NCBI RefSeq assembly: GCF_011764445.1
Contig: NZ_BLPG01000001.1
Location: 5,084,001-5,148,000, forward strand
DNA: 64,000 nt
Direction: 5' to 3'
Source: Phytohabitans rumicis
GTDB lineage: Bacteria; Actinomycetota; Actinomycetes; Mycobacteriales; Micromonosporaceae
Below are positions 1-64,000 of the stretch, one piece after another. The translations under genes and the position numbers were made by a program. The notes beneath the pieces were generated by a model. The model saw only the letters and a program-made list of their open reading frames with translations. It searched no databases and was not told where the DNA came from. The stretch's first letter is position 1; each line of letters begins with the position of its first letter.

Positions 1-198
1 GCCGACGCGCTGGTCTTCGCGCGGGAGACACCCGGCGAGGCGGTGCTGGTGCTGGCCCGCCGGGCGTCCGGCGCACCGGTGCGGCTCGCCGGCCTGCCCG
101 GCGGCGAGAACGTGTACGGCGGCGCCCCTGACCTGCGTTCGGGCGATGCCCTGCCCGCGGACGGGCCCACCTTCCAGGTCTGGCGGCTCTTGACTTGA
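1..198 (+). CDS. C-terminal end of a glycoside hydrolase (alpha-glucosidase/amylase type), partial
   Basis: Only the last 65 codons are present, entering from the left edge and ending at TGA 196-198. The residues read like the C-terminal beta-sandwich of GH13 alpha-glucosidases: a strand with VLVFARETPG and VLVLARR, then a final GGENVYGG...LPADGPTFQVWRL segment in which the sheet closes. No catalytic residues are in the window, so substrate cannot be judged. The family call rests on the style of this tail only and is tentative. Confidence 0.5.
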   Translation, partial: ADALVFARETPGEAVLVLARRASGAPVRLAGLPGGENVYGGAPDLRSGDALPADGPTFQVWRLLT

Positions 199-261
199 TC
201 TGGGCATCGCTGCGAGGCTGCGGCGGTTGCCTGGGGAGCCGCAGAGCCGGTCACGAGGAGG

Positions 262-1284
262 ATGGTGCAGGTCAGGGTCGTCGGAGCGGTCGTGCTTGCC
301 ATCGTCCTCGGGGTGGCCGGCGGGTGCGGCGGATCCGACCCACCACCGGAAGCGACCGGCACCACCGCCCCCGGAGTGAGCCCCTCGGCGCCGACCGCGA
401 CCAGCGCGGCGCCCTCGGCCGAGCCGAGCGGGACGGCCAAGATGGGCCGCGCGCCGGCGACCGCGACGCCGACGCCCAAGTCCGGTACGTCTGGTTCGAC
501 CGGCGGCAAGCCCGGCGCCAGCAACACCGGCGTACCGGCCGGCACCAAGCTGAAGGTGGTCACCGGCGACCAGACGTACGCCACGAGCAACCAGGTGATC
601 AGCGGCCTGGACATCCGCGGCTACGTCAGGATCACCGGCAAGAACGTCACGCTCCGCAACTCGATCGTGCGGGGCGGCGCCAAGCGGTGTAACTCGTCCT
701 CGGTGATCTCGGTCTCCGGATCCGCCCGCATCGAGCGGACCGAGATCCGGCCGACCAACCCCAACGCCTGCCTGGACGGCGTCCGCGGCGGCAACATCAC
801 CATGGTCGGCGTCAACATCCACGGCGTGGTCGACGGCGTGAAGGCCGGCGCCAACGTGCTGATCCAGGACTCGTACATCCACGACCTGAGCTTTTTCGCC
901 AGCGATCCGAACCAGGGCGGCGGCGAGACGCACAACGACGCGGTGCAGTCGTTCGGGGACCGCAACATCACCCTGCGACACAACACGCTGTCCGTCGGGT
1001 CGCAGGGCAATGCCGCCTGGCAGGTGACCCAGGACGACGGAGGCACCGCCACCAACCTGCGGGTGGAGAACAACTGGCTCGACGGCGGCGGCTGCACGTT
1101 GAACTTCGCCCACAAGGGCGGTCCCACCCCGATGACGGGGATCCACGTGGTGGGGAACCGGTTCGGCAGCTCGGGGTTCGACTGCCCGATCCTGATCAGC
1201 ACCCAGACGCGGCTGACCACGAACTCCGGCAACGTCTTCGCCGCCAACGGCAAGCCGATCCCGGCCCCCGCACAGCACGACTAG
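262..1284 (+). CDS. Secreted lipoprotein with right-handed beta-helix domain
   Basis: 340 aa. A signal peptide of about 21 residues ends in a lipobox (GVAGGC, Cys22), so the mature protein should be lipid-anchored outside the membrane. Residues about 25-95 are a Thr/Ala/Pro/Ser linker. From about 100 onward short repeated strands (ITGKNVTLRNSIV, NITMVGVNIHG, NVLIQDSYIH, NITLRHNTL, LRVENNWLDG) form a parallel beta-helix, and HNDAVQS resembles the helix motif of pectate-lyase-like actinobacterial proteins. A lyase or polysaccharide-binding role is possible but no catalytic residues are assigned. GAGGAGG lies just before the ATG. The stop codon shares CTAG with the stop of the convergent MerR gene. 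Confidence 0.75.
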   Translation: MVQVRVVGAVVLAIVLGVAGGCGGSDPPPEATGTTAPGVSPSAPTATSAAPSAEPSGTAKMGRAPATATPTPKSGTSGSTGGKPGASNTGVPAGTKLKVVTGDQTYATSNQVISGLDIRGYVRITGKNVTLRNSIVRGGAKRCNSSSVISVSGSARIERTEIRPTNPNACLDGVRGGNITMVGVNIHGVVDGVKAGANVLIQDSYIHDLSFFASDPNQGGGETHNDAVQSFGDRNITLRHNTLSVGSQGNAAWQVTQDDGGTATNLRVENNWLDGGGCTLNFAHKGGPTPMTGIHVVGNRFGSSGFDCPILISTQTRLTTNSGNVFAANGKPIPAPAQHD

Positions 1285-2219
1285 GCGGTGCCCCGGGCCC
1301 GGAGGGCGTCGCGCAGCCACACATAGTTCGGCGTCTGCGCCGGGATCGGCGGCCAGCCGTTGATCACCGCCATGAGCTGCCAGTACCGCTCCGGACGCGG
1401 GTCGGTGCCGACCTCCAGCGCGGCGAGCACCTCGCCCCGGTAGGCGGCGTCGGCGGCGCGTCCGGTGGCCGTTGCCATCCCGGCGACCAACTCGTCGAGG
1501 ATCGGGCCCGCCGCCGCGGACGCCGGGTCGACGCCCGCGGCGACCGCCGCTCCCGCCTTCTCGCTGACCAGTTCATGGGTACGCCCGTCCACCGCCGGCG
1601 CCGACCCCTCGCCGAAGGACCCTTCGCCCATGCGGCGTAGCAGCGCCCGGAAGTCCGGGTCACTGACCAGTTCGGACAGTTCGAGCCAGGCGTCGACCTG
1701 CTCGTCCGTGGGTTCGTCGGGCAGTTCGGGCGTGACCGACCGCATCCGTGCCTCGAACTCCGGGTCCACCGGTATGCCGGCGAAGATGCTGTCCAGGAAC
1801 TCGGCGATGATGCGGCGGCGCTCGCCGGCCGTGGCTTGTGCGATCCGGTTCATCCGGTCCACCTCCTGTGGTGTGGGTTCACGTCGGGCCAGCGCGCGCA
1901 GCACGGCTCGCTGCACGCGCAGCACTCGGATCTGCGCCCCGATCGCGTCGGCGTGCCGCGCGGCCACGCCACGCAGGTCCGCCTCGCTGTCGAGCACCCG
2001 CCGGATCGTCGCGAGGTCGAGGCCGAGCTCGCGCAGCGTCCGCACGAAGTCGAGTCGCAGCGCGCTCTCCGCGTCGTACCGCCGGTGTCCCGAGTACGTA
2101 CGGGCCGCCTCGGGCACCAACCCGAGATCGGAGTAGTACCGGACGGTCTTCACCGACAGACCGGTGCGTCGAGCGAGCTCACCGATGTGCATGAGGTCGA
2201 TCGTGGGTTCTCCCGCCAC
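1281..2219 (-). CDS. MerR family transcriptional regulator
   Basis: 312 aa from a GTG at 2219; an in-frame ATG at 2192 (MHIGELARR) is an equally good start. The N-terminal winged helix-turn-helix is clear (IGELARRTGLSVKTVRYYSD, then the wing SGHRRYD), followed by a dimerisation helix (LREL..DLATIRRVLD). The remaining about 190 residues are helical and contain no Cys cluster or TipAS-type domain recognisable by eye, so the inducer is unknown. It begins 7 bp after the TetR gene on the same strand and is probably co-transcribed with it. Confidence 0.85.
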   Translation of the reverse strand: MAGEPTIDLMHIGELARRTGLSVKTVRYYSDLGLVPEAARTYSGHRRYDAESALRLDFVRTLRELGLDLATIRRVLDSEADLRGVAARHADAIGAQIRVLRVQRAVLRALARREPTPQEVDRMNRIAQATAGERRRIIAEFLDSIFAGIPVDPEFEARMRSVTPELPDEPTDEQVDAWLELSELVSDPDFRALLRRMGEGSFGEGSAPAVDGRTHELVSEKAGAAVAAGVDPASAAAGPILDELVAGMATATGRAADAAYRGEVLAALEVGTDPRPERYWQLMAVINGWPPIPAQTPNYVWLRDALRARGTA

Positions 2220-2226
2220 TGGAGGT

Positions 2227-2816
2227 TCAAGGGGTTATCAACAACCGGACCGCGGCCGCGTACGCCTTGTGGTCCGGCCCGTCGGCGAGCATGCGCTGGA
2301 GCGCGAACCCGGGGACCATGCCGTACAGGGCGGCGCCGATGGCCTCGACGTCCGCGTCGGGGGGCAGGTCACCGGCCTGCTGGGCACGGCGTGCGATCGC
2401 CGCGAAGTGCGTGCGGAACTGGACGTACTTCTCCTTGACGAACTCGTGCAGCACGGGATCGCGCAGTGACTCGGCCCACACCTGCAGGGCGATGCGCAGC
2501 GCCCCGTCCGGCCCGCTCTCGCCGTCGACGAACTCGAACGCGCGCTCCATCGCGTCCGCGACCGACAGCGGGGGCTCCTCCTCCGCGATCTCCGCGAACA
2601 TCTCGTTGGCCTTGCCGAGCACCCCTCGGCGATCGCGGTGACCAGGTCCTGCTTGCTCTTGAAGTAGCGGTACACCGCGCCGACCGAGAGGTTGGCCTCG
2701 GCGATCACGTCCTGCATCGAAGTGGCGTGGAAGCCGTTCCGGCTGAAGCAGCGAAACGCGGCGTCGAGGATCTGCTGCCGGCGGGCGGCGAGGTGGGCGT
2801 CCGAGACACGGGGCAT
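2227..2816 (-). CDS. TetR family regulator, interrupted by a frameshift
   Basis: About 196 aa if repaired. The N-terminal helix-turn-helix (ARRQQILDAAFRCFSRNGF, then SMQDVIAEANLSVGAVYRYF) is in one frame and the ligand-binding half (LGKANEMFAEIAEEEPPLS to the end) in another. The break is in a run of four C at 2622-2625; one more base restores ...AIAEGVLGKANE.... Start is ATG 2816 (MPRVSDAHL); an in-frame ATG at 2825 is possible. It is divergent from the membrane protein at 2913 with two palindromes between them, so it most likely represses that gene and itself. The frameshift may be a sequencing error or a recent inactivation. Confidence 0.8.
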
Positions 2817-2833
2817 GCATCCCATCCTAAAAC

Positions 2834-2845
2834 GAATGCTCATTC
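2834..2845. promoter_or_regulatory. Candidate TetR operator 1
   Basis: GAATG-CT-CATTC, a 5-bp inverted repeat within AAAACGAATGCTCATTC, just upstream of the TetR start. A TTGACA follows at 2846-2851 and could be the -35 box of the rightward promoter, so a bound repressor would block polymerase. Shares the ACGAA half-site with the palindrome at 2885. Confidence 0.5.
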
Positions 2846-2884
2846 TTGACACCGTCCGCCGTCCGGAGGATCCTCGGTAAAGAG

Positions 2885-2898
2885 AACGAAGGTTCGTT
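2885..2898. promoter_or_regulatory. Candidate TetR operator 2
   Basis: AACGAA-GG-TTCGTT, a perfect 6-bp inverted repeat ending 14 bp before the ATG of the membrane protein and next to its AAGGAG ribosome site. Together with operator 1 it fits the two-site layout of autoregulated TetR/effector pairs. Confidence 0.55.
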
Positions 2899-2912
2899 TT
2901 AAGGAGATCGAG

Positions 2913-3920
2913 ATGGCCCAGCCGCAGACCCGTCGTCAGCCGCCGGCCCTCGCTGTCGCGGCGCTGATCGCCCTCGCCGTGGTGGCGTTCCAGGCGCTGC
3001 TCGTACCCCTGTTCGCCGCTCCCGCGGCGAACCTGGAGCCGCGCGACCTGCCGGTGATCGTCGCTGGCCCGGCGCCCGCGGCCGACGGCCTCGCCGCAAA
3101 CCTGGAGCGCGCCCGGCCGGGCGCCTTCGACATCAGCACCGAGCCCGACGCGGCCAGCGCCGACGCCGCGCTGCGCGACCACGAGGCGTACGCCGCGTTC
3201 GTCGTCGGGGCGGACGGCGTGACCCTGCACACGGCCTCCGGGGCCAGCCCAACCGTCGCCACCCTGCTCACCCAGGCCACCCAGCAGCTCTCCGGCGGCC
3301 AGCAGGTCCGCGTGGTGGACGTGGTGCCGACCGACGTGGACGACCCGCGCGGTGCGGGCTTCGCCGCCGGCTTCCTGCCGCTCGCGATGACCGCGCTGGC
3401 CGCCGGCGCGCTGGCCGCCCTGGTGCTGCGGTCGCGCGGGCAGCGACTGCTCGCGCTGGGTACGTTCGCCACGCTCGCCGGCCTGGTGGTGTCCGCGGTG
3501 CTCCAGTTCTGGCTGGGCATCCTGCCGGACAACTACCTGCTCAACGCCGCCGCGATGAGCCTGTTCGCGCTCGCCGCGAGCGCCACGGTGGCCGGGCTCG
3601 GCAGCGCCCTCGGCAAGGCCGGCGTCGGCCTCGGCGCGCTGGTGGTCTTCCTGGTCAGCAACCCGCTATCGGCGGTCAGCGCCGCTCCGGAGCTGCTGCC
3701 CGAGCCGTGGGGTGCGGTCGGCCAGTGGCTGCCCGTCGGTGCCGGCAGCACGCTGCTGCGGTCGACGGCCTACTTCGACGGCGCCGGCGGTGGCATGGCG
3801 CTCTGGGTGCTCGCCGGGTACGCCGTGGTCGGCCTCGCGCTGGTCGCCCTGAGCCGGACCGGTAGGCCCGAGCGCGTGACCCCCATGCCGGTCGAGCGCG
3901 AAGCCGTGCCCGTCGGCTGA
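2913..3920 (+). CDS. ABC-2/YhgE-type membrane protein, probable drug-efflux partner of TetR
   Basis: 335 aa, preceded by AAGGAG. One N-terminal membrane segment (about 12-36), an extracytoplasmic domain of about 110 residues, then five or six helices (from LPLAMTALAAGALAALVL at about 152 to ALWVLAGYAVVGLALVAL near the end). This topology resembles YhgE/Pip and DUF3533 ABC-2-like permeases, but it carries no nucleotide-binding domain and none is encoded next to it. Its position opposite the TetR gene with operators between them suggests inducible efflux. Substrate unknown. Confidence 0.65.
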   Translation: MAQPQTRRQPPALAVAALIALAVVAFQALLVPLFAAPAANLEPRDLPVIVAGPAPAADGLAANLERARPGAFDISTEPDAASADAALRDHEAYAAFVVGADGVTLHTASGASPTVATLLTQATQQLSGGQQVRVVDVVPTDVDDPRGAGFAAGFLPLAMTALAAGALAALVLRSRGQRLLALGTFATLAGLVVSAVLQFWLGILPDNYLLNAAAMSLFALAASATVAGLGSALGKAGVGLGALVVFLVSNPLSAVSAAPELLPEPWGAVGQWLPVGAGSTLLRSTAYFDGAGGGMALWVLAGYAVVGLALVALSRTGRPERVTPMPVEREAVPVG

Positions 3921-3927
3921 GCGCCAA

Positions 3928-3944
3928 GCCGCCCCTGGGGCGGC
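3928..3944 (+). terminator. Hairpin after the membrane-protein gene
   Basis: GCCGCCCC-T-GGGGCGGC begins 7 bp after the stop of the gene ending at 3920. The stem is perfect over 8 bp. No T-run follows, as is usual in high-GC actinobacteria. Confidence 0.45.
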
Positions 3945-4050
3945 GGCGTCTGGACTGAGGAGCGAAGCGACGAGGGAAGATGTCGCCTCAAAGGCCCCTG
4001 GGCCCGCGCGAGCGGAGCGAGCGCCGGCTGGCGCGGTATCGTCTCCCGGC

Positions 4051-4398
4051 GTGGAGGCTCTGCGGCTAGTGCTGCTGTACGCACACCTGATCGGTTTCGC
4101 GCTGCTGCTCGGTGGCGCCGTCGTCCAGTACGTCTCGGGGAAGGTGCGGATCAACGCACCGATGTTGTGGGGCTCGGTGACCCAGGTGGTCACCGGGCTC
4201 GCGCTTTCGGCGCCACTGCGCGGCGATGACGACGACGAGCCCGCCCCGGCCAAGCTCGCGGTCAAGCTGGTCGTGGCCCTGATGATCTTCGTGATGGTCT
4301 TCTTCTCCCGCAAGCGCGAGGCGGTCAACCCGGGCCACTTCATGGGGATCATCGGCCTCACGCTCGCCAACGCGGCGGTGGCGGTCTTCTGGCGCTGA
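4051..4398 (+). CDS. Small integral membrane protein, function unknown
   Basis: 115 aa with GTG start. Four hydrophobic segments can be seen: LRLVLLYAHLIGFALLLGG, a second one through SVTQVVTGLAL, LAVKLVVALMIFVMVFF and MGIIGLTLANAAVAVF. A charged DDDDE loop lies between the second and third. The His in the first helix and overall size recall small DUF-type membrane proteins of actinobacteria, but no function is assigned. TATCGT at 4037-4042, about 9 bp before the GTG, would suit a leaderless transcript. Confidence 0.65.
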   Translation: MEALRLVLLYAHLIGFALLLGGAVVQYVSGKVRINAPMLWGSVTQVVTGLALSAPLRGDDDDEPAPAKLAVKLVVALMIFVMVFFSRKREAVNPGHFMGIIGLTLANAAVAVFWR

Positions 4399-4425
4399 GC
4401 GCCGGCGGGTTGGAGGAAGCTACAA

Positions 4426-4444
4426 GCCCGCCTCGCCGGCGGGC
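4426..4444 (+). terminator. Hairpin terminator upstream of the nucleoside operon
   Basis: GCCCGCC-TCGCC-GGCGGGC, a perfect 7-bp stem followed by ATTCTCCTTT, 28 bp after the stop of the small membrane protein. It should separate that gene from the BMP operon. Confidence 0.6.
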
Positions 4445-4606
4445 ATTCTCCTTTGGACTCCGGCGCCATACCCGGTCGCCCGGCCGGCTGTTCTACTACC
4501 GTTGATCTTCTGTACCCGCCGGTCACAGGCGGGTAACAGGGGCTCAACAACAGTGCACGATTCTCAGCCGTCGGGCGTACGGGCGCGTACGCTCCGGTCC
4601 GTGAAG

Positions 4607-4625
4607 CACCGCAGGACCTGCGGTG
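4607..4625 (+). promoter_or_regulatory. Stem-loop in front of the BMP lipoprotein ribosome site
   Basis: CACCGCAG-GAC-CTGCGGTG, an 8-bp perfect stem with a 3-nt loop, ends 8 bp before the GGAAGGAG ribosome site. Its place in the presumed 5' leader suggests a role in mRNA stability or translation; no known riboswitch class is recognised. Confidence 0.4.
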
Positions 4626-4646
4626 TGCGTTGGGAAGGAGACCGTC

Positions 4647-5738
4647 TTGCGCTCTGCGCGTGGGATGCGGGTCGTCTCGTTGTTCGCGGTGGGCGGGCTC
4701 GCGCTGAGCGCCGCCGCCTGTGGAGACGCGCCCGAGGAGAGTGGCAGTGGCGATAGCACCACCGCTGCCGAAAAGTACACCGCTTGCATGGTGACCGACG
4801 TCGGTGGCATCGACGACCGTTCGTTCAACGCGTCCGCATGGAAGGGCGTGCAGGCCGCCGCCGCCGAAAATAAGGCCATTGACCCGAAGTACGTGGCGTC
4901 GAGCGCCGAGGCCGACTACGAGTCGAACCTGTCCCAGTACGTGACCCAGAAGTGCAACTTCATCCTGGCGGTCGGCGGGTTGATGTCCGACGCCACGAAG
5001 AAGGTGGCCACGGCCAACACGAGCCAGCAGTTCGGCATCGTCGACTCCAACACGGGCCAGTCCAACGTCTACCCGATGCAGTTCGACACGGCTCAGGCGG
5101 CGTTCCTCGCCGGCTACCTGGCCGCGGGCTACTCGAAGTCGGGCAAGGTCGGCACGTACGGTGGCCTGCCGATCCCGCCGGTGACGATCTTCATGGACGG
5201 GTTTGCGGACGGCGTGGCGTACTACAACCAGGCCAAGAGCAAGAACGTCCAGGTGCTGGGGTGGAACAAGGGCACCCAGAAGGGGTCGTTCACCAACGAC
5301 TTCGTCAAGCAGGACGAGGGCAAGAAGGTCAGCGACACGCTGGTCGCCCAGGGCGCTGACGTGATCATGCCGGTCGCCGGTGGCGCCGGTCTCGGCACGG
5401 CCGCGGCCGCGCAGGCGGCGAACGGGGCGTTCTCGGTGATCTGGGTCGACGTCGACGGTTGCGAGAGCGCTCAGCAGTACTGCGCGCAGTTCCTGACCAC
5501 CGTCGTCAAGAACATCCCGGACGCCGTCAAGGAGGCCGTGCTCAAGGGCTCCAAGGGCGAGACTCTGGCCAGCACGCCGGGCTTCCTCGGCACCCTGGAG
5601 AACAACGGTGTCTCGATCGCGCCGTACCACGAGTTCGACAGCAAGGTCCCGGCCGACCTGAAGGCCGAGGTCGACAAGCTGAAGCAGGACATCATCGCGG
5701 GCACCGTCAAGGTCACCTCGGCGGCCCAGCCGAAGTAA
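4647..5738 (+). CDS. BMP-family nucleoside ABC transporter substrate-binding lipoprotein
   Basis: 363 aa from TTG 4647, chosen because GGAAGGAG sits 6 bp upstream and the protein then starts with [13 protein letters not shown], a proper signal peptide ending in lipobox LSAAAC. The mature part has the BMP/PnrA signature: [20 protein letters not shown] near the N-terminus, then [21 protein letters not shown], and a terminal [10 protein letters not shown]. It should capture nucleosides outside the membrane for the ATPase and two permeases that follow. The same gene order (BMP, ATPase, two permeases, cdd, deoA) is known from Streptomyces. Confidence 0.9.
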
Positions 5739-5755
5739 AGTCCCCATGATCAGGC

Positions 5756-5786
5756 GTCCCCGAGCCGCCATCGCGGCTCGGGGGAC
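5756..5786 (+). promoter_or_regulatory. Intercistronic stem-loop between BMP and ATPase genes
   Basis: GTCCCCGAGCCGC pairs with GCGGCTCGGGGGAC around a CATC loop (13 bp, one bulged G). Such hairpins after a binding-protein gene commonly stabilise its mRNA or attenuate read-through so the binding protein outnumbers the ATPase. It also lies in what would be the first codons if the ATPase began at ATG 5746, arguing for the later TTG start. Confidence 0.55.
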
Positions 5787-5811
5787 GGTGGCATACCAGG
5801 GAGAAATCCGC

Positions 5812-7322
<1,511 letters not shown>

Positions 7323-7326
<4 letters not shown>

Positions 7327-8600
7327 GCTCCCCGACCGAGGAGAAGGCCGAAAAGACAGAAACGACGACCGGGGAACGCCGGGAGTCGTTCGGGCAGGCG
7401 TTCGTGCAGTCGCTCTGGGCGGCCAACACGGTCACCGTCACCATCCTGGCGGTGGTCCTCGCGCTGGTCGTCGGCGGCATCCTGATCATCGTCTCCGACC
7501 CCGACGTCCTGGCGATGTACGGCTACATCACCTCGCGGCCGAGCGACGCGCTCAGTGGCAGCTGGGACGTGGTCAGCGAGGCGTACTCGAACCTCTTCAA
7601 GGGCGCCATCGTGGACCCGGCGGCGGTCGAGGCGTGGGTCAGCGGCGACGGCTCCTGGAAGCCCGTGTTCGCGCCGATCTCGGAGACGCTGACGTACACG
7701 ACGCCGCTGGTCTTCACCGGCCTGTCGGTCGCGCTCGCCTTCCGCGGCGGCCTCTTCAACATCGGTGCGCAGGGTCAGGCGATCATCGGCGTGATCCTGG
7801 CCGCGCTGGCCGGCTTCGTGCTCCCGCTGCCGCCGGTCATCCACCTGATCGTGGCGCTGCTGGCCGGGGCGCTGGGCGGCGCGCTGTGGGGGTTCATCCC
7901 GGGCATCCTCAAGGCGCGTACCGGCGCCCATGAGGTCATCAACACGATCATGCTCAACTACATCGCGATCTACTTCCTGAGCTGGGTCATCATCCAGAGC
8001 GGCGTGCAGAACCCGGACCGCACCGACGCGATCAGCAAACCGGTCGACTCGTCGGCGCAGCTACCCCGGCTGCTGGGCGGCGATCTGCGCGTACACGGCG
8101 GGATCCTGCTCGCCGTCGCGGCCACCTGGGGCGTGGCCTGGCTGCTCAACCGGTCAACGCTCGGCTTCGAGCTGCGCGCGGTGGGCGCCAACCCGGACGC
8201 CTCCCGTACGGCGGGCATCAGCGTCACCCGCACATACGTGGCGGTGATGGTGATCTCCGGTGCGCTGGCCGGCCTGGGCGGCGCCAACATGGTGGTCGGC
8301 ACCACGGCCAACGCACTGACGCCGCTGGTCGTGGCACAGATCGGCTTCGACGGGATCCTGGTGGCCCTGCTCGGCCGGGTCAAACCGTGGGGGGTCGCGC
8401 TGGCCGCGCTCCTCTTCGGGGCACTGCGCGCGGGCGGCAACACGATGCAGTCGGTGTCGGGCATCTCGCTGGAGCTGGTGACCGTGCTCCAGGCGCTGAT
8501 CGTCATCTTCATCGCCGCGCCGGCGCTGGTGAAGGCGATCTTCCGGCTGCGCGCCGCTCGGGCCGCGCGGTTGCAGACGAGCTTGGCGAAGGGCTGGTGA
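7323..8600 (+). CDS. Nucleoside ABC transporter permease 1
   Basis: 425 aa. A charged cytoplasmic N-terminus of about 30 residues, then a membrane helix ([20 protein letters not shown]), a periplasmic stretch, and at least eight further helices. [19 protein letters not shown] and [11 protein letters not shown] match the conserved loops of YufP/BPL_trans permeases (BPD_transp_2). Translationally coupled to the ATPase (4-bp overlap) and to the second permease (GTGA overlap). Forms the membrane channel with the next gene product. Confidence 0.92.
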
Positions 8601-9886
8601 GCCGGGTGTCCACGACTACCACGGAAGAGACCGTGGTCGCGCCCGTCGAGACCGGCTACTGGACCCGGGCCCGCAAGGTCGGCGCGGGCCTCGTCGGGTT
8701 CGGCCTGGTCGCGGCCGTCCTGTTCGGCTCGATAGCCACCTCGCAGACCGTACGGTTCACGCTGAGCGACGACGCCCAGGGCGCCGCGCTGGAGATCGAC
8801 GGCACGGTCGGCGCGATCCTCTTCGGGCTCATCGCCGCCGCGGCCGGAGCTGCCCTCTTCCTGGAGCGCGGCGCGCGCTGGTTCACCGCGCTGCTCGGCG
8901 TCGGCATCGTCGGGTTCGTGCTGTCGTTCCTGTGCTGGCAGATCTCCGACGCCCCGGCCGGGCAGAACTTCATGCCGCTGGTCAACATCGTGCGCGGCAC
9001 GTTCCTGCTGGCCGTACCGCTGATCTTCGGGGCGCTGGCGGGCGTGCTGTGCGAACGGTCCGGCGTGGTCAACGTCGCGATCGAGGGGCAGTTGTTGATG
9101 GGCGCGTTCTCCGGCGCGCTGGTCGGCACGATGGCGGACAGCGTCTGGGTCGGCCTGATCGCCGCCATGGTGGGCGGCGCGTTCATCTCGCTGCTGCTGG
9201 CCATCTTCAGCATCCGCTACCTGGTCGACCAGGTGGTCATGGGCATCGTGCTCAACCTGCTCGCGGTCGGCCTGACCGGCTTCCTCTACGAGCGGCTGAT
9301 GCAGACCGACCAGGCCAAGTACAACCAGCCGCCGCACTTCGGCAACTGGGACATCCCGCTGCTCAAGGAGATCCCGGTACTCGGGCCGGCGCTCTTCGAG
9401 AGCAACATCTTCCTGTACCTGGCGCTGATCCTGGTGGTCGTGATCCACATCGCGCTCTTCCGCACCCGCTGGGGCCTGCGTACCCGGTCGGTCGGCGAGC
9501 ACCCCACGGCCGCCGACACGCTGGGCGTACGGGTGCTCGGGCTGCGCTACCGCAACGTGCTGCTGGCCGGGGTGGTGGCCGGCATCGGCGGGGCGTCGTA
9601 CACGCTGCTGCTCTACTCGTTCACCAAGAACATGATCGGTGGCAAGGGCTTCATCGCGCTCGCCGCGTTGATCTTCGGGCGGTGGAGCCCCACCGGTGCG
9701 CTGCTGGCCGCGCTCTTCTTCGGCTTCGCCGACCAACTCGGCGTCTACCTGGGCGCGATCAACAGCGTCATTCCCAGCCAGTTCCTGGCGATGCTGCCGT
9801 ACCTGGCGACGATCCTGGCCGTGGCCGGGCTGGTCGGCCGGGTGCGGGCACCCGCGGCCGATGGCAAGCCGTACATCAAGGGGTAA
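8597..9886 (+). CDS. Nucleoside ABC transporter permease 2
   Basis: 429 aa from GTG 8597, which overlaps the previous stop (GTGA). After a cytoplasmic N-terminus there are about ten membrane segments. The conserved loop CERSGVVNVAIEGQLLMGAF is typical of YufQ-type permeases, as is RTRSVGEHPTAADTLGV. It pairs with the first permease as a heterodimeric importer. The cytidine deaminase gene follows after 9 bp, linking uptake with breakdown. Confidence 0.92.
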   Translation: MSRVSTTTTEETVVAPVETGYWTRARKVGAGLVGFGLVAAVLFGSIATSQTVRFTLSDDAQGAALEIDGTVGAILFGLIAAAAGAALFLERGARWFTALLGVGIVGFVLSFLCWQISDAPAGQNFMPLVNIVRGTFLLAVPLIFGALAGVLCERSGVVNVAIEGQLLMGAFSGALVGTMADSVWVGLIAAMVGGAFISLLLAIFSIRYLVDQVVMGIVLNLLAVGLTGFLYERLMQTDQAKYNQPPHFGNWDIPLLKEIPVLGPALFESNIFLYLALILVVVIHIALFRTRWGLRTRSVGEHPTAADTLGVRVLGLRYRNVLLAGVVAGIGGASYTLLLYSFTKNMIGGKGFIALAALIFGRWSPTGALLAALFFGFADQLGVYLGAINSVIPSQFLAMLPYLATILAVAGLVGRVRAPAADGKPYIKG

Positions 9887-9895
9887 GAAAGACAC

Positions 9896-10584
9896 GTGGA
9901 GATCGATTGGGAGCGGCTGCGGAACGCGGCCGTCGAGGCGATGCGCAGCGCGTACGCCCATACTCGGACTTTCCGGTCGGGGTGGCCGGACTGGTCGACG
10001 ACGGCCGCGTGGTCGTCGGCTGCAACGTGGAGAACGCGTCGTACGGCGTGACGCTCTGCGCCGAGTGCGGGCTGGTGTCGTCGCTGCACGCCTCCGGCGG
10101 CGGGCGGCTGGTCGCGATTTCGTGCGTCGGCGGAGACGGCGAGCCGCTGATGCCGTGCGGGCGCTGCCGCCAGCTGCTGTACGAGCACGGCGGCCCGGAC
10201 TGCCTGGTCGAGGCGGTGCCGCGGCCGCTGCGGGTGGCCGAGCTGCTGCCGTACGCGTTCGGCCCGGACGACCTGGTGGCCGCTGCCGCCTCGACGGCGC
10301 CCCGGGTGCCCAGCCGGCTGCTGCGCTGGCGCGGGCACGGCACCGTCTTCGTGCACCGTGACCTGGCCGGCGGGCAGAAGGTCTGGACCGGCTACTGGGA
10401 CCGTTCCACGGGTGAGGAAGGCAAGGAGACCGGCATCCTGGAGGAGGCGCCGACCTGGTCGGACGTCGACGCCGCGATCGCCTGGGGGCGGGCCCGCACA
10501 TCCCGGGTGATCCTGGTCCAGGAGGACGGCGAGATGCGCTGGGTGGGCGAGGGCGACCCGCCGGGACGTACGGAGGCACCATGA
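9896..10584 (+). CDS. cdd: Cytidine deaminase with C-terminal extension (frameshifted)
   Basis: Converts cytidine and deoxycytidine to uridine and deoxyuridine. The zinc site is intact: CAE within YGVTLCAECGL and PCGRC. GTG 9896 starts MEIDWERLRNAAVEAMRSAYA, but the frame must shift in the CCC run at 9957-9959; one extra C gives ...SAYAPYSDFPVG as in all family members. Repaired length is 229 aa, about 100 more than the usual 130; the extra part (from about residue 135, with GTVFVHRDLAGGQKVWTGYW and a final ILVQEDGEMRWV) is a separate unidentified domain. Stop overlaps the deoA start (ATGA). Confidence 0.85.
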
Positions 10585-11855
10585 GCTTCGCTGCCGTAGA
10601 CGTGATCCGCACCAAGCGGGACCGGGGTGCGCTGTCCGACGCCGAGATCGACTGGGTGGTCGACGCGTACACCAAGGGCGTGGTGGCGGACGAGCAGATG
10701 GCCGCGCTTGCCATGGCCATCCTGCTCAACGGCATGACGCCCGGCGAGATCGCCCGGTGGACCGCCGCGATGATCGCCAGCGGCGAGCGGCTTGACCTGT
10801 CGGGCGTGTCCCGGCCAACCGTCGACAAGCACTCCACCGGGGGCGTCGGCGACAAGATCACGCTGCCGCTCACGCCCCTGGTCGCGGCGTGCGGGGCGGC
10901 CGTGCCCCAACTGTCCGGGCGCGGCCTCGGCCACACCGGCGGCACCCTGGACAAGCTGGAGTCCATCCCGGGCTGGCGGGCCGCGCTGACCAACGACGAA
11001 TTCATCGCCCAGCTCCGGGACGTGGGCGCGGTGGTGTGCGCCGCCGGTGCGGGCCTGGCCCCCGCCGACCGCAAGCTGTACGCCCTGCGCGACGTCACCG
11101 GAACCGTGGAGGCGATCCCGCTCATCGCCAGTTCGATCATGAGCAAGAAGATCGCCGAGGGCACCGGCGCGCTCGTCCTGGACGTCAAGGTCGGCTCCGG
11201 GGCGTTCATGAAGACCGTCGCCAGCGCCCGCGAACTGGCCGGCACGATGGTGGATCTGGGCAAGGCGCACGGCGTCACGACGGTGGCTCTGCTCACCGAC
11301 ATGTCGACCCCGCTCGGCCTCGCGGTGGGCAACGCCGTCGAGGTGACGGAGTCCGTCGAGGTGCTGGCCGGCGGCGGACCGTCCGATGTGGTCGAATTGA
11401 CGCTGGCTCTGGCCCGCGAGATGGTCGCCGCCGCCGGGCTCCACATTGACCCGTCGGACGCCCTGAAGGACGGCCGCGCAATGGATTCCTGGCGCGCGAT
11501 GGTACGCGCGCAGGGCGGCGACCCGGACGCCCCGCTGCCGGTCGCACCAGAGACCGAAACGGTACGCGCCGACCGCGACGGCTTCGTCTCCACAGTGGAT
11601 GCGTTGGCGATCGGGCTGGCCGCATGGCGACTCGGCGCCGGGCGGGCCCGCAAGGAAGACCCGGTCAGCGCGGCCGCCGGAGTGATCCTGCACAAGAAGC
11701 CGGGCGACCCGGTGCGCGCGGGAGAAACACTATTCGAACTGCGTACCGACGAAGCCAGCCGGATCCCCGCGGCGCTGTCAGCGGCCGACGGCGCGATCGT
11801 AGTGGCCGACGCCGCGCCGGCGCAGCGCGAGCTGGTGATCGAGCGTATCGCCTGA
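10581..11855 (+). CDS. deoA: Thymidine (pyrimidine-nucleoside) phosphorylase
   Basis: 424 aa. Splits thymidine or uridine with phosphate into the free base and (deoxy)ribose 1-phosphate. The phosphate/nucleoside site DKHSTGGVGDKITLPLTPLV and the family segment SGRGLGHTGGTLDKLESIPG are clear, as are SSIMSKKIAEGTGALVLDVK and the C-terminal domain with HKKPGDPVRAGETLFELRTD. Full family length. Translationally coupled to cdd; last gene of the nucleoside operon. Its product ribose phosphate can go to the phosphohexomutase and DeoC encoded at 36-41 kb. Confidence 0.95.
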   Translation: MSFAAVDVIRTKRDRGALSDAEIDWVVDAYTKGVVADEQMAALAMAILLNGMTPGEIARWTAAMIASGERLDLSGVSRPTVDKHSTGGVGDKITLPLTPLVAACGAAVPQLSGRGLGHTGGTLDKLESIPGWRAALTNDEFIAQLRDVGAVVCAAGAGLAPADRKLYALRDVTGTVEAIPLIASSIMSKKIAEGTGALVLDVKVGSGAFMKTVASARELAGTMVDLGKAHGVTTVALLTDMSTPLGLAVGNAVEVTESVEVLAGGGPSDVVELTLALAREMVAAAGLHIDPSDALKDGRAMDSWRAMVRAQGGDPDAPLPVAPETETVRADRDGFVSTVDALAIGLAAWRLGAGRARKEDPVSAAAGVILHKKPGDPVRAGETLFELRTDEASRIPAALSAADGAIVVADAAPAQRELVIERIA

Positions 11856-11962
11856 CCGTCGCAGTCCTCTTGGCGGCGACTTCGCGCTTTCGCGCGACCT
11901 CGCGTGCTCGCGCGCCGCTTCGCGCGGCGCTTGGCGCTGCGTCGCGGGCCTGGCGCTGCGTC

Positions 11963-12057
11963 GATCAAGGGATTGTGCGTCGATCAAGGGCGAATGGTCG
12001 TGGTTTGGAGATCGAAGCGCGGCCGTTTGCCCTTGATCGGCGGGGAGGGCCTTGATC
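11963..12057. repeat. 95-bp phased palindromic element, copy 1
   Basis: Two GATCAAGG half-sites (11963, 11982) face two CCTTGATC half-sites (ending 12038, 12057). The step between neighbours is 19 bp and the core from 11982 to 12038 is 57 bp, three steps. The inner arms (GATCAAGGGCGAATGGTCGTG and its near complement) can form a long hairpin whose loop carries GGAGATCGAAG. Lies between deoA and the DUF4272 gene. Confidence 0.85.
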
Positions 12058-12185
12058 GGCGCGGGGACCGCGCGTGCCGCGCGGCGGTGCCGCTTCGCGC
12101 GCTTTCGCGTGCCGCGTCGCGTGGCCTCGCGCCCCTGCGTCGCGTGGCCTTGCGCGCCGCTTCGCGCGGCGCTTGGCGCTGCGTC

Positions 12186-12280
12186 GATCAAGGGATTGTG
12201 CGTCGATCAAGGGCGAATGGTCGTGGTTTGGAGATCGAAGCACGGCCGTTTGCCCTTGATCGACGGCGAAAGCCTTGATC
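12186..12280. repeat. 95-bp phased palindromic element, copy 2
   Basis: Almost identical to copy 1 and exactly 223 bp downstream; about 35 bp of flank (CGCGCCGCTTCGCGCGGCGC...) is also repeated, so copies 1 and 2 arose by a local duplication. Half-sites at 12186, 12205, and ending 12261, 12280. Confidence 0.85.
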
Positions 12281-12283
12281 CGC

Positions 12284-12350
12284 GCGCACACCGCGCGACG
12301 ACCGCGCACACCGCGCGACGACCGCGCGCACCGCGCGAACACCGCGCAGA
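12284..12350. repeat. Short tandem repeats
   Basis: The unit GCGCACACCGCGCGACGACC is present twice in a row, followed by degenerate versions (GCGCACCGCGCGAACACC). No gene is seen between 11856 and 12493; reading frames here have repeat-derived composition. Confidence 0.6.
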
Positions 12351-12493
12351 GCAGCGTGCGGAGACAGCGTGAGCAGCGTGCGGAGAAGTGTGCGAAGGAG
12401 CTTGCGGGGGAACGCGTGGGGAGGGTGTGGCGGCGGGCGTGGTGCGGCGCGGGCGAAGGGGTTATTCTCGCTGGCCAGGGGGCACAGCATCGA

Positions 12494-13192
12494 ATGGCAG
12501 GACGAGGACCAGTGGCTGTTTCGGCTCCCGACCCCCGCGAAGTGCGCACGGCCAGCGTCGAGGAGATGCGCCGGCTGCGGTTGCCGCTGCCGCCGTCACA
12601 CTTTCCGCTGGTCTGGGAGCCGGGCGACGAGGTGGAGCTCCGGCCGACCGCGGAGATCGAGGCCCGCGCGGCGATCCTGCATGTGGTGCTGGCCCGGTGT
12701 TTCGGCATGCCGGCGCAGGCCGCGATGAGCTGGTTGCTGGGTTCGCACCTGGTTGATTTGGTGACACCGCCGGAGTGGCAGTTCGTGATGGGTGGGCGCG
12801 GCGACCATCGGTCGTTCGTGCTGCACCACGACGCGGTGTATGCGCTGGCCTGGCTGCTGGGGCTGTCCAAGCACCTCGATCCGGAGCAGCCCGCCGACGA
12901 CCGCCTGATCGAGCTGCTGCCCAACCTGCCCGCGGGCGAGACGTTCCTGCAGTGGCGCTCGCGCTCGCTGGCGGCTCCGCGCTCGCCGGTCGAGGCCGCG
13001 GCCGTGCTGGACTTCTATTACTGCCTGGACTGGGGATATCTGGAGGCGGAGCGGATCGGAGCGCCGCTGCCCGGCCTGATCGACGCCAACGCGATCGGGC
13101 AGCGGCGGTGGGCGCTGGAGTGGGCGGTCATGTTCCGTGGGCCGTATCACGACCCGCCGGCGGGCTGGGAAGAAGTCGACCTCTCTACATGA
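12494..13192 (+). CDS. DUF4272 domain protein
   Basis: 232 aa from ATG 12494; GTG 12512 is an alternative. The sequence after about residue 45 follows the DUF4272 pattern: ILHVVLARCFGMPAQAAMSW, then HHDAVYALAWLLGLSKHLD, and RRWALEWAVMF near the C-terminus. Cytoplasmic, no signal or membrane segment. Function is unknown for the family. Its stop (13190-13192) abuts the stop of the convergent methyltransferase gene (13193). Confidence 0.75.
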   Translation: MAGRGPVAVSAPDPREVRTASVEEMRRLRLPLPPSHFPLVWEPGDEVELRPTAEIEARAAILHVVLARCFGMPAQAAMSWLLGSHLVDLVTPPEWQFVMGGRGDHRSFVLHHDAVYALAWLLGLSKHLDPEQPADDRLIELLPNLPAGETFLQWRSRSLAAPRSPVEAAAVLDFYYCLDWGYLEAERIGAPLPGLIDANAIGQRRWALEWAVMFRGPYHDPPAGWEEVDLST

Positions 13193-14002
13193 TCACGGGA
13201 CGACGTAGACGCCGAGCCGCACGGACGCGGTCACGGTGACCGGGCCGTCGAGCGACACCGGGGCGGTGTGCCACGCGCTCGGGCCCATGGCCACCACCGT
13301 CCGCGCCGCCGCGCCGCTAAGGGTCAGGGTCCGGCGCAGCTGATGCTCCTCGGCGAGCGCGAAGTGGTCGCCGAGGCTCGCCGCGACCCGGTCGGCCTTG
13401 TCCGGGTCGACGTGTAGCAGGCCGAGCCGGTCGACCAGTTCGGCGAGGTGGTCGGCGGCGGGCGTCACGACGAGCAGCGCCCCGCCGGGCCGCAGCACGC
13501 GGCGAAACTCCGCGCCGTTGCGCGGCGCGAACACGTTCAGCAGCAGCCCGGCCGCCCGATCGGCCAGCGGCAGCCGGCCCCAGGTGTCGCATAACACGGC
13601 GCCGGCGCGCGGGTGGGCCCGCGCCGCGCGGCGCAGCGCGGGCTTCGAGACATCCAGCGCCAGGCCGTGGGCACCGGGCAGAGCATCGAGCACCGCGGCC
13701 AGGTGCCGGCCGGTGCCGGCTCCGGCGTCCACCACCAAACCGCTTTGGTACGCCGTGCGCGCGACCCGGTCGAGCGCAGAGGAAATGAAGTCGTAGTGCC
13801 CGGCGGCCAGGAACTCGGCGCGCGCCGCCACCATCTCGGGCGTGTCGCCGGAGTGCGGGGCCCGGCCGGGGCTCAGGTTGACGTACCCCTGCTTGGCCAG
13901 GTCGAAGCTGTGCCCGCGCGGGCAGCGCAGGGCCTGCGCGGCGGCCGCCAGCGGCTCGCGGCACAGCGGGCAACGCAGTGTGGAGACGACATCAAGGTCC
14001 AT
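13193..14002 (-). CDS. rlmA: 23S rRNA (guanine-N1)-methyltransferase, RlmA/TlrB type
   Basis: 269 aa from ATG 14002. A zinc-binding N-terminus (CPLC, then CPRGH) is followed by [11 protein letters not shown] and a Rossmann methyltransferase fold with the AdoMet site [16 protein letters not shown] and [21 protein letters not shown]. This is the layout of RlmA(I)/RlmA(II), which methylate G745 or G748 of 23S rRNA in the exit tunnel; the TlrB branch gives tylosin-type macrolide resistance. Which base is modified cannot be told here. Starts 9 bp from the divergent adenosine deaminase. Confidence 0.85.
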
Positions 14003-14011
14003 ACTCTCTTC

Positions 14012-15076
14012 ATGGTCCCAATCGCTTACGAGGACATCGTCAAGGCCCCGAAGGCGCTGCTGCACGACCACCTCGACGGCGGCCTGCGCCCGGCGACGAT
14101 CGTGGAGCTCGCGGCCGAGGTGGGCCATGAGCTGCCGCATTCCGATCCGGACGAGCTCGGCCGGTGGTTCGTGGCGGCTGCTGACTCGGGGTCGTTGGAA
14201 CGCTACCTGGAGACATTCGCGCACACCGTGGCCGTGATGCAGACGGAGCCGGCGCTGCGCCGTGTCGCCGCGGAGTGCGCGCTGGACCTGGCCGCCGACG
14301 GCGTGGTGTACGCCGAGGTGCGTTTCGCGCCCGAGCAGCACCTGTCCCGCGGGCTGACCCTGGAGCAGGTCGTCGAGGCGGTGCTGGAGGGCTTCGCCGA
14401 GGGCGCCGAGCTGGCGGCCGGTACGGGCCGGCCGGTCCGGATCGGCACGCTGCTCACCGCGATGCGGCACGCGGCCCGCTCGCAGGAGATCGCCGAGCTG
14501 GCCGTGCGCTATCGGGACACCGGCGTGGTGGGGTTCGACATCGCCGGCGCCGAGGCCGGGTTCCCGCCCACCCGGCACCTGGACGCGTTCGAGTACCTGC
14601 AGCGGGAGAACTTCCACTTCACCATCCACGCGGGCGAGGCGTTCGGGCTGCCGTCGATCTGGCAGGCGATCCAGTGGTGCGGCGCCGACCGGCTCGGGCA
14701 CGGCGTACGGATCGTCGACGACATCACCGGCGACTCCCTGGGGCGGCTGGCGGCGTACGTGCGGGACAAGCGGATCCCGCTGGAGCTGTGCCCGTCCTCC
14801 AACGTCCAGACCGGCGCCGCGCCGTCGATCGCCGAGCACCCGATCGGGTTGCTCCGCGACCTGCGGTTCCGGGTCACGGTCAACACGGACAACCGGCTGA
14901 TGAGCGGCACCTCCATGTCGCGCGAGATGGCCCTGCTGGTGGAAGCGTTCGGGTACGGCTGGGCGGAACTGCAGTGGTTCACCATCAACGCGATGAAGAG
15001 CGCGTTCATCCCCTTCGACGAGCGGCTCGCGATCATCAACGAGGTCATCAAGCCGGCGTACGCCAAGTTGTTGTAA
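14012..15076 (+). CDS. add: Adenosine deaminase
   Basis: 354 aa. Hydrolytically deaminates adenosine and deoxyadenosine to inosine. Zinc and catalytic residues are visible: [13 protein letters not shown] at the N-terminus (HxH), [18 protein letters not shown], and [11 protein letters not shown] (Asp pair). Length is standard for actinobacterial Add. Only 9 bp separate its ATG from that of the divergent rlmA, so at least one of the two mRNAs is probably leaderless. Functionally part of the nucleoside breakdown block. Confidence 0.93.
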
Positions 15077-15100
15077 CGGACCTTTCGGTCAGGTTGTCCA

Positions 15101-15118
15101 GCCGAGTGGTTACTCGGC
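15101..15118 (+). terminator. Hairpin after adenosine deaminase
   Basis: GCCGAGT-GGTT-ACTCGGC, a perfect 7-bp stem 24 bp after the add stop. A smaller stem (GACC-TTTC-GGTC) precedes it. From here to 15454 no gene is seen; the stretch is less GC-rich than its surroundings and is presumably the conservon promoter region, with a TTGACA at 15353-15358 but no convincing -10 partner. Confidence 0.5.
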
Positions 15119-15454
15119 GGTATGCATACATCGCGTAAAGGGGCACTTCGGCCTTGCCGCGGTTGACTGGTCGGGCAATGGTCGGCACGGTTGCAGCGTC
15201 GACATTCTTGGTGAGGCCCGCCAATGGGGTCCGATTTGCGCGGTTTGGAATTTATGTGTGTGCACGGTTGGTAACTGACCAAGAACGCATTGCTATCAAA
15301 CGCAACTTACGCCCTTTTGCCGGAGTGGTTAGGGCGAACCTGGCCTTTCTCTTTGACACGGGTCGTGATGGAATCTCGGGGTTCGACCCGACCGGGTCGG
15401 TCGATGAGCGGTGCCCAGTTTGATGGTGGGGCGCCGGTACGGAGGGCGGGTGAC

Positions 15455-18400
15455 GTGAGCAAGCGGCCGAAGACGGCGGACTCTGTCATGTCGCGTCTCC
15501 GTCGGCCTCTGGGCCGGCTTCGCGATCTACCGATCTGGTCGAAGCTCGGCCTCATCATGATCGTGCCGACGCTGGCGACGATAGGGGTCGGCACCAACGG
15601 GCTCATCGAGCACCTCGGCACCGCCAACGACGCGGACCGCGCGCGCACGCTCGCGCAGCTCTCCGAGGCGTCCGGCGAGTTGGTCCACAACCTGCAGAAC
15701 GAGCGGGCCGCCGCGGCGATGCTGCTGGGGCGCGCAGCAGCCAGGCGAAGACCAAGTATCTGGACGCCTACAACAAGGTGCAGCCGGTGGTCGACGAGAC
15801 CAAGCGGCCGTACCAGCAGGAGCGCAACGCGCTCAACGCCGGCGACCTGCCGGAGAACTTCCGCGAGACGCTGGCCGCCGTCGACACCGGCCTCAGCGAC
15901 CTGCCGGCGACCCGTAGCCAGGTGACCAACGGCAAGCTCGCCTTCAGCCAGGCGAGCGGCACGTACACCGAGCTGCTGACCTCGCTGCTCTCGATCCGTG
16001 ACTCGGCCGCGCAGCTCGCCGGCGACACGACTCTCGGCGACCAGATGCGTGCCGCGGCCGCGCTGGCGCGGTTCAAGGAGTTCATGTCGCAGGAGCGCAT
16101 CGTCGGTCACAACATGCTGAGCCAGGGCGAGTTCACCGCCACCCTGCGCAACGAGTACATCGAGGCGCAGAAGGGCCAGGAGCAGGCGCAACAGGCGTTC
16201 GAATCGGTTGCCACCCGGACCGACGAGGAGTTCTTCGACCAGACGGTCGCCGGGCCCGACCTGCGCAAGGCGGAAAACTACGCGGGCTACCTGAGCAGCA
16301 AAAACAGCCTCAGCATGAGCGACGCCCCGTTCAATTCGGACAGCTGGGACGCGGCGCTGCTGGCCAAGGCCAACCTCGTCCGCACCGTGGAGACGTCGGT
16401 CGACGGCGAGGTCGTCAGCCGGGCCACGACGCTGCGCGACAACGAGTACGAGCAGCTGCTGGTCGAGGCCGGCGTCCTGCTCGGCGTCCTCCTGCTCGCG
16501 ATCCTCTTCGCCTGGGCGGTCGCCCGGTCGATGGCGCGGTCGCTGCGTGAGCTGCGGCACGGCGCGCTCTCCGTCGCCCAGTACGGCCTGCCGCAGGCGG
16601 TGGCCCGACTGCGTGACCCGGCGCTGTCCAGCCAGCTCTCGCCGGTACAGGTGGCCAACCAGATCGCCGAGCCGCTGCCGGTCCGCACCAAGGATGAGTT
16701 CGGTCAGGTGACCGAGGCGTTCAACGCGGTCCACCTGGAGGCCGTCCGTACCGCCGCCGAGCAGGCCGCGCTGCGCGCCTCCGTCGCGACGATGTTCGTC
16801 AACCTGGCCCGCCGTTCGCAGATCCTGGTCGACCGGCTCATCGGCCACCTCGACCGGCTGGAGCGCGGCGAGGAAGACCCGGACCGGCTGGCCGAGCTCT
16901 TCCAGCTCGACCACCTGGCCACCCGAATGCGCCGCAACGACGAAAACCTGCTGGTGCTCGCCGGTGCCGACTCCACCCGCGTACAGCGCGAGCCGGCGGC
17001 GCTCATCGACGTGCTGCGGGCCGCGCAGTCCGAGGTCGAGCACTACACGCGCATCGAGTTCGGCGTGGTCGACCGCGACATCGAGGTCACCTCGAACGCG
17101 GTCAACGACCTCGTCCACCTCGTCGCCGAGCTCTTCGACAACGCCACCGCCTTCTCGCCGCCGGACTCGCACGTCATCGTCGAGGCCCGCCGCGTGGGCG
17201 ACCGCGCGGTGCTGTACGTCGAGGACCGGGGCATCGGCATCACGCCTGAGCAGATGCACGACCTCAACGAGCGGCTCGCCACGCCGCCCATGGTCGACGT
17301 CGCCGTCTCCCGGATGATGGGCCTCGTCGTGGTCGCGCGGCTGGCCGCCCGGCACGGCGTCAAGGTCGAGCTGCGGCCGGCGAGCGAGCGTGGCACGGTG
17401 GCCGACGTCACGCTGCCCACCTCGGTGCTCGTGCCGCGGGCCCTGTCCGGCCGTGGTCAGCAGCCCGGTTCGCTGCAGTTCCAGACGCCGTCCGTACCGG
17501 CCGAGCCGCCGATCCAGGTGCCGGCCCAGCGCCCGACGTTCGGTGCGCCGTTGGCTCTGGAAAGCGGCCCGACCGGGCCTCAGCCGGCCGGCCGCCCGTT
17601 CGACCCGACCCCGCTCAACGGCGGTCGCATGGTGGGACCGTCCTCGGCGCCGCCGCGCGGCATGCCGGCCTGGTCCGACCTGACCGGGGCGACCGCCGCC
17701 AACGGCACCGGCCCCGGCCCTGGCCCCAATGGCGCGGGCGACATGTTCAGCCCGCGTACGCCCACGAACGGCCAGTCCAGCGACCCGCTGCCGCAGCGGC
17801 GTGGCTCGGACCACTGGACGGTCGACGGCGAGGTCACCGGCAGCGGGCCGGCACCGAACATCCCGCGGCAGATCCCGACCAACCCGGAGTCGCAGGCGCG
17901 TACCGGTGCGTTCCCGCCGGTGTCCGCGCCGCCGGTCCCGTCGGCGCCCCGGTGGTGTCGACTCCGCCGGCCCCGTCCGCGCCGACGACCCGGCCCCCGA
18001 CGGCTGTGCCGCCGGTCGTGCCGGCCGCGTCCGCGCCGCCCGCGTGGCCGCCAGTCACCGTGCCGGATCGGGACACCGCGCCGCCGCCGGTGCCGGAAAA
18101 GCTGGCCGCCGCGCTCGACATGACGGCGGAGCTGCCGAAGCTCAACCGGCCGGAGGCCGGGGCGACACCGCCCGCCACCGCGCCGCCCACGGCCATGCCG
18201 TCGTCCGCCAAGCCGGCCGCTGGCGCCCCGGCGCCCGCCACCGCCTCCGGGCCCACCACGGCCGCTGCCGCTGCCGCAGCAGCCGCCGCAGCCGCGTCCA
18301 AGGCCCGCTTCGCGGACGAGACCATGGAACTGCCGATCTTCCGCGAGCTGGAGTCGGCGTGGTTCCGCACGCGGCGGACGGTGTCGGACGAGACGAAGAA

Positions 18401-18953
18401 GCCAACGACCGCAGGCGAGTTCGTCACCGTCGACGCGGTGCGACCGGCTAGCCCCGCCCCGGCGGCGAGCGCCACCGCGACCGGTACGCCGGTCACCGCG
18501 GGTGCTCCTCGCGCCGCGGGGCCGGCGCCGGCCACCCCCGCACCGGCCACCCCCGCACCGGCCGGCAACGGCAACGGTGCGGCGCGCCGTACCGAAACGG
18601 GCGGCTGGCAGACCGCCGCGGACGACGGCTGGCGCGCGGCCAGTGCGGCCGCGACCGCGAAGCCGCCCGCCGAGACCACCCAAGCCGGGCTACCCAAGCG
18701 AGTGCCGATGGCGCAGCTCGTGCCCGGTGGGGTGGACAAGGGCGCCGCCGCGGTGCAACGTCGTACCCCGGAAGCGGTTCGCGGCCTCCTGTCCGCGTAC
18801 CACCGAGGGGTGCAGCGCGGTCGCACGCACCCCAAGGACGACCAACCGGCTGGCTCGGGGGAGACCCCGCAGGCCGGGGCCCCGCGGCCGGAAGCGGCCA
18901 GAAGGAGCATGAGGGATGACAACAACGCAGGATCTCGGCTGGCTACTCGCTAA
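15455..18953 (+). CDS. cvnA: Conservon sensor histidine kinase, CvnA type (two frameshifts)
   Basis: About 1166 aa if two one-base gaps are repaired: GGGG at 15727-15730 (giving [19 protein letters not shown]) and CCCC at 17947-17950 (giving [12 protein letters not shown]). GTG 15455 has GGAGG 9 bp upstream. Order: membrane helix (about 30-50), extracellular nitrate-sensor (NIT)-like helical domain, second helix ([18 protein letters not shown]), HAMP-like region, phospho-acceptor-like helix, and an HATPase domain ([24 protein letters not shown]). The last about 450 residues are Pro/Ala-rich ending in a motif tail ([34 protein letters not shown]). It heads the operon with roadblock, DUF742 and GTPase genes. 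Confidence 0.9.
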
Positions 18954-19320
18954 CTTCGCCGACCGTGTGCCCGGGGTCGCCCACGCGATCGCGGTGTCCG
19001 CGGACGGCCTGCTGCTGGCATCGTCGCGAGACCTGCCGCGCGACCGGGCGGACCAGCTCGCGGCCATCGCCTCGGGTCTCGTCAGCCTGACGCAGGGCGC
19101 GGCGCGGTGCTTCGAGGGCGGCGCGGTGCTCCAGACAGTGGTCGAGATGGACAACGGCTTCCTGTTCCTGATGTCCATCTCGGACGGTTCTTCGTTCGCG
19201 GTCCTGGCGGCGCGCAGTTGCGACGTCGGTCAGGTCGGGTACGAGATGGCACTGTTGGTCGACCGGGTCGGCGACGCGCTGACGCCGGCGCCGCGCGCGG
19301 CTGCGGGCATGCTGGGTTGA
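18916..19320 (+). CDS. cvnB: Roadblock/LC7 domain protein, CvnB type
   Basis: 134 aa. Single roadblock domain ([61 protein letters not shown]). In conservons this protein works with the sensor kinase and the small GTPase in a membrane-associated signalling complex, likely as a GTPase-activating or scaffold component. Its start lies 38 bp inside the end of the kinase gene, in another frame, so the two are translationally coupled. Confidence 0.93.
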
Positions 19321-19409
19321 GCGCACATACGGTCCGACTTCGGGCCGTGGGTGTCATGGATTCTGTTGGTTGAGTTTCAAACGGGTCGACAGAAGGGGGT
19401 GAACGGCGA

Positions 19410-19790
19410 ATGATGGCCGAACGCGATGAGCCAACCGGTGCGCTGGTCAGACCGTACGCCGTCACCCGAGGTCGGACCCGTCCCAGGCTGGAGATCGCGC
19501 TCGAAGCGCTCGTAGAGACCACCGTGCGAGGACGGTCCGCGGGTGCGCACAAGGGCGGTACGGGCCGGGAGCATCAATACATCGCCGCGCTGTGTGACGG
19601 CCGGCTGCAATCGCTCGCGGAGATCGCCGCGCGGATGCAGTTGCCGCTCGGGGTGGCCCGGGTCCTCATCGCCGACATGGCCGCCGACGGCCTGCTCGCG
19701 GTGTACGAGCCGACCTCCCTGGACGACGCCAACGACGCGGTGGGCACTGAACTGCTGGAGAGGGTGCTGAGTGGACTTCGCAGGCTCTGA
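19410..19790 (+). CDS. cvnC: DUF742 protein, CvnC type
   Basis: 126 aa. The core VRPYAVTRGRTRP followed by IAALCDGRLQSLAEIAARMQ and LPLGVARVLIADMAADGLL matches DUF742, whose second half looks like a winged helix. Third gene of the conservon; overlaps the GTPase gene by 20 bp. Role within the complex is not established. Confidence 0.92.
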   Translation: MMAERDEPTGALVRPYAVTRGRTRPRLEIALEALVETTVRGRSAGAHKGGTGREHQYIAALCDGRLQSLAEIAARMQLPLGVARVLIADMAADGLLAVYEPTSLDDANDAVGTELLERVLSGLRRL

Positions 19791-20379
19791 CATGTCGCAA
19801 CGCCCACTGACCGGGCGAGTGACGTCGGCGAAGATCGTCATCGCCGGTGGGTTCGGCGTCGGAAAGACGACGCTGGTCGGCTCGGTCTCGGAGATCACGC
19901 CGCTGACCACCGAGGCGATCATGATGTCGGCCGGTGTGGGCGTTGACGACACCCGGCAGGTGCCGGGGAAGACAACCACCACGGTGGCCATGGACTTCGG
20001 CCGGATCTCGATCGACCGCGACCTGATCCTCTACCTGTTCGGCACGCCGGGCCAGACGCGTTTCTGGTTCATGTGGGACGAACTCGTACGGGGCGCGATC
20101 GGCGCGGTCGTACTCGTGGACACCCGGCGACTCGCCGACTGCTTCGCCGCGATCGACTTCTTCGAGCACCGGCGGCTGCCGTACCTGGTGGCCATCAACT
20201 GCTTCGACGGCATGCAGTATCACGACCCCCAGGACGTGCGCGACGCGCTGGCCATCTCTCACGAGATCCCAGTCGTGAGCTGCGACGCCCGCAACCGCGA
20301 GTCGACCAAGCACGTGCTCATCTCGCTGGTCGAGTACGTGCTGAGCATGCGCCGCTCCCGGGCGGTAGCGCCGGCCTGA
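19771..20379 (+). CDS. cvnD: Conservon small GTP-binding protein, CvnD type
   Basis: 202 aa from GTG 19771. G1/Walker A is GGFGVGKTT, the G3-like motif is YLFGTPGQTRFWF, and AINCFDG takes the place of NKxD. This is the Ras-like branch of conservon GTPases, expected to switch state in response to the kinase/roadblock complex at the membrane. Last gene of the cvnABCD operon; the repeat-rich gap 20380-20923 follows. Confidence 0.93.
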   Translation: MDFAGSDMSQRPLTGRVTSAKIVIAGGFGVGKTTLVGSVSEITPLTTEAIMMSAGVGVDDTRQVPGKTTTTVAMDFGRISIDRDLILYLFGTPGQTRFWFMWDELVRGAIGAVVLVDTRRLADCFAAIDFFEHRRLPYLVAINCFDGMQYHDPQDVRDALAISHEIPVVSCDARNRESTKHVLISLVEYVLSMRRSRAVAPA

Positions 20380-20481
20380 CCGGGGTCTTTCGCGCCCGCC
20401 CGGGGCACATCGCTGGGCGGGCGTACCAGCATGCCCACCCCCAATCGCGCCCCGCCCGCCGGGCCCGCGCGCGTGCCCGTC

Positions 20482-20576
20482 GATCAAGGCTTTCCTCGCC
20501 GATCAAGGGCATACGGCCGTGCTTTGATCTCTTTTCCACGACCGTTTGCCCTTGATCGACGCGCAAGTCCTTGATC
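20482..20576. repeat. 95-bp phased palindromic element, copy 3 (inverted)
   Basis: Half-sites at 20482, 20501 and ending at 20557, 20576; same 19-bp step and 57-bp core as the other copies. The loop reads CTTTGATCTCTTTTCC, the reverse complement of the loop in copy 4, so this copy is in the opposite orientation. Confidence 0.85.
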
Positions 20577-20729
20577 GACGTACGTGGAGAGCGCGCGGCG
20601 GGTACGCGCGCCGAGGGGGCGAGCGCGCGGCGAAGCATGGCGCCGCCGCGCGTGCGCCGACGTGGACCTCGCGCCGCCGCGCATGCGCCGACGCGGACTC
20701 GCACCGCCCTCCCCGCGCCGCCGTGCGTC

Positions 20730-20824
20730 GATCAAGGGATCTCTCGCCGATCAAGGGCATACGGCCGTGGAAAAGAGATCAAAGCACGGCCATATGCCCT
20801 TGATCGACGCGCAAGCCCTTGATC
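20730..20824. repeat. 95-bp phased palindromic element, copy 4
   Basis: Half-sites at 20730, 20749 and ending at 20805, 20824. The inner arms GATCAAGGGCATACGGCCGT and complement differ at a single position, loop GGAAAAGAGATCAAAG. Copies 3 and 4 are inverted relative to each other around about 150 bp of GC-rich DNA without a recognisable gene. Confidence 0.85.
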
Positions 20825-20923
20825 GACGCGCGGCGCGCGCCGCGCGGAGGCGAGGGCGGTGCACGTCGACAGGAGCGCGGCACGGCGCCGCGCGGTGGGT
20901 GCGGGGGACGCAGGAGGCGAGGG

Positions 20924-23704
20924 TTAGGAGCGGTAGCCGGCGGAGCGGAACTCGTCGTCGCCTACGCTGTCGCGGCTGAAGTCCCAGCCGCCCGCGGCCT
21001 CCCGCCCGGGGCGCCCGCCCACCGCGTACCCGCCGATCTCCTGCCCACGGCGCCAGCCGCGGAAGTAGCCGGTGGTGTGCGCGGCGATGCTCTGGGCGTC
21101 GCGGACGATGCGCAGCGGGCGCTCCTCACGGGGCGGCAGGGCCGATCCGGGGACCAGGTTGGCCTGGGGTACCCGGCGGGGCAGGCCCGAGTTCGTCTCG
21201 GCGCCCACAGAGGGCCTGGCGGCCTGCTCGGCGGCGCGCCAGCCGTTGTCGGCGGAGGAGTTCCAGTCCAGCTCGGAGTCTTCGTCGGGGTGACCGACGA
21301 ACCACGCGGAGCGGGTCTGGGCGAAGATCAGCAGGTCGCCGTCGCCTTCCTCGGCCACCGGTACGGCGCTGCGCTCGACCGCGCGCCGCGAGCGGGCGGT
21401 GCGGGCGCCACGGTCGCTGAGGTCGTCGACCAGCCGCAGGGACGGGGCGTCGAGCGCGGTCGTGCCCACCGGGGGCCGGTCGTCGAGCAGCGCCCGGTCG
21501 GCCATCGGCGGCGGCTCCACCAGGCGGAGCATCGGCGGCTCCTGGGGCAGGTCGTCGGCCAGCCAGGGCGGCGTGACCCGGCCGTCGCCGGCACTGGGGA
21601 GACCGGCCGGTCCAGCTCGCTGTACGACGGGTACGGGCGCTCGCCGTTCATGCGCGGCGGCAGGGCGGCACGGTCGTCGTCGCCGGGGTTGACCAGCGGC
21701 CAGTTGGCGCGGGAGCCGGGCGGAGCCTGCGGCGGGCGCGGCGGCTCCGGGGCGGCGAAGCGCGGTGCCTCGGGACCCCGTCGGGGCTCGTGGGCCTGGC
21801 GAGGCAGCGGCACGTTGAGGTCGGTCGCGCCGAAGCCGGCCGAGCCGGCGGGCGTCTGCGCGCTGAAGCCGGTCGACGCGGCGGGCGCCTGTGCGCCGAA
21901 GCCGGCCGAGCCACCCGGCGCCGGCGCGCCGAAACCGGCGGAGGCGGCGGGTGCCTGGTCGCCCCGGGTGTTGGGGCGCGGCGGGATCGGGGTGGGCCGC
22001 TGGCGTTCGGCGCGGGCGCTGTTGATGGCGGCCGTGGTCAGGGTCGCCCGGAACGGCTCGCCGCTGTCCGCGGGCGCCACGCCACGCTGGGCCGGCACGG
22101 GCGGCGTGGGCGCGATCGGGGTGATGCCCGGCGGCGGGGAGGAGGAGCCGACACGGGGCGGTTGGTGGTGGGCTCGCCAGGGCGGGCCATCGGCATGGGC
22201 GCCATCGCGCCGTCCGCGAGCTGTCCCGGGTGCCCGGCGTACCCGGCCGGCACGGAAGGCCGGGCGGGTGGCGCGGAGGACCGGATCGGCAGGGGGTGGG
22301 CGCGGTGAGTGCGGCCGGGGCCACCGGAGGGGCGATGGGCCGGTTGACCGGCGGCGGGGCCACCGGCGGGCGGATCGCCGTGTCGGCGGACGCGGCGGGT
22401 GCCATCGGCGGCATGGGTGCCATCGGTTGCATCGGTTGCATCGGTGGCATGGGCCCGGCCGGGGCGCCGGGGCCGGAGCCGGACGGCTGGGGGTGGCGGT
22501 GGTGCCGCCGCGGCCGGGCGGTTGACCGGCGGCGGGGCGACGGGCGGGCGGGTCACCGGCGCGGGTGCGACCGGTGGCGTGGTGAGCGGCTGCGGCATCG
22601 CGGGGGCCGCGCTGGCCGCCGCGGGCTCGGGGCGTGCCCGGCGCCCGACCCGGGTCGGCGCCGGGTCTTCGGCGGGCGGGGGCACCGCGTGCAGGCCGGC
22701 TGCCGGAGCAGCCGCGTGCGCGCCCATCGCGGGAGCGCGTCCGCCGGCCGCGGGAGGCGCGGCGACGGGAGCGGGCGGAGCGACCCGACGAGCCGTACGG
22801 CGGTTGGCCGCGGGCGGGGGCCCAGCCGGGCGCTGAGCGTGGAAACCAGGGCCTCGCAGCCCAGGTCGCAGGCGCGCACGGCGGCGATGGCCTGCCGCAC
22901 GGTCTCGGCGATCGCCGGGGTGATCGCCTTGGTGAGCGCGCTGCGGCGCGGCGTCTCCGCGATCGCGACCCGCAGCGCGGTGATCTTGTCGCTGACCGTC
23001 TCCGGGTCGGCCACGCCGTCGGCGGCGAGCTGGGCGATGACCGCCTCGGCGGCCGGCGCGAAGTCGCTCCGGCGGCCGGACGTGCCGGCCAGCATGCCCG
23101 GCTCGGGCAGCGCGTCGAGCAGGGCCAGGGACACCGGCTCGGCCGGGTCGGGGTAGGCCCGCAGCGCGGCCGGGTAGAGCTCGCGGAGCACCTCGCGGAG
23201 GGCGACGGCGGCGGAGAGGCGGCCGTTGCACAGGGCCGCGTGCGCGGCGAGGACCGGCTTGTACGCCAAGAGGTCCCGCGGCACGGGGAGGACGACCGCG
23301 GACAGCGCACCGGCCTGCAGGGCCCGCGCCAGGCCGACCGCACGGCGCTCGGCCGCCGGCGATTCCATCTCTTCCAGCGACTCGTCATCGGCGAATCGCT
23401 CAGCGTAGTCGTCGACGGAGTCGTCGTCGGCGATGGCGAGGGGACGTCCCGCGGCCGTGAGGAGCGACGTCACCAGATGGTCGTCACCGTCTGCGGCGAT
23501 CGCGACCCCGGTCGGCCCGCTCGAACGTTCCACGAGCAGCGCACCGAGCTGGGCGTACCCCGCTGGGTCGTCGCTGATCTCGCAGACGTCGAGCAGCCGC
23601 CCTGCGTCGTCGACCACGGCGACGGTCAACCGCGACTCGGCCGAAGCCTGTCGCGCGGTCGAATCCGCCGACGCGAGACCGCAGTACACCCGCACGAGCG
23701 CCAC
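20924..23704 (-). CDS. IS110-transposase-like domain fused to Pro-rich linker and conservon-kinase-like tail (five frameshifts)
   Basis: About 927 aa if five one-base changes are repaired (runs at 22816-22823, 22489-22493, 22292-22296, 22136-22139, 21597-21600). GTG 23704 follows GGAGGAGG. Residues 1-290 resemble the DEDD N-terminal half of IS110 transposases (VAVVDDAGRLLDVCEISDDP, GVAIAADG, LRELYPAALRAYPDP, LALLDALPEPGMLAG), but where IS110 has an acidic residue after GI/GL and in the E-x-x-G motif there is Ala (GLAS, AIAADG), and the C-terminal transposase half is absent. A Pro/Ala/Met-rich linker (PPVAPPPVNRP repeated) leads to a tail with LLIFAQTRSAWF, GWRAA, GLPRRVP, LVPG and YFRGWRRG, matching the end of CvnA nearby. 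Confidence 0.6.
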
Positions 23705-23765
23705 GGCGTCGTCCTCCTCCCCGGACTTAAGCGTGTGCCAAGGACTGATGCTCCCTGGTGAGGGG

Positions 23766-24704
23766 TCAGTCGCGCCAGTCCACAGCGGCAGAGATCTTGC
23801 CGATAATCGTGCGCCAGCCAAGACTTGCCTGTTGTGCCCCGATTTTCTTCAACCGGCGGCGACCGCGGAAAGCACCAAGTCCGCCACCTGCGGCGGACCG
23901 TAGGGCCTCATCGAGGTCGTCGAGGGGAGAGCCCGCGGACAGCGCGGTGATGACCGGCTTGAGGCGCAGGGCGTACGACAGGTCGCGAGCCACCTCACCG
24001 GCCTCGATGAGCAGGTTGAAATCCCAGCTGTCGTGGCCGCCGCGCAGGTTTTCCACGACGAGATCAAGCTCATAGGAGTCTTCGTCGGTGGGCGCGACGT
24101 CGGACGGCTGGATCCGCTCGACCACTGCTGGCCAGGTGTCCACCTGGGCCAGGTCGTTCGGCGCACCGGACCGGACGAACGTCACCAGCGACTCGGCGCT
24201 CTTGAAGAGCAGCAGCCGGCCGCGGTGGCTGAGGAAGACCGGTACCTCTTCGGCCTCTTCCTCGTCGTCCTCGTCCTCGTCCTCGAAGTCTTCCGCGGAG
24301 GACTCCTCGGCGTCCTCGCGGGCGTGCTTGCCGCGCCGCTCGATCTCCTCGGTGTCGTCCGGGTCGACCTCGTCTTCGTCTTCCTCGTCGGGGAAGTCGT
24401 CGTCGAGGATCACCACGGTGTCCTCGTCGTCTTCCGAGATGGCGTGCTTGGCGCGGGCGGCGAACGGGTCGTCGTCGTCGCGGTCGCCGACCTCGGTCGG
24501 GGTCAGCGCCGTGGAGAGCCGGTACGCCCGGAGCGTGTAGCCCACGCCCGCGGGCAGCGCGATTTCGACAGGGTCGACGCGCGCCTCCGACCACAGCGTC
24601 GAGTCGCCGGACGAGGTGGCCGGCGGATCGGCTTCTTCGATCTCCTCGACCTCGTCGAGGTCGGGCTCGTCGGCGTCTGGCCGTTGGGGCGACTGGCGGG
24701 CCAC
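23766..24704 (-). CDS. Highly acidic conserved hypothetical protein
   Basis: 312 aa. Residues about 75-155 are almost entirely Asp/Glu with Ser (for example DEEDEDEVDPDDTEEIERR), flanked by more ordered parts: an N-terminal VDPVEIALPAGVGYTLRAYR and a C-terminal VPVFLSHRGRLLLFKSAESL...YALRLKPVITALSAGSPLDDLDEAL. No catalytic motif or membrane segment. Upstream of and on the same strand as the IS110-like gene with a 61-bp gap, so possibly co-transcribed. Similar acidic proteins occur in other actinobacteria without known function. Confidence 0.7.
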   Translation of the reverse strand: MARQSPQRPDADEPDLDEVEEIEEADPPATSSGDSTLWSEARVDPVEIALPAGVGYTLRAYRLSTALTPTEVGDRDDDDPFAARAKHAISEDDEDTVVILDDDFPDEEDEDEVDPDDTEEIERRGKHAREDAEESSAEDFEDEDEDDEEEAEEVPVFLSHRGRLLLFKSAESLVTFVRSGAPNDLAQVDTWPAVVERIQPSDVAPTDEDSYELDLVVENLRGGHDSWDFNLLIEAGEVARDLSYALRLKPVITALSAGSPLDDLDEALRSAAGGGLGAFRGRRRLKKIGAQQASLGWRTIIGKISAAVDWRD

Positions 24705-24817
24705 GCTGACCTCCGTGTGGAATCAGGAACTCTGCGCACACCCTAGTAGCCCATTGAATGCGGCGAGCGCCCGCACCCCGTTGGAGTTCCTCGCGCACAT
24801 CGGTAGGCTTGCTACTT

Positions 24818-25143
24818 ATGAAGGCGCAGGCCCTGCACGGACACCTCGACGCGCTGCTGCTCTCGGTGCTGGAAGGGGTTCGCTGCACGGCTACGCGATC
24901 ATCGAGGCGCTCAAGGCCCGCAGTGGTGGCGCGCTCAACCTTCCCACCGGCACCATCTATCCGGCCCTGCGCCGCCTGGAACGCGCCGGGTACGTCGAGA
25001 GCGAGTGGAGCACCGTCAACGGTCGCGAGCGGCGGACGTACCGGCTCACCGGCTCGGGCCACCGCGCGCTGGCCGGCGAGCGTACGAGCTGGCACGAGTT
25101 CAGCTCGACCGTGGGCCGCTTTCTCGGCCCTGAGCCGGCCTAA
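24818..25143 (+). CDS. PadR family regulator (frameshifted)
   Basis: 108 aa if one G is added to the GGGG at 24875-24878, which turns LEGVRCTATRS into LEGGSLHGYAIIEALKARSG. The winged helix is then complete: NLPTGTIYPALRRLERAGYV and VNGRERRTYRLTGSGHRAL. PadR proteins of this short class commonly sit beside membrane proteins with a permease-prefix domain, as here; they usually repress them. Its stop overlaps the stop of the convergent neighbour. Confidence 0.85.
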
Positions 25144-25805
25144 GGGCGGGCCCGCGCCGCCGCCAGACAGGTGAGCGCCGACCGGCCCAACCATCCGTAC
25201 GTCGCCGCGATCACCAGTCCGCCCACGATCATCGGCGGCCAGGTGAGAGCCGCCGGCCACATCTGCACCGACCAGACGTACATCAGCCAACCGCCGGCCG
25301 TTCCCACGCCGACCATCGCCAGCGTGCCGACAGCTATCGCACGCGCCGGTCCCCGGCCCACCGCGCGGCCCCGCCGCACGCGCCACGCCAGCCAGGCGTA
25401 GGCGGCCACGGCGAGCACCGCGTAGGCGTACCCGAGATAGTCCTGGACCCGCGCGACGAGCAAGTAACCGCCGGGCGGCATGGACGCGGACGCCGTCCAG
25501 GGTCCGCCCCGCCACATGAAGTCGGCCAGCGCCGTGAAGAGTGCCGGCACCAGCATCATCCGCAGCGCCAGCCGGCGGGCCGCGCCGGCGGCCAGCTCCG
25601 CCTGGTACGCCGGCGCCAGCTCACGGACGCCGCCGAAGTCGGCCACCGCCCGCCGTTGCGCCTCCGCGGCCGCCAAGCCCTCTTCCTGGTACGCCGAAGC
25701 CGCGTCGACCAGGCCGTGCCGCGCCTCCCGGAGCAGGTCGTCCTTGAGCCGGCCCGGACCGGTCAGCGCGCGGTCGAGGCTGCGGACGTACTCGTCGATC
25801 AGCAT
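25140..25805 (-). CDS. Membrane protein with permease-prefix domain (paralogue 1)
   Basis: 221 aa. The N-terminal 80 residues (IDEYVRSLDRALTGPGRLKD, AVADFGGVRELAPAYQAEL) match the permease-prefix/HAAS-like domain found with PadR regulators. Four membrane helices follow. Start ATG 25805 overlaps the end of paralogue 2 by 7 bp. Function unknown; presumed target of the neighbouring PadR. Confidence 0.75.
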   Translation of the reverse strand: MLIDEYVRSLDRALTGPGRLKDDLLREARHGLVDAASAYQEEGLAAAEAQRRAVADFGGVRELAPAYQAELAAGAARRLALRMMLVPALFTALADFMWRGGPWTASASMPPGGYLLVARVQDYLGYAYAVLAVAAYAWLAWRVRRGRAVGRGPARAIAVGTLAMVGVGTAGGWLMYVWSVQMWPAALTWPPMIVGGLVIAATYGWLGRSALTCLAAARARP

Positions 25806-26464
25806 GCGGCCGCTGCCCGGGTCGAGACGACGCAGCGCACCGCCAGCCAGGTGAGCGTGCCGAAGACGGCGTCGAGCATGATCCAGGCCGCGATCATCGG
25901 CGGCCAGGTGAGCGCCCGCGGGTCTTCCAGGACGGACGTGATCGCGGCGAACGTCCCCACGGACCCGATCAGCCCGCAAATCACCAGCGTGCCCGCCGCG
26001 AGCGCCCGCACGATGCGCCGGGGGTCGCGCCGCGAAGGCAGCGCGACCAGCGCCACGAGCGCGAGCGCACCAACCACATAGGACACCCAGTCGATCGCCT
26101 GCACCATGAGGAGGAACGCGGATGGCGGAGCCTCGGCCGGCACGTCCGGCGGCTGCCACCACATCCAGTCGGCGGTCAGCATGCCCACCGGCACCAGGGC
26201 CACCACCAAGGCCAGTCGACGCCCCTGACTGGCCGTCAGCTCGGCCTGGTAGGCCGGCGCCAGCTCGCCGACGCCGCCGAACTCGGCCACCGCCAGCGTC
26301 TGCGCGGACCGCGCGTCCAGACCGCTGTCCTGGTACGCCGTCGCGGCGTCCTCCAGGCTGCCGCGCGCCTCGGCGATCAGGTCGGCCTTCTGCCTGCGCG
26401 GCCCGCGGAGCTGGTCAGACAGCGTGCGCAGATAGTCGTCGATCAGGGCAGCATCGGCGCGCAT
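25799..26464 (-). CDS. Membrane protein with permease-prefix domain (paralogue 2)
   Basis: 221 aa, clearly related to the preceding gene product: IDDYLRTLSDQLRGPRRQKA, AVAEFGGVGELAPAYQAEL, then four helices ending in ALTWPPMIAAWIMLDAVFG (compare ALTWPPMIVGGLVIAATYG). Same length to the residue, so a tandem duplication. ATG 26464. Confidence 0.75.
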   Translation of the reverse strand: MRADAALIDDYLRTLSDQLRGPRRQKADLIAEARGSLEDAATAYQDSGLDARSAQTLAVAEFGGVGELAPAYQAELTASQGRRLALVVALVPVGMLTADWMWWQPPDVPAEAPPSAFLLMVQAIDWVSYVVGALALVALVALPSRRDPRRIVRALAAGTLVICGLIGSVGTFAAITSVLEDPRALTWPPMIAAWIMLDAVFGTLTWLAVRCVVSTRAAAAC

Positions 26465-26514
26465 GAAGACGAGCCTGCCACGACGTACGACTCGCCCGCA
26501 TCCGGGAGCTTCCC

Positions 26515-28152
26515 TTAGGGCGTGCCGAGGCTGACGTAACCGCGCTCGGCGGCCTCCTGCGCGAGCCACTGGTCGCGGTACCACCCCGGCACGGCCGCCA
26601 ACTCGGCGTGGGTGCCGCGCTGCACCACCCGGCCCGCGTCGAGCACGAGGACCTCGTCCAGGCCGGCGAGCCCGCGCAGCCGGTGGGTGACCAGCACCAC
26701 GGACCCTCGGGCGGCCCCGAGAGTGGCGGCCAGCACCTCGTCGGCGGCGGCCGGGTCCAGGCCCTCGGTGGGCTCGTCCAGGACCAGCACGGCCGGGTCC
26801 AGCAGCAACGCCCTAGCCAGGGCCAGCCGCTGCCGCTGGCCGCCGGAGAGCTGCCCGCCGTCCTCGCCCACCACCGTGTCCCAGCCGTCCGGCTGCTCGC
26901 CTACCCAGTCGAGGAGCCCGGCCGTCGCGCACGCGGCGGCGAGGTCGTCGTCGGTGGCGTCGGTCCGGCCCAGCAGCAGGTTTTCGCGTACGGAGGCGTG
27001 GAAGACGTACGCCTCGGCGAGCAGCCCGCCCACCTGCGCGGGCGAGCCGCCCCACTCGGTCAGCGCGTGCAGGAGGCTGCTCTTTCCTGCCCCGCTCGGG
27101 CCGACGACCGCGATCCGGCGTCCCGGTGGGAGGTCGACGCGTACCCGGTCGAGCGCGGGCGGCCCGTCCGGCCGGTAGCGCACGGTGATGCTGGCGAGGT
27201 CGACCGGGTCGGTCGCCGCGGCGGGTGCGGGGGTGAGCAGCGCGGCGACCCGGGACAGCCCGGCGCGCAGCTCGCTCCACTGCCGCGCCGACGTGACCAG
27301 CGCCAGGCAGGCTTCGACCGCGGCGAGCGCGCCGACGGCGAGGACGCCCACGAGCACCCCGTCGACATCGGCGCGCAGCGCGGTGACGGCCACGGCCGCC
27401 GCGGTCGCGCCACCCACGAGTACGCCGGCCGCGTCGACCGCCCAGCCGGACGTCGCGAGCCGGCGCTCCAGCCGGGACAGCTCGCCGGCCCGGCGGTTCG
27501 CGGCGTCGAGGGCCGCCGCGGTCGCCCCGTACGCGGCGAGGTCGGCGGCGCCGTGGGTCAGGTCGATGGCGTCGCCCGCGAGCGCGCCGCGGAGCGGGGC
27601 CACCCGGTCGGCCGTACGGCGGGTGAGCGCGGTGGCCGCGGCGGGCAGGGCGCCCCCGGCGACGAGCAGCCCGGCGGCGAGAGCCACCGCCGCGGCGGGG
27701 GAGATGAGCGCCGCGCCGCCCACGGCCAGTACGCCCACGGCGGCGGCCGCCGCGCCCGGGACCAGCACCCGCAGCAGCAGGTCCTGTACGGCGTCCACAT
27801 CGGACACCAGCCGGCTGAGCGAGTCGCCGGTGCGGACCGGTTCACGGCGGGTGGAGAGCGTCTCGAACACCCGCGCCCGTACGTCGGTGAGGATCCGCAG
27901 CACCGCGTCGTGGCCGGCGAGCCGTTCCGTGTAGCGCAGCACGCCCCGCCCGATGGCCAGCGCGCGCACGGAAACGATGGCGACGGTGAGCGCGCTCAGC
28001 GGCGGCTGGCCGGCGGCGGTGATGAGCAGCCAGGTCGCGGTGGCCATCAGAGCCAGCCCGGCCAGCTCGGTGCCGGCGGCGAGCACGCCCGCGGCGACCA
28101 GCCGGCCGAGGTAGGGCCGGGCCAGCCGCAGCACGGTCCGTTCGGGGCTCAT
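26515..28152 (-). CDS. cydC: Heterodimeric ABC exporter subunit CydC
   Basis: 545 aa from ATG 28152. With CydD it exports reductant (cysteine/glutathione-type thiols in E. coli) needed to assemble cytochrome bd. Six transmembrane helices in residues 1-310, then a nucleotide-binding domain with Walker A GPSGAGKSS, signature LSGGQRQR, Walker B VLVLDEPTEG and H-loop VLVTHR. Start overlaps the cydD stop by 4 bp. Last gene of the cydABCD operon. Confidence 0.92.
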   Translation of the reverse strand: MSPERTVLRLARPYLGRLVAAGVLAAGTELAGLALMATATWLLITAAGQPPLSALTVAIVSVRALAIGRGVLRYTERLAGHDAVLRILTDVRARVFETLSTRREPVRTGDSLSRLVSDVDAVQDLLLRVLVPGAAAAAVGVLAVGGAALISPAAAVALAAGLLVAGGALPAAATALTRRTADRVAPLRGALAGDAIDLTHGAADLAAYGATAAALDAANRRAGELSRLERRLATSGWAVDAAGVLVGGATAAAVAVTALRADVDGVLVGVLAVGALAAVEACLALVTSARQWSELRAGLSRVAALLTPAPAAATDPVDLASITVRYRPDGPPALDRVRVDLPPGRRIAVVGPSGAGKSSLLHALTEWGGSPAQVGGLLAEAYVFHASVRENLLLGRTDATDDDLAAACATAGLLDWVGEQPDGWDTVVGEDGGQLSGGQRQRLALARALLLDPAVLVLDEPTEGLDPAAADEVLAATLGAARGSVVLVTHRLRGLAGLDEVLVLDAGRVVQRGTHAELAAVPGWYRDQWLAQEAAERGYVSLGTP

Positions 28153-29795
28153 GCGGGCACCTCCACGGCGGCGCCTGCCGTGACCCGGATGACGCGGTCG
28201 GCCTCGGCGAGCAGCGCGGGGCGGTGGGCCACGACGATGGCGGTACGACCGGCCATCAGCCGCCGGGTGGCCTCCAGCACGGCGGCCTCGGACGCACCGT
28301 CGAGGCGCGCGGTCGGCTCGTCGAGCAGCAGGATCGGCGCGTCCCGCAGGAACGCCCGGGCCAGCGCCACCCGCTGCCGCTGGCCGCTGGACAGCCCGTG
28401 GCCGCGCTCGCCGAGCACGGTGTCGAGCCCGTCGGGCAGCGCGTCGACCACCTCGTCCAGCGCGGCGGCCTTGACGGCGAGGCGCAGCGCCTCGTCCGAC
28501 GCGTCGGGAGCGCCGAGGCGGATGTTGTCGGCGAGCGACGCCGCGAACAGGTGCGGCCGCTGGGGCACCCACGCGATCTTGCGGCGCCACTCGTCCAGGT
28601 CGAGCGTGGCCAGGTCTACGCCGTTCACTCGCACGTGCCCGGTGTTTGGGACCACGAAGCCCAGCAGTAGGGCTAGTACCGTGCTCTTTCCGGCCCCGCT
28701 GGGGCCTACCAGCGCGACGCGTTCGCCCGCGTTGACGGTGAGCGACAGGTCCCTGAGCGCGTCGCCGCGCTCATAGCTCACACTCACCCCCGCAAAGCTC
28801 AGGGATGCAAGGAAGGGCACCTTGTTAGCGCTTTTCGCATAGGAAGGGTCCCCTGCTAACAGCTCGAAGGATGACTCGAGCGCGGTGAGGCCCTCTTGGC
28901 TGGCGTGGAAGCGGGCGCCGGCCGCGCGCAGCGGGAGGTACGCCTCCGGGGCCAGCAGGAGCACCAGGAGGGCCGTCTGCAGGGTCAGGCCGCCGTCCAG
29001 CAGGCGCAGGCCGATCGGGACCGCGACCAGCGCCACCGACAGCGTGGCGATCAGCTCCAGCACCAGACCGGACAGGAACGCGATCCGCAGCGTCCGCATG
29101 GTCGCGCCGCGGTGCCCGTCGGCCATCTTGCGGACGACCTCGACCTGCGCCTGGGCCCGCCCGAACGCACGCAGCGTCGGCAGCCCGGCCACCATGTCGA
29201 GGAAGTGGCCACCCAGCATCGACAGCCGCCGCCACTGGCGCTGCGTGGCCGCCTGCGCCTGCCAGCCCAGCAGCGCCCCGAAGATCGGGATGAGCGGCAG
29301 CGTCACCGCCACGATCACGGCCGAGCTCCAGTCGGCGAACACCAGCCGCGCCAGCACCGCCACGGGCACGGTCACGCCGAGCACGAGCTGCGGCAGGTAT
29401 CCGGTGAAGTAGGCGTCCAGCGCGTCCAGCCCGCGTCCCGCGAGCGTGGCGATCTCGCCGGCCCGCTGGCCCGCCACCCACGCCGGTCCGCGCCGGCCCA
29501 CCGCGCCGAGCAGTTCGCCGCGCAGGGCGGCCTTGACGGTCGCCGCCGCGCGGGCCGCCACGACGCCCTGGCCCCACACGACACCCGCCCGCGCCGCCAC
29601 CGCGGCCACGAAACCGGCCAGCGCCGCCTGGTCCAGCCGCCCGCCCGCCGCCGCGGCGAGCACCGCCGCCAGCGCCGTGGCCTGGGCGATCACCACCACC
29701 GCGGCGGCAACCCCGAGCAGACCGAGTGCTGCGAACTGGCGCCGGGTCGCGGGGACCCGGCGCAGCAGGCGGGGATCGAAGGGGCGCCGACTCAC
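28149..29795 (-). CDS. cydD: Heterodimeric ABC exporter subunit CydD, carrying an in-frame palindromic repeat
   Basis: 548 aa from GTG 29795, which overlaps the cydB stop. Membrane domain at the N-terminus with the family helix-loop GWQAQAATQRQWRRL; nucleotide-binding domain with GPSGAGKST, LSSGQRQR and ILLLDEPTAR. Between the two domains, residues about 312-331 (DPSYAKSANKVPFLA) are encoded by a copy of a palindromic repeat found elsewhere only between genes. The insert keeps the frame and sits in the flexible linker, so the exporter is probably functional. Confidence 0.92.
   Translation of the reverse strand: MSRRPFDPRLLRRVPATRRQFAALGLLGVAAAVVVIAQATALAAVLAAAAGGRLDQAALAGFVAAVAARAGVVWGQGVVAARAAATVKAALRGELLGAVGRRGPAWVAGQRAGEIATLAGRGLDALDAYFTGYLPQLVLGVTVPVAVLARLVFADWSSAVIVAVTLPLIPIFGALLGWQAQAATQRQWRRLSMLGGHFLDMVAGLPTLRAFGRAQAQVEVVRKMADGHRGATMRTLRIAFLSGLVLELIATLSVALVAVPIGLRLLDGGLTLQTALLVLLLAPEAYLPLRAAGARFHASQEGLTALESSFELLAGDPSYAKSANKVPFLASLSFAGVSVSYERGDALRDLSLTVNAGERVALVGPSGAGKSTVLALLLGFVVPNTGHVRVNGVDLATLDLDEWRRKIAWVPQRPHLFAASLADNIRLGAPDASDEALRLAVKAAALDEVVDALPDGLDTVLGERGHGLSSGQRQRVALARAFLRDAPILLLDEPTARLDGASEAAVLEATRRLMAGRTAIVVAHRPALLAEADRVIRVTAGAAVEVPA
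28806..28861. repeat. GCAAGGAAGGG palindromic element inside cydD
   Basis: TGCAAGGAAGGGCACCTTGT, then TAGCGCTTTTCGCAT and a variant right arm AGGAAGGGTCCCCTGCTAAC. TGTTAGC (left) and GCTAACA (right end) are complementary. Same family as 39459-39520, 58338-58393 and 61785-61839; closest to the last of these, which has the same CACCTT left arm and a CCTAACA end. Confidence 0.8.
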
Positions 29796-30784
29796 CAGTA
29801 CACCGGCGCCCGCTGGTCGATCCGTCCGCGGAAAATCCACCAGCACATCACCTGGAAGCCTAATAGGGCCGGGACGAGCGGTACGGCGAGCCAGCCGAGC
29901 AGCCGCAGGGTGGGACCGCTGGCCGCCGCGTCGGCGACCGTCAGGCTGGCCGCCGGGTCGACGGTCGACACCAGCGTGTAGGGCCAGGTCGCCGATCCGA
30001 CCAGCGCCACCGGCACGACCAGCGCCACCGACGTGGCGACAAAGGCGGCGCCCGGCCTGCCCCGCCGCCATGCGCCGGCGGCGACCAGCAGCGCCGCCGC
30101 CAGCACACCCAGCAGGGGTACGACGGCAGCCGGCTGCTCTACCGCGGCGCGTACCCGGGAAGAGAGAAGGCCCACGACGGCGGTCCCGGCGACGGCGGCG
30201 AGTGCCCACGGCACCAGCTGGCGGCCCGGGTGGGCGAACCCGCCCTCAGGCAGGCGCAGCGCGAGGAAGGCGGCGCCGTGCACGGCGACCAGCGCCAGCA
30301 GCGTGACCGCGGTGGCGGCCGTGAAGGGCGTCACCGCGTGGCCGACGCCCGCGACATGGCCGTCCGCGTGCAGCGGCACCCCTTGCAGGAGGCCACCGAG
30401 CACGGCGCCCCAGCCGAGCGCGGCGAGGGCGCTGCCGCCGATGACCAGCCGATCCCAGCCGCCGCGCAGCCTGATTTCCCGGCTCCGTAGCTGCACCGCG
30501 GCGGTGACGAGGATCACCCCGGCCAGCGCGAGCGCCACGGCCGGGTAGAGGCCGGACAGCAGTTCGCCCTCCAACATCGGGAACGCGCCGAAGAGGATCC
30601 CCATCGCGGCGACCAGCCAGACCTCGTTACCGAGGAAGAACGGGCCGACCGCGGTGAGCAGGCCGCGCCGCGCCTCGGGGGTCCGGGCGCGGGCGAGCAG
30701 GACGCCGGAGCCGTAGTCGTAGCCGCCCAGCACCAGGTAGGCGGCGAAGAAGAGCCCGAGCAGGGCGTACCAGACGGTTGCCAC
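29792..30784 (-). CDS. cydB: Cytochrome bd oxidase subunit II
   Basis: 330 aa from GTG 30784, with GGAGGCGACC before it. Starts MATVWYALLGLFFAAYLVLGGYDYGSG, the usual CydB opening, and has eight or nine membrane helices; AVGPFFLGNEVWLVAA is the conserved first loop. Partner of CydA in the quinol oxidase that reduces oxygen under low aeration or respiratory stress. Begins 10 bp after cydA. Confidence 0.95.
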   Translation of the reverse strand: MATVWYALLGLFFAAYLVLGGYDYGSGVLLARARTPEARRGLLTAVGPFFLGNEVWLVAAMGILFGAFPMLEGELLSGLYPAVALALAGVILVTAAVQLRSREIRLRGGWDRLVIGGSALAALGWGAVLGGLLQGVPLHADGHVAGVGHAVTPFTAATAVTLLALVAVHGAAFLALRLPEGGFAHPGRQLVPWALAAVAGTAVVGLLSSRVRAAVEQPAAVVPLLGVLAAALLVAAGAWRRGRPGAAFVATSVALVVPVALVGSATWPYTLVSTVDPAASLTVADAAASGPTLRLLGWLAVPLVPALLGFQVMCWWIFRGRIDQRAPVYW

Positions 30785-30794
30785 GGTCGCCTCC

Positions 30795-32057
30795 TCAGGC
30801 CAGGGCCGGCTCGGGCCGGCCGTCGATGGGGAGTACGGGCTCGTCGGGCCGGCGGCCGAGTGCGGGGTCGGCCGAGCCGCGGCTGGCGAAGCGGGCCAGG
30901 AGCAGCCAGTCCGCGACGGCCAGCGCGATCAGCAGCACCGAGAAGCCGAGGAACGAGGTGAGCAGCACGCCGCCGCTCGCCGGGGTTACCGCGTCTCCGG
31001 TCTTGAGCAGCCCGTACGCGACCCACGGCTGACGGCCGAGCTCGCGGAAGAACCACCCGAAGAGAGCCGCCAGGAACGGCAGCGGCACCGCGAATAGGAG
31101 CAGGTACAGCGGAAACTTGAGCCGGATGATCCAATCCCGCCAGAGGAGCGGAAGCAGGAAGATCACGAGCGCCAGCGTGTTGGCGATCAGGATCATGAAG
31201 CCGAGCGGCGCGCCGACCCACTCGGGCGGCAGGTAGTCGCCTGGGCTCCCGCCGAAGCGCGCCGCGAAGTCGGCCGCGGCGGCCAGCTTGTCCGCCTCGG
31301 CGCCGAGCTTGGTGGGCTGGATCTCGCTGAGGTAGCCGAACTGGGCGTACCCGAAGCCGGTGACCATGGTCGTGCCGATCGCGGCGGTCACCACCCCGAT
31401 CCGCAGCGACTTGCGAAATACCTCGTAGTCCGGGTTTCGGCGGATGAGCTGCCAGGCGCTGATGCCGGCCATCAGGAAGCCGCCGGTCGTGATGGCCGCG
31501 AAGATCACGTGCAGGAGCGCGATCGGGAACGACTGGTTGCTCAGCAGCGCCCCGAAGTCGGTGAGGTGGGCGACGCCGTCCTTCTCCTCGTACCCGACCG
31601 GATGCTGCAGCCAGGAGTTGGCCACCATGACCCAGAAGGCCGAGGTGTACGCGGTGATGGCCACGCCGTACAGCAGGGCGAGGTGGATGCCGCGCCGCAG
31701 CCGGTGCCAACCGAAGATCCACATGCCCAGGAACGTCGACTCCAGGAAGAACGCGACCAGCGTCTCGGTGGCCAGCGGGGCGCCGAAGACGTTGCCGACG
31801 TAGCGGGACAGCCCACTCCAGTTCAGCCCGAACTGGAACTCCATCACGATGCCCGTCACGATCCCGAGCGCGTAGTTGATCAGGTACAGGGTGCCCCAGA
31901 AGCGGGTGAGCCGCTCGTAGACCGGCTTCTTCGTGACGAACCGCGCCGTCTGCAAGTACACAAGCAGGGTGACCAGACCGAGCGTGACCAGCACGAACAG
32001 GAAATGGATCGACGTCGTCGTAGCGAACTGCAAGCGCGCGAGCAGCAACGGGTCCAT
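30795..32057 (-). CDS. cydA: Cytochrome bd oxidase subunit I
   Basis: 420 aa. Haem ligand His19 lies in TTTSIHFLFVLVTLG; FWGTLYLINYALGIVTGIVMEFQFGLNWS and the second His region SFPIALLHVIFAAITTGGF are typical; GRQPWVAYGLLKT marks the quinol-side conserved stretch. It is about 100 residues shorter than E. coli CydA, the short Q-loop type usual in actinobacteria. First gene of cydABCD. AT-richer DNA just upstream (32058-32100) should hold the promoter. Confidence 0.95.
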   Translation of the reverse strand: MDPLLLARLQFATTTSIHFLFVLVTLGLVTLLVYLQTARFVTKKPVYERLTRFWGTLYLINYALGIVTGIVMEFQFGLNWSGLSRYVGNVFGAPLATETLVAFFLESTFLGMWIFGWHRLRRGIHLALLYGVAITAYTSAFWVMVANSWLQHPVGYEEKDGVAHLTDFGALLSNQSFPIALLHVIFAAITTGGFLMAGISAWQLIRRNPDYEVFRKSLRIGVVTAAIGTTMVTGFGYAQFGYLSEIQPTKLGAEADKLAAAADFAARFGGSPGDYLPPEWVGAPLGFMILIANTLALVIFLLPLLWRDWIIRLKFPLYLLLFAVPLPFLAALFGWFFRELGRQPWVAYGLLKTGDAVTPASGGVLLTSFLGFSVLLIALAVADWLLLARFASRGSADPALGRRPDEPVLPIDGRPEPALA

Positions 32058-32066
32058 GTGGCCACC

Positions 32067-32076
32067 CTACATGTAG
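32067..32076. promoter_or_regulatory. Palindrome upstream of cydA
   Basis: CTACATGTAG, a perfect 10-bp palindrome 10 bp before the cydA start, followed upstream by AT-rich ATACATATATCTACGACAC with another GTAG/CTAC pair. The TACA/TGTA arms resemble BlaI/CopY-type operators in style, and a BlaI gene lies 1.3 kb upstream; a link is inference only. Confidence 0.35.
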
Positions 32077-32133
32077 CGACCATACATATATCTACGACAC
32101 CGTGTAGTGCGCGCCGTGCCCGCTCTGCGCGTC

Positions 32134-32268
32134 GATCAAGGGCTCTGCGCGTCGATCAAGGGCTCTGCGCGTCGATCAAGGACTCTCTCGTCGATCAAGG
32201 GCGAATGGTCGTGGATCGGAGATCAAACCACGGCTATTCGCCCTTGATCGACGAGAGAGTCCTTGATC
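32134..32268. repeat. 95-bp phased palindromic element, copy 5, with extra half-sites
   Basis: The standard element spans 32174-32268; two more GATCAAGG half-sites precede it at 32134 and 32154, in the 20-bp tandem CTCTGCGCGTCGATCAAGGG. The inner hairpin is the longest of the set: from GGACTCTCTC to GAGAGAGTCC, 35 bp with two mismatches. Fills most of the 334-bp gap between cydA and the BlaR-like gene. Confidence 0.85.
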
Positions 32269-32391
32269 GGTGGGGCTCCAGGGCCGGCGCGGAGTGCCGG
32301 CTTGGGCTGCTTCCCAACCGGGGCGCCCTACTCACGCCAGCGCGCCACGCGGGTGTCCGGCCAGAACGCTGACCGACGGCGCGGGGGTGGG

Positions 32392-33285
32392 TCAGGCGAG
32401 GAACAGCGAGACGGTCAGCGCGACCAGCGTCGCCGCGACCACCAGGGCGAGCGTGCCGCGCACCCGGGCCGGCCGGCCGGCGGTGAGCAGGCGTTGTACG
32501 CGGGCGTCGAGCTCGGTGTCGGCGACGCCGAGCGCGCCCGCGGGCGTGACTCGCGACGGGGCCGACGCGAAGCGCAGCAGTGCTGCGGCGAGCGGGCCGT
32601 CCAGGTGCTGCCGGCGGGCCTTGTCGTCGGCCCGCATCTCGACCAGCAGCGCGACCGTGGCGCGGGCGGCGCGGACCCAGGCGGCCCACGGCAACGCCCG
32701 GCACAGCGCGGTGAACGGCAGCAGCACCAGGTCGTGCCGCTCGTCGGCGTGGGCCCGCTCGTGGCTGAGCACGGCGGCGAGCTGCGGCCGGTCGAGCAGG
32801 CTGAGCGTGCCCGCGCTCACCACGACGGTGGGCCGGACGCCCGGCAGGCAGTACGCCGCGGCGCTCGGGTGGTCGAGGACCAGCGCACCCGGTGCGGCCG
32901 GGTCGTCGCGGGCCACCAGGTTGAGCAGGTCCCGGTGCCGTCGTTGTGCGCGGATGGCGCGCAGCCCGCAGGTGACGGTGGTGCCGATCAGCACCGCCCC
33001 GACGCCGAACCCGCCCGCGACGAACGCCACGTGCGCCGGGCCGAACCCGGGCGGCAGCTCACCGGAGACGAGCCGGAGGAGCGCGGTGCCGACCCCGGTG
33101 CCGTACGGCCCCAGGCCCAGGGCCAGCGGCAGGCCGATCGCGGCGAGCCCGAGCGCGAGCCCGACCGCTTGCCAGCACACGATCGCGACCCGAGGGCTGC
33201 GGTAGGTCCACGTGGACCGGGTGAGCACCTGGGCGGTGAGGTAGCACGCCAGCACGGCTCCGGCGAAATGCGCGGCGTACACCAT
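32392..33285 (-). CDS. BlaR1/MecR1-like M56 membrane metalloprotease
   Basis: 297 aa. Three or four membrane helices; the zinc-protease motif is HERAH (VLSHERAHADERHDLVLLP), in place of HExxH, with GVRPTVVVSAGTL upstream as in M56/M48 proteins. There is no penicillin-binding sensor domain, as usual for the short actinobacterial form. It begins 5 bp after the BlaI-like gene; the pair probably acts as signal-triggered protease and repressor. Confidence 0.85.
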   Translation of the reverse strand: MVYAAHFAGAVLACYLTAQVLTRSTWTYRSPRVAIVCWQAVGLALGLAAIGLPLALGLGPYGTGVGTALLRLVSGELPPGFGPAHVAFVAGGFGVGAVLIGTTVTCGLRAIRAQRRHRDLLNLVARDDPAAPGALVLDHPSAAAYCLPGVRPTVVVSAGTLSLLDRPQLAAVLSHERAHADERHDLVLLPFTALCRALPWAAWVRAARATVALLVEMRADDKARRQHLDGPLAAALLRFASAPSRVTPAGALGVADTELDARVQRLLTAGRPARVRGTLALVVAATLVALTVSLFLA

Positions 33286-33290
33286 GGCGG

Positions 33291-33653
33291 TCAGTCTTTC
33301 CCGTCCGCTGCTTCCTCGGCCAGGGCGGCCCGCAGCACCTCGGCCTCCGTGCCGCTCACCGAGCGGGCGAAGCGCACCAGCGCCGCGTCACGGCTGCTGG
33401 ACAGGTCCAGGGCGTCGAGCATGAGCTGCGCGATGTATGCCTCGCGGCTGGCCGCCGGCCGGTAGCTCCAGGCTCGACCGGCCCGGTCCCGCTCCACCAT
33501 CCCCTTGCCGGCGAGCCGGTCCAGCACGGTCATCACGGTCGTGTACGCCAACTCGCGGTCCTGGAGCGTCTCGGCGACCTCGCGCACTGTCAGCGGCGTG
33601 CCACGATCCCACAGCACATCCATAACGGCACGCTCAAGCTCCCCCAACCGCAT
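33291..33653 (-). CDS. BlaI/MecI/CopY family repressor
   Basis: 120 aa from ATG 33653 (GTG 33656 also possible). Winged helix with LERAVMDVLWDRGTPLTVRE and LAYTTVMTVLDRLAGKGMVERD, then a dimerisation helix region. Repressors of this kind are cleaved on signal from the M56 partner encoded next. TAGGAT at 33662-33667 on this strand could be a -10 box of a nearly leaderless mRNA; no TACA/TGTA dyad is seen in its own promoter region. Confidence 0.9.
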   Translation of the reverse strand: MRLGELERAVMDVLWDRGTPLTVREVAETLQDRELAYTTVMTVLDRLAGKGMVERDRAGRAWSYRPAASREAYIAQLMLDALDLSSSRDAALVRFARSVSGTEAEVLRAALAEEAADGKD

Positions 33654-33698
33654 CACGCCATCGATCCTACCCGCCACGCCCCCGCCCGCCAGCCCGTC

Positions 33699-33797
33699 GA
33701 TCAAGGGCCGCGAGCCTCGTCGATCAAGGGCAAATGGTCGTGGATTGGAGATCAAAGCACGACCGTTCGCCCTTGATCGACGACGAAATCCTTGGTC
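33699..33797. repeat. 95-bp phased palindromic element, copy 6 (99 bp)
   Basis: Core 33722-33778 is again 57 bp and the right outer half-site is 19 bp away, but it reads CCTTGGTC (one change), and the left outer half-site at 33699 is 23 bp away. Between the BlaI-like and Uma2 genes. Confidence 0.8.
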
Positions 33798-33803
33798 GGC
33801 GAA

Positions 33804-34304
33804 TTAGCTCAGGCCGTTGAGTTGCAATTCCGCAAGGGTGGCGCGGCGCCTTTCGACGTATTCCGTGCTGCCGGCCAATGTGTTGGCCAACTCATACATC
33901 GTGACGAGGGCACCCCACGGGTCGCCCTCGATCGGCTCGGCGAGCCAGTACTCCGGAATTCCGCGCTCGGCGTACCAACTCGGGTTGCGATCTTTCTTGT
34001 CGGACGACGGCGACCATACCTCCGCCACCAGTGCCAGGGCGGCGGGGTCGTGCCAGGCCGCGTTCGGGTCGGTCGGTTGGTCGTAGAACACGCCGACCTC
34101 GGCAACACGGGTGTCCTTGGCCGTATTGAGTACGCCGACTTGCGTAAATGCAAATCGGCCGGCCTGCTCCAGAAGATTGCAGAGCTTTTGCTCAACGTAT
34201 TGATGCCACAAGCGAGCCGGAAAAATGACGTACAAATTACCGTCATGCACCTCGGCGCGTGTGCCCCGCGGAAGCTCTTCGAGGTCGGCGATTGTAAAGG
34301 CCAC
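33804..34304 (-). CDS. Uma2 family (DUF820) putative restriction-endonuclease-fold protein
   Basis: 166 aa from GTG 34304. Shows the PD-(D/E)XK pattern of the family: VHDGNLYVIFP, an acidic residue in VAEVGVFYD, then LVAEVWSPSSDKKDRNPSWY and ERGIPEYWLAEP. The typical member is about 190 aa, so this is slightly short at the N-terminus. Biological role is unknown; such genes occur singly or in large numbers in some actinobacteria and cyanobacteria. Ends flush with the aldehyde dehydrogenase gene upstream (stop 34305). Confidence 0.8.
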   Translation of the reverse strand: MAFTIADLEELPRGTRAEVHDGNLYVIFPARLWHQYVEQKLCNLLEQAGRFAFTQVGVLNTAKDTRVAEVGVFYDQPTDPNAAWHDPAALALVAEVWSPSSDKKDRNPSWYAERGIPEYWLAEPIEGDPWGALVTMYELANTLAGSTEYVERRRATLAELQLNGLS

Positions 34305-35126
34305 CTATACGCCCTTGGGGTGCCAGACGGTTTTGGTCTCCAGGAAGCTTGTCATGCGGGCGATGCCCGGGTCGGCGGTCCAGTCCACCGGGGTCGCCGG
34401 CGGGCGTACGACGCGCTTGAGGTTGTCGGCCGCGGCCTCCTCCAGCGACCTGGCCAACTCCCGGTCGGCCACGCCGGTCAGGTCGAGCGCGTTGACGTCC
34501 ATGTGCGCGGCCAGCCACGGGGCGGTCTCGGCCACCTTGCCGGTCAGCACGTTGACCACCCCGCCGGGCAGGTCCGAGGTGGCCAGCACCTCGGCGAGCG
34601 TTACCGCGGGCAGCGGGCGTCCTTCGGCGGCGAGCACCACCACCGTGTTGCCGGTGACGATCGCCGGGGCCACCACGCCGACCAGGCCGAGCAGCGCGGA
34701 CTCCGGCGGGGCGACCATGCCGACCACGCCGGTCGGCTCGGGGGAAGAGAGGTTGAAGTACGGGCCGGCGACCGGGTTGGCGTTGCCGTACACCTGGGCG
34801 ATCTTGTCGGACCAGCCGGCGTACCAGACCCAGCGGTCGATCGCGGCGTCCACGTCGGCCGGCGCCTCGCCGAGCCCGACGAACTGGTCGCGCCGGCCCT
34901 CCAACATCTCGGCCACCCGGTAGAGGATCTGCCCCCGGTTGTACGCGGTCGTGCCCGACCAGCCCTTCACGGCCGCGCGGGCGGCGACCACCGCGTCCCG
35001 TACGTCCTTGCGGGACGCGAGCGCCACGTTGGAGTCCTGCACCAGATACGACCGCCCCGACTCGCTGCGCGGGAACTTCCCGCCGATGAAGAGCTTGTAG
35101 GTCTTCCTGACGGCGAGCCTAGACAT
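34305..35126 (-). CDS. Half-length aldehyde dehydrogenase-like protein lacking the catalytic Cys domain
   Basis: 273 aa. Matches the N-terminal coenzyme-binding half of aldehyde dehydrogenases (YKLFIGGKFPRSESGRSYLV, VAPAIVTGNTVVVLAAEGRP, GGVVNVLTGKVAETAPWLAAH) but stops before the region with the catalytic Cys and has no equivalent of the Glu in ELGGK. It is next to and co-directional with a complete enzyme (8-bp overlap), suggesting a regulatory or structural subunit rather than a random truncation. The same pairing near deoC is known in other actinobacteria. Confidence 0.75.
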   Translation of the reverse strand: MSRLAVRKTYKLFIGGKFPRSESGRSYLVQDSNVALASRKDVRDAVVAARAAVKGWSGTTAYNRGQILYRVAEMLEGRRDQFVGLGEAPADVDAAIDRWVWYAGWSDKIAQVYGNANPVAGPYFNLSSPEPTGVVGMVAPPESALLGLVGVVAPAIVTGNTVVVLAAEGRPLPAVTLAEVLATSDLPGGVVNVLTGKVAETAPWLAAHMDVNALDLTGVADRELARSLEEAAADNLKRVVRPPATPVDWTADPGIARMTSFLETKTVWHPKGV

Positions 35127-36543
35127 CGAGGTAAGCCTCCAACCCGTGCCGACCGCCCTCGCGACCGTAGCCGGACTCCTTGTACCCGCCGAACGGCGAC
35201 GCCGGGTCGAACTTGTTGAACGTGTTGGCCCACACCACGCCGGCGCGCAGCCGGTCGGCCGTCCACAGGATGCGCGAGCCCTTGTCCGTCCACACGCCCG
35301 CCGACAGCCCGTACGGCGTGTTGTTGGCCTTTTCGACCGCCTCGGCCGGGGTGCGGAACGTCAGCACCGACAGCACCGGCCCGAAGATCTCTTCCCGGGC
35401 GATCCGGTGCGCCTGGGTCACGCCGGTGAAGATGGTCGGCGCGAACCAGAATCCCCGGTCGGGCAGCTCGCACGGCGGCGACCACCGGGCGGCGCCCTCC
35501 TCGGCGCCGATGTCGGACAGCGTACGGATGCGCTCCAGTTGCGCCGCCGAGTTGATGGCACCGATGTCCGTGTTCTTGTCCAGGGGGTCGCCCACCCGCA
35601 GGAGGGCCATCCGCCGCTTCAGCCCGGCCAGCACCTCGTCGTACACGGACTCCTGGACCAGCAGGCGGGAGCCGGCGCAGCACACATGGCCCTGGTTGAA
35701 GAAGATGCCGTTGACGATGCCCTCGACGGCCTGGTCGATCGGCGCGTCGTCGAAGACGATGTTGGCCGCCTTGCCGCCCAACTCCAGCGTGACCTTCTTG
35801 CGGGTGCCGGCTACGGACTTGGCGATGGCCCGCCCCACCTCGGTCGACCCGGTGAACGCCACCTTGTTGACGTCCGGGTGGGAGACGAGAGCGTGCCCGG
35901 TCTCACCGGCGCCGGTGACGATGTTGACCACGCCGGGCGGCAGGTCGGCCTCCTGGCAGATCTCGGCGAAGACGAGCGCGGTCAGCGGCGTGGTCTCGGC
36001 CGGCTTGAGCACGACCGTGTTGCCGCACGCCAGCGCCGGCGCGATCTTCCAGGCCAGCATCAGCAGCGGGAAGTTCCACGGGATGACCTGGCCCGCGACG
36101 CCGATGGGGCGCGGGTCGGGGCCGAAGCCGGCGTACCCGAGCTTGTCGGCCCAGCCGGCGTAGTAGAAGAAGTGCGCCGCTACCAGCGGCACGTCCACGT
36201 CGCGCGACTCGCGGATCGGCTTGCCGTTGTCGAGCGATTCCAGTACGGCCAGCTCGCGGGCGCGCTCCTGGATGATGCGGGCGATCCGGAAGAGATACTT
36301 CGCCCGCTCGCGTCCGGGCATCCGGGACCAGACGTTCTCGTACGCCGCGCGGGCGGCCCGCACCGCAGTGTCCACTTCGGACTCTGTGGCCCAGGTGACC
36401 TCGGCGAGCACCTCTTCGGTGGCCGGGTTGACGGTCTTGTTGCGCACCTCGCCGTCGACCCACTCCCCGTTGACGAACAAACCGTACGCCGGCTTGATGT
36501 CCACAATGGAGCGTGACTCGGGTGCGGGAGCGTATTCGAACAT
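35119..36543 (-). CDS. Aldehyde dehydrogenase
   Basis: 474 aa from ATG 36543. All family landmarks are present: GQVIPWNFPLLMLAWKIAPA, FTGSTEVGRAI, catalytic Glu in TLELGGKAANIVF, catalytic Cys in FFNQGHVCCAGSR, and EEIFGPVLSV. It oxidises an aldehyde with NAD(P)+. It starts 2 bp after deoC, whose product is acetaldehyde, so acetaldehyde is a likely substrate (inference). Confidence 0.9.
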   Translation of the reverse strand: MFEYAPAPESRSIVDIKPAYGLFVNGEWVDGEVRNKTVNPATEEVLAEVTWATESEVDTAVRAARAAYENVWSRMPGRERAKYLFRIARIIQERARELAVLESLDNGKPIRESRDVDVPLVAAHFFYYAGWADKLGYAGFGPDPRPIGVAGQVIPWNFPLLMLAWKIAPALACGNTVVLKPAETTPLTALVFAEICQEADLPPGVVNIVTGAGETGHALVSHPDVNKVAFTGSTEVGRAIAKSVAGTRKKVTLELGGKAANIVFDDAPIDQAVEGIVNGIFFNQGHVCCAGSRLLVQESVYDEVLAGLKRRMALLRVGDPLDKNTDIGAINSAAQLERIRTLSDIGAEEGAARWSPPCELPDRGFWFAPTIFTGVTQAHRIAREEIFGPVLSVLTFRTPAEAVEKANNTPYGLSAGVWTDKGSRILWTADRLRAGVVWANTFNKFDPASPFGGYKESGYGREGGRHGLEAYLDV

Positions 36544-36545
36544 GG

Positions 36546-37496
36546 TCAGTCCACTGTGAAGTAGTCCGGACCGGAGTAGCGCCCGGTGGTGAGTTTGGTC
36601 CGCTGCATCAGCAGGTCGTTGAGGAGCGTGGAAGCGCCGAAGCGGAACCAGTCCGGGTCGAGCCAGTCCGCGCCGGCGGTCTCGTTGACCACGACGAGGT
36701 ACTTGATGGCGTCCTTGGTGGTGCGGATCCCGCCCGCCGGCTTCACGCCCACCTGGCGGCCGGTCGCGGCCCGGAAGTCGCGCACGGCCTCCAGCATCAC
36801 GAGCGTCACCGGCAGCGTCGCCGCGACCGGCACCTTGCCGGTGGACGTCTTGATGAAGTCGCCGCCGGCCAGCATCGCCAGCCATGAGGCACGCCGCACG
36901 TTGTCGTAGGTGACCAGCTCGCCGGTCTCCAGGATCACCTTGAGGTGGGCGGTGCCGGACGCCTCCTTGACGGCGACGATCTCGTCGTACACCTCCCGAT
37001 AGCGCCCGGAGAGGAAGGCGCCCCGGTTGATCACCATGTCGATCTCGTCGGCGCCGGCCGCGACGGCGGCCCTGGTGTCGGCGAGCTTGACCTCCAGCGG
37101 CGCCTGCCCGGACGGGAACGCGGTCGCGACGCTGGCCAGGTGGACGCCGGAGCCGCGCAACACCTCAAAAGCCACCGGCACCATCGCCGGGTAGACGCAC
37201 ACCGCCGCGGCGGCAGGGCAGGACGGGTCGGCCGGGTCCGGGCGGCGGGCCTTGGCGCAGAGCGCGCGCACCTTGCCGGGGGTGTCCGCGCCTTCGAGCG
37301 TGGTCAGGTCGACCATGCGGATGGCCAGGTCGATCGCCCACGCCTTGGCGGTCGTCTTGATCGACCGGGTGGCGAGCATGGCGGCCCGCTGCTCGGCGCC
37401 CACCTGGTCGACACCGGGCAATCCGTGCAGAAAAGCACGTAAGCCCGCATCTGAGCGCCCGATGTCGGCGAGCGCCGACTGCACTGTCGCCGTCAT
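36546..37496 (-). CDS. deoC: Deoxyribose-phosphate aldolase
   Basis: 316 aa from ATG 37496. Splits 2-deoxyribose 5-phosphate into glyceraldehyde 3-phosphate and acetaldehyde. Schiff-base Lys in [13 protein letters not shown] and second Lys in [11 protein letters not shown]; earlier [16 protein letters not shown] and [19 protein letters not shown]. About 60 residues longer at the N-terminus than the E. coli enzyme, typical of class II/actinobacterial forms. First gene of the deoC-aldehyde dehydrogenase group and 39 bp from the divergent upp. Confidence 0.93.
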
Positions 37497-37535
37497 ACCC
37501 GCGAGTCTAGACACCGGGCAGGTAGGTTGACCGCC

Positions 37536-38168
37536 GTGGACGTACTCGTCGTTGATCATCCTCTCGCCCAGTCGCGGCTTACCGCGATGCGCGATGCCCG
37601 CACCGATTCGGCGGCGTTCCGCGCCGCACTCCACGAGCTCACCACCATGCTCGTGTACGAGGCAGCCCGCTCCCTGGAGATCGAACGCTTCACGGTCGAG
37701 ACGCCGGTGGCCCCGACCGAGGGCACCCGGCTGGCCAACCCGCCGCTGCTCGTACCCGTGCTGCGCGCCGGCCTGGGGATGGCCGACTCGGCCCTGGCGC
37801 TGCTGCCGGAGTCGTCGATGGGCTTCGTCGGGCTGGCCCGCGACGAGCACACCTTCGAGCCGCGCGCCTACATGGAGTCGCTGCCCGCCGACCTCGCCGA
37901 CCGGCCGGTCTTCGTGCTCGACCCGATGCTCGCCACCGGCGGCTCGCTGGAGCACTGCTGCCGGCTGCTGGCCGACCGGGGGTGCACCGACATCGTCGTG
38001 CTGTGCGTCCTGGCCGCGCCGGCCGGCATCGACCGCCTGGACCGCTCCGGCCTCCCGCTGCGCCTGGTCACCGCCTCGATCGACGAGGGGCTCAACGACA
38101 AGGCGTTCATCGTCCCGGGCCTGGGCGACGCCGGCGACCGCCAGTTCGGCGGCATGCCCCGCTTCTAA
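37536..38168 (+). CDS. upp: Uracil phosphoribosyltransferase
   Basis: 210 aa from GTG 37536, with AGGTAGG upstream; TTG 37527 is a less likely start. Makes UMP from uracil and PRPP. The PRPP site is [17 protein letters not shown], substrate loop [18 protein letters not shown] and the C-terminal uracil-binding [11 protein letters not shown] equivalent [15 protein letters not shown]. Completes pyrimidine salvage with cdd and deoA. A perfect palindrome follows the stop by 10 bp. Confidence 0.95.
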
Positions 38169-38178
38169 CGCTTCCCCA

Positions 38179-38242
38179 TCTCTGTGATCAAGGCGTCCTT
38201 CAAGTCGTTATAACGACTTGAAGGACGCCTTGATCACAGAGA
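38179..38242. terminator. 64-bp perfect palindrome (GTGATCAAGG family copy 1), bidirectional terminator
   Basis: Arms of 32 bp without a mismatch, from TCTCTGTGATCAAGGCG through the centre TTATAA to CGCCTTGATCACAGAGA. It lies between upp and the convergent NUDIX gene and even supplies the last codons of the latter (stop at 38234). Position and structure fit a two-way transcription terminator. Confidence 0.75.
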
Positions 38243-38722
38243 GGTGTAGGACCAGCTCAGGGCGCGGCCGTTCGCGAACGGCATGACGCCGTGGAAGACC
38301 TGGGGGCGCTCGGCGAAGACCAGCGGCAGGAAGTGCCGGTCGCTCTCCCACATGGGCACCCGCCCGGCGAGTACGTCGGCGACGTCCCGCCAGACCAGCG
38401 TGCCCTCGGGGTTGTTGGCGAGCGGCTCGCCGGTCCACTCCGGCACCCGGAAGAGGAAGGCGAACCAGTTTTCGCCCTGGCGGCCGAAGCCGGGCCAGGA
38501 GATCGTGCCGGCCAGCTCCAGCTCCTTGCACTCGATGCCGGCCTCCTCGCGGATCTCCCGGCGCATGCCGGCCGCCACGTCCTCGTCCGGCTCGAGCTTG
38601 CCGCCCAGCCCGTTGTGGTACCCGAAGTGCACGTCGTCCGGCCGCGCGTCCCGGTGGATCATCAGCAGCCGGCGCCGGTCGGCCGACAGCACGTAGCCCA
38701 GGGTGGCGAGTATGGCCTGCAC
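38234..38722 (-). CDS. NUDIX hydrolase, 8-oxo-dGTP diphosphatase type
   Basis: 162 aa from GTG 38722. Nudix box GLGGKLEPDEDVAAGMRREI then REEAGI is complete (GX5EX7REUXEEXGU). LSADRRRLLMIHRD and HNGLGGKLEP resemble MutT/NUDT1-like enzymes that clean oxidised nucleotides, an expected companion of nucleotide salvage; the true substrate is unproven. Its last three codons fall within the palindrome that ends the gene. Confidence 0.85.
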   Translation of the reverse strand: MQAILATLGYVLSADRRRLLMIHRDARPDDVHFGYHNGLGGKLEPDEDVAAGMRREIREEAGIECKELELAGTISWPGFGRQGENWFAFLFRVPEWTGEPLANNPEGTLVWRDVADVLAGRVPMWESDRHFLPLVFAERPQVFHGVMPFANGRALSWSYTSL

Positions 38723-38772
38723 CCGTGGGAGATTAATGCAATACGGGCGCCGACCGGCTAGCGTTCGGGGCC

Positions 38773-39459
38773 ATGAGCTCCGTTGCACTGGCCGAAGAAC
38801 TGCTCCTGCTCGCGTACGACGACGAGACGGGCAAAGCGATCGGCTCCCGGATCGGCCTCGACCTGGGTATGGCCGCTGCGGTGCTGGTGGAGCTGGCGCT
38901 GGCCGGCCGGATCGCGTACTCCGACGGGACGATCATGGTCACCGACTCGTCGCCGACCGGTGGGCCGATCGCCGATGACGTACTGGCGCGGATCGCCTCC
39001 GACACGCCGCACACGCCCGCGTCGTGGGTGCAGCGGCTGCGGCACGGGCTGCGCGACCGGGTGCTCGCCGACCTGTGCGCCCGCGGTGTGGTGCGCGACG
39101 TCGACGAGACCGCGATGGGCTTCATCCATCTGCACCGCTACCCGACGGTCGACGCCAGCGTGGAGGCCGAGGTGCGGGCCCGGCTCGGCAAGGCCCTCAG
39201 CGGCGACGACCAGCCGGACGAGCGCACCGCGGCGCTCGCCACGCTGGTGGCGGCCGTCCGGATGGAGCCCACCCTGGGCCTGTCCGACGGGGAGATCAAG
39301 GGAGCACACCAGCAGCTGGAGAAGATCGGCGGCGGCGCCGGCTTCACCGGCTCGATCAGCCTGGAGGAGTCGACCATCCGGCCGAGCGTCGCCCTCGTGA
39401 TCGCCGCCCTCGCCAAGGCCATCAACCAGGCGTTGGGCGCCGCCCCCCGCTGGATCTGA
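38773..39459 (+). CDS. GOLPH3/VPS74 (GPP34) family protein
   Basis: 228 aa. VALAEELLLLAYDDETGKAI, then GLDLGMAAAVLVELALAGRI is the classic GPP34 opening, and the C-terminal half is helical (ERTAALATLVAAVRMEPTL). The eukaryotic homologue binds phosphoinositides at the Golgi; bacterial members are common in actinobacteria with no settled function. Divergent from the NUDIX gene by 50 bp; followed directly by a palindromic terminator. Confidence 0.85.
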   Translation: MSSVALAEELLLLAYDDETGKAIGSRIGLDLGMAAAVLVELALAGRIAYSDGTIMVTDSSPTGGPIADDVLARIASDTPHTPASWVQRLRHGLRDRVLADLCARGVVRDVDETAMGFIHLHRYPTVDASVEAEVRARLGKALSGDDQPDERTAALATLVAAVRMEPTLGLSDGEIKGAHQQLEKIGGGAGFTGSISLEESTIRPSVALVIAALAKAINQALGAAPRWI

Positions 39460-39520
39460 GCTGCAAGGAAGGGCCCCTTGTTATCGCTTTTTGCATAACA
39501 AGGGGCCCTTCCTTGCAGCT
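39459..39520. terminator. GCAAGGAAGGG palindromic element between convergent genes, bidirectional terminator
   Basis: 26-bp perfect arms (AGCTGCAAGGAAGGGCCCCT, TGTTAT) around a CGCTTTTTGC loop. It fills exactly the gap between the GPP34 stop and the stop of the convergent phosphohexomutase gene. Identical core to the copy at 58338. Confidence 0.8.
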
Positions 39521-41137
39521 CTACCAGATTCCTAGGGCGGCCGCCGTCTCGGTGCGTAGGGCGCGGACGGAGGCCGCGGCCCGCTCGCGCGCCGCGGGGA
39601 TGTCGTCGTCCACGACCGGTTCCACCACTTCCAGGTACGCCTTGAGCTTCGGCTCGGTGCCCGATGGGCGGACCACCACGCGGGCGGTGTCGGTGCGCAG
39701 GATGACCACGTCCGCGTCGGGGAGCAGGTCTTCGACCGAGGTGACCGGCTCGTCCAGGAGCGCGTCGGGCGTCTTGCCCCGCAGGCGCGTCATGATGTCG
39801 CCGATCTCGTGGGCGGCGTCCACCCGCACGGAGAGCTGGTCCGTGACGTACACGCCGAACTCGGCGGCGATGTCGTCCAGGCGGTCGGCGAGGGTCCGCA
39901 GCTCGGCCCGCAGGCCGGCGGCCAGCTCGGCCACGGTCAGCGCCGCCGTGATGCCGTCCTTGTCCCGTACGTGGTCCGGGGCGACGCAGTAGCCGAGCGC
40001 CTCCTCGTAGCCGAAGACCAGCCCGTCGCCGGCCCGCACGATCCACTTGAACCCGGTCAGCGTCTGGGCGTACGGCATGCCCCGGGCCGCACACATCGCC
40101 TTGAGCAGTGACGACGACACGATCGTGGTCGCGTACCGGCCGCGCCGGCCCTGCCGCATGAGGTGGTCGGCGATCAGCACGCCCACCTCGTCGCCGCGCA
40201 GCATCCGCCAGCCGCGTACGGGGTCGGGGATCGCCACGGCGCACCGGTCGGCGTCCGGGTCGTTGGCGATGGCGATGTCGGCGCCGTTGACGTCGGCGAG
40301 CGCGATGACCCGGTCGATGGCGCCCGGCTCCTCCGGGTTGGGAAACGCCACGGTGGGGAACGCCGGGTCGGGCTCGGCCTGCTCCGGCACCACGGCCGGC
40401 GTGGCGAAGCCGGCCCGCCGGAACGCGGCGGTCAGCACCGCCGCGCCGACCCCGTGCAGCGGCGTGTACGCCACGCCCAGCTCGCGCGGCCCGTCCGGGT
40501 CGAGTACGGCGGCCGCACTGTCCACGTAGGAGGTCACCAGGTCCTCGTCGAGCACCTCGCCCGGCTCGCCCAGCGGTACGCCGGACAGCGGGCCGACCGT
40601 TCGGATGGCCGCCTCGATCTCGGCGTCCACGGGCGGGACGATCTGCGCGCCGTCGCCCAGGTAGACCTTGTACCCGTTGTCCTGGGGCGGGTTGTGGCTG
40701 GCGGTGACCATCACACCGGCGACCGCCCCCAGGACCCGTACGGCGTACGCCAGCACCGGCGTGGGCAGCGGCCGGGGCAGCACCAGCGCGGCCCGGCCGG
40801 CCCCGGTGGCGACCCGCGCGGTCTGCTCGGCGAACGCCTTCGAGCCGCGCCGCGCGTCGTACCCGATGACGAGCGGACCGGGTGTGTCGCGGGCCGCGAG
40901 CCAGGTGACCAGCCCGGCCGCTGCCTGGGTGACGACGGCGAGGTTCATGCCGTTGGGGCCCGCGCGCAGCGGACCCCGCAGCCCGGCGGTGCCGAAGGTC
41001 AGCGGGCCCGCGAACCGGTCGGCCAGGTCAGCGGCGGTCTCCGGGAGCCGGTCGAGGACCGCGCGCAACTCGGCGCGGCTCGCCGGATCGGGGTCGTCGT
41101 CGATCCATGCCTGCGCGCGCTCCCGAAGCTCGTTCAT
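39521..41137 (-). CDS. Alpha-D-phosphohexomutase (phosphoglucomutase/phosphopentomutase type)
   Basis: 538 aa. Catalytic serine loop VTASHNPPQDNGYK, metal loop DPDADRCAV, sugar loop GYEEALGY and phosphate loop RPSGTEPKLKAYLE are all present. This subgroup (PGM2/YhxB-like) interconverts sugar 1- and 6- or 5-phosphates; next to deoC and upp a phosphopentomutase role linking deoA with deoC is plausible, but phosphoglucomutase activity is equally possible. Confidence 0.88.
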   Translation of the reverse strand: MNELRERAQAWIDDDPDPASRAELRAVLDRLPETAADLADRFAGPLTFGTAGLRGPLRAGPNGMNLAVVTQAAAGLVTWLAARDTPGPLVIGYDARRGSKAFAEQTARVATGAGRAALVLPRPLPTPVLAYAVRVLGAVAGVMVTASHNPPQDNGYKVYLGDGAQIVPPVDAEIEAAIRTVGPLSGVPLGEPGEVLDEDLVTSYVDSAAAVLDPDGPRELGVAYTPLHGVGAAVLTAAFRRAGFATPAVVPEQAEPDPAFPTVAFPNPEEPGAIDRVIALADVNGADIAIANDPDADRCAVAIPDPVRGWRMLRGDEVGVLIADHLMRQGRRGRYATTIVSSSLLKAMCAARGMPYAQTLTGFKWIVRAGDGLVFGYEEALGYCVAPDHVRDKDGITAALTVAELAAGLRAELRTLADRLDDIAAEFGVYVTDQLSVRVDAAHEIGDIMTRLRGKTPDALLDEPVTSVEDLLPDADVVILRTDTARVVVRPSGTEPKLKAYLEVVEPVVDDDIPAARERAAASVRALRTETAAALGIW

Positions 41138-41191
41138 AGCCGCTTTGATAGCACGTGTCCGATACCACCGCGCGACCGAGGGTCGAGATAG

Positions 41192-43057
<1,866 letters not shown>

Positions 43058-43180
43058 CGAGGGGGATAGGGGGCCGGGAATCCAACCCCCTATCTTGCGG
43101 GGTAGTTCGCCCAGAGAAAAGTCATGGGCTCCAGTTCACTGGCTGTGGTCGGGTGACCCCTCTGTGCTTACGATCCGGTG

Positions 43181-44749
43181 ATGAGCGAGTCGGGTTTTCC
43201 CATCAAGCCCGTGTACGACGCCGGCGACCTGCCCGGGGACCTCGCGTCGAAGCTGGGTGAGCCGGGTGAGTACCCGTACACCCGGGGCGTGTACCGGACG
43301 ATGTACACCGCGCGGCCGTGGACCATGCGCCAGTACGCCGGCTTCGGCACCGCGGCGGAGTCCAACGCCCGCTACCACCAGCTGCTCGCCGCCGGCACGA
43401 CGGGCCTGTCGGTCGCGTTCGACCTGCCCACCCAGATGGGGTACGACTCGGACGACCCGATGGTCCACGGCGAGGTGGGCAAGGTCGGTGTGGCGATCGA
43501 CTCGATCGACGACATGCGGCTGCTCTTCGACGGCATCCCGCTCGACCGGGTCTCGACGTCCATGACGATCAACGCGCCGGGCTCGGTGTTGCTGCTGCTC
43601 TACCAGCTCGTGGCCGAGGAGTCGAGGGTGCCCGGCGCCGCCCTGAACGGCACGATCCAGAACGACATCCTGAAGGAGTACATCGCCCGCGGGACGTACA
43701 TCTACCCGCCGAAGCCGTCGCTGCGGTTGGTCGCGGACACGTTCGCGTACTGCCGCAAGGAGATCCCGAAGTGGAACACGATCTCCATCTCCGGCTACCA
43801 CATGGCCGAGGCGGGCGCGACACCCGTGCAGGAGATCGCGTTCACGTTGGCCAACGGCGTCGAGTACGTCCGGGCCGCGCTCGCCGCCGGCCTCGCGGTC
43901 GATGACTTCGCACCCCGGCTGTCGTTCTTCTTCGTGGCCCGGACCACGCTGCTGGAGGAGGTGGCGAAGTTCCGCGCCGCCCGGCGGATCTGGGCCCGGC
44001 TGATGCGTGTGGAGTTCGGCGCGCAGGACCCGAAGTCGTGGATGCTGCGGTTCCACACCCAGACCGCGGGCGTACAGCTGACCGCGCAGCAGCCGGAGGT
44101 CAACCTCGTCCGGGTGGCCGTACAGGGACTGGGCGCGGTGCTCGGCGGGACCCAGTCGCTGCACACCAACAGCTTCGACGAGGCGATCGCGCTGCCGACG
44201 GCCAAGGCGGCCCGGCTCGCGCTGCGTACGCAGCAGGTGCTGGCGTACGAGACCGACCTCACGTCCACTGTGGATCCATTTGCGGGGTCCTACGTGGTGG
44301 AGTCGATGACCGACACGATCGAGGCCGAGACGGTGGCTTTGATGGATCGGGTCTTCGCGTACGGCTCGTCGGTGGAGGCGATCGAGGCGGGGTTCCAGAA
44401 GCGCGAGATCGAGACGTCGGCGTACCGGGTGGCCCAGGAGATCGACTCGGGCGAGCGGGTGGTGGTGGGTGTCAATCGCTTCACCCTCGCGGAGGAAGAG
44501 CCGTACGAGCCGCTGCGGGTGGACCCGGCGATCGAGGCGGCGCAGGCGGCCCGGCTGTCGGATCTCCGGCAGGCACGGGACTCGGCGGCGGTGGAACGCG
44601 CGCTGTCTGACCTGCGTACGGCCGCCGCGGGTACGGAGAATGTGCTGTACCCCATGAAGGAAGCGTTGCGTGCGCGTGGCACCGTTGGAGAGGTCTGCGG
44701 GGCACTGCGCGAGGTCTGGGGCGTGTACCGGCCTACGGATCGCTTCTGA
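43181..44749 (+). CDS. Acyl-CoA mutase large subunit (methylmalonyl/isobutyryl-CoA mutase family)
   Basis: 522 aa from ATG 43181. [20 protein letters not shown], then [12 protein letters not shown] and [19 protein letters not shown] follow the substrate-binding barrel of B12-dependent mutases, and [19 protein letters not shown] and [14 protein letters not shown] are conserved. There is no C-terminal cobalamin-binding domain (DXHXXG), so it must pair with a separate small subunit, which is not encoded next to it. This is the IcmA-type organisation; the reaction (isobutyryl, methylmalonyl or another acyl-CoA) is not fixed. Confidence 0.85.
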
Positions 44750-45177
44750 CCTGCACTCTTGTTGAACACAGAGCTCGTTGAACCCCAAAAGGAATGCGAG
44801 CCGTATTCACGGGTACTCCGTGGAACGGACGGCCTGTGCGTGGCGTCGGATCTTCGTCGTGCCACGTTGGCCGTCCGCCGGCGCAAACCGCGGATCGGCC
44901 TACAGGCGGATGTCTGCTGAGCGGCTTTGAGTAGATGATCTGGTTTGTCTGGCGTCGAACGTGACCGATGCGACCGTCACGCGTTGTAGGAGGTGTGGGA
45001 CACATGGCAGCGTTGGATGACGACGCTAATCGTGTCCCTCAGCTCGCCGAACGCTCCTACCAGGGCATTCGTAACGCTGCGCGATCCAATCGCTACCAGA
45101 ACGATGTTGCGCAGCGTCACCGTTCGGGGTCTAGGCTGTCCGAGTCCTATCCCATTCACAGTGATCGAGAATCCGAC
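44750..45177. other. 428-bp gap before the amidohydrolase gene, no clear gene
   Basis: Lower GC than the surroundings. An ATG at 45004 with GGAGG 13 bp upstream opens a frame that runs into the amidohydrolase (adding 58 residues), but its composition (many Asn, Arg, Ser, Gln) is unlike the neighbours and the GTG at 45178 gives a normal N-terminus. Probably promoter and leader. Confidence 0.4.
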
Positions 45178-46441
45178 GTGACGAGTGCGTTGACGCTGCC
45201 CCAGAGTGGCAGTTCGCTGGCGTCGTCTTGGCCTGAGACGCCACCCGGTGCAGACCCCCTGCCAGGTCAGTTGGACCGTTGGCTCGCCTCCCGGGGGCCG
45301 AACTGGTAGCCGTACGCCGTCACATTCACGCGCATCCGGAGCTCTCGAACCAGGAGTTCGAAACCGCGGCCCTGGTGGCTCGAGAGCTTGCCGTTGCTGG
45401 ACTTTCGCCGCGTTTCCTCCCAAAGGGGAACGGGGTGATCTGTGATATCGGACACGGCGACCGGGTGATCGCGCTTCGCGCGGATCTCGACGCGCTGCCG
45501 CTGATGGACACAAAGGACGTTTCCTACCGGTCCACTGTGGATAACGCGGCGCACGCGTGCGGTCACGACGTGCACACGACGGTGCTTCTCGGTGTTGGTT
45601 TGGCGCTGGCCCAACTCGCCGAGCGCGACGAACTGCCCGGCCGCGTGCGGTTGCTTTTCCAGCCGGCCGAAGAGTGCATCCCGTCCGGTGCCCCCGAAGT
45701 GATCGCCGCGGGCGGCCTCAAGGACGTCGCCGGCATCTACGCGCTGCACTGCGCGCCGCAACTGCCCACCGGACTCGTGGGTGTGCGCTCCGGGCCGTTC
45801 ACCGCGGCAGCGGACACGGTCGAGGTACGGCTGACCGGCCGCGGCGGCCACACCGCCCGTCCGCACCTGACCGCCGACCTGGTGCACGCGCTCGGCCGCG
45901 TGATCGTCGACGTGCCGTCGCTGCTCGACCGGCGGGTCGACCCGCGGGCCGGCGTCTCCATGGTGTGGGGCCGGGTGCACGCGGGTGAGGCGTACAACGC
46001 GATCCCGGGCGAGGGCAGCGTCAAGGGCACCGTGCGGGTGCTCAACCGCGACGCCTGGCGTGAGGCCCCGAGCTGATCACGCAGCTCGTCCAGGACGTGG
46101 TCGCCGGCACCGGCGCCAAGGCCGAGGTGGTCTACACCCGCGGCGTCCCGCCGGTGATCAACGACCGGATGGCCTCGGCGATCATCGCGGGTGCGGCGGG
46201 TGCCGCGCTCGGCCCCGACCGGGTGGTCGAGGCCGAGATCAGCATGGGCGGCGAGGACTTCGCCTTCTACCTGGACCAGGTGCCCGGCGCGATGATCCGG
46301 CTCGGCACCGGCATCCCCGGGTCGGACGTCAAGCTCGACATCCACCAGTCCGGCTTCGACGTGGACGAACGCTGCATCGGTTACGGCGTGCGCGTCATGG
46401 TCCACACGGTCCTAGCCGCCCTGAGCGCCCCGCTCCTCTAG
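45178..46441 (+). CDS. M20-family amidohydrolase (two frameshifts)
   Basis: 421 aa if GGGGG at 45293-45297 and CCCC at 46066-46069 each gain one base (giving WLASRGAELVAVRRHIHAHP and WREAPELITQLVQDV). Metal ligands follow the N-acyl amino acid amidohydrolase/hippurate hydrolase pattern: HIHAHPELSNQEFET, ALRADLDALPL, ACGHDVHTT, FQPAEE and GGEDFAFYLDQVPG. Cytoplasmic, no signal peptide. Likely releases an amino acid from an N-acyl or related amide; substrate unknown. Confidence 0.85.
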
Positions 46442-46484
46442 CTCCCGCTCCCAGCTCCCGCTCCCAGCTCCCGCTCCCAGCTCC

Positions 46485-46540
46485 CGTGATCAAGGCGTCC
46501 TTCAAGTCGTTACAGCGACTTGAAGGACGCCTTGATCACG
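46485..46540. terminator. GTGATCAAGG palindrome copy 2, bidirectional terminator
   Basis: CGTGATCAAGGCGTCCTTCA, then AGTCGTTACAGCGACT and the mirrored arm. Same sequence as 38179-38242 apart from one centre change (TTACAG for TTATAA) and shorter ends. Lies between the amidohydrolase and the convergent DUF4349 gene. A tandem of CAGCTCCCGCTCC units (46441-46485) precedes it. Confidence 0.75.
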
Positions 46541-46542
46541 CT

Positions 46543-47442
46543 TTAGGGGGTGGGTGGGGTTGGTACCGGGCGGCGGACGCGGCGGCGGAGCCACAGCACC
46601 GCGACCACGGGCACGGCCAGCACCGCCAGCCAGGGCAGGAGGGCGCCCAGGACCGTCAGCAGGACGCCTAGGCTGGCTACCAGGGCGGTCCAGCCGCCCT
46701 TGAGGCCGACGAGGAAGCCGGTCTCGTCCTCCTCGGGCGAAGGCACTTGGGCACCCGGGCCGAGCAGGGTGACCGTGATCGTGGACAGCGCCGTCAGGTC
46801 GTCCATCCGGCGCTTCTTCGCCTCCAGCGACGCGAGGTCCGCCTCCCGCTTGGCCAGCTCGCCTTCGAGCAGGATCAGGTCGTTGAGGGTCTTGGCCTGG
46901 GCGAGCAGCCGCCGGCCGCTCTCCACCCGGGCGCGCTGGCTGGCAATCCGGGCGTCCAGGTCGAGCGCCTCTTCGGTGACGTCCTCGGTGTTGATGTCGC
47001 GCTGTTCCTGCTTGCCCAGCCCGGCCAGCCGGTCGACCACCGAGGAGAACTTGTCCGCCGGCACGCGCAGGGTCAGGGATGCCTCGGCGTACGAGTCGTT
47101 GCTGGCCCGCTTGTCCCCGCCGATGAAACCGCCCACCCCGGTGACGATCGAGGTGGCCGCCGACGCGGCGCGGGACACGTCGTCGACGCGTACCGTGATC
47201 GAGCCGGTGTAGATGATCGCCCGCTCGTCCAGGCGGAACTTGACCGGTGCGCCCGCGTCCGCGTCGGCGCCCGGCTTGGCGGCTTCGCCCTGCGCCGGGG
47301 CTTCCGGAGCCGCGCCCGCGCCCTCCCGCTGCGCCACGCCGGCGGTCGAGCTGTCGCCGCTGTCATCACCACTACCGCAACCGGCCAGCACGAGGGCTGC
47401 CGCCAAAGCCACTGTCGTATTGCCCCACCACTTCGTTCGCAT
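46543..47442 (-). CDS. DUF4349 lipoprotein
   Basis: 299 aa from ATG 47442 with GGAGGAAAC just upstream. Signal peptide with lipobox VLAGC; external DUF4349 domain (YTGSITVRVDDVSRAASAAT, SLTLRVPADKFSSVVDRL) containing a long coiled coil (LDARIASQRARVESGRRLLA, then LEGELAKREADLASLEAKKR); a C-terminal membrane helix (LGALLPWLAVLAVPVVAVLW) and basic tail. Anchored at both ends. Function unknown. Confidence 0.85.
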   Translation of the reverse strand: MRTKWWGNTTVALAAALVLAGCGSGDDSGDSSTAGVAQREGAGAAPEAPAQGEAAKPGADADAGAPVKFRLDERAIIYTGSITVRVDDVSRAASAATSIVTGVGGFIGGDKRASNDSYAEASLTLRVPADKFSSVVDRLAGLGKQEQRDINTEDVTEEALDLDARIASQRARVESGRRLLAQAKTLNDLILLEGELAKREADLASLEAKKRRMDDLTALSTITVTLLGPGAQVPSPEEDETGFLVGLKGGWTALVASLGVLLTVLGALLPWLAVLAVPVVAVLWLRRRVRRPVPTPPTP

Positions 47443-47525
47443 GTTTCCTCCGACGGGACGCGCCCACACACTGGTTCCGGCAGACTGCGCAGGAGGAGTC
47501 ACGGTTCGAGGACGAGGAGGTCACG

Positions 47526-48155
47526 ATGCGGTTGACGAAGTACGGCCACTCCTGCGTACGGATCGAGCGCGAGGGTGCGGTCCTGGTCATCGACCCCGGC
47601 GTGTTCAGCAGTCGGGCCGCCCTCGACGGGGTCGACGCCGTGCTGGTCACCCATGAGCACTTCGACCACCTCGACGTGGACGCCGTCACCGAGGCGTACC
47701 GGAAGCGGCCCGGACTCAAGATCTACGCACACGCCGACGTGGCGTCCAAACTGGACCAGATCCAGGCTGCGGTGACCACAGTGGAGCCGGGGCGGTCGTT
47801 CGAGGCGGCCGGATTCGCGGTACGGGCGTACGGCGGGTTGCATGCGATCAACCACCCGGACATCCCCCGGGTGGCCAACCTCGGCTACCTCGTGGAGCAC
47901 GAGATCTACCATCCGGGCGACTCCTTCGAGGTACCCGACGACGCTGAGGTGGGCACCCTCTTCATACCCGTCTCCGCGCCCTGGCTGAAGCTGTCCGAGT
48001 CGATCGAGTTCGCCCGCGCGGTCAAGCCGCGCCGGGCGTTCGCGCTGCACGACGGGATCCTCAACGAGGCCGGTCTGACCATCGTCAACACCCACCTGAC
48101 CAGGCTTTCCGGCACTGAGTACAGGTGGCTGGAGCCCGGGACTACGATCAGCTGA
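47526..48155 (+). CDS. MBL-fold metal-dependent hydrolase (UPF0173-like)
   Basis: 209 aa. MRLTKYGHSCVRIEREGAVL, then VLVTHEHFDHLD (HxHxDH), YHPGDSF and ALHDG give the metal ligands of the beta-lactamase-like fold. Short single-domain proteins of this type (UlaG/UPF0173 relatives) have unknown substrates. Its stop overlaps the next start, so the two are coupled. Confidence 0.85.
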   Translation: MRLTKYGHSCVRIEREGAVLVIDPGVFSSRAALDGVDAVLVTHEHFDHLDVDAVTEAYRKRPGLKIYAHADVASKLDQIQAAVTTVEPGRSFEAAGFAVRAYGGLHAINHPDIPRVANLGYLVEHEIYHPGDSFEVPDDAEVGTLFIPVSAPWLKLSESIEFARAVKPRRAFALHDGILNEAGLTIVNTHLTRLSGTEYRWLEPGTTIS

Positions 48156-49003
48156 TGCGCGCCGACGTCGTCGAGCGGCTCTACACCGCGCCGCCGGACG
48201 GGTTCGTCACCGCCCGGGACGAGGCGGTCGAGGCGGCCCGGGTGGCCGGTGACCTCGACGCCGCCCGCGAGATCGGCAAGCTGCGCAAGCCCACCGTGGC
48301 CGCCTGGCTCGTCAACCTGCTCGCGATCCACCGCACCGACCTGATGGGCGAGCTGGTCGAGCTGTCCCGGGCGCTGCGGGCCGCCCAGCGCGACCTGCGG
48401 GGGCCACAGCTGCGGGAGCTGTCCGCCCAGCGCCGGCAGGCCGTCAACGGGCTGGTCGCGGAGGCGCGCCGGCTCGCGATCGAGGCCGATCCCGGGCTGT
48501 CCCGGGCCAAGCTGCCACTGAACGAGGTCGAGGCGACCCTGACCGCGGCACTGTCCGATGAGGAGGTCGCCGCCCAGGTGCGCTCCGGCCGGCTGGTACG
48601 CGCCACTGCGTACCAAGGCTTTGGCGAGGTCCCGCGGCCGCAACTGCGCCTCGTGACCGCGCCCGAGCCGACGGCCCCCGCGCCCCCAAAGGAGGATCGG
48701 CGGGCGCCGCTGCGGAAGGAGCTGGCGGCCGCGCGTACCGCGGAGAAGGCGGCGGAGGCGGAGCTGGCCAAGGCCGTGGCGGCCGAGCGGCGCGGCGCCG
48801 AGGCTCTTGCCCAGATCGAGGCGGAGCTGGCCGAGATCGAGCGGCGCCGGGCGGCCGCGGACGAGGAGGCCGGCCGGCGCAAGCTGGCGCGCAAGGCCGC
48901 GGAACGCGCCGCCGCGGCCGCCCGGCGGCGCGCCGGCGAGGTGGAAGCCGCGCTGGAGGCGCTCGACCCGGACGGCATCGGGAAGGCACAATCTGGCGGG
49001 TGA
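48155..49003 (+). CDS. Coiled-coil hypothetical protein
   Basis: 282 aa from ATG 48155 in TGATG overlap with the preceding gene; GTG 48125 is an upstream option. N-terminal half is a conserved helical region (FVTARDEAVEAARVAGDLDA, KPTVAAWLVNLLA); C-terminal 110 residues are a long Ala/Glu/Arg coiled coil (AEAELAKAVAAERRGAEALA, IEAELAEIERRRAA). No membrane segment or catalytic motif. Similar proteins are seen in other actinobacteria, function unknown. Confidence 0.75.
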   Translation: MRADVVERLYTAPPDGFVTARDEAVEAARVAGDLDAAREIGKLRKPTVAAWLVNLLAIHRTDLMGELVELSRALRAAQRDLRGPQLRELSAQRRQAVNGLVAEARRLAIEADPGLSRAKLPLNEVEATLTAALSDEEVAAQVRSGRLVRATAYQGFGEVPRPQLRLVTAPEPTAPAPPKEDRRAPLRKELAAARTAEKAAEAELAKAVAAERRGAEALAQIEAELAEIERRRAAADEEAGRRKLARKAAERAAAAARRRAGEVEAALEALDPDGIGKAQSGG

Positions 49004-49115
49004 GCTCGCACGGTGGCGCGGCGGCGTCTTTTCTGCGGCGACGCGGTGCGTCACCGCTCGCGGACACCGCCGCCGTAGGAAAGGCGGCGCCTTCGGGCGC
49101 CGCTGTGCGAGCTCA
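49001..49115 (+). other. Structured intergenic element with UUCG-capped hairpin
   Basis: TGAGCTCGCAC (49001-49011) and GTGCGAGCTCA (49105-49115) are perfect complements enclosing about 90 bp. Inside, 49084-49103 is GCGGCGCC-TTCG-GGCGCCGC, an 8-bp stem with a stable tetraloop. It could be a terminator or a small structured RNA between the coiled-coil gene (whose stop it includes) and the SCO6745-type gene. Confidence 0.45.
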
Positions 49116-49130
49116 CCAGGGAGGCACAGC

Positions 49131-49913
49131 GTGACCCCGGAACAGGCAGCCGCCGCCGCGAAAGCGGGCGTGCTGGAGCTGGGCGGGGCGTTCAGCGAAG
49201 ATCCGCGTACGCTGCGCCGGGCCCGCCTGATGGGCCTGTCCGGCTGGGCCTTCTACGTCGCGGGCCGGGGCGGCGCCCTGGGTGACGTGCGCACCGACAC
49301 GGTCGCGGCGGCGCTGGGCTTCATCGCGCCGGAGGCGGTCGTGGACGGGTGGGAGGCGGCCCGCCGGGTGGTGCCGCCGACCGAGGTGGCCGCCAAGCGG
49401 CTGGCCGAGTGCTGCCGCTGGGGCGTGGAGCATATGTCGGACTTTCCGCGCATCGACCGCCTGGTGGAGCTGGTGCAGCGGATCGTGGTGTCCGCCGACC
49501 CGGCCGCGATGCCGCTCTTCGCGGCGTGGCGGGCGATGCCGGTGCCGGACGACGCGCCTGCGGCCCGCGCGGCGGTGCTGCTGCACCTGCTGCGGGAGTT
49601 CCGCGGCGGCGGGCACCTGCTGGCGGTGCGCGCGAGCGGGCTCACCCCGCTGGAGGCGATCATCGCGGGCCCGGACGGGGAGGCCGGCGCGGTCGCGTTC
49701 GGCTGGCAGCCGCCGTACCCGCCGATCGGGCCGCTGGTCCGCCGTCGCATGTGGGCGGAGGCGGTGACCGACCGGATCACCGCGAGCGCGTTCGCGGTGC
49801 TGGAGTCCAACGAGCGGGTCGAGCTGGTCGGGCTCCTGGACAGCGCGCTTAATCTGGCCCAGACGTTGCCGGCCGCGGTAAATGGGGAGCGCGGGCAGCA
49901 AGCGGCGAGTTGA
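49131..49913 (+). CDS. SCO6745 family protein
   Basis: 260 aa from GTG 49131, with GGGAGG upstream. Opening EQAAAAAKAGVLELGGAFSE, then GLSGWAFYVAGRGGALGDV, ALGFIAPEAVVDGWEAARRV and FRGGGHLLAVRASGLTPLEA are typical of this helical actinobacterial family, sometimes labelled SalK/helix-turn-helix-like. No enzyme activity is established. The GNAT gene starts on the base after its stop. Confidence 0.8.
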   Translation: MTPEQAAAAAKAGVLELGGAFSEDPRTLRRARLMGLSGWAFYVAGRGGALGDVRTDTVAAALGFIAPEAVVDGWEAARRVVPPTEVAAKRLAECCRWGVEHMSDFPRIDRLVELVQRIVVSADPAAMPLFAAWRAMPVPDDAPAARAAVLLHLLREFRGGGHLLAVRASGLTPLEAIIAGPDGEAGAVAFGWQPPYPPIGPLVRRRMWAEAVTDRITASAFAVLESNERVELVGLLDSALNLAQTLPAAVNGERGQQAAS

Positions 49914-50882
49914 ATGCTGCCTATGGACTTTCGCCGGCCCACCCTCGACGACGTCCCGGCGATCCTCGCCGTGGTGAGCGACCAGCCCGACTTCGGCGCT
50001 GACGACGTGCGGGAGGCGCTGACCGCCCCGTCCTTCGACCCGGCGCGCGACTCCTGGCTGGCGCTCGCTCCCGACGGGACCGTGGTGGGCTGGGCGTACC
50101 TGGACAACCCCAACGGTGGTGACCGGGAGTTCGTCGAGGTGTACACGCATCCGGCCGACGGCGGCGCCGCGCAGCGCCCGCTGCTGGACCTGCTGCTGGC
50201 CCGGGTGGCGGAGCGGGCCGCCGAGGCCGGCCACCCGTCGGTCACCGTCCGCGCCGGGGCGCTGCCGTCCGAGGAGAGCTACATCGGCACGTTGCGCGCC
50301 GCCGGCTTCGAGTTCGTCAAGCGGTACGCCCGGATGAAGCGTTCGCTGGCCGACCTGCCGCCCGCCGAGCCGCTGCCGCCGGGGGTGATGATCCGGCTGG
50401 TCCGGGCGGACGACGACGCCGACATGCGCGAGTTCCACCGGATCCTCGACGCCGCATTTCGGGATATACCGGACTATGCACCACTGACGTACGAGCAGTG
50501 GCGCGACAAGATCGCCGCGCTGCCGAGCGTGGCGTGGGACGAGTGGTTCGTGGCGTCCGTCGACGGCGAGCCGGCCGGCATCCTGCAATCCGCCGACCAG
50601 GCGATCGAGCAGAACGAGGGCTGGGTGAAGTACCTCGGCGTGCTGCGCGCGCACCGCCGCCACGGGGTCGGGGCGGCGCTGCTGGCCAAGGCGTTCGCCG
50701 TGTACGCCGCGAAGGGCCGCGACCGCGCCGGGCTGGGCGTCGACCTGACCAACCCGACCCGGGCCGCGAGCCTCTACACGTCCGTGGGGATGAGCCCGGC
50801 GTACGAGGCGGACATGTACGAGCTGGTGATCGCTCAGGGAGACGCGGTGCGCGTCGGGCGGGCCCGGAGCGCGGCCACGTAG
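49914..50882 (+). CDS. GNAT acetyltransferase with two tandem domains
   Basis: 322 aa. First domain about 5-145 (RRPTLDDVPAILAVV, FVEVYTHPADGG), second about 155-310 (RLVRADDDADMREFHRILDA, then YLGVLRAHRRHGVGAALLAK, the acetyl-CoA loop R/Q-x-x-G-x-G/A, and VDLTNPTRAASLYTSVGM). Two-domain layout as in mycothiol synthase, though it is not MshD by sequence. Substrate unknown. The last 49 bp overlap the convergent cyclotransferase gene. Confidence 0.85.
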   Translation: MLPMDFRRPTLDDVPAILAVVSDQPDFGADDVREALTAPSFDPARDSWLALAPDGTVVGWAYLDNPNGGDREFVEVYTHPADGGAAQRPLLDLLLARVAERAAEAGHPSVTVRAGALPSEESYIGTLRAAGFEFVKRYARMKRSLADLPPAEPLPPGVMIRLVRADDDADMREFHRILDAAFRDIPDYAPLTYEQWRDKIAALPSVAWDEWFVASVDGEPAGILQSADQAIEQNEGWVKYLGVLRAHRRHGVGAALLAKAFAVYAAKGRDRAGLGVDLTNPTRAASLYTSVGMSPAYEADMYELVIAQGDAVRVGRARSAAT

Positions 50883-51289
50883 TCGTCCGGCGCGCCGGCC
50901 TTCTCCGCGGCGTTGGAGATCTCCGACAGGTACCAGGCGGTCGGCATGCCGCCCTCGTAGCCGTCGAAGACGTACACCCAGGCGGTGAGCTCGCCGTCCA
51001 GGGTGACCACCCGGACCGTCAGCTTCCGGTACGTCTCCGCGACGACGCCCTCGACCTCGTCGAGCTGCGCCGCGTCCCAGGGGTGCACGTCGTACAGCGC
51101 GACGAAGACCCGGTCACCTGGTGACTCGACTATCGTCGTGACGGCGCCTTCCCAACCGATCACCCCCTCGCCGGCAAAGGTGAGCCGCCAGCCTTCCAGC
51201 CAGCCGGTGCCCACCATCGGCGAATGCGGACAGTAAGCACGCATCCGAGCGGGGTCGAGGTTAGAGCCATACGCGGCGTAATGACGCAC
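50834..51289 (-). CDS. Gamma-glutamylcyclotransferase-like protein
   Basis: 151 aa. HYAAYGSNLDPARM contains the YGSN substrate loop; MVGTGWLEGWRLTF and LDEVEGVVAETYRKLTV complete the AIG2/GGCT beta-barrel. Such enzymes release 5-oxoproline from gamma-glutamyl amines. Divergent from the flavoprotein gene by 72 bp. Confidence 0.85.
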   Translation of the reverse strand: MRHYAAYGSNLDPARMRAYCPHSPMVGTGWLEGWRLTFAGEGVIGWEGAVTTIVESPGDRVFVALYDVHPWDAAQLDEVEGVVAETYRKLTVRVVTLDGELTAWVYVFDGYEGGMPTAWYLSEISNAAEKAGAPDDYVAALRARPTRTASP

Positions 51290-51361
51290 GGCGATGACGA
51301 TAGCCCGGCGGACCGGTAGGGGAGAATACGACGGAGCGTGTCGGATCCTTCTGGGGGCAAA

Positions 51362-52765
51362 ATGAGTCGCATCGTGATCATCGGCGGAGGCCCGGCGGGG
51401 TACGAGGCGGCACTCGTCGCCGCCCAGCTCGACGCCGAAGTCACCGTGGTCGAGGCGGATGGTGCCGGTGGTGCCTGTGTGCTGTCCGACTGCGTCCCAT
51501 CGAAGACCTTTATTGCCAGCTCAGCCGTGGTGACCGGATACCGGGACACGGAGGAGTTCGGCGTCGACTCGGACGGCCTGGAGGCGGTGACGGTCGACGC
51601 GGCAGCCGTGCACGAACGGGTCAAACGGCTCGCTCTCGCCCAGTCCGGCGACATCCAGGCCAAGCTGATCAAGGCGGGTGTGAACTTCGTCCACGGTCGG
51701 GCGCGTCTCGGCGACGACACGCTCGGTCACACGCACCAGGTGCGGGTGACCACCCATGGCAGTGACTCACCGTATTCGATCGACGCCTCCACCGTGCTGA
51801 TCGCCACCGGCGCCACGCCCCGGGTGCTGCCCGACGCGGTCCCGGACGGCGAGCGGATCCTGACCTGGCGCCAGGTGTACGACCTGCCGGAGCTGCCCGA
51901 CCACCTGATCGTGATCGGGTCCGGCGTCACCGGCGCCGAGTTCGCCAGCGCCTACCTGGCCATGGGGATCAAAGTCACACTGGTCTCCAGCCGCGACCGG
52001 GTCATGCCGCACGAGGACGCCGACGCGGCCGCCGCCATCGAGGAGGTGTTCCGCTCCCGGGGGATGGCGATCCTCGGCAACTCCCGGGCGTCGGCGGTGC
52101 GCCGGGACGGCGACGGCGTACGGGTCGAGCTGGCCGACGGGCGCACGGTCGTCGGCTCGCACGCCCTCATGGCCGTCGGCTCGGTGCCCAACACCGCCGA
52201 CCTGGGCCTCCCGCAGTACGGCGTCGAGGTGGCCAAGGGCGGCTACCTCACCGTCGACCGGGTCTCGCGTACCAACGTGCCGGGCATCTACGCCGCTGGC
52301 GACTGCACCGGCATCCTCCCGCTGGCCAGCGTCGCCGCCATGCAGGGCCGGATCGCCATGTGGCATGCGCTCGGCGAGGCGGTCCAGCCGCTGCGGCTGC
52401 GCACCATCTCCGCCAACGTCTTCACCGACCCGGAGCTGGCCACCGTCGGCGTCTCGCAGAACGAGGTGGACTCCGGCAAGGTCCCGGCCCGTGCCGTGAT
52501 GCTGCCGCTGAACGGAAACGCCCGGGCCAAGATGGACGACCTGCACGACGGCTTCGTCAAGCTCTTCTGCCGGCCCGCGACCGGCACGGTGATCGGCGGC
52601 GTCGTGGTGTCGCCGAAGGCCAGCGAGCTGATCCTGCCGATCACGATGGCCGTGGAAAACCACCTCACCGTGGACCAACTGGCCCACACCATCACGATCT
52701 ACCCATCACTGTCCGGCTCGATCACCGAGGCGGCTCGCCAGCTGATGCTGCACTCTCTGGAATAG
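51362..52765 (+). CDS. lpdA: NAD(P)H quinone dehydrogenase, LpdA-type flavoprotein
   Basis: 467 aa from ATG 51362. FAD site IVIIGGGPAGYEAALVA, NAD site VIGSGVTGAEFASAYL, and IYAAGDCTGILPLASVA; C-terminal dimer domain. Closest in layout to LpdA (Rv3303c) of Mycobacterium tuberculosis, which reduces quinones rather than lipoamide. A C-x4-C pair (Cys39, Cys44 in GGACVLSDCVPSK) is present, but the active-site His of lipoamide dehydrogenase is replaced (IYPSLSGSITEA). Overlaps the convergent DedA gene by 44 bp. Confidence 0.85.
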   Translation: MSRIVIIGGGPAGYEAALVAAQLDAEVTVVEADGAGGACVLSDCVPSKTFIASSAVVTGYRDTEEFGVDSDGLEAVTVDAAAVHERVKRLALAQSGDIQAKLIKAGVNFVHGRARLGDDTLGHTHQVRVTTHGSDSPYSIDASTVLIATGATPRVLPDAVPDGERILTWRQVYDLPELPDHLIVIGSGVTGAEFASAYLAMGIKVTLVSSRDRVMPHEDADAAAAIEEVFRSRGMAILGNSRASAVRRDGDGVRVELADGRTVVGSHALMAVGSVPNTADLGLPQYGVEVAKGGYLTVDRVSRTNVPGIYAAGDCTGILPLASVAAMQGRIAMWHALGEAVQPLRLRTISANVFTDPELATVGVSQNEVDSGKVPARAVMLPLNGNARAKMDDLHDGFVKLFCRPATGTVIGGVVVSPKASELILPITMAVENHLTVDQLAHTITIYPSLSGSITEAARQLMLHSLE

Positions 52766-53348
52766 GGATGGTCGGCCCTTTTAGGGCGAGTGCCCAGCCG
52801 GCTGCGGCGAAGATCACGGCGGCGAGCGCGGCCACGGCCACCAGCCGCCAGGCCGACTCGGTCAGGGCCGCCCCGCCGAGGTGGCCGACCAATCCGCCGT
52901 ACGAGGCCCAGCCCAATGCCGCTGCGGCCTCGTACGACAGGAAGAGGCGGGCCGGGTAGCGCACCCGCCCGGCCTGGAAGCAGGCGGCCATCCGTCCACC
53001 GGGGACAAACCGGCACATCAGGATCACCATCGGACCGGGCCGTCGCAGCCCGCGGGTGAACCGGGCAGCCGCCTGGCGGGCCCGCCCCCGCGCCGGGTGG
53101 GGCAGCTCAGGGCGCGGCCGGGTGGATCGTCCGAGCAGGTAGCAGACCAGGTCGCCGGTGAACACGCCGAGCGCCCCCACCATGATCGTCACCGGGAGGC
53201 TGAGGTCCCCGTACACGGTCAGCGCGCCACCGGTGATCATGACGGCTTGGGTGGGGACGACCGGCACGAAGGCGTCCATGGCAAGCAGGGACATCAGCAC
53301 GAGGTACGCGGTGAGGGGCGACGCGACGCTTGCGAGCAGGTCGGTCAC
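52722..53348 (-). CDS. DedA/SNARE-associated family membrane protein
   Basis: 208 aa. Membrane segments with the DedA features MDAFVPVVPTQAVMITGGAL, GDLVCYLLGRS, and FVPGGRMAACFQAGRVRYP (the amphipathic F-x-P-G-x-R motif), then two C-terminal helices. Bacterial DedA proteins are linked to lipid carrier flipping and proton-motive-force homeostasis. Confidence 0.85.
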   Translation of the reverse strand: MTDLLASVASPLTAYLVLMSLLAMDAFVPVVPTQAVMITGGALTVYGDLSLPVTIMVGALGVFTGDLVCYLLGRSTRPRPELPHPARGRARQAAARFTRGLRRPGPMVILMCRFVPGGRMAACFQAGRVRYPARLFLSYEAAAALGWASYGGLVGHLGGAALTESAWRLVAVAALAAVIFAAAGWALALKGPTIPIPESAASAGEPPR

Positions 53349-53521
53349 TGGAAACCCCCATTCCCCGCGTCAGGATAGTTTCCGACACCGTGGGCGAGGG
53401 CGCTATTTCCTCTCAGCGATCTCTCAGCTCGTCTTTCGCGGCGCCTTCGCCGGCAGGCGTACCGTTGCTGGTGAGCGCAGGATCGCCGCCGGGTCCCCCG
53501 TTCTCGGCGTGCGCCGCGCTC

Positions 53522-53556
53522 GTGGACCGGCGGCAGGTCCCGTGCCGCCGGTCCAC
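53522..53556. promoter_or_regulatory. 14-bp inverted repeat upstream of the ATP-grasp operon
   Basis: GTGGACCGGCGGCA-GGTCCCG-TGCCGCCGGTCCAC, without mismatch, 50 bp before the ATG of the next gene and 174 bp from the divergent dedA start. Either a leader hairpin or a large operator; no T-run follows. The rest of 53349-53606 shows no gene. Confidence 0.5.
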
Positions 53557-53606
53557 CATGTAGATCGCGTTACCGGCGCGCAACGAGATCGGCGTAGCGT
53601 CAGGCC

Positions 53607-55196
53607 ATGGCGGACTTGTTCGAGGATTACCGCCTCGGCCCGGGATGGGACGAGATGTTCGGCGAGCCGAGCATGCCCCGCCCCACGTACGAGGCGTTGC
53701 ATGCCACCCTTCAGCCTCTGTCCAGTGCTGAGCTGGGCATCCGCGCGGAGGTGCTGGCGCGGGCGTTCCTCGACCAGGGCATCACGTTCGCGCTCAAGGG
53801 TGTCGAGCGGCCCTTTCCGCTCGACATCGTGCCGCGCATCATCGCCGCCGACGAGTGGCGGGTGGTCGAGGCCGGCGTAGGGCAGCGGGTCAAGGCCCTG
53901 GAGGCGTTCCTCGACGACGTGTACGGGGCCGGCCAGGTGCTCGCCGACGGCGTCGTACCCCGGCGCATCGTCGTCACCAGCGCGCACTTTCACCGCGAGG
54001 CCGCCGGGATCAATCCCCACAACGGGGTACGGATCCACGTGGCGGGCGTCGACCTGATCCGCGACGAGCAGGGCACGTTTCGGGTGCTCGAAGACAACGT
54101 CCGGGTCCCCTCCGGGGTCAGCTACGTGATGGAAAACCGGCGGGCCATGGCGCACGTGCTGCCCGAGGTGTTCGCCGCCACCCGGATCCAGCCGGTCGAG
54201 TCGTACCCCGGGCAGCTGTTGCGGGCGCTGCGCGCCGCGGCGCCGGTCGGGATCAGCGAGCCCACGGTGGTGGTCCTTACCCCCGGCGTACACAACTCCG
54301 CCTATTTCGAGCACGCCCTGCTGGCCCGTGAGATGGGCGTCGAGCTGGTGGAGGGGCGCGACCTGGTCTGCGTGGGCAACGAGGTGGCGATGCGGACCAC
54401 CGCGGGCGAGCAGCGGGTCGACGTCATCTACCGGCGGGTCGACGACGAGTTCCTCGACCCGGTGCACTTCCGGGCCGACTCGGTGCTCGGCTGCGCAGGG
54501 CTGATCAACGCCGCCCGCGCCGGCCGGGTCACCATCGCGAACGCGGTCGGCAACGGGGTCGCCGACGACAAGCTGCTCTACACGTACGTGCCAGACCTGA
54601 TCCGGTACTACCTGAACGAGGAGCCGATCCTGCCCAACGTGGAGACCTACCGCCTCGACGAGGACCCGGACGTGCTGGCCCACGTGCTCGACCGCCTGGA
54701 CGAGCTGGTGCTCAAGCCGGTCGACGGCTCGGGCGGCGCCGGCATCGTCATCGGCTCCCAGGCCACCGACGAGCAGTTGGCGGCCGTACGCGAGCGGATC
54801 GAGGTCGACCCGCGCGGGTGGATCGCGCAGCGCGAGGTGGCGCTGTCGATGGTGCCGACGCTGGTGGGCAACCGGCTGCGCGCCCGGCACGTCGACCTGC
54901 GCCCGTTCGCGGTGAACGACGGCGAGAAGGTGTGGGTGCTGCCGGGCGGGCTGACCCGGGTGGCGCTGCCGGAGGGGGCGCTGGTCGTCAACTCCAGCCA
55001 GGGTGGCGGCTCCAAGGACACCTGGGTGCTGACCGAGTCGGCCACGCTGGCGGACGAACCCTCGGCGGTGGATCCGCCCATCGTGGTCGTGCCGAGCCCG
55101 CACAGCCCCGATCCGGGCCCGGCGGGTGGCCCGGTGGCGGTGCAGCAGCAACAACAGCAGCAGTCGGCCCGTTCGTCTGGAGCGCCCCCATGCTGA
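53607..55196 (+). CDS. Circularly permuted ATP-grasp protein (DUF404/DUF407)
   Basis: 529 aa. Motifs ITFALKGVERPFPLDIVPRI, VRVPSGVSYVMENRRAM, TPGVHNSAYFEHALLAREMG, DELVLKPVDGSGGAGIVIG and GGLTRVALPEGALVVNSSQG are diagnostic of the type 2 permuted ATP-grasp family, likely a peptide- or amide-bond ligase. The C-terminus is a Pro/Gln tail (QQQQQQQ). First of a three-gene operon with alpha-E and transglutaminase-like proteins, widely conserved as a set and thought to act on a peptide substrate of unknown identity. Confidence 0.92.
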   Translation: MADLFEDYRLGPGWDEMFGEPSMPRPTYEALHATLQPLSSAELGIRAEVLARAFLDQGITFALKGVERPFPLDIVPRIIAADEWRVVEAGVGQRVKALEAFLDDVYGAGQVLADGVVPRRIVVTSAHFHREAAGINPHNGVRIHVAGVDLIRDEQGTFRVLEDNVRVPSGVSYVMENRRAMAHVLPEVFAATRIQPVESYPGQLLRALRAAAPVGISEPTVVVLTPGVHNSAYFEHALLAREMGVELVEGRDLVCVGNEVAMRTTAGEQRVDVIYRRVDDEFLDPVHFRADSVLGCAGLINAARAGRVTIANAVGNGVADDKLLYTYVPDLIRYYLNEEPILPNVETYRLDEDPDVLAHVLDRLDELVLKPVDGSGGAGIVIGSQATDEQLAAVRERIEVDPRGWIAQREVALSMVPTLVGNRLRARHVDLRPFAVNDGEKVWVLPGGLTRVALPEGALVVNSSQGGGSKDTWVLTESATLADEPSAVDPPIVVVPSPHSPDPGPAGGPVAVQQQQQQQSARSSGAPPC

Positions 55197-56128
55197 GCCG
55201 GATCGCGGAGTCCCTCTACTGGATCGGGCGGTACGTCGAGCGCGCCGAGGACACCGCGCGCATCCTCGACGTACACCTGCACCGGATGCTCGCGGACCCC
55301 TGGGTCGACGAGGAGACCGCGTGCCGGTCGCTGCTCGGCGTGATGGGCGTGTCCCCGATCGAGCAACCGGTGTCCGCGGCCCGGGTGGTGGGGCTGCTCG
55401 GCCTGGACGAGCACAACCCCAGCTCGGTGGTGGGCGCGCTGGCGGCCGCCCGGGAAAACGCCCGCGGCGCCCGCGAGACCGTCTCGTCGGAGATGTGGGA
55501 GACGCTCAACGCGACCTGGCACGGCCTGCCCGACGCCCGGCGGCGGGTCGAGCAGCAGGGCGTGCACGCGTTCTTCCGGTGGGTACGGGAACGCTGCTCG
55601 GTGCTCGCCGGGCTGACCGACGCCACGATGAGCCGCGACGAGGGCTGGCTCTTCCTGGTGCTCGGGCGCAGCGTCGAGCGGGTCGACATGACCGCCCGGC
55701 TGCTGTCCACCCACGTACGCGCCGGCGGCAGCATCCCGTCCTGGCTGACCCTGCTGCGCTCGTGCGGCGCCTGGGAGACGTACCTGCGGACGTACCGGGG
55801 GTCGCTGGACGACCGGCACGCGGCCGAGTTCCTGCTGCTGGACCGGCTCTTCCCGCGCTCGGTCTTCGCGGCGCTGTCGACCGCGGAGTCGTGCCTGGCC
55901 GAGCTGGAGCCCGACCCCAGCCGCGCGGGCGTCGCCACCGACGCGCAGCGGATCGTCGGCCGGTCCCGCACCAACCTGGAGTTTCGCGGCGCCGACGAGC
56001 TGATGGCCGACCTGGGTACCGTGCTCGCCGGGCTGGAGCGCACCTGCTCGCAGGTGAACGACGCGGTGTCCCGCCGGTACTTCCGCCAGACGTCAGCGGT
56101 GCTGTGGCTCTCCGAGGCGGTGGCCTGA
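55190..56128 (+). CDS. Alpha-E domain protein (DUF403)
   Basis: 312 aa, all helical. MLSRIAESLYWIGRYVERAE, then DTARILDVHLHRML is the standard start; DEGWLFLVLGRSVERVDMTA and FLLLDRLFPRSVFAALSTAE are conserved. Start overlaps the ATP-grasp gene by 7 bp. Partner of the permuted ATP-grasp protein; molecular role not settled. Confidence 0.92.
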   Translation: MLSRIAESLYWIGRYVERAEDTARILDVHLHRMLADPWVDEETACRSLLGVMGVSPIEQPVSAARVVGLLGLDEHNPSSVVGALAAARENARGARETVSSEMWETLNATWHGLPDARRRVEQQGVHAFFRWVRERCSVLAGLTDATMSRDEGWLFLVLGRSVERVDMTARLLSTHVRAGGSIPSWLTLLRSCGAWETYLRTYRGSLDDRHAAEFLLLDRLFPRSVFAALSTAESCLAELEPDPSRAGVATDAQRIVGRSRTNLEFRGADELMADLGTVLAGLERTCSQVNDAVSRRYFRQTSAVLWLSEAVA

Positions 56129-56129
56129 C

Positions 56130-56993
56130 GTGAGTCCTTCCAGTTGGCGGCTGCGGTTGCAGCACAAGACCGGGTTCACGTACGCGGGCAAGGTTGGCGC
56201 GTCGTACAACGAGGCCCGGATGTCGCCGCGCAACGAGGCCCGGCAGGCCGTGCTCGACGCGCGGGTGGAGGTGTGGCCGCCGGCGCGCACCTACCGGTAC
56301 GAGGACTACTGGGGCACGATCGTCACCGCGTTCGACGTGCAAGCCACGCACGAGGCGCTGCAGGTCACCGCGACCGCGACGGTGGAGACCCTGCCGCCCG
56401 GCGACCTGCTCGGCGCGGACGGCGGCGCGGACTGGGCCGCGCTGGCGGTGCCGGAGAACATCGACCGCTGGCACGAGCTGCTGCTGCCGACCCCGCGTAC
56501 CGCCCTGGACGAGGAGCTGACCGAGCTGTCCGAGCGGCTGCGCGGCGAGCACCCGACCCCGCACGCCGCCGCGCTGGCCACCTGCACGCTGGTCCGCGAG
56601 GAGGTCGAGTACCAGGCCGGTGCGACCGGGGTGCAGACGGACGCCGTACAGGCGTGGCGGCAGCGCAAGGGCGTCTGCCAGGACATCAGCCACCTCACGG
56701 TCGGCCTGCTGCGGGCGATGGGCACGCCCGCCCGGTACGTCTCGGGTTACCTGCATCCGTCGCCGGCCGCCGGGATCGGCGAGGCCGTCGTCGGGCAGAG
56801 CCACGCCTGGGTGGAGTGGTGGGTCGGCCGGTGGACGGCCTTCGACCCCACCAACGGCATCCCGGTGGGGGAGCGGCACGTCGTGGTCGGGCGCGGCCGC
56901 GAGTACGGCGACGTGCCGCCGCTCAAGGGCGTGTACTCCGGCCCGAAGAACAGTGGGCAGGGCGTAGAAGTCACTGTGACGCGGCTGCGGTAG
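56130..56993 (+). CDS. Transglutaminase-like cysteine protease
   Basis: 287 aa from GTG 56130. N-terminal bacterial transglutaminase-like domain (RLQHKTGFTYAGKVGASYNE), then the catalytic triad: Cys in QRKGVCQDISHL, His in QSHAWVEWW and Asp in FDPTNG. Third gene of the ATP-grasp/alpha-E operon (1-bp gap); presumably cleaves or cross-links the peptide handled by the ligase. Confidence 0.92.
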   Translation: MSPSSWRLRLQHKTGFTYAGKVGASYNEARMSPRNEARQAVLDARVEVWPPARTYRYEDYWGTIVTAFDVQATHEALQVTATATVETLPPGDLLGADGGADWAALAVPENIDRWHELLLPTPRTALDEELTELSERLRGEHPTPHAAALATCTLVREEVEYQAGATGVQTDAVQAWRQRKGVCQDISHLTVGLLRAMGTPARYVSGYLHPSPAAGIGEAVVGQSHAWVEWWVGRWTAFDPTNGIPVGERHVVVGRGREYGDVPPLKGVYSGPKNSGQGVEVTVTRLR

Positions 56994-57003
56994 CGGCTAT
57001 CCT
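56975..57003 (+). promoter_or_regulatory. Promoter of the threonine leader
   Basis: TGTGAC (56975-56980) and TATCCT (56998-57003) are separated by 17 bp, close to the actinobacterial housekeeping consensus. Transcription would begin near 57010, two bases before the leader ATG, giving a leaderless leader-peptide mRNA. Confidence 0.6.
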
Positions 57004-57011
57004 CTGTCGTT

Positions 57012-57065
57012 ATGCGAAGCGCGCTTGTCACTACGACGCCGGGAAGTCCCGGCATGCCTTCGTGA
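57012..57065 (+). CDS. Leader peptide with three consecutive Thr codons (candidate attenuator)
   Basis: 17 codons: MRSALVTTTPGSPGMPS. ACT ACG ACG (57030-57038) are followed at once by a CCGGGA-AG-TCCCGG stem (57039-57052), and a strong hairpin comes 15 bp after the TGA. The downstream gene is a threonyl-tRNA synthetase paralogue, so ribosome stalling at uncharged Thr-tRNA is the obvious mechanism. Too short for ordinary gene finders. No Shine-Dalgarno, but the promoter would place the ATG at the 5' end. Confidence 0.65.
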   Translation: MRSALVTTTPGSPGMPS

Positions 57066-57080
57066 TGCGCTGATCCGACA

Positions 57081-57106
57081 GGCCCCGGGCGACTCCGCCC
57101 GGGGCC
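57081..57106 (+). terminator. Attenuator hairpin before the ThrRS paralogue
   Basis: GGCCCCGGGC-GACTCC-GCCCGGGGCC, a perfect 10-bp stem followed by TTCGTGTGTCT. The CCGGG in its left arm can instead pair with CCCGG at 57048-57052 in the leader coding region, giving a possible antiterminator when the ribosome waits at the Thr codons. Confidence 0.65.
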
Positions 57107-57149
57107 TTCGTGTGTCTCCGGGTGGGTTGCCCCTCAAAAGGAGACGACG

Positions 57150-58337
57150 ATGATTGACCATCGCAAGCTCGGCCGCGAGCTCGACCTCTTCCACTCCGAC
57201 CCGCTCGCCGGTGCCGGTCTGCCGATCTGGCTGCCGGCCGGGGCGGCCGCCCGGCACGCCGTCGAGGAGTACGTCCGCGAGCTGGAGCGGCGGGCCGGGT
57301 ATCAGCACGTGTACTCGCCGCCGCTGGCCAAACGCCAGCTCTTCGAGCTGTCCGGCCATCTGCCGCACTTCGCCGACGACATGTTTCCGATCATGCGGGT
57401 GTCGGCGGACGACGAGTTCGCGCTGCGGCCCGCGCTCTGTCCGTACCACGCCTTGGTTTTCCGATCCCGGGGACGGTCCTATCGCGACCTTCCACTTCGG
57501 ATCGCGGAGCTCGGCGGCATGTACCGCGCCGAGCGTTCGGGCGTACTCGGCGGGCTGAGCCGGGTGCGGTCCATCTGGCTCAACGACGCGCACAACTTCT
57601 GCGCCCTCGACCAGGCTGGTGAGGAGATCGCCGCGATCCTGGAGATGATCCGGCGGGCGCACGCGGCGCTGGGCGTACGGCCGGCTGGCTTCCGCCTGTC
57701 ACTGCGCGGCACCGGTGGCAAGTACGTCGACAACCCGCCGATGTGGGACCGCGCCGAGGCGGTGCTGCGCGATGTGCTCCGCGCGCAAGGAGTTTCCTAT
57801 GTGGAGGCTGCGGACGAGGCGGCCTTCTACGGGCCGAAGATCGACGTACAGGTGGTCGACGCGGCCGGCCGCGAAATGACCCTCTCCACCGTGCAACTCG
57901 ACTTCCACCAACCCGAGCGGTTCGATCTGTCCTATGTGGATAGCGGTGGTATGCGCCGCCGGCCGGTCATCGTGCACCGCAGCATCGTGGGCAGCATGGA
58001 ACGCCTCTTCGCGTACCTCATCGAGGTGCACGAGGGCGCCTTTCCGATGTGGTACGCCCCGGTGCAGCTGGAGATCCTGCCGGTCGGCGACGTCGCCGTG
58101 GACGGGTTCTTCCGGGCCGCCGTCGAGGCGGGGCTCCGCGCGCAGGTCGCCGCCGAGGGCTCCCTGGGATCCCGGGTACGCGACGCGGCCCACCGCCGGG
58201 TGCCGTACGCCGCCGTCATCGGGGCGCGCGAGGCGGCCGACGGCCGGGTGTCGCTGCGGCTGCGGGATGGGCGGGCGCTGGATGCGATGCCAGCGCCGGA
58301 GGCGCTGGAGTTGCTCGTGTCGGACGCGCGGCCTTAG
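57150..58337 (+). CDS. Truncated threonyl-tRNA synthetase paralogue (catalytic plus anticodon domains)
   Basis: 395 aa, against about 640-700 for full ThrRS: the N-terminal TGS and editing domains are missing. Class II core is intact: WLPAGAAARHAVEEYVRELE, LSGHLPHFADDMFP, zinc Cys in LRPALCPYHALVF, motif 2 MYRAERSGVLGGLSRVRS, zinc His in WLNDAHNFC, and third zinc His plus motif 3 in VIVHRSIVGSMERLFAY, then the anticodon domain from about 305. AAAAGGAG precedes ATG 57150. Likely charges tRNA-Thr without proofreading; a drug-resistant or starvation-induced second copy is the leading idea. Confidence 0.85.
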   Translation: MIDHRKLGRELDLFHSDPLAGAGLPIWLPAGAAARHAVEEYVRELERRAGYQHVYSPPLAKRQLFELSGHLPHFADDMFPIMRVSADDEFALRPALCPYHALVFRSRGRSYRDLPLRIAELGGMYRAERSGVLGGLSRVRSIWLNDAHNFCALDQAGEEIAAILEMIRRAHAALGVRPAGFRLSLRGTGGKYVDNPPMWDRAEAVLRDVLRAQGVSYVEAADEAAFYGPKIDVQVVDAAGREMTLSTVQLDFHQPERFDLSYVDSGGMRRRPVIVHRSIVGSMERLFAYLIEVHEGAFPMWYAPVQLEILPVGDVAVDGFFRAAVEAGLRAQVAAEGSLGSRVRDAAHRRVPYAAVIGAREAADGRVSLRLRDGRALDAMPAPEALELLVSDARP

Positions 58338-58393
58338 TGCAAGGAAGGGCCCCTTGTTATCGCTTTTTGCATAACAAGGGGCCCTTCCTTGCA
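58338..58393. terminator. GCAAGGAAGGG palindromic element between convergent genes, bidirectional terminator
   Basis: 23-bp perfect arms (TGCAAGGAAGGGCCCCTTGT, TAT) around CGCTTTTTGC; starts on the base after the ThrRS-like stop and ends 3 bp before the stop of the convergent permease gene. Same 56 bases as the copy at 39462-39517. Confidence 0.8.
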
Positions 58394-58396
58394 AGA

Positions 58397-59188
58397 TCAG
58401 TTGATGGCGCGGCGCATGAAGCCGCGGATCCCGATCGCCGTGAAGAGCGCGCCGGAGCCGAGCAGTACGACGATGCACAGCCACGGCGGCATGTGCGGCA
58501 CGTCGGGCACCACGGCGGCGCGTACCGCCTCGGACAGGTACGTCAGCGGGTTCAGCGCGGTGACCACCTGGAACCACCGCATCGAGTCCAGCGACTGCCA
58601 CGGGTACTGGGTCGCGCCGGTGAACATCAGCGGAGTCAGGATGACCGCGAAGATGACGCTGATCTTCGATGGCGGGACCATCGTGCCGAGGGCCAGCCCG
58701 ATGCCGGCCCCGACCCAGCTGCCCAGGATGAGGCTGACCACCAGCAGCCACACTCCGTCGGAGTGCCACGGCGCCGAACCGAGCACGAGCGCGCCGACCG
58801 GAAACATCACCACCGCCGCGGCGAGCGCCCGCAGCACGGCGAGCAGCAGCTTCTCCACCGCCACCAGGTACGTCGGCAGCGGCGCGAGCAGCCGGTCCTC
58901 GATCTCCTTGGTGAAGCTGAACTCCATGATCAAGGGGAACGAGACCGTCTGCAGCGCGGTGAGGAACGCGGTCAGCGCCACGATGCCGGGCAGCAGCAGG
59001 TGGGCGTAGTCGTCGCTGACGTACCCGCCGGCGTTGAGCACCTTGGCGAAGACGAACAGCATGAACAGCGGCTGGAGCGCCACCTGGGCCAGGAAGACCC
59101 AGAACTCCTTGCCGGTGACGAAGACGTCCCGCCACAGGATGGCGCGGAAGGCCCGGCCCGGGGTCGGCTGTGCGTCGAGAACCGTCAT
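58397..59188 (-). CDS. ABC-2 type exporter permease
   Basis: 263 aa. Six membrane helices; the ABC-2 region ALNPLTYLSEAVRAAVVPDV and the FTKEIEDRLLAPLPTYLVAV loop resemble DrrB-type daunorubicin-resistance permeases. Start overlaps the ATPase stop by 4 bp. With the ATPase and MarR regulator it forms an exporter operon for an unknown compound. Confidence 0.9.
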   Translation of the reverse strand: MTVLDAQPTPGRAFRAILWRDVFVTGKEFWVFLAQVALQPLFMLFVFAKVLNAGGYVSDDYAHLLLPGIVALTAFLTALQTVSFPLIMEFSFTKEIEDRLLAPLPTYLVAVEKLLLAVLRALAAAVVMFPVGALVLGSAPWHSDGVWLLVVSLILGSWVGAGIGLALGTMVPPSKISVIFAVILTPLMFTGATQYPWQSLDSMRWFQVVTALNPLTYLSEAVRAAVVPDVPHMPPWLCIVVLLGSGALFTAIGIRGFMRRAIN

Positions 59189-60153
59189 CGCAGTCCCCTT
59201 CCGGTGAGGTCGATGAAGACGTCTTCCAGGCTCGCCGTTCCCATGTGGACATTCGTCACGATGGCCGACCGTCCACTCAGTACGGTGATGGCCGGCCCGA
59301 GGACGGCCGCCGGCTCGACGGTCAGGTAGAGCCGGATCGAGCCGCCCGGTCCCGGCGCCACTGATTCGCCGCGCTCGACGCCGGCGACGTCGCCCAGCGC
59401 GACGATCAGCTTGTCGGTGTCGTCTCCGTCCGCCGGCGTGACCGACAGGTCGAGCACCGCCTGCCCCGCCAGCCGGCGGGTCAGCTCGGCCGGCGTGTCC
59501 AGCGCGAGCAGCCGGCCGTGGTCGACGATGCCCACCCGGTCGGCCATCTCGGCGGCCTCGTCCATGTCGTGCGTGGTCAGCACCACCGTGACGCCCCGCG
59601 ATCGCAGGTCGCGCACCCGCTCCCACATGAACAGCCGCGACTGCGGGTCGAGGCCGGTCGTCGGCTCGTCGAGGAAGAGCACCTTCGGCTCGTGCATCAT
59701 GGCTCGCGCGATCATCAGCCGCTGGGCCATCCCGCCCGAGTACCAGTCGACCTTGACGTCGGCCTGCTCAAGCAGGCCGAACTCCTCCAGCATGGCCGCC
59801 GCCTTGGCGTTGCGCTCCGCGCGCGGCACACCGTGGTACGCCGCGTGAAAGGCCAGATTCTGCCGCGGCGTGAGTGACCGGTCCAGGTTGCTCTGCTGGG
59901 GTACGACGGCGAAGTGGCGCTTTCCCCCGACCGGGTCGCGGATGACGTCGATCCCGGCGACGCTCGCCGCGCCGGAGGTCGCCTTGACGCGGGTCGTCAG
60001 CACGCCGATCGTGGTCGACTTGCCGGCGCCGTTCGGCCCGAGCAGGCCGAAGATCTCGCCCGGCTCGACCGTGAACGTCAGCCCGTCCACGGCGTTGACG
60101 TCGCGTTTCGGGTATCGCTTGACCAGGTCGCGGACTTCTACCGCGGGTGTCAT
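59185..60153 (-). CDS. ABC exporter ATP-binding protein, DrrA type
   Basis: 322 aa. Walker A GPNGAGKST, signature YSGGMAQR (Tyr in place of Leu), Walker B VLFLDEPTTGLD and VVLTTHDMDEA; a C-terminal domain of about 90 residues as in DrrA-like proteins. Coupled by 4-bp overlaps with the MarR gene before it and the permease after it. Confidence 0.92.
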   Translation of the reverse strand: MTPAVEVRDLVKRYPKRDVNAVDGLTFTVEPGEIFGLLGPNGAGKSTTIGVLTTRVKATSGAASVAGIDVIRDPVGGKRHFAVVPQQSNLDRSLTPRQNLAFHAAYHGVPRAERNAKAAAMLEEFGLLEQADVKVDWYSGGMAQRLMIARAMMHEPKVLFLDEPTTGLDPQSRLFMWERVRDLRSRGVTVVLTTHDMDEAAEMADRVGIVDHGRLLALDTPAELTRRLAGQAVLDLSVTPADGDDTDKLIVALGDVAGVERGESVAPGPGGSIRLYLTVEPAAVLGPAITVLSGRSAIVTNVHMGTASLEDVFIDLTGRGLR

Positions 60154-60644
60154 GGGCTGTCCTCCCCGTTGGACATGACGATGGGATGTGGTGTGCCGGC
60201 TTCGGCGGCCAGCGTGCCGATCAGCTCCAGCAGGAACTCGCGGATGACGGCCGCCTTGGCCGGGTCGGCGTCGACCGAGGTCAGCGGGCGCGGGTTGCGC
60301 AAGATGCTGAGCAGCGACTGAGCCAGGACGCCGCCGTCCAGGGTCAGCGCGAGCCGTACGGCCCGCCGGTCGGCGGCGTCGCGCTTGCGCTCGACCAGTC
60401 CGGCCTTTTCCAGCGTGTCCACGATGCCGGTGAGCGTGGCCGGACGTACGTAGCACAGCTCGGCCAACTCACCGTGGCTCGACCCGCCGCGATGCCGGAG
60501 CGTGAGGAGCACCGCCATGCCGGCCTGGGTGAGTCCGAACTTCTCGGCCAGCACACGGTTCCACCGCTGGGACGTCAGCTGTCCAGCGACAGCGATCAGA
60601 CGCCCCAGCGGTGCCTCGTGCAGCATCGCCAGCTTCGATTCCAC
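60150..60644 (-). CDS. MarR family regulator
   Basis: 164 aa from GTG 60644. Winged helix with LTQAGMAVLLTLRHRGGSSH, ELAELCYVRPATLTGIVDTL and KRDAADRRAVRLALT (the DRR wing). First gene of the exporter operon, so probably its ligand-released repressor. AT-rich CCTGATATTTAGG just upstream (60661-60673) is a possible but imperfect operator. Confidence 0.9.
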   Translation of the reverse strand: MESKLAMLHEAPLGRLIAVAGQLTSQRWNRVLAEKFGLTQAGMAVLLTLRHRGGSSHGELAELCYVRPATLTGIVDTLEKAGLVERKRDAADRRAVRLALTLDGGVLAQSLLSILRNPRPLTSVDADPAKAAVIREFLLELIGTLAAEAGTPHPIVMSNGEDSP

Positions 60645-60668
60645 GAGGACATGTTAGCCCCCTGATAT

Positions 60669-61115
60669 TTAGGTGCCAAACAGAATTGCCACCGCCGCGC
60701 CGACGAACACGACCTGCAGGGCCGTACGCGGGCCGAGCGGGGTCACCGCCTTGCCGCCGAGGGTGAGCTTGCGGCGGGCCGCGGAGACGTTCGCCGGAAA
60801 CATCGCCAGCATCAACAGCGCCAGCCCGGCGGCGGCCCACGGCGCGGTGACCGGGATGAGCAGCCCGACCGCGCCGGCCAGTTCGAGCACGCCGGTCACG
60901 GCGACCAGCAGGTCCGGCCGGGGCAGTCTCGGCGGGACCATGGCGACGAGGTCGGCGCGGCGCTTCCCGGCGAAGTGCGCCAGCCCCGTGAGCACGAACA
61001 TCAGGGCGAGCCCGACGCGCAAGGCGGGCTGCCAGCCGTCGACGGCGTCGACCCCGGTGAGACCGGCCACGCGGGCGACGACGAAGCCGGCGATGAGGGC
61101 GATCAGCGGTGCCAT
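60669..61115 (-). CDS. DoxX family membrane protein
   Basis: 148 aa from ATG 61115. Four membrane helices: VALIAGFVVARVAG-like start, LRVGLALMFVLTGLAHFAGK, LLVAVTGVLELAGAVGLLIP, and a C-terminal ALQVVFVGAAVAILFG. Matches DoxX/DoxD-like proteins involved in redox or membrane stress. Divergent from a TetR gene with two operator-like palindromes in between. Confidence 0.85.
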   Translation of the reverse strand: MAPLIALIAGFVVARVAGLTGVDAVDGWQPALRVGLALMFVLTGLAHFAGKRRADLVAMVPPRLPRPDLLVAVTGVLELAGAVGLLIPVTAPWAAAGLALLMLAMFPANVSAARRKLTLGGKAVTPLGPRTALQVVFVGAAVAILFGT

Positions 61116-61143
61116 GAGAGGGGCCTCCGTCTCGGGTGCGTAA

Positions 61144-61193
61144 CTTGTCGCTGACAAGATAGCTCCCCGGGGTGGCATCTTGTCAATGGCAAG
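61144..61193. promoter_or_regulatory. Paired TetR operators between doxX-like and tetR genes
   Basis: CTTGTC-GCT-GACAAG (61144-61158, perfect) and CTTGTC-AAT-GGCAAG (61179-61193, one mismatch), centres 35 bp apart. The pair covers the 92-bp divergent promoter region, the usual layout for an autoregulating TetR repressor. Confidence 0.7.
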
Positions 61194-61207
61194 TTAGAGT
61201 GAGGGAC

Positions 61208-61777
61208 ATGACAGAGAGGCGCCCGTACCACCATGGCGACCTGCGCCGCACGCTGCTGGCGGCCGCGGTCGACGCGATCAGCGAGTCCGGGCCGGCCGCG
61301 CTCAGCCTGCGCGAGCTGGCCCGGCGCGCGGGCGTCTCGCACGCGGCCCCGGCCCATCACTTCGGCGACAAGGCCGGGCTGCTGACCGCGCTCGCAGTCG
61401 AGGGCTTCGACCTGCTCGCCGACGCGCTGAACCAGGCGCGGGAACGCACCGGGAGCCTGCTCGAAGCCGGCGTGGCGTACGTGCGGTTCGCGGTGGAGCA
61501 CCGGGCGCACTTCGAGGTGATGTTTCAGCCCAGCCTGTACAACGAGGACGACCCGGAGCTGGCTGCCGCGCAGGAGCGAGCCGGCGCCGCGCTGAGCCAC
61601 GGGGTGGCCGCGCTGCCCGAGCCGCCGGCCGGCCACGACGCGCGCCTCGCCGGCCTGTCCGCGTGGTCGATCGTCCACGGCTTCGCCACGCTCTGGCTCG
61701 CCGGCGCGCTGCCCCCCGTCGTCGGCGACGACGCCGGCGAAGCCGCCCGCCTGGTAATCCGCCGCCTCTTCAACTGA
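61208..61777 (+). CDS. TetR family regulator
   Basis: 189 aa from ATG 61208. HTH with HGDLRRTLLAAAVDAISESG, LSLRELARRAGVSHAAPAHH and FGDKAGLLTALA; C-terminal TetR_C (WHG-type) domain with MFQPSLYNEDDPEL and LSAWSIVHGFATLWL. Probably represses the divergent DoxX gene and itself through the palindromes between them. Confidence 0.92.
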   Translation: MTERRPYHHGDLRRTLLAAAVDAISESGPAALSLRELARRAGVSHAAPAHHFGDKAGLLTALAVEGFDLLADALNQARERTGSLLEAGVAYVRFAVEHRAHFEVMFQPSLYNEDDPELAAAQERAGAALSHGVAALPEPPAGHDARLAGLSAWSIVHGFATLWLAGALPPVVGDDAGEAARLVIRRLFN

Positions 61778-61784
61778 CCCCACG

Positions 61785-61839
61785 TGTTAGGAGGGGTCCC
61801 TTGCTATGCAAAAAGCGTTAACAAGGTGCCCTTCCTTGC
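61785..61839. terminator. GCAAGGAAGGG palindromic element, variant copy, between convergent genes
   Basis: Reads TGTTAGGAGGGGTCCCTTGC, TATGCAAAAAGCG, then TTAACAAGGTGCCCTTCC, TTGC. Fills the gap between the TetR stop and the stop of the convergent guaB1. Its arms are less perfect than at 39459 and 58338, and it is the closest relative of the copy inside cydD. Confidence 0.75.
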
Positions 61840-61841
61840 GG

Positions 61842-64000
<2,159 letters not shown>

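What the first reader, a model, noticed from the sequence alone, without database searches (positions are those of the whole stretch)
56975..57150. Threonine-codon attenuator in front of an editing-less ThrRS paralogue
Seen: a well-spaced promoter, a 17-codon leader peptide with ACT ACG ACG in a row, a stem directly after those codons (57039-57052), a 10-bp GC hairpin (57081-57106), then the gene. CCCGG at 57048-57052 can pair with CCGGG in the terminator's left arm. Known: ribosome-mediated attenuation uses runs of the regulated amino acid's codons. Inference: low Thr-tRNA charging, or a ThrRS inhibitor, stalls the ribosome, frees the antiterminator and switches on the second ThrRS. I do not know of this control described for such a paralogue.
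Basis: partly seen in the sequence, partly recalled or inferred. Interest (0 to 1): 0.82.

Follow-up and report, generated by a model that had tools for sequence, protein, structure and literature searches.

The report
Threonine-starvation switch before spare threonyl-tRNA synthetase
In front of a spare, proofreading-less enzyme that loads threonine onto tRNA lies a short RNA switch that reads a run of threonine codons; it is kept in many actinobacteria, and the enzyme's own gene has almost no threonine codons, as if built to be made when charged threonine tRNA runs out.

Summary
Of 117 orthologues of the 395-aa ThrRS paralogue (ThrRS2) examined, 115 have enough upstream DNA, and all 115 carry an apparently leaderless mini-ORF with a Thr-codon run (three or more codons in 113, two in L029 and L106) followed by Pro, a hairpin starting at the last Thr codon, and, in nearly all, a GC hairpin before the gene whose 5' arm keeps YCGGG, the antiterminator core (112 of 115). 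A covariance model of the leader finds 14 strong sites, one per genome, all in front of ThrRS2. The novelty claim fails in part: a 2021 Streptomyces lividans reannotation lists this leader (thrL) before a thrS, and its exact peptide lies before ThrRS2 in two genomes of a genus taken to be Streptomyces. Beyond the finding: (1) ThrRS2 is nearly purged of Thr (median 4 of ~390 residues; canonical 16-20) and its Thr codons are ACC/ACU in 533 of 536, whereas the leaders use ACG in 326 of 343; different tRNAs read them; (2) a WblC/WhiB7-like box sits at the right place in 75 of 115 promoters. No expression data.

The parts
56967..56972 (+). degenerate WblC/WhiB7-like box (GAAGTC; consensus GAAAWY, one mismatch), 31 nt before the -10
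   Evidence: consensus from PMC7157823 (passages); box with at most 1 mismatch at 31-34 nt in 75 of 115 orthologues, 0-7 at seven control offsets
56975..56981 (+). weak -35 region (TGTGAC 56975-56980 with 17-nt spacer, or GTGACG 56976-56981 with 16)
   Evidence: sequence; -35 matches are weak in the set; no E. coli-type promoter in scan
56998..57003 (+). -10 element TATCCT; a TAnnnT lies 6-9 nt before an in-frame leader start in 115 of 115 orthologues
   Evidence: up to four in-frame starts tried per locus; 10 of 1116 other ATG/GTG in the same stretches have one
57012..57065 (+). probably leaderless leader-peptide ORF MRSALVTTTPGSPGMPS
57030..57038 (+). regulatory threonine codons ACT ACG ACG
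   Evidence: ACG 326 of 343 leader Thr codons over 115 loci
57038..57053 (+). hairpin 1:2 (GCCGGG AAGT CCCGGC) beginning in the last Thr codon
57048..57092 (+). predicted antiterminator: arm 2 CCCGG 57048-57052 with arm 3 CCGGG 57085-57089
   Evidence: weakest structural part (one search found no excess in arm-to-arm duplex energy)
57080..57107 (+). terminator-like hairpin 3:4, 12 bp
57140..57143 (+). ribosome-binding site GGAG of ThrRS2
   Evidence: sequence
57150..58337 (+). ThrRS2: 395-aa threonyl-tRNA synthetase paralogue, catalytic and anticodon-binding domains only
   Evidence: Pfam tRNA-synt_2b and HGTP_anticodon only; TIGR00418 421.5 bits, cut-off 383.65; zinc ligands and motif 2/3 Arg in 117 of 117

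Best explanation
The region is a ribosome-mediated transcription attenuator for a spare ThrRS. Shown by sequence and conservation: mini-ORF, Thr run at about codons 7-9, hairpin 1:2 starting at the last Thr codon, terminator-like hairpin 3:4. Predicted by folding: an alternative 2:3 pairing. Inferred: the transcript starts at or next to the leader AUG; with charged tRNA-Thr the ribosome runs to the stop codon, 2:3 cannot form, 3:4 forms and transcription stops; when tRNA-Thr is uncharged (threonine lack, failure or inhibition of the main ThrRS) the ribosome stalls on the Thr codons, masks arm 1, arm 2 captures arm 3 and polymerase reads into thrS2. The promoter looks like a WblC/WhiB7 target in many species, so the gene is probably gated twice: general translation stress raises initiation, threonine-specific stalling allows read-through. 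ThrRS2 has almost no Thr and avoids ACG, so it can still be made under the condition that turns it on.
For: Thr run with Pro in a mini-ORF in 115 of 115 testable loci, TAnnnT 6-9 nt before its start in 115 of 115. Hairpin 1:2 found in all 115. Terminator stem: in an independent MAFFT/RNAalifold run on 43 leaders, 8 of 14 consensus pairs have two-sided changes; the stems found in 115 leaders vary in their outer part but keep YCGGG in 112, against 18.8% of shuffled arms, 0 of 9 and 2 of 11 control hairpins. Arm 2:arm 3 pairing in the minimum-energy fold without arm 4 in 113 of 115, median z -1.76, 60 of 115 below -1.64. The covariance model finds 14 strong sites (51.5 bits or more), all beside ThrRS2; the 44 fetched weaker sites (37.6 bits or less) lack it. 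No TTT run was seen in the sequence before seven canonical thrS genes.
Against: No U-tract after the hairpin (for the window; 1-4 T in the next 8 nt in 108 of 115, whose hairpin calls were wrong for some loci). Arm 2:arm 3 duplex energy is no better than with shuffled arm 3 (z -0.02), because CCGG is self-complementary. Hairpin 1:2 is almost invariant, so it gives little covariation support. In one search pairs are counted inside stems found by a stem search, so their pairing is by construction. Loci are related and not independent. No transcript, read-through or charging data.
Confidence: 0.83

Rival explanations
1. The Thr codons do sense tRNA-Thr charging, but the outcome is not intrinsic termination: the hairpin acts through Rho, RNA decay or pausing, or the leader changes translation of thrS2.
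For: No U-tract; PMC8079986 also notes one hairpin and no U-rich stretch for S. lividans thrL (passages).
Against: A long GC hairpin ends 20-93 nt (median 49, L062 left out) before the gene start, too far in most loci to hide the ribosome-binding site. PMC2965389 (passage) says predicted Rho-independent terminators are at a minimum in Actinobacteria, so a U-tract is a poor test here.
Confidence: 0.12
2. The leader is a general translation-speed sensor for antibiotics that works with WblC; threonine is incidental.
For: WblC-like box at the right place in 75 of 115 promoters; thrS2 is listed as a WblC-activated gene of S. coelicolor (PMC7157823 Table 1, passage).
Against: The run is Thr in 115 of 115, before a threonine enzyme, and the gene itself avoids Thr and ACG; a general sensor would not need this.
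Confidence: 0.05
3. ThrRS2 is a zinc-limitation stand-in like Anabaena ThrRS T2 (Zur-controlled), and the leader is a secondary layer.
For: Editing-defective second ThrRS induced by low zinc in Anabaena (PMC4787780, passages).
Against: The promoter resembles WblC targets. The three zinc ligands are kept in 117 of 117, but T2 keeps them too by PMC4787780, so this does not decide. A Zur site was not searched for.
Confidence: 0.04
4. Chance ORF and generic terminator with no regulatory link.
For: GC-rich genomes hold many hairpins; a loose Thr-codon-hairpin pattern occurs 11 times in G000, none of them this leader, whose last base differs from the pattern.
Against: Conservation of the parts across the set and one strong site per positive genome.
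Confidence: 0.01

Closest known systems
thrL/thrS of Streptomyces lividans TK24 (SLIV_19412/SLIV_19410), PMC8079986
   Same: Thr-codon leader peptide, leaderless transcript, one hairpin without U-run, before a ThrRS gene; its exact peptide lies before ThrRS2 in two genomes
   Different: The passages read give a two-Thr peptide with no alternative pairing, no comparison across species, no remark on a missing editing domain or on codon use; the window member has three Thr codons
Attenuators of trpS and leuS in Streptomyces (PMC1262725) and of the auxiliary indolmycin-resistant TrpRS (Kitabatake; Vecchione and Sello, named in PMC9437257; the attenuation work itself is recalled, not seen)
   Same: Ribosome-mediated attenuation of a (spare) aminoacyl-tRNA synthetase in actinobacteria
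   Different: Other amino acid; [quoted passage not shown]
thr operon attenuator of E. coli
   Same: Thr codons in a leader peptide
   Different: Controls biosynthesis; its leader has eight ACC codons (PMC1183508 passage), here ACG
Anabaena ThrRS T1/T2 (PMC4787780) and ObaO of Pseudomonas fluorescens (PMC11252418)
   Same: Second ThrRS kept for a special condition
   Different: Zur repression, or antibiotic self-resistance by Ser in place of Ec Gly463; ThrRS2 keeps that Gly in 117 of 117

Membership tests
Ribosome-mediated transcription attenuator | Short leader ORF with a run of codons of the regulated amino acid | tested here: met
   115 of 115 testable loci; TTT run in 106 of 115 against Arg 32, Ala 12
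Ribosome-mediated transcription attenuator | Mutually exclusive hairpins 1:2, 2:3, 3:4 | tested here: met
   by prediction only: 1:2 and 3:4 in the consensus; 2:3 in folds of 113 of 115; duplex test without excess; no structure probing
Ribosome-mediated transcription attenuator | Terminator with U-tract | tested here: not met
   none on + strand; mostly 1-4 T in 8 nt; this defines an E. coli-type intrinsic terminator, not attenuation as such
Ribosome-mediated transcription attenuator | Read-through rises when the cognate tRNA is uncharged | not testable with these tools
   needs reporter or RNA-seq
S. lividans thrL/thrS attenuator | Same leader in front of an orthologous gene | tested here: met
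   exact peptide in 2 of 392 genomes of one genus, each before a 63%-identical short ThrRS; the S. lividans record itself was not opened
WblC/WhiB7 regulon | GAAAWY 3 nt upstream of the -35 | tested here: inconclusive
   window box has one mismatch; family 32 of 115 exact within 45 nt of the -10, 75 of 115 with at most one mismatch at 31-34 nt, 40 without
Threonyl-tRNA synthetase | TIGR00418 score, zinc ligands, motif 2 and 3 Arg | tested here: met
   421.5 bits against cut-off 383.65; residues in 117 of 117
Threonyl-tRNA synthetase | N-terminal TGS and editing domains | tested here: not met
   only core and anticodon domains found in the 395 aa; hence editing-less
T-box or other Rfam riboswitch | Match to an Rfam model | tested here: not met
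   0 matches in the window at gathering scores
Zur-controlled second ThrRS | Zur site | not tested
   none

The most novel reading that the evidence does not exclude
Isoacceptor-partitioned switch: the leader senses the tRNAs that read ACG (anticodons CGU and UGU) while thrS2 is written almost only in ACC/ACU (read by GGU) and has lost nearly all threonine, keeping mainly the catalytic-motif Thr247. Sensor and output thus depend on different members of one tRNA family, so the rescue enzyme can be made while the sensor tRNA is empty. This would be a natural, widely conserved use of selective tRNA charging.
Probability: 0.5. Interest if true: 0.75.

Novelty: new member of a known kind. Interest (0 to 1): 0.6.

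Why it matters
Spare tRNA synthetases are common but when and why they are used is mostly unknown. Here the control RNA, a stress-type promoter and the coding sequence all point to one condition, loss of charged tRNA-Thr. The opposite codon choice of sensor and gene offers a clean test of whether selective charging of isoacceptors shapes genes, and the leader could serve as a reporter for ThrRS inhibitors in actinobacteria.

Tried and rejected
Chance ORF: rejected by conservation. Known riboswitch: no Rfam match. Leader shared with canonical thrS: no TTT run in any frame in the stretch searched (up to 400 nt before the open frame, only 189 nt in L070, plus the first part of the frame) of seven canonical genes.

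Drug-resistance reading of ThrRS2: inconclusive. Ec Gly463, whose change gives obafluorin and borrelidin resistance (PMC11252418, passages), is kept in 117 of 117; at Ec489 the paralogues have Gln in 81 of 117 but so do 6 of 7 canonical enzymes; Ser replaces Ala at Ec513 in 112 of 117 (Ala in 7 of 7 canonical) and Ser/Ala/Gly stands for Met at the position I took for human M411 in 117 of 117. A592 (Ec513) and M411 are among the positions PMC4389257 names as altered in borrelidin-resistant archaeal enzymes (passages), so resistance is possible but not shown. Residue numbers were assigned by motif, not by a structure.

Outer helix around hairpin 1:2: only 34 of 115 loci reach p 0.05 or less; left as a note. 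Loose DNA pattern for the leader: unspecific. Arm-to-arm duplex test: no excess; a fold of the truncated transcript with a better hairpin finder was then used. The pair table is anchored on the YCGGG core and drops leaders without it; the count that matters is the unanchored 112 of 115. The stem finder gave no YCGGG arm in L048, L061 and L081.

Not done: structure prediction, phylogenetic tree, Zur-site search, reading any paper in full (passages or listings only). The search listing says SCO3778 occurs in PMC7157823, but the find there gave none; identity of S. coelicolor thrS2 with SCO3778 is therefore recalled, supported only by the words threonyl tRNA synthetase-SCO3778 in PMC10771440 (one passage).
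Full report
WHAT WAS CHECKED. Contigs of genomes in its genus have the lengths of named records: G001 Phytohabitans flavus, G003 P. maris, G005 P. suffuscus, and G004 a record titled Micromonospora sp. CPCC 205371. The host is therefore taken to be a Phytohabitans-type member of the Micromonosporaceae (inference). The gene at 57150-58337 encodes 395 aa with only the class II core and anticodon-binding domains and passes the thrS model TIGR00418. G000 also holds a second ThrRS, 41% identical, in a 746-aa open frame, taken as the canonical enzyme. The best solved relative is S. aureus ThrRS, 352 bits, against 253 for E. coli 1qf6.

ANATOMY. The upstream gene ends at 56993. Then come -10 TATCCT (56998-57003), the leader ATG at 57012, MRSALVTTTPGSPGMPS, hairpin 1:2 at 57038-57053, hairpin 3:4 at 57080-57107, GGAG at 57140-57143 and the gene at 57150. 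Fold of 57012-57112: -56.1 kcal/mol, z -4.8, 0 of 200 shuffles as stable.

CONSERVATION. ThrRS2 orthologues were taken from searches of the genus (6 genomes), family (150) and class (197), and 117 loci were used (L001, L003-L007, L019-L069, L071-L130; fetched). Short or more distant family matches (G006, G027, G029, G038, G120) and whatever lies below the listed rows were not fetched. L068 and L118 have only about 100 nt upstream and cannot be judged. Of the other 115, 114 show two to four Thr codons followed by Pro in a mini-ORF, and L062 shows it after allowing for an N-terminal extension. L029 and L106 have two Thr codons, L130 four, the rest three. In all 115 an in-frame ATG (107) or GTG (8), 5 to 11 codons before the run, has TAnnnT 6-9 nt upstream (up to four starts tried per locus); the same is true of 10 of 1116 other ATG/GTG in those stretches. 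This fits a leaderless leader transcript, which PMC8079986 reports for S. lividans thrL (passages).

STRUCTURE. Hairpin 1:2 begins at a median of 2 nt before the end of the Thr run, and the leader stop ends a median of 10 nt after arm 2, so a ribosome on the Thr codons covers arm 1 and one at the stop codon lies over or next to arm 2. RNAalifold on a MAFFT alignment of 43 leaders gives both hairpins; 8 of 14 pairs have two-sided changes. In stems found by a separate search (107 distinct of 115 leaders; pairing there is by construction) the outer part of 3:4 varies widely in sequence, while arm 3 keeps YCGGG in 112 of 115, against 18.8% of shuffled arms, 0 of 9 other strong hairpins in the window and 2 of 11 in flanks of related loci. 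That core can pair with CCCGG of arm 2. With arm 4 left out, 113 of 115 transcripts fold with at least four arm 2:arm 3 pairs, median z -1.76, and 60 of 115 below -1.64. A plain duplex test gave no excess (z -0.02; hairpins miscalled in some loci). The 2:3 switch is therefore well suggested but not proven.

DEDICATION. The covariance model R1 (43 leaders) was run on 61 genomes of the order and 198 of the phylum. Scores are bimodal. Fourteen distinct sites, each in another genome, score 51.5 bits or more and all lie just upstream of ThrRS2 (52-100% identity); the 44 other fetched sites, all of 37.6 bits or less, have no ThrRS2 within the locus. Further weak matches were not fetched. Nine of the 14 genomes gave no leader to the model (G049, G068, G084, G097, G725, G743, G750, G809, G919); the last five were also new to the set of 117. 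Ten genomes where searches showed only canonical-level matches (G008, G152, G180, G188, G198, G215, G222, G231, G255, G260) gave no strong site. Searches over 40 genomes used stricter filters that can lose weak sites.

CODON PARTITION (not in the finding). In the 117 ThrRS2 stretches Thr makes up 1.18% (536 of 45,611 codons; median 4 per gene, range 1-11). In the same stretch of seven canonical ThrRS it is 4.49% (16-20 per gene), and in 43 crude gene calls of the window (some surely in the wrong frame) 5.37%; S. aureus ThrRS has about 16, counted by eye. Thr is the most reduced amino acid relative to the canonical enzyme (ratio 0.26; next Lys 0.36 and Asn 0.39, so other residues shift as well). 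Of the 536 codons 526 are ACC, 7 ACU, 2 ACG, 1 ACA, while ACG is 33% in the canonical genes and 39% in the window genes; the same ThrRS2 genes use GCG 43%, CCG 75%, GTG 50%. At the two near-invariant Thr columns ACC is 97 of 99 and 116 of 117, whereas in 65 near-invariant Ala, Pro, Val and Gly columns the commonest codon reaches 0.40-0.92 and never 0.98. The leaders do the opposite: ACG 326, ACC 15, ACU 2 of 343 (the fourth Thr codon of L130 not counted). The last leader ACG is partly fixed by hairpin 1:2; the first two are mostly not. G000 has tRNA-Thr with anticodons GGU, CGU and UGU, so ACC/ACU and ACG are read by different tRNAs (standard decoding rules). PMC1183508 (passages) says regulatory codons in E. 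coli attenuators match the isoacceptor most sensitive to starvation, and that selective charging was verified for Thr isoacceptors; but there the thr leader uses ACC, so that ACG is the sensitive codon in actinobacteria is an assumption. PMC4209129 (passages) reports low cognate bias in amino acid pathways. The listed papers of my two searches on this (15 of 38, 15 of 27) showed none on such a partition within one attenuator-gene pair.

PROMOTER. PMC7157823 (passages) lists thrS2 first among representative WblC-activated tRNA synthetase genes of S. coelicolor and gives GAAAWY 3 nt upstream of the -35. In the set, GAAAWY lies within 45 nt of the -10 in 32 of 115, 25 of them at 33 nt; with one mismatch allowed it lies at 31-34 nt in 75 of 115, against 0-7 at seven control offsets, and A+T rises to 0.90 at one position of that patch. 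Forty loci lack it by this test. The window has GAAGTC, one mismatch. So general translation stress and threonine-specific stalling probably act together; this is inference.

PRIOR ART. PMC8079986 lists thrL before a thrS in S. lividans. Its exact peptide was found in 2 of 392 genomes of one genus, taken to be Streptomyces because of that peptide; each has a -10 just before the start, both hairpins and a 63%-identical short ThrRS next to it. PMC1262725 had found no conserved RNA structures before threonine operons of actinobacteria (passages). Other literature searches: listings only apart from the passages cited. The mechanism is thus an instance of a known kind; what I did not see in those passages and listings is its breadth, the covariation, the dedication to the editing-less paralogue and the codon partition.

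VERDICT.

Noticed in passing
window 57150-58337 and 116 orthologous loci: ThrRS2 is almost free of threonine and of ACG codons, the mirror image of its ACG leader.
   Followed up: yes
window 56967-56972: WblC/WhiB7-like box in front of the leader promoter; exact or near match at the right distance in 75 of 115 orthologues.
   Followed up: partly
window 57018-57023 and 57066-57071: Possible outer helix (AGCGCG near the leader start with TGCGCT just after the stop) around hairpin 1:2; two-sided change CAGTGC/GCACTG in L027 and L035, but weak statistics (34 of 115 at p 0.05 or less).
   Followed up: partly
window 28809, 39465, 39496, 58341, 58372, 61819: Dispersed repeat AAGGAAGGGCCCCTTGTTA or ...GGGCACCTTGTTA, six matches and none in 100 shuffles; at 39465-39514 and 58341-58390 two copies face each other as long inverted repeats, the second just after ThrRS2.
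   Followed up: no
G000 C1:8887457-8891174 (L254, L269, L277-L279): Dense array of about 20 tRNA genes, among them tRNA-Thr CGU and GGU additional to those elsewhere on the contig; possibly a mobile element.
   Followed up: no
S. lividans metL peptide in PMC8079986 Table 4: The leader listed before metNIQ contains ATTTPGA, resembling the TTTPG of this family; perhaps a coincidence.
   Followed up: no
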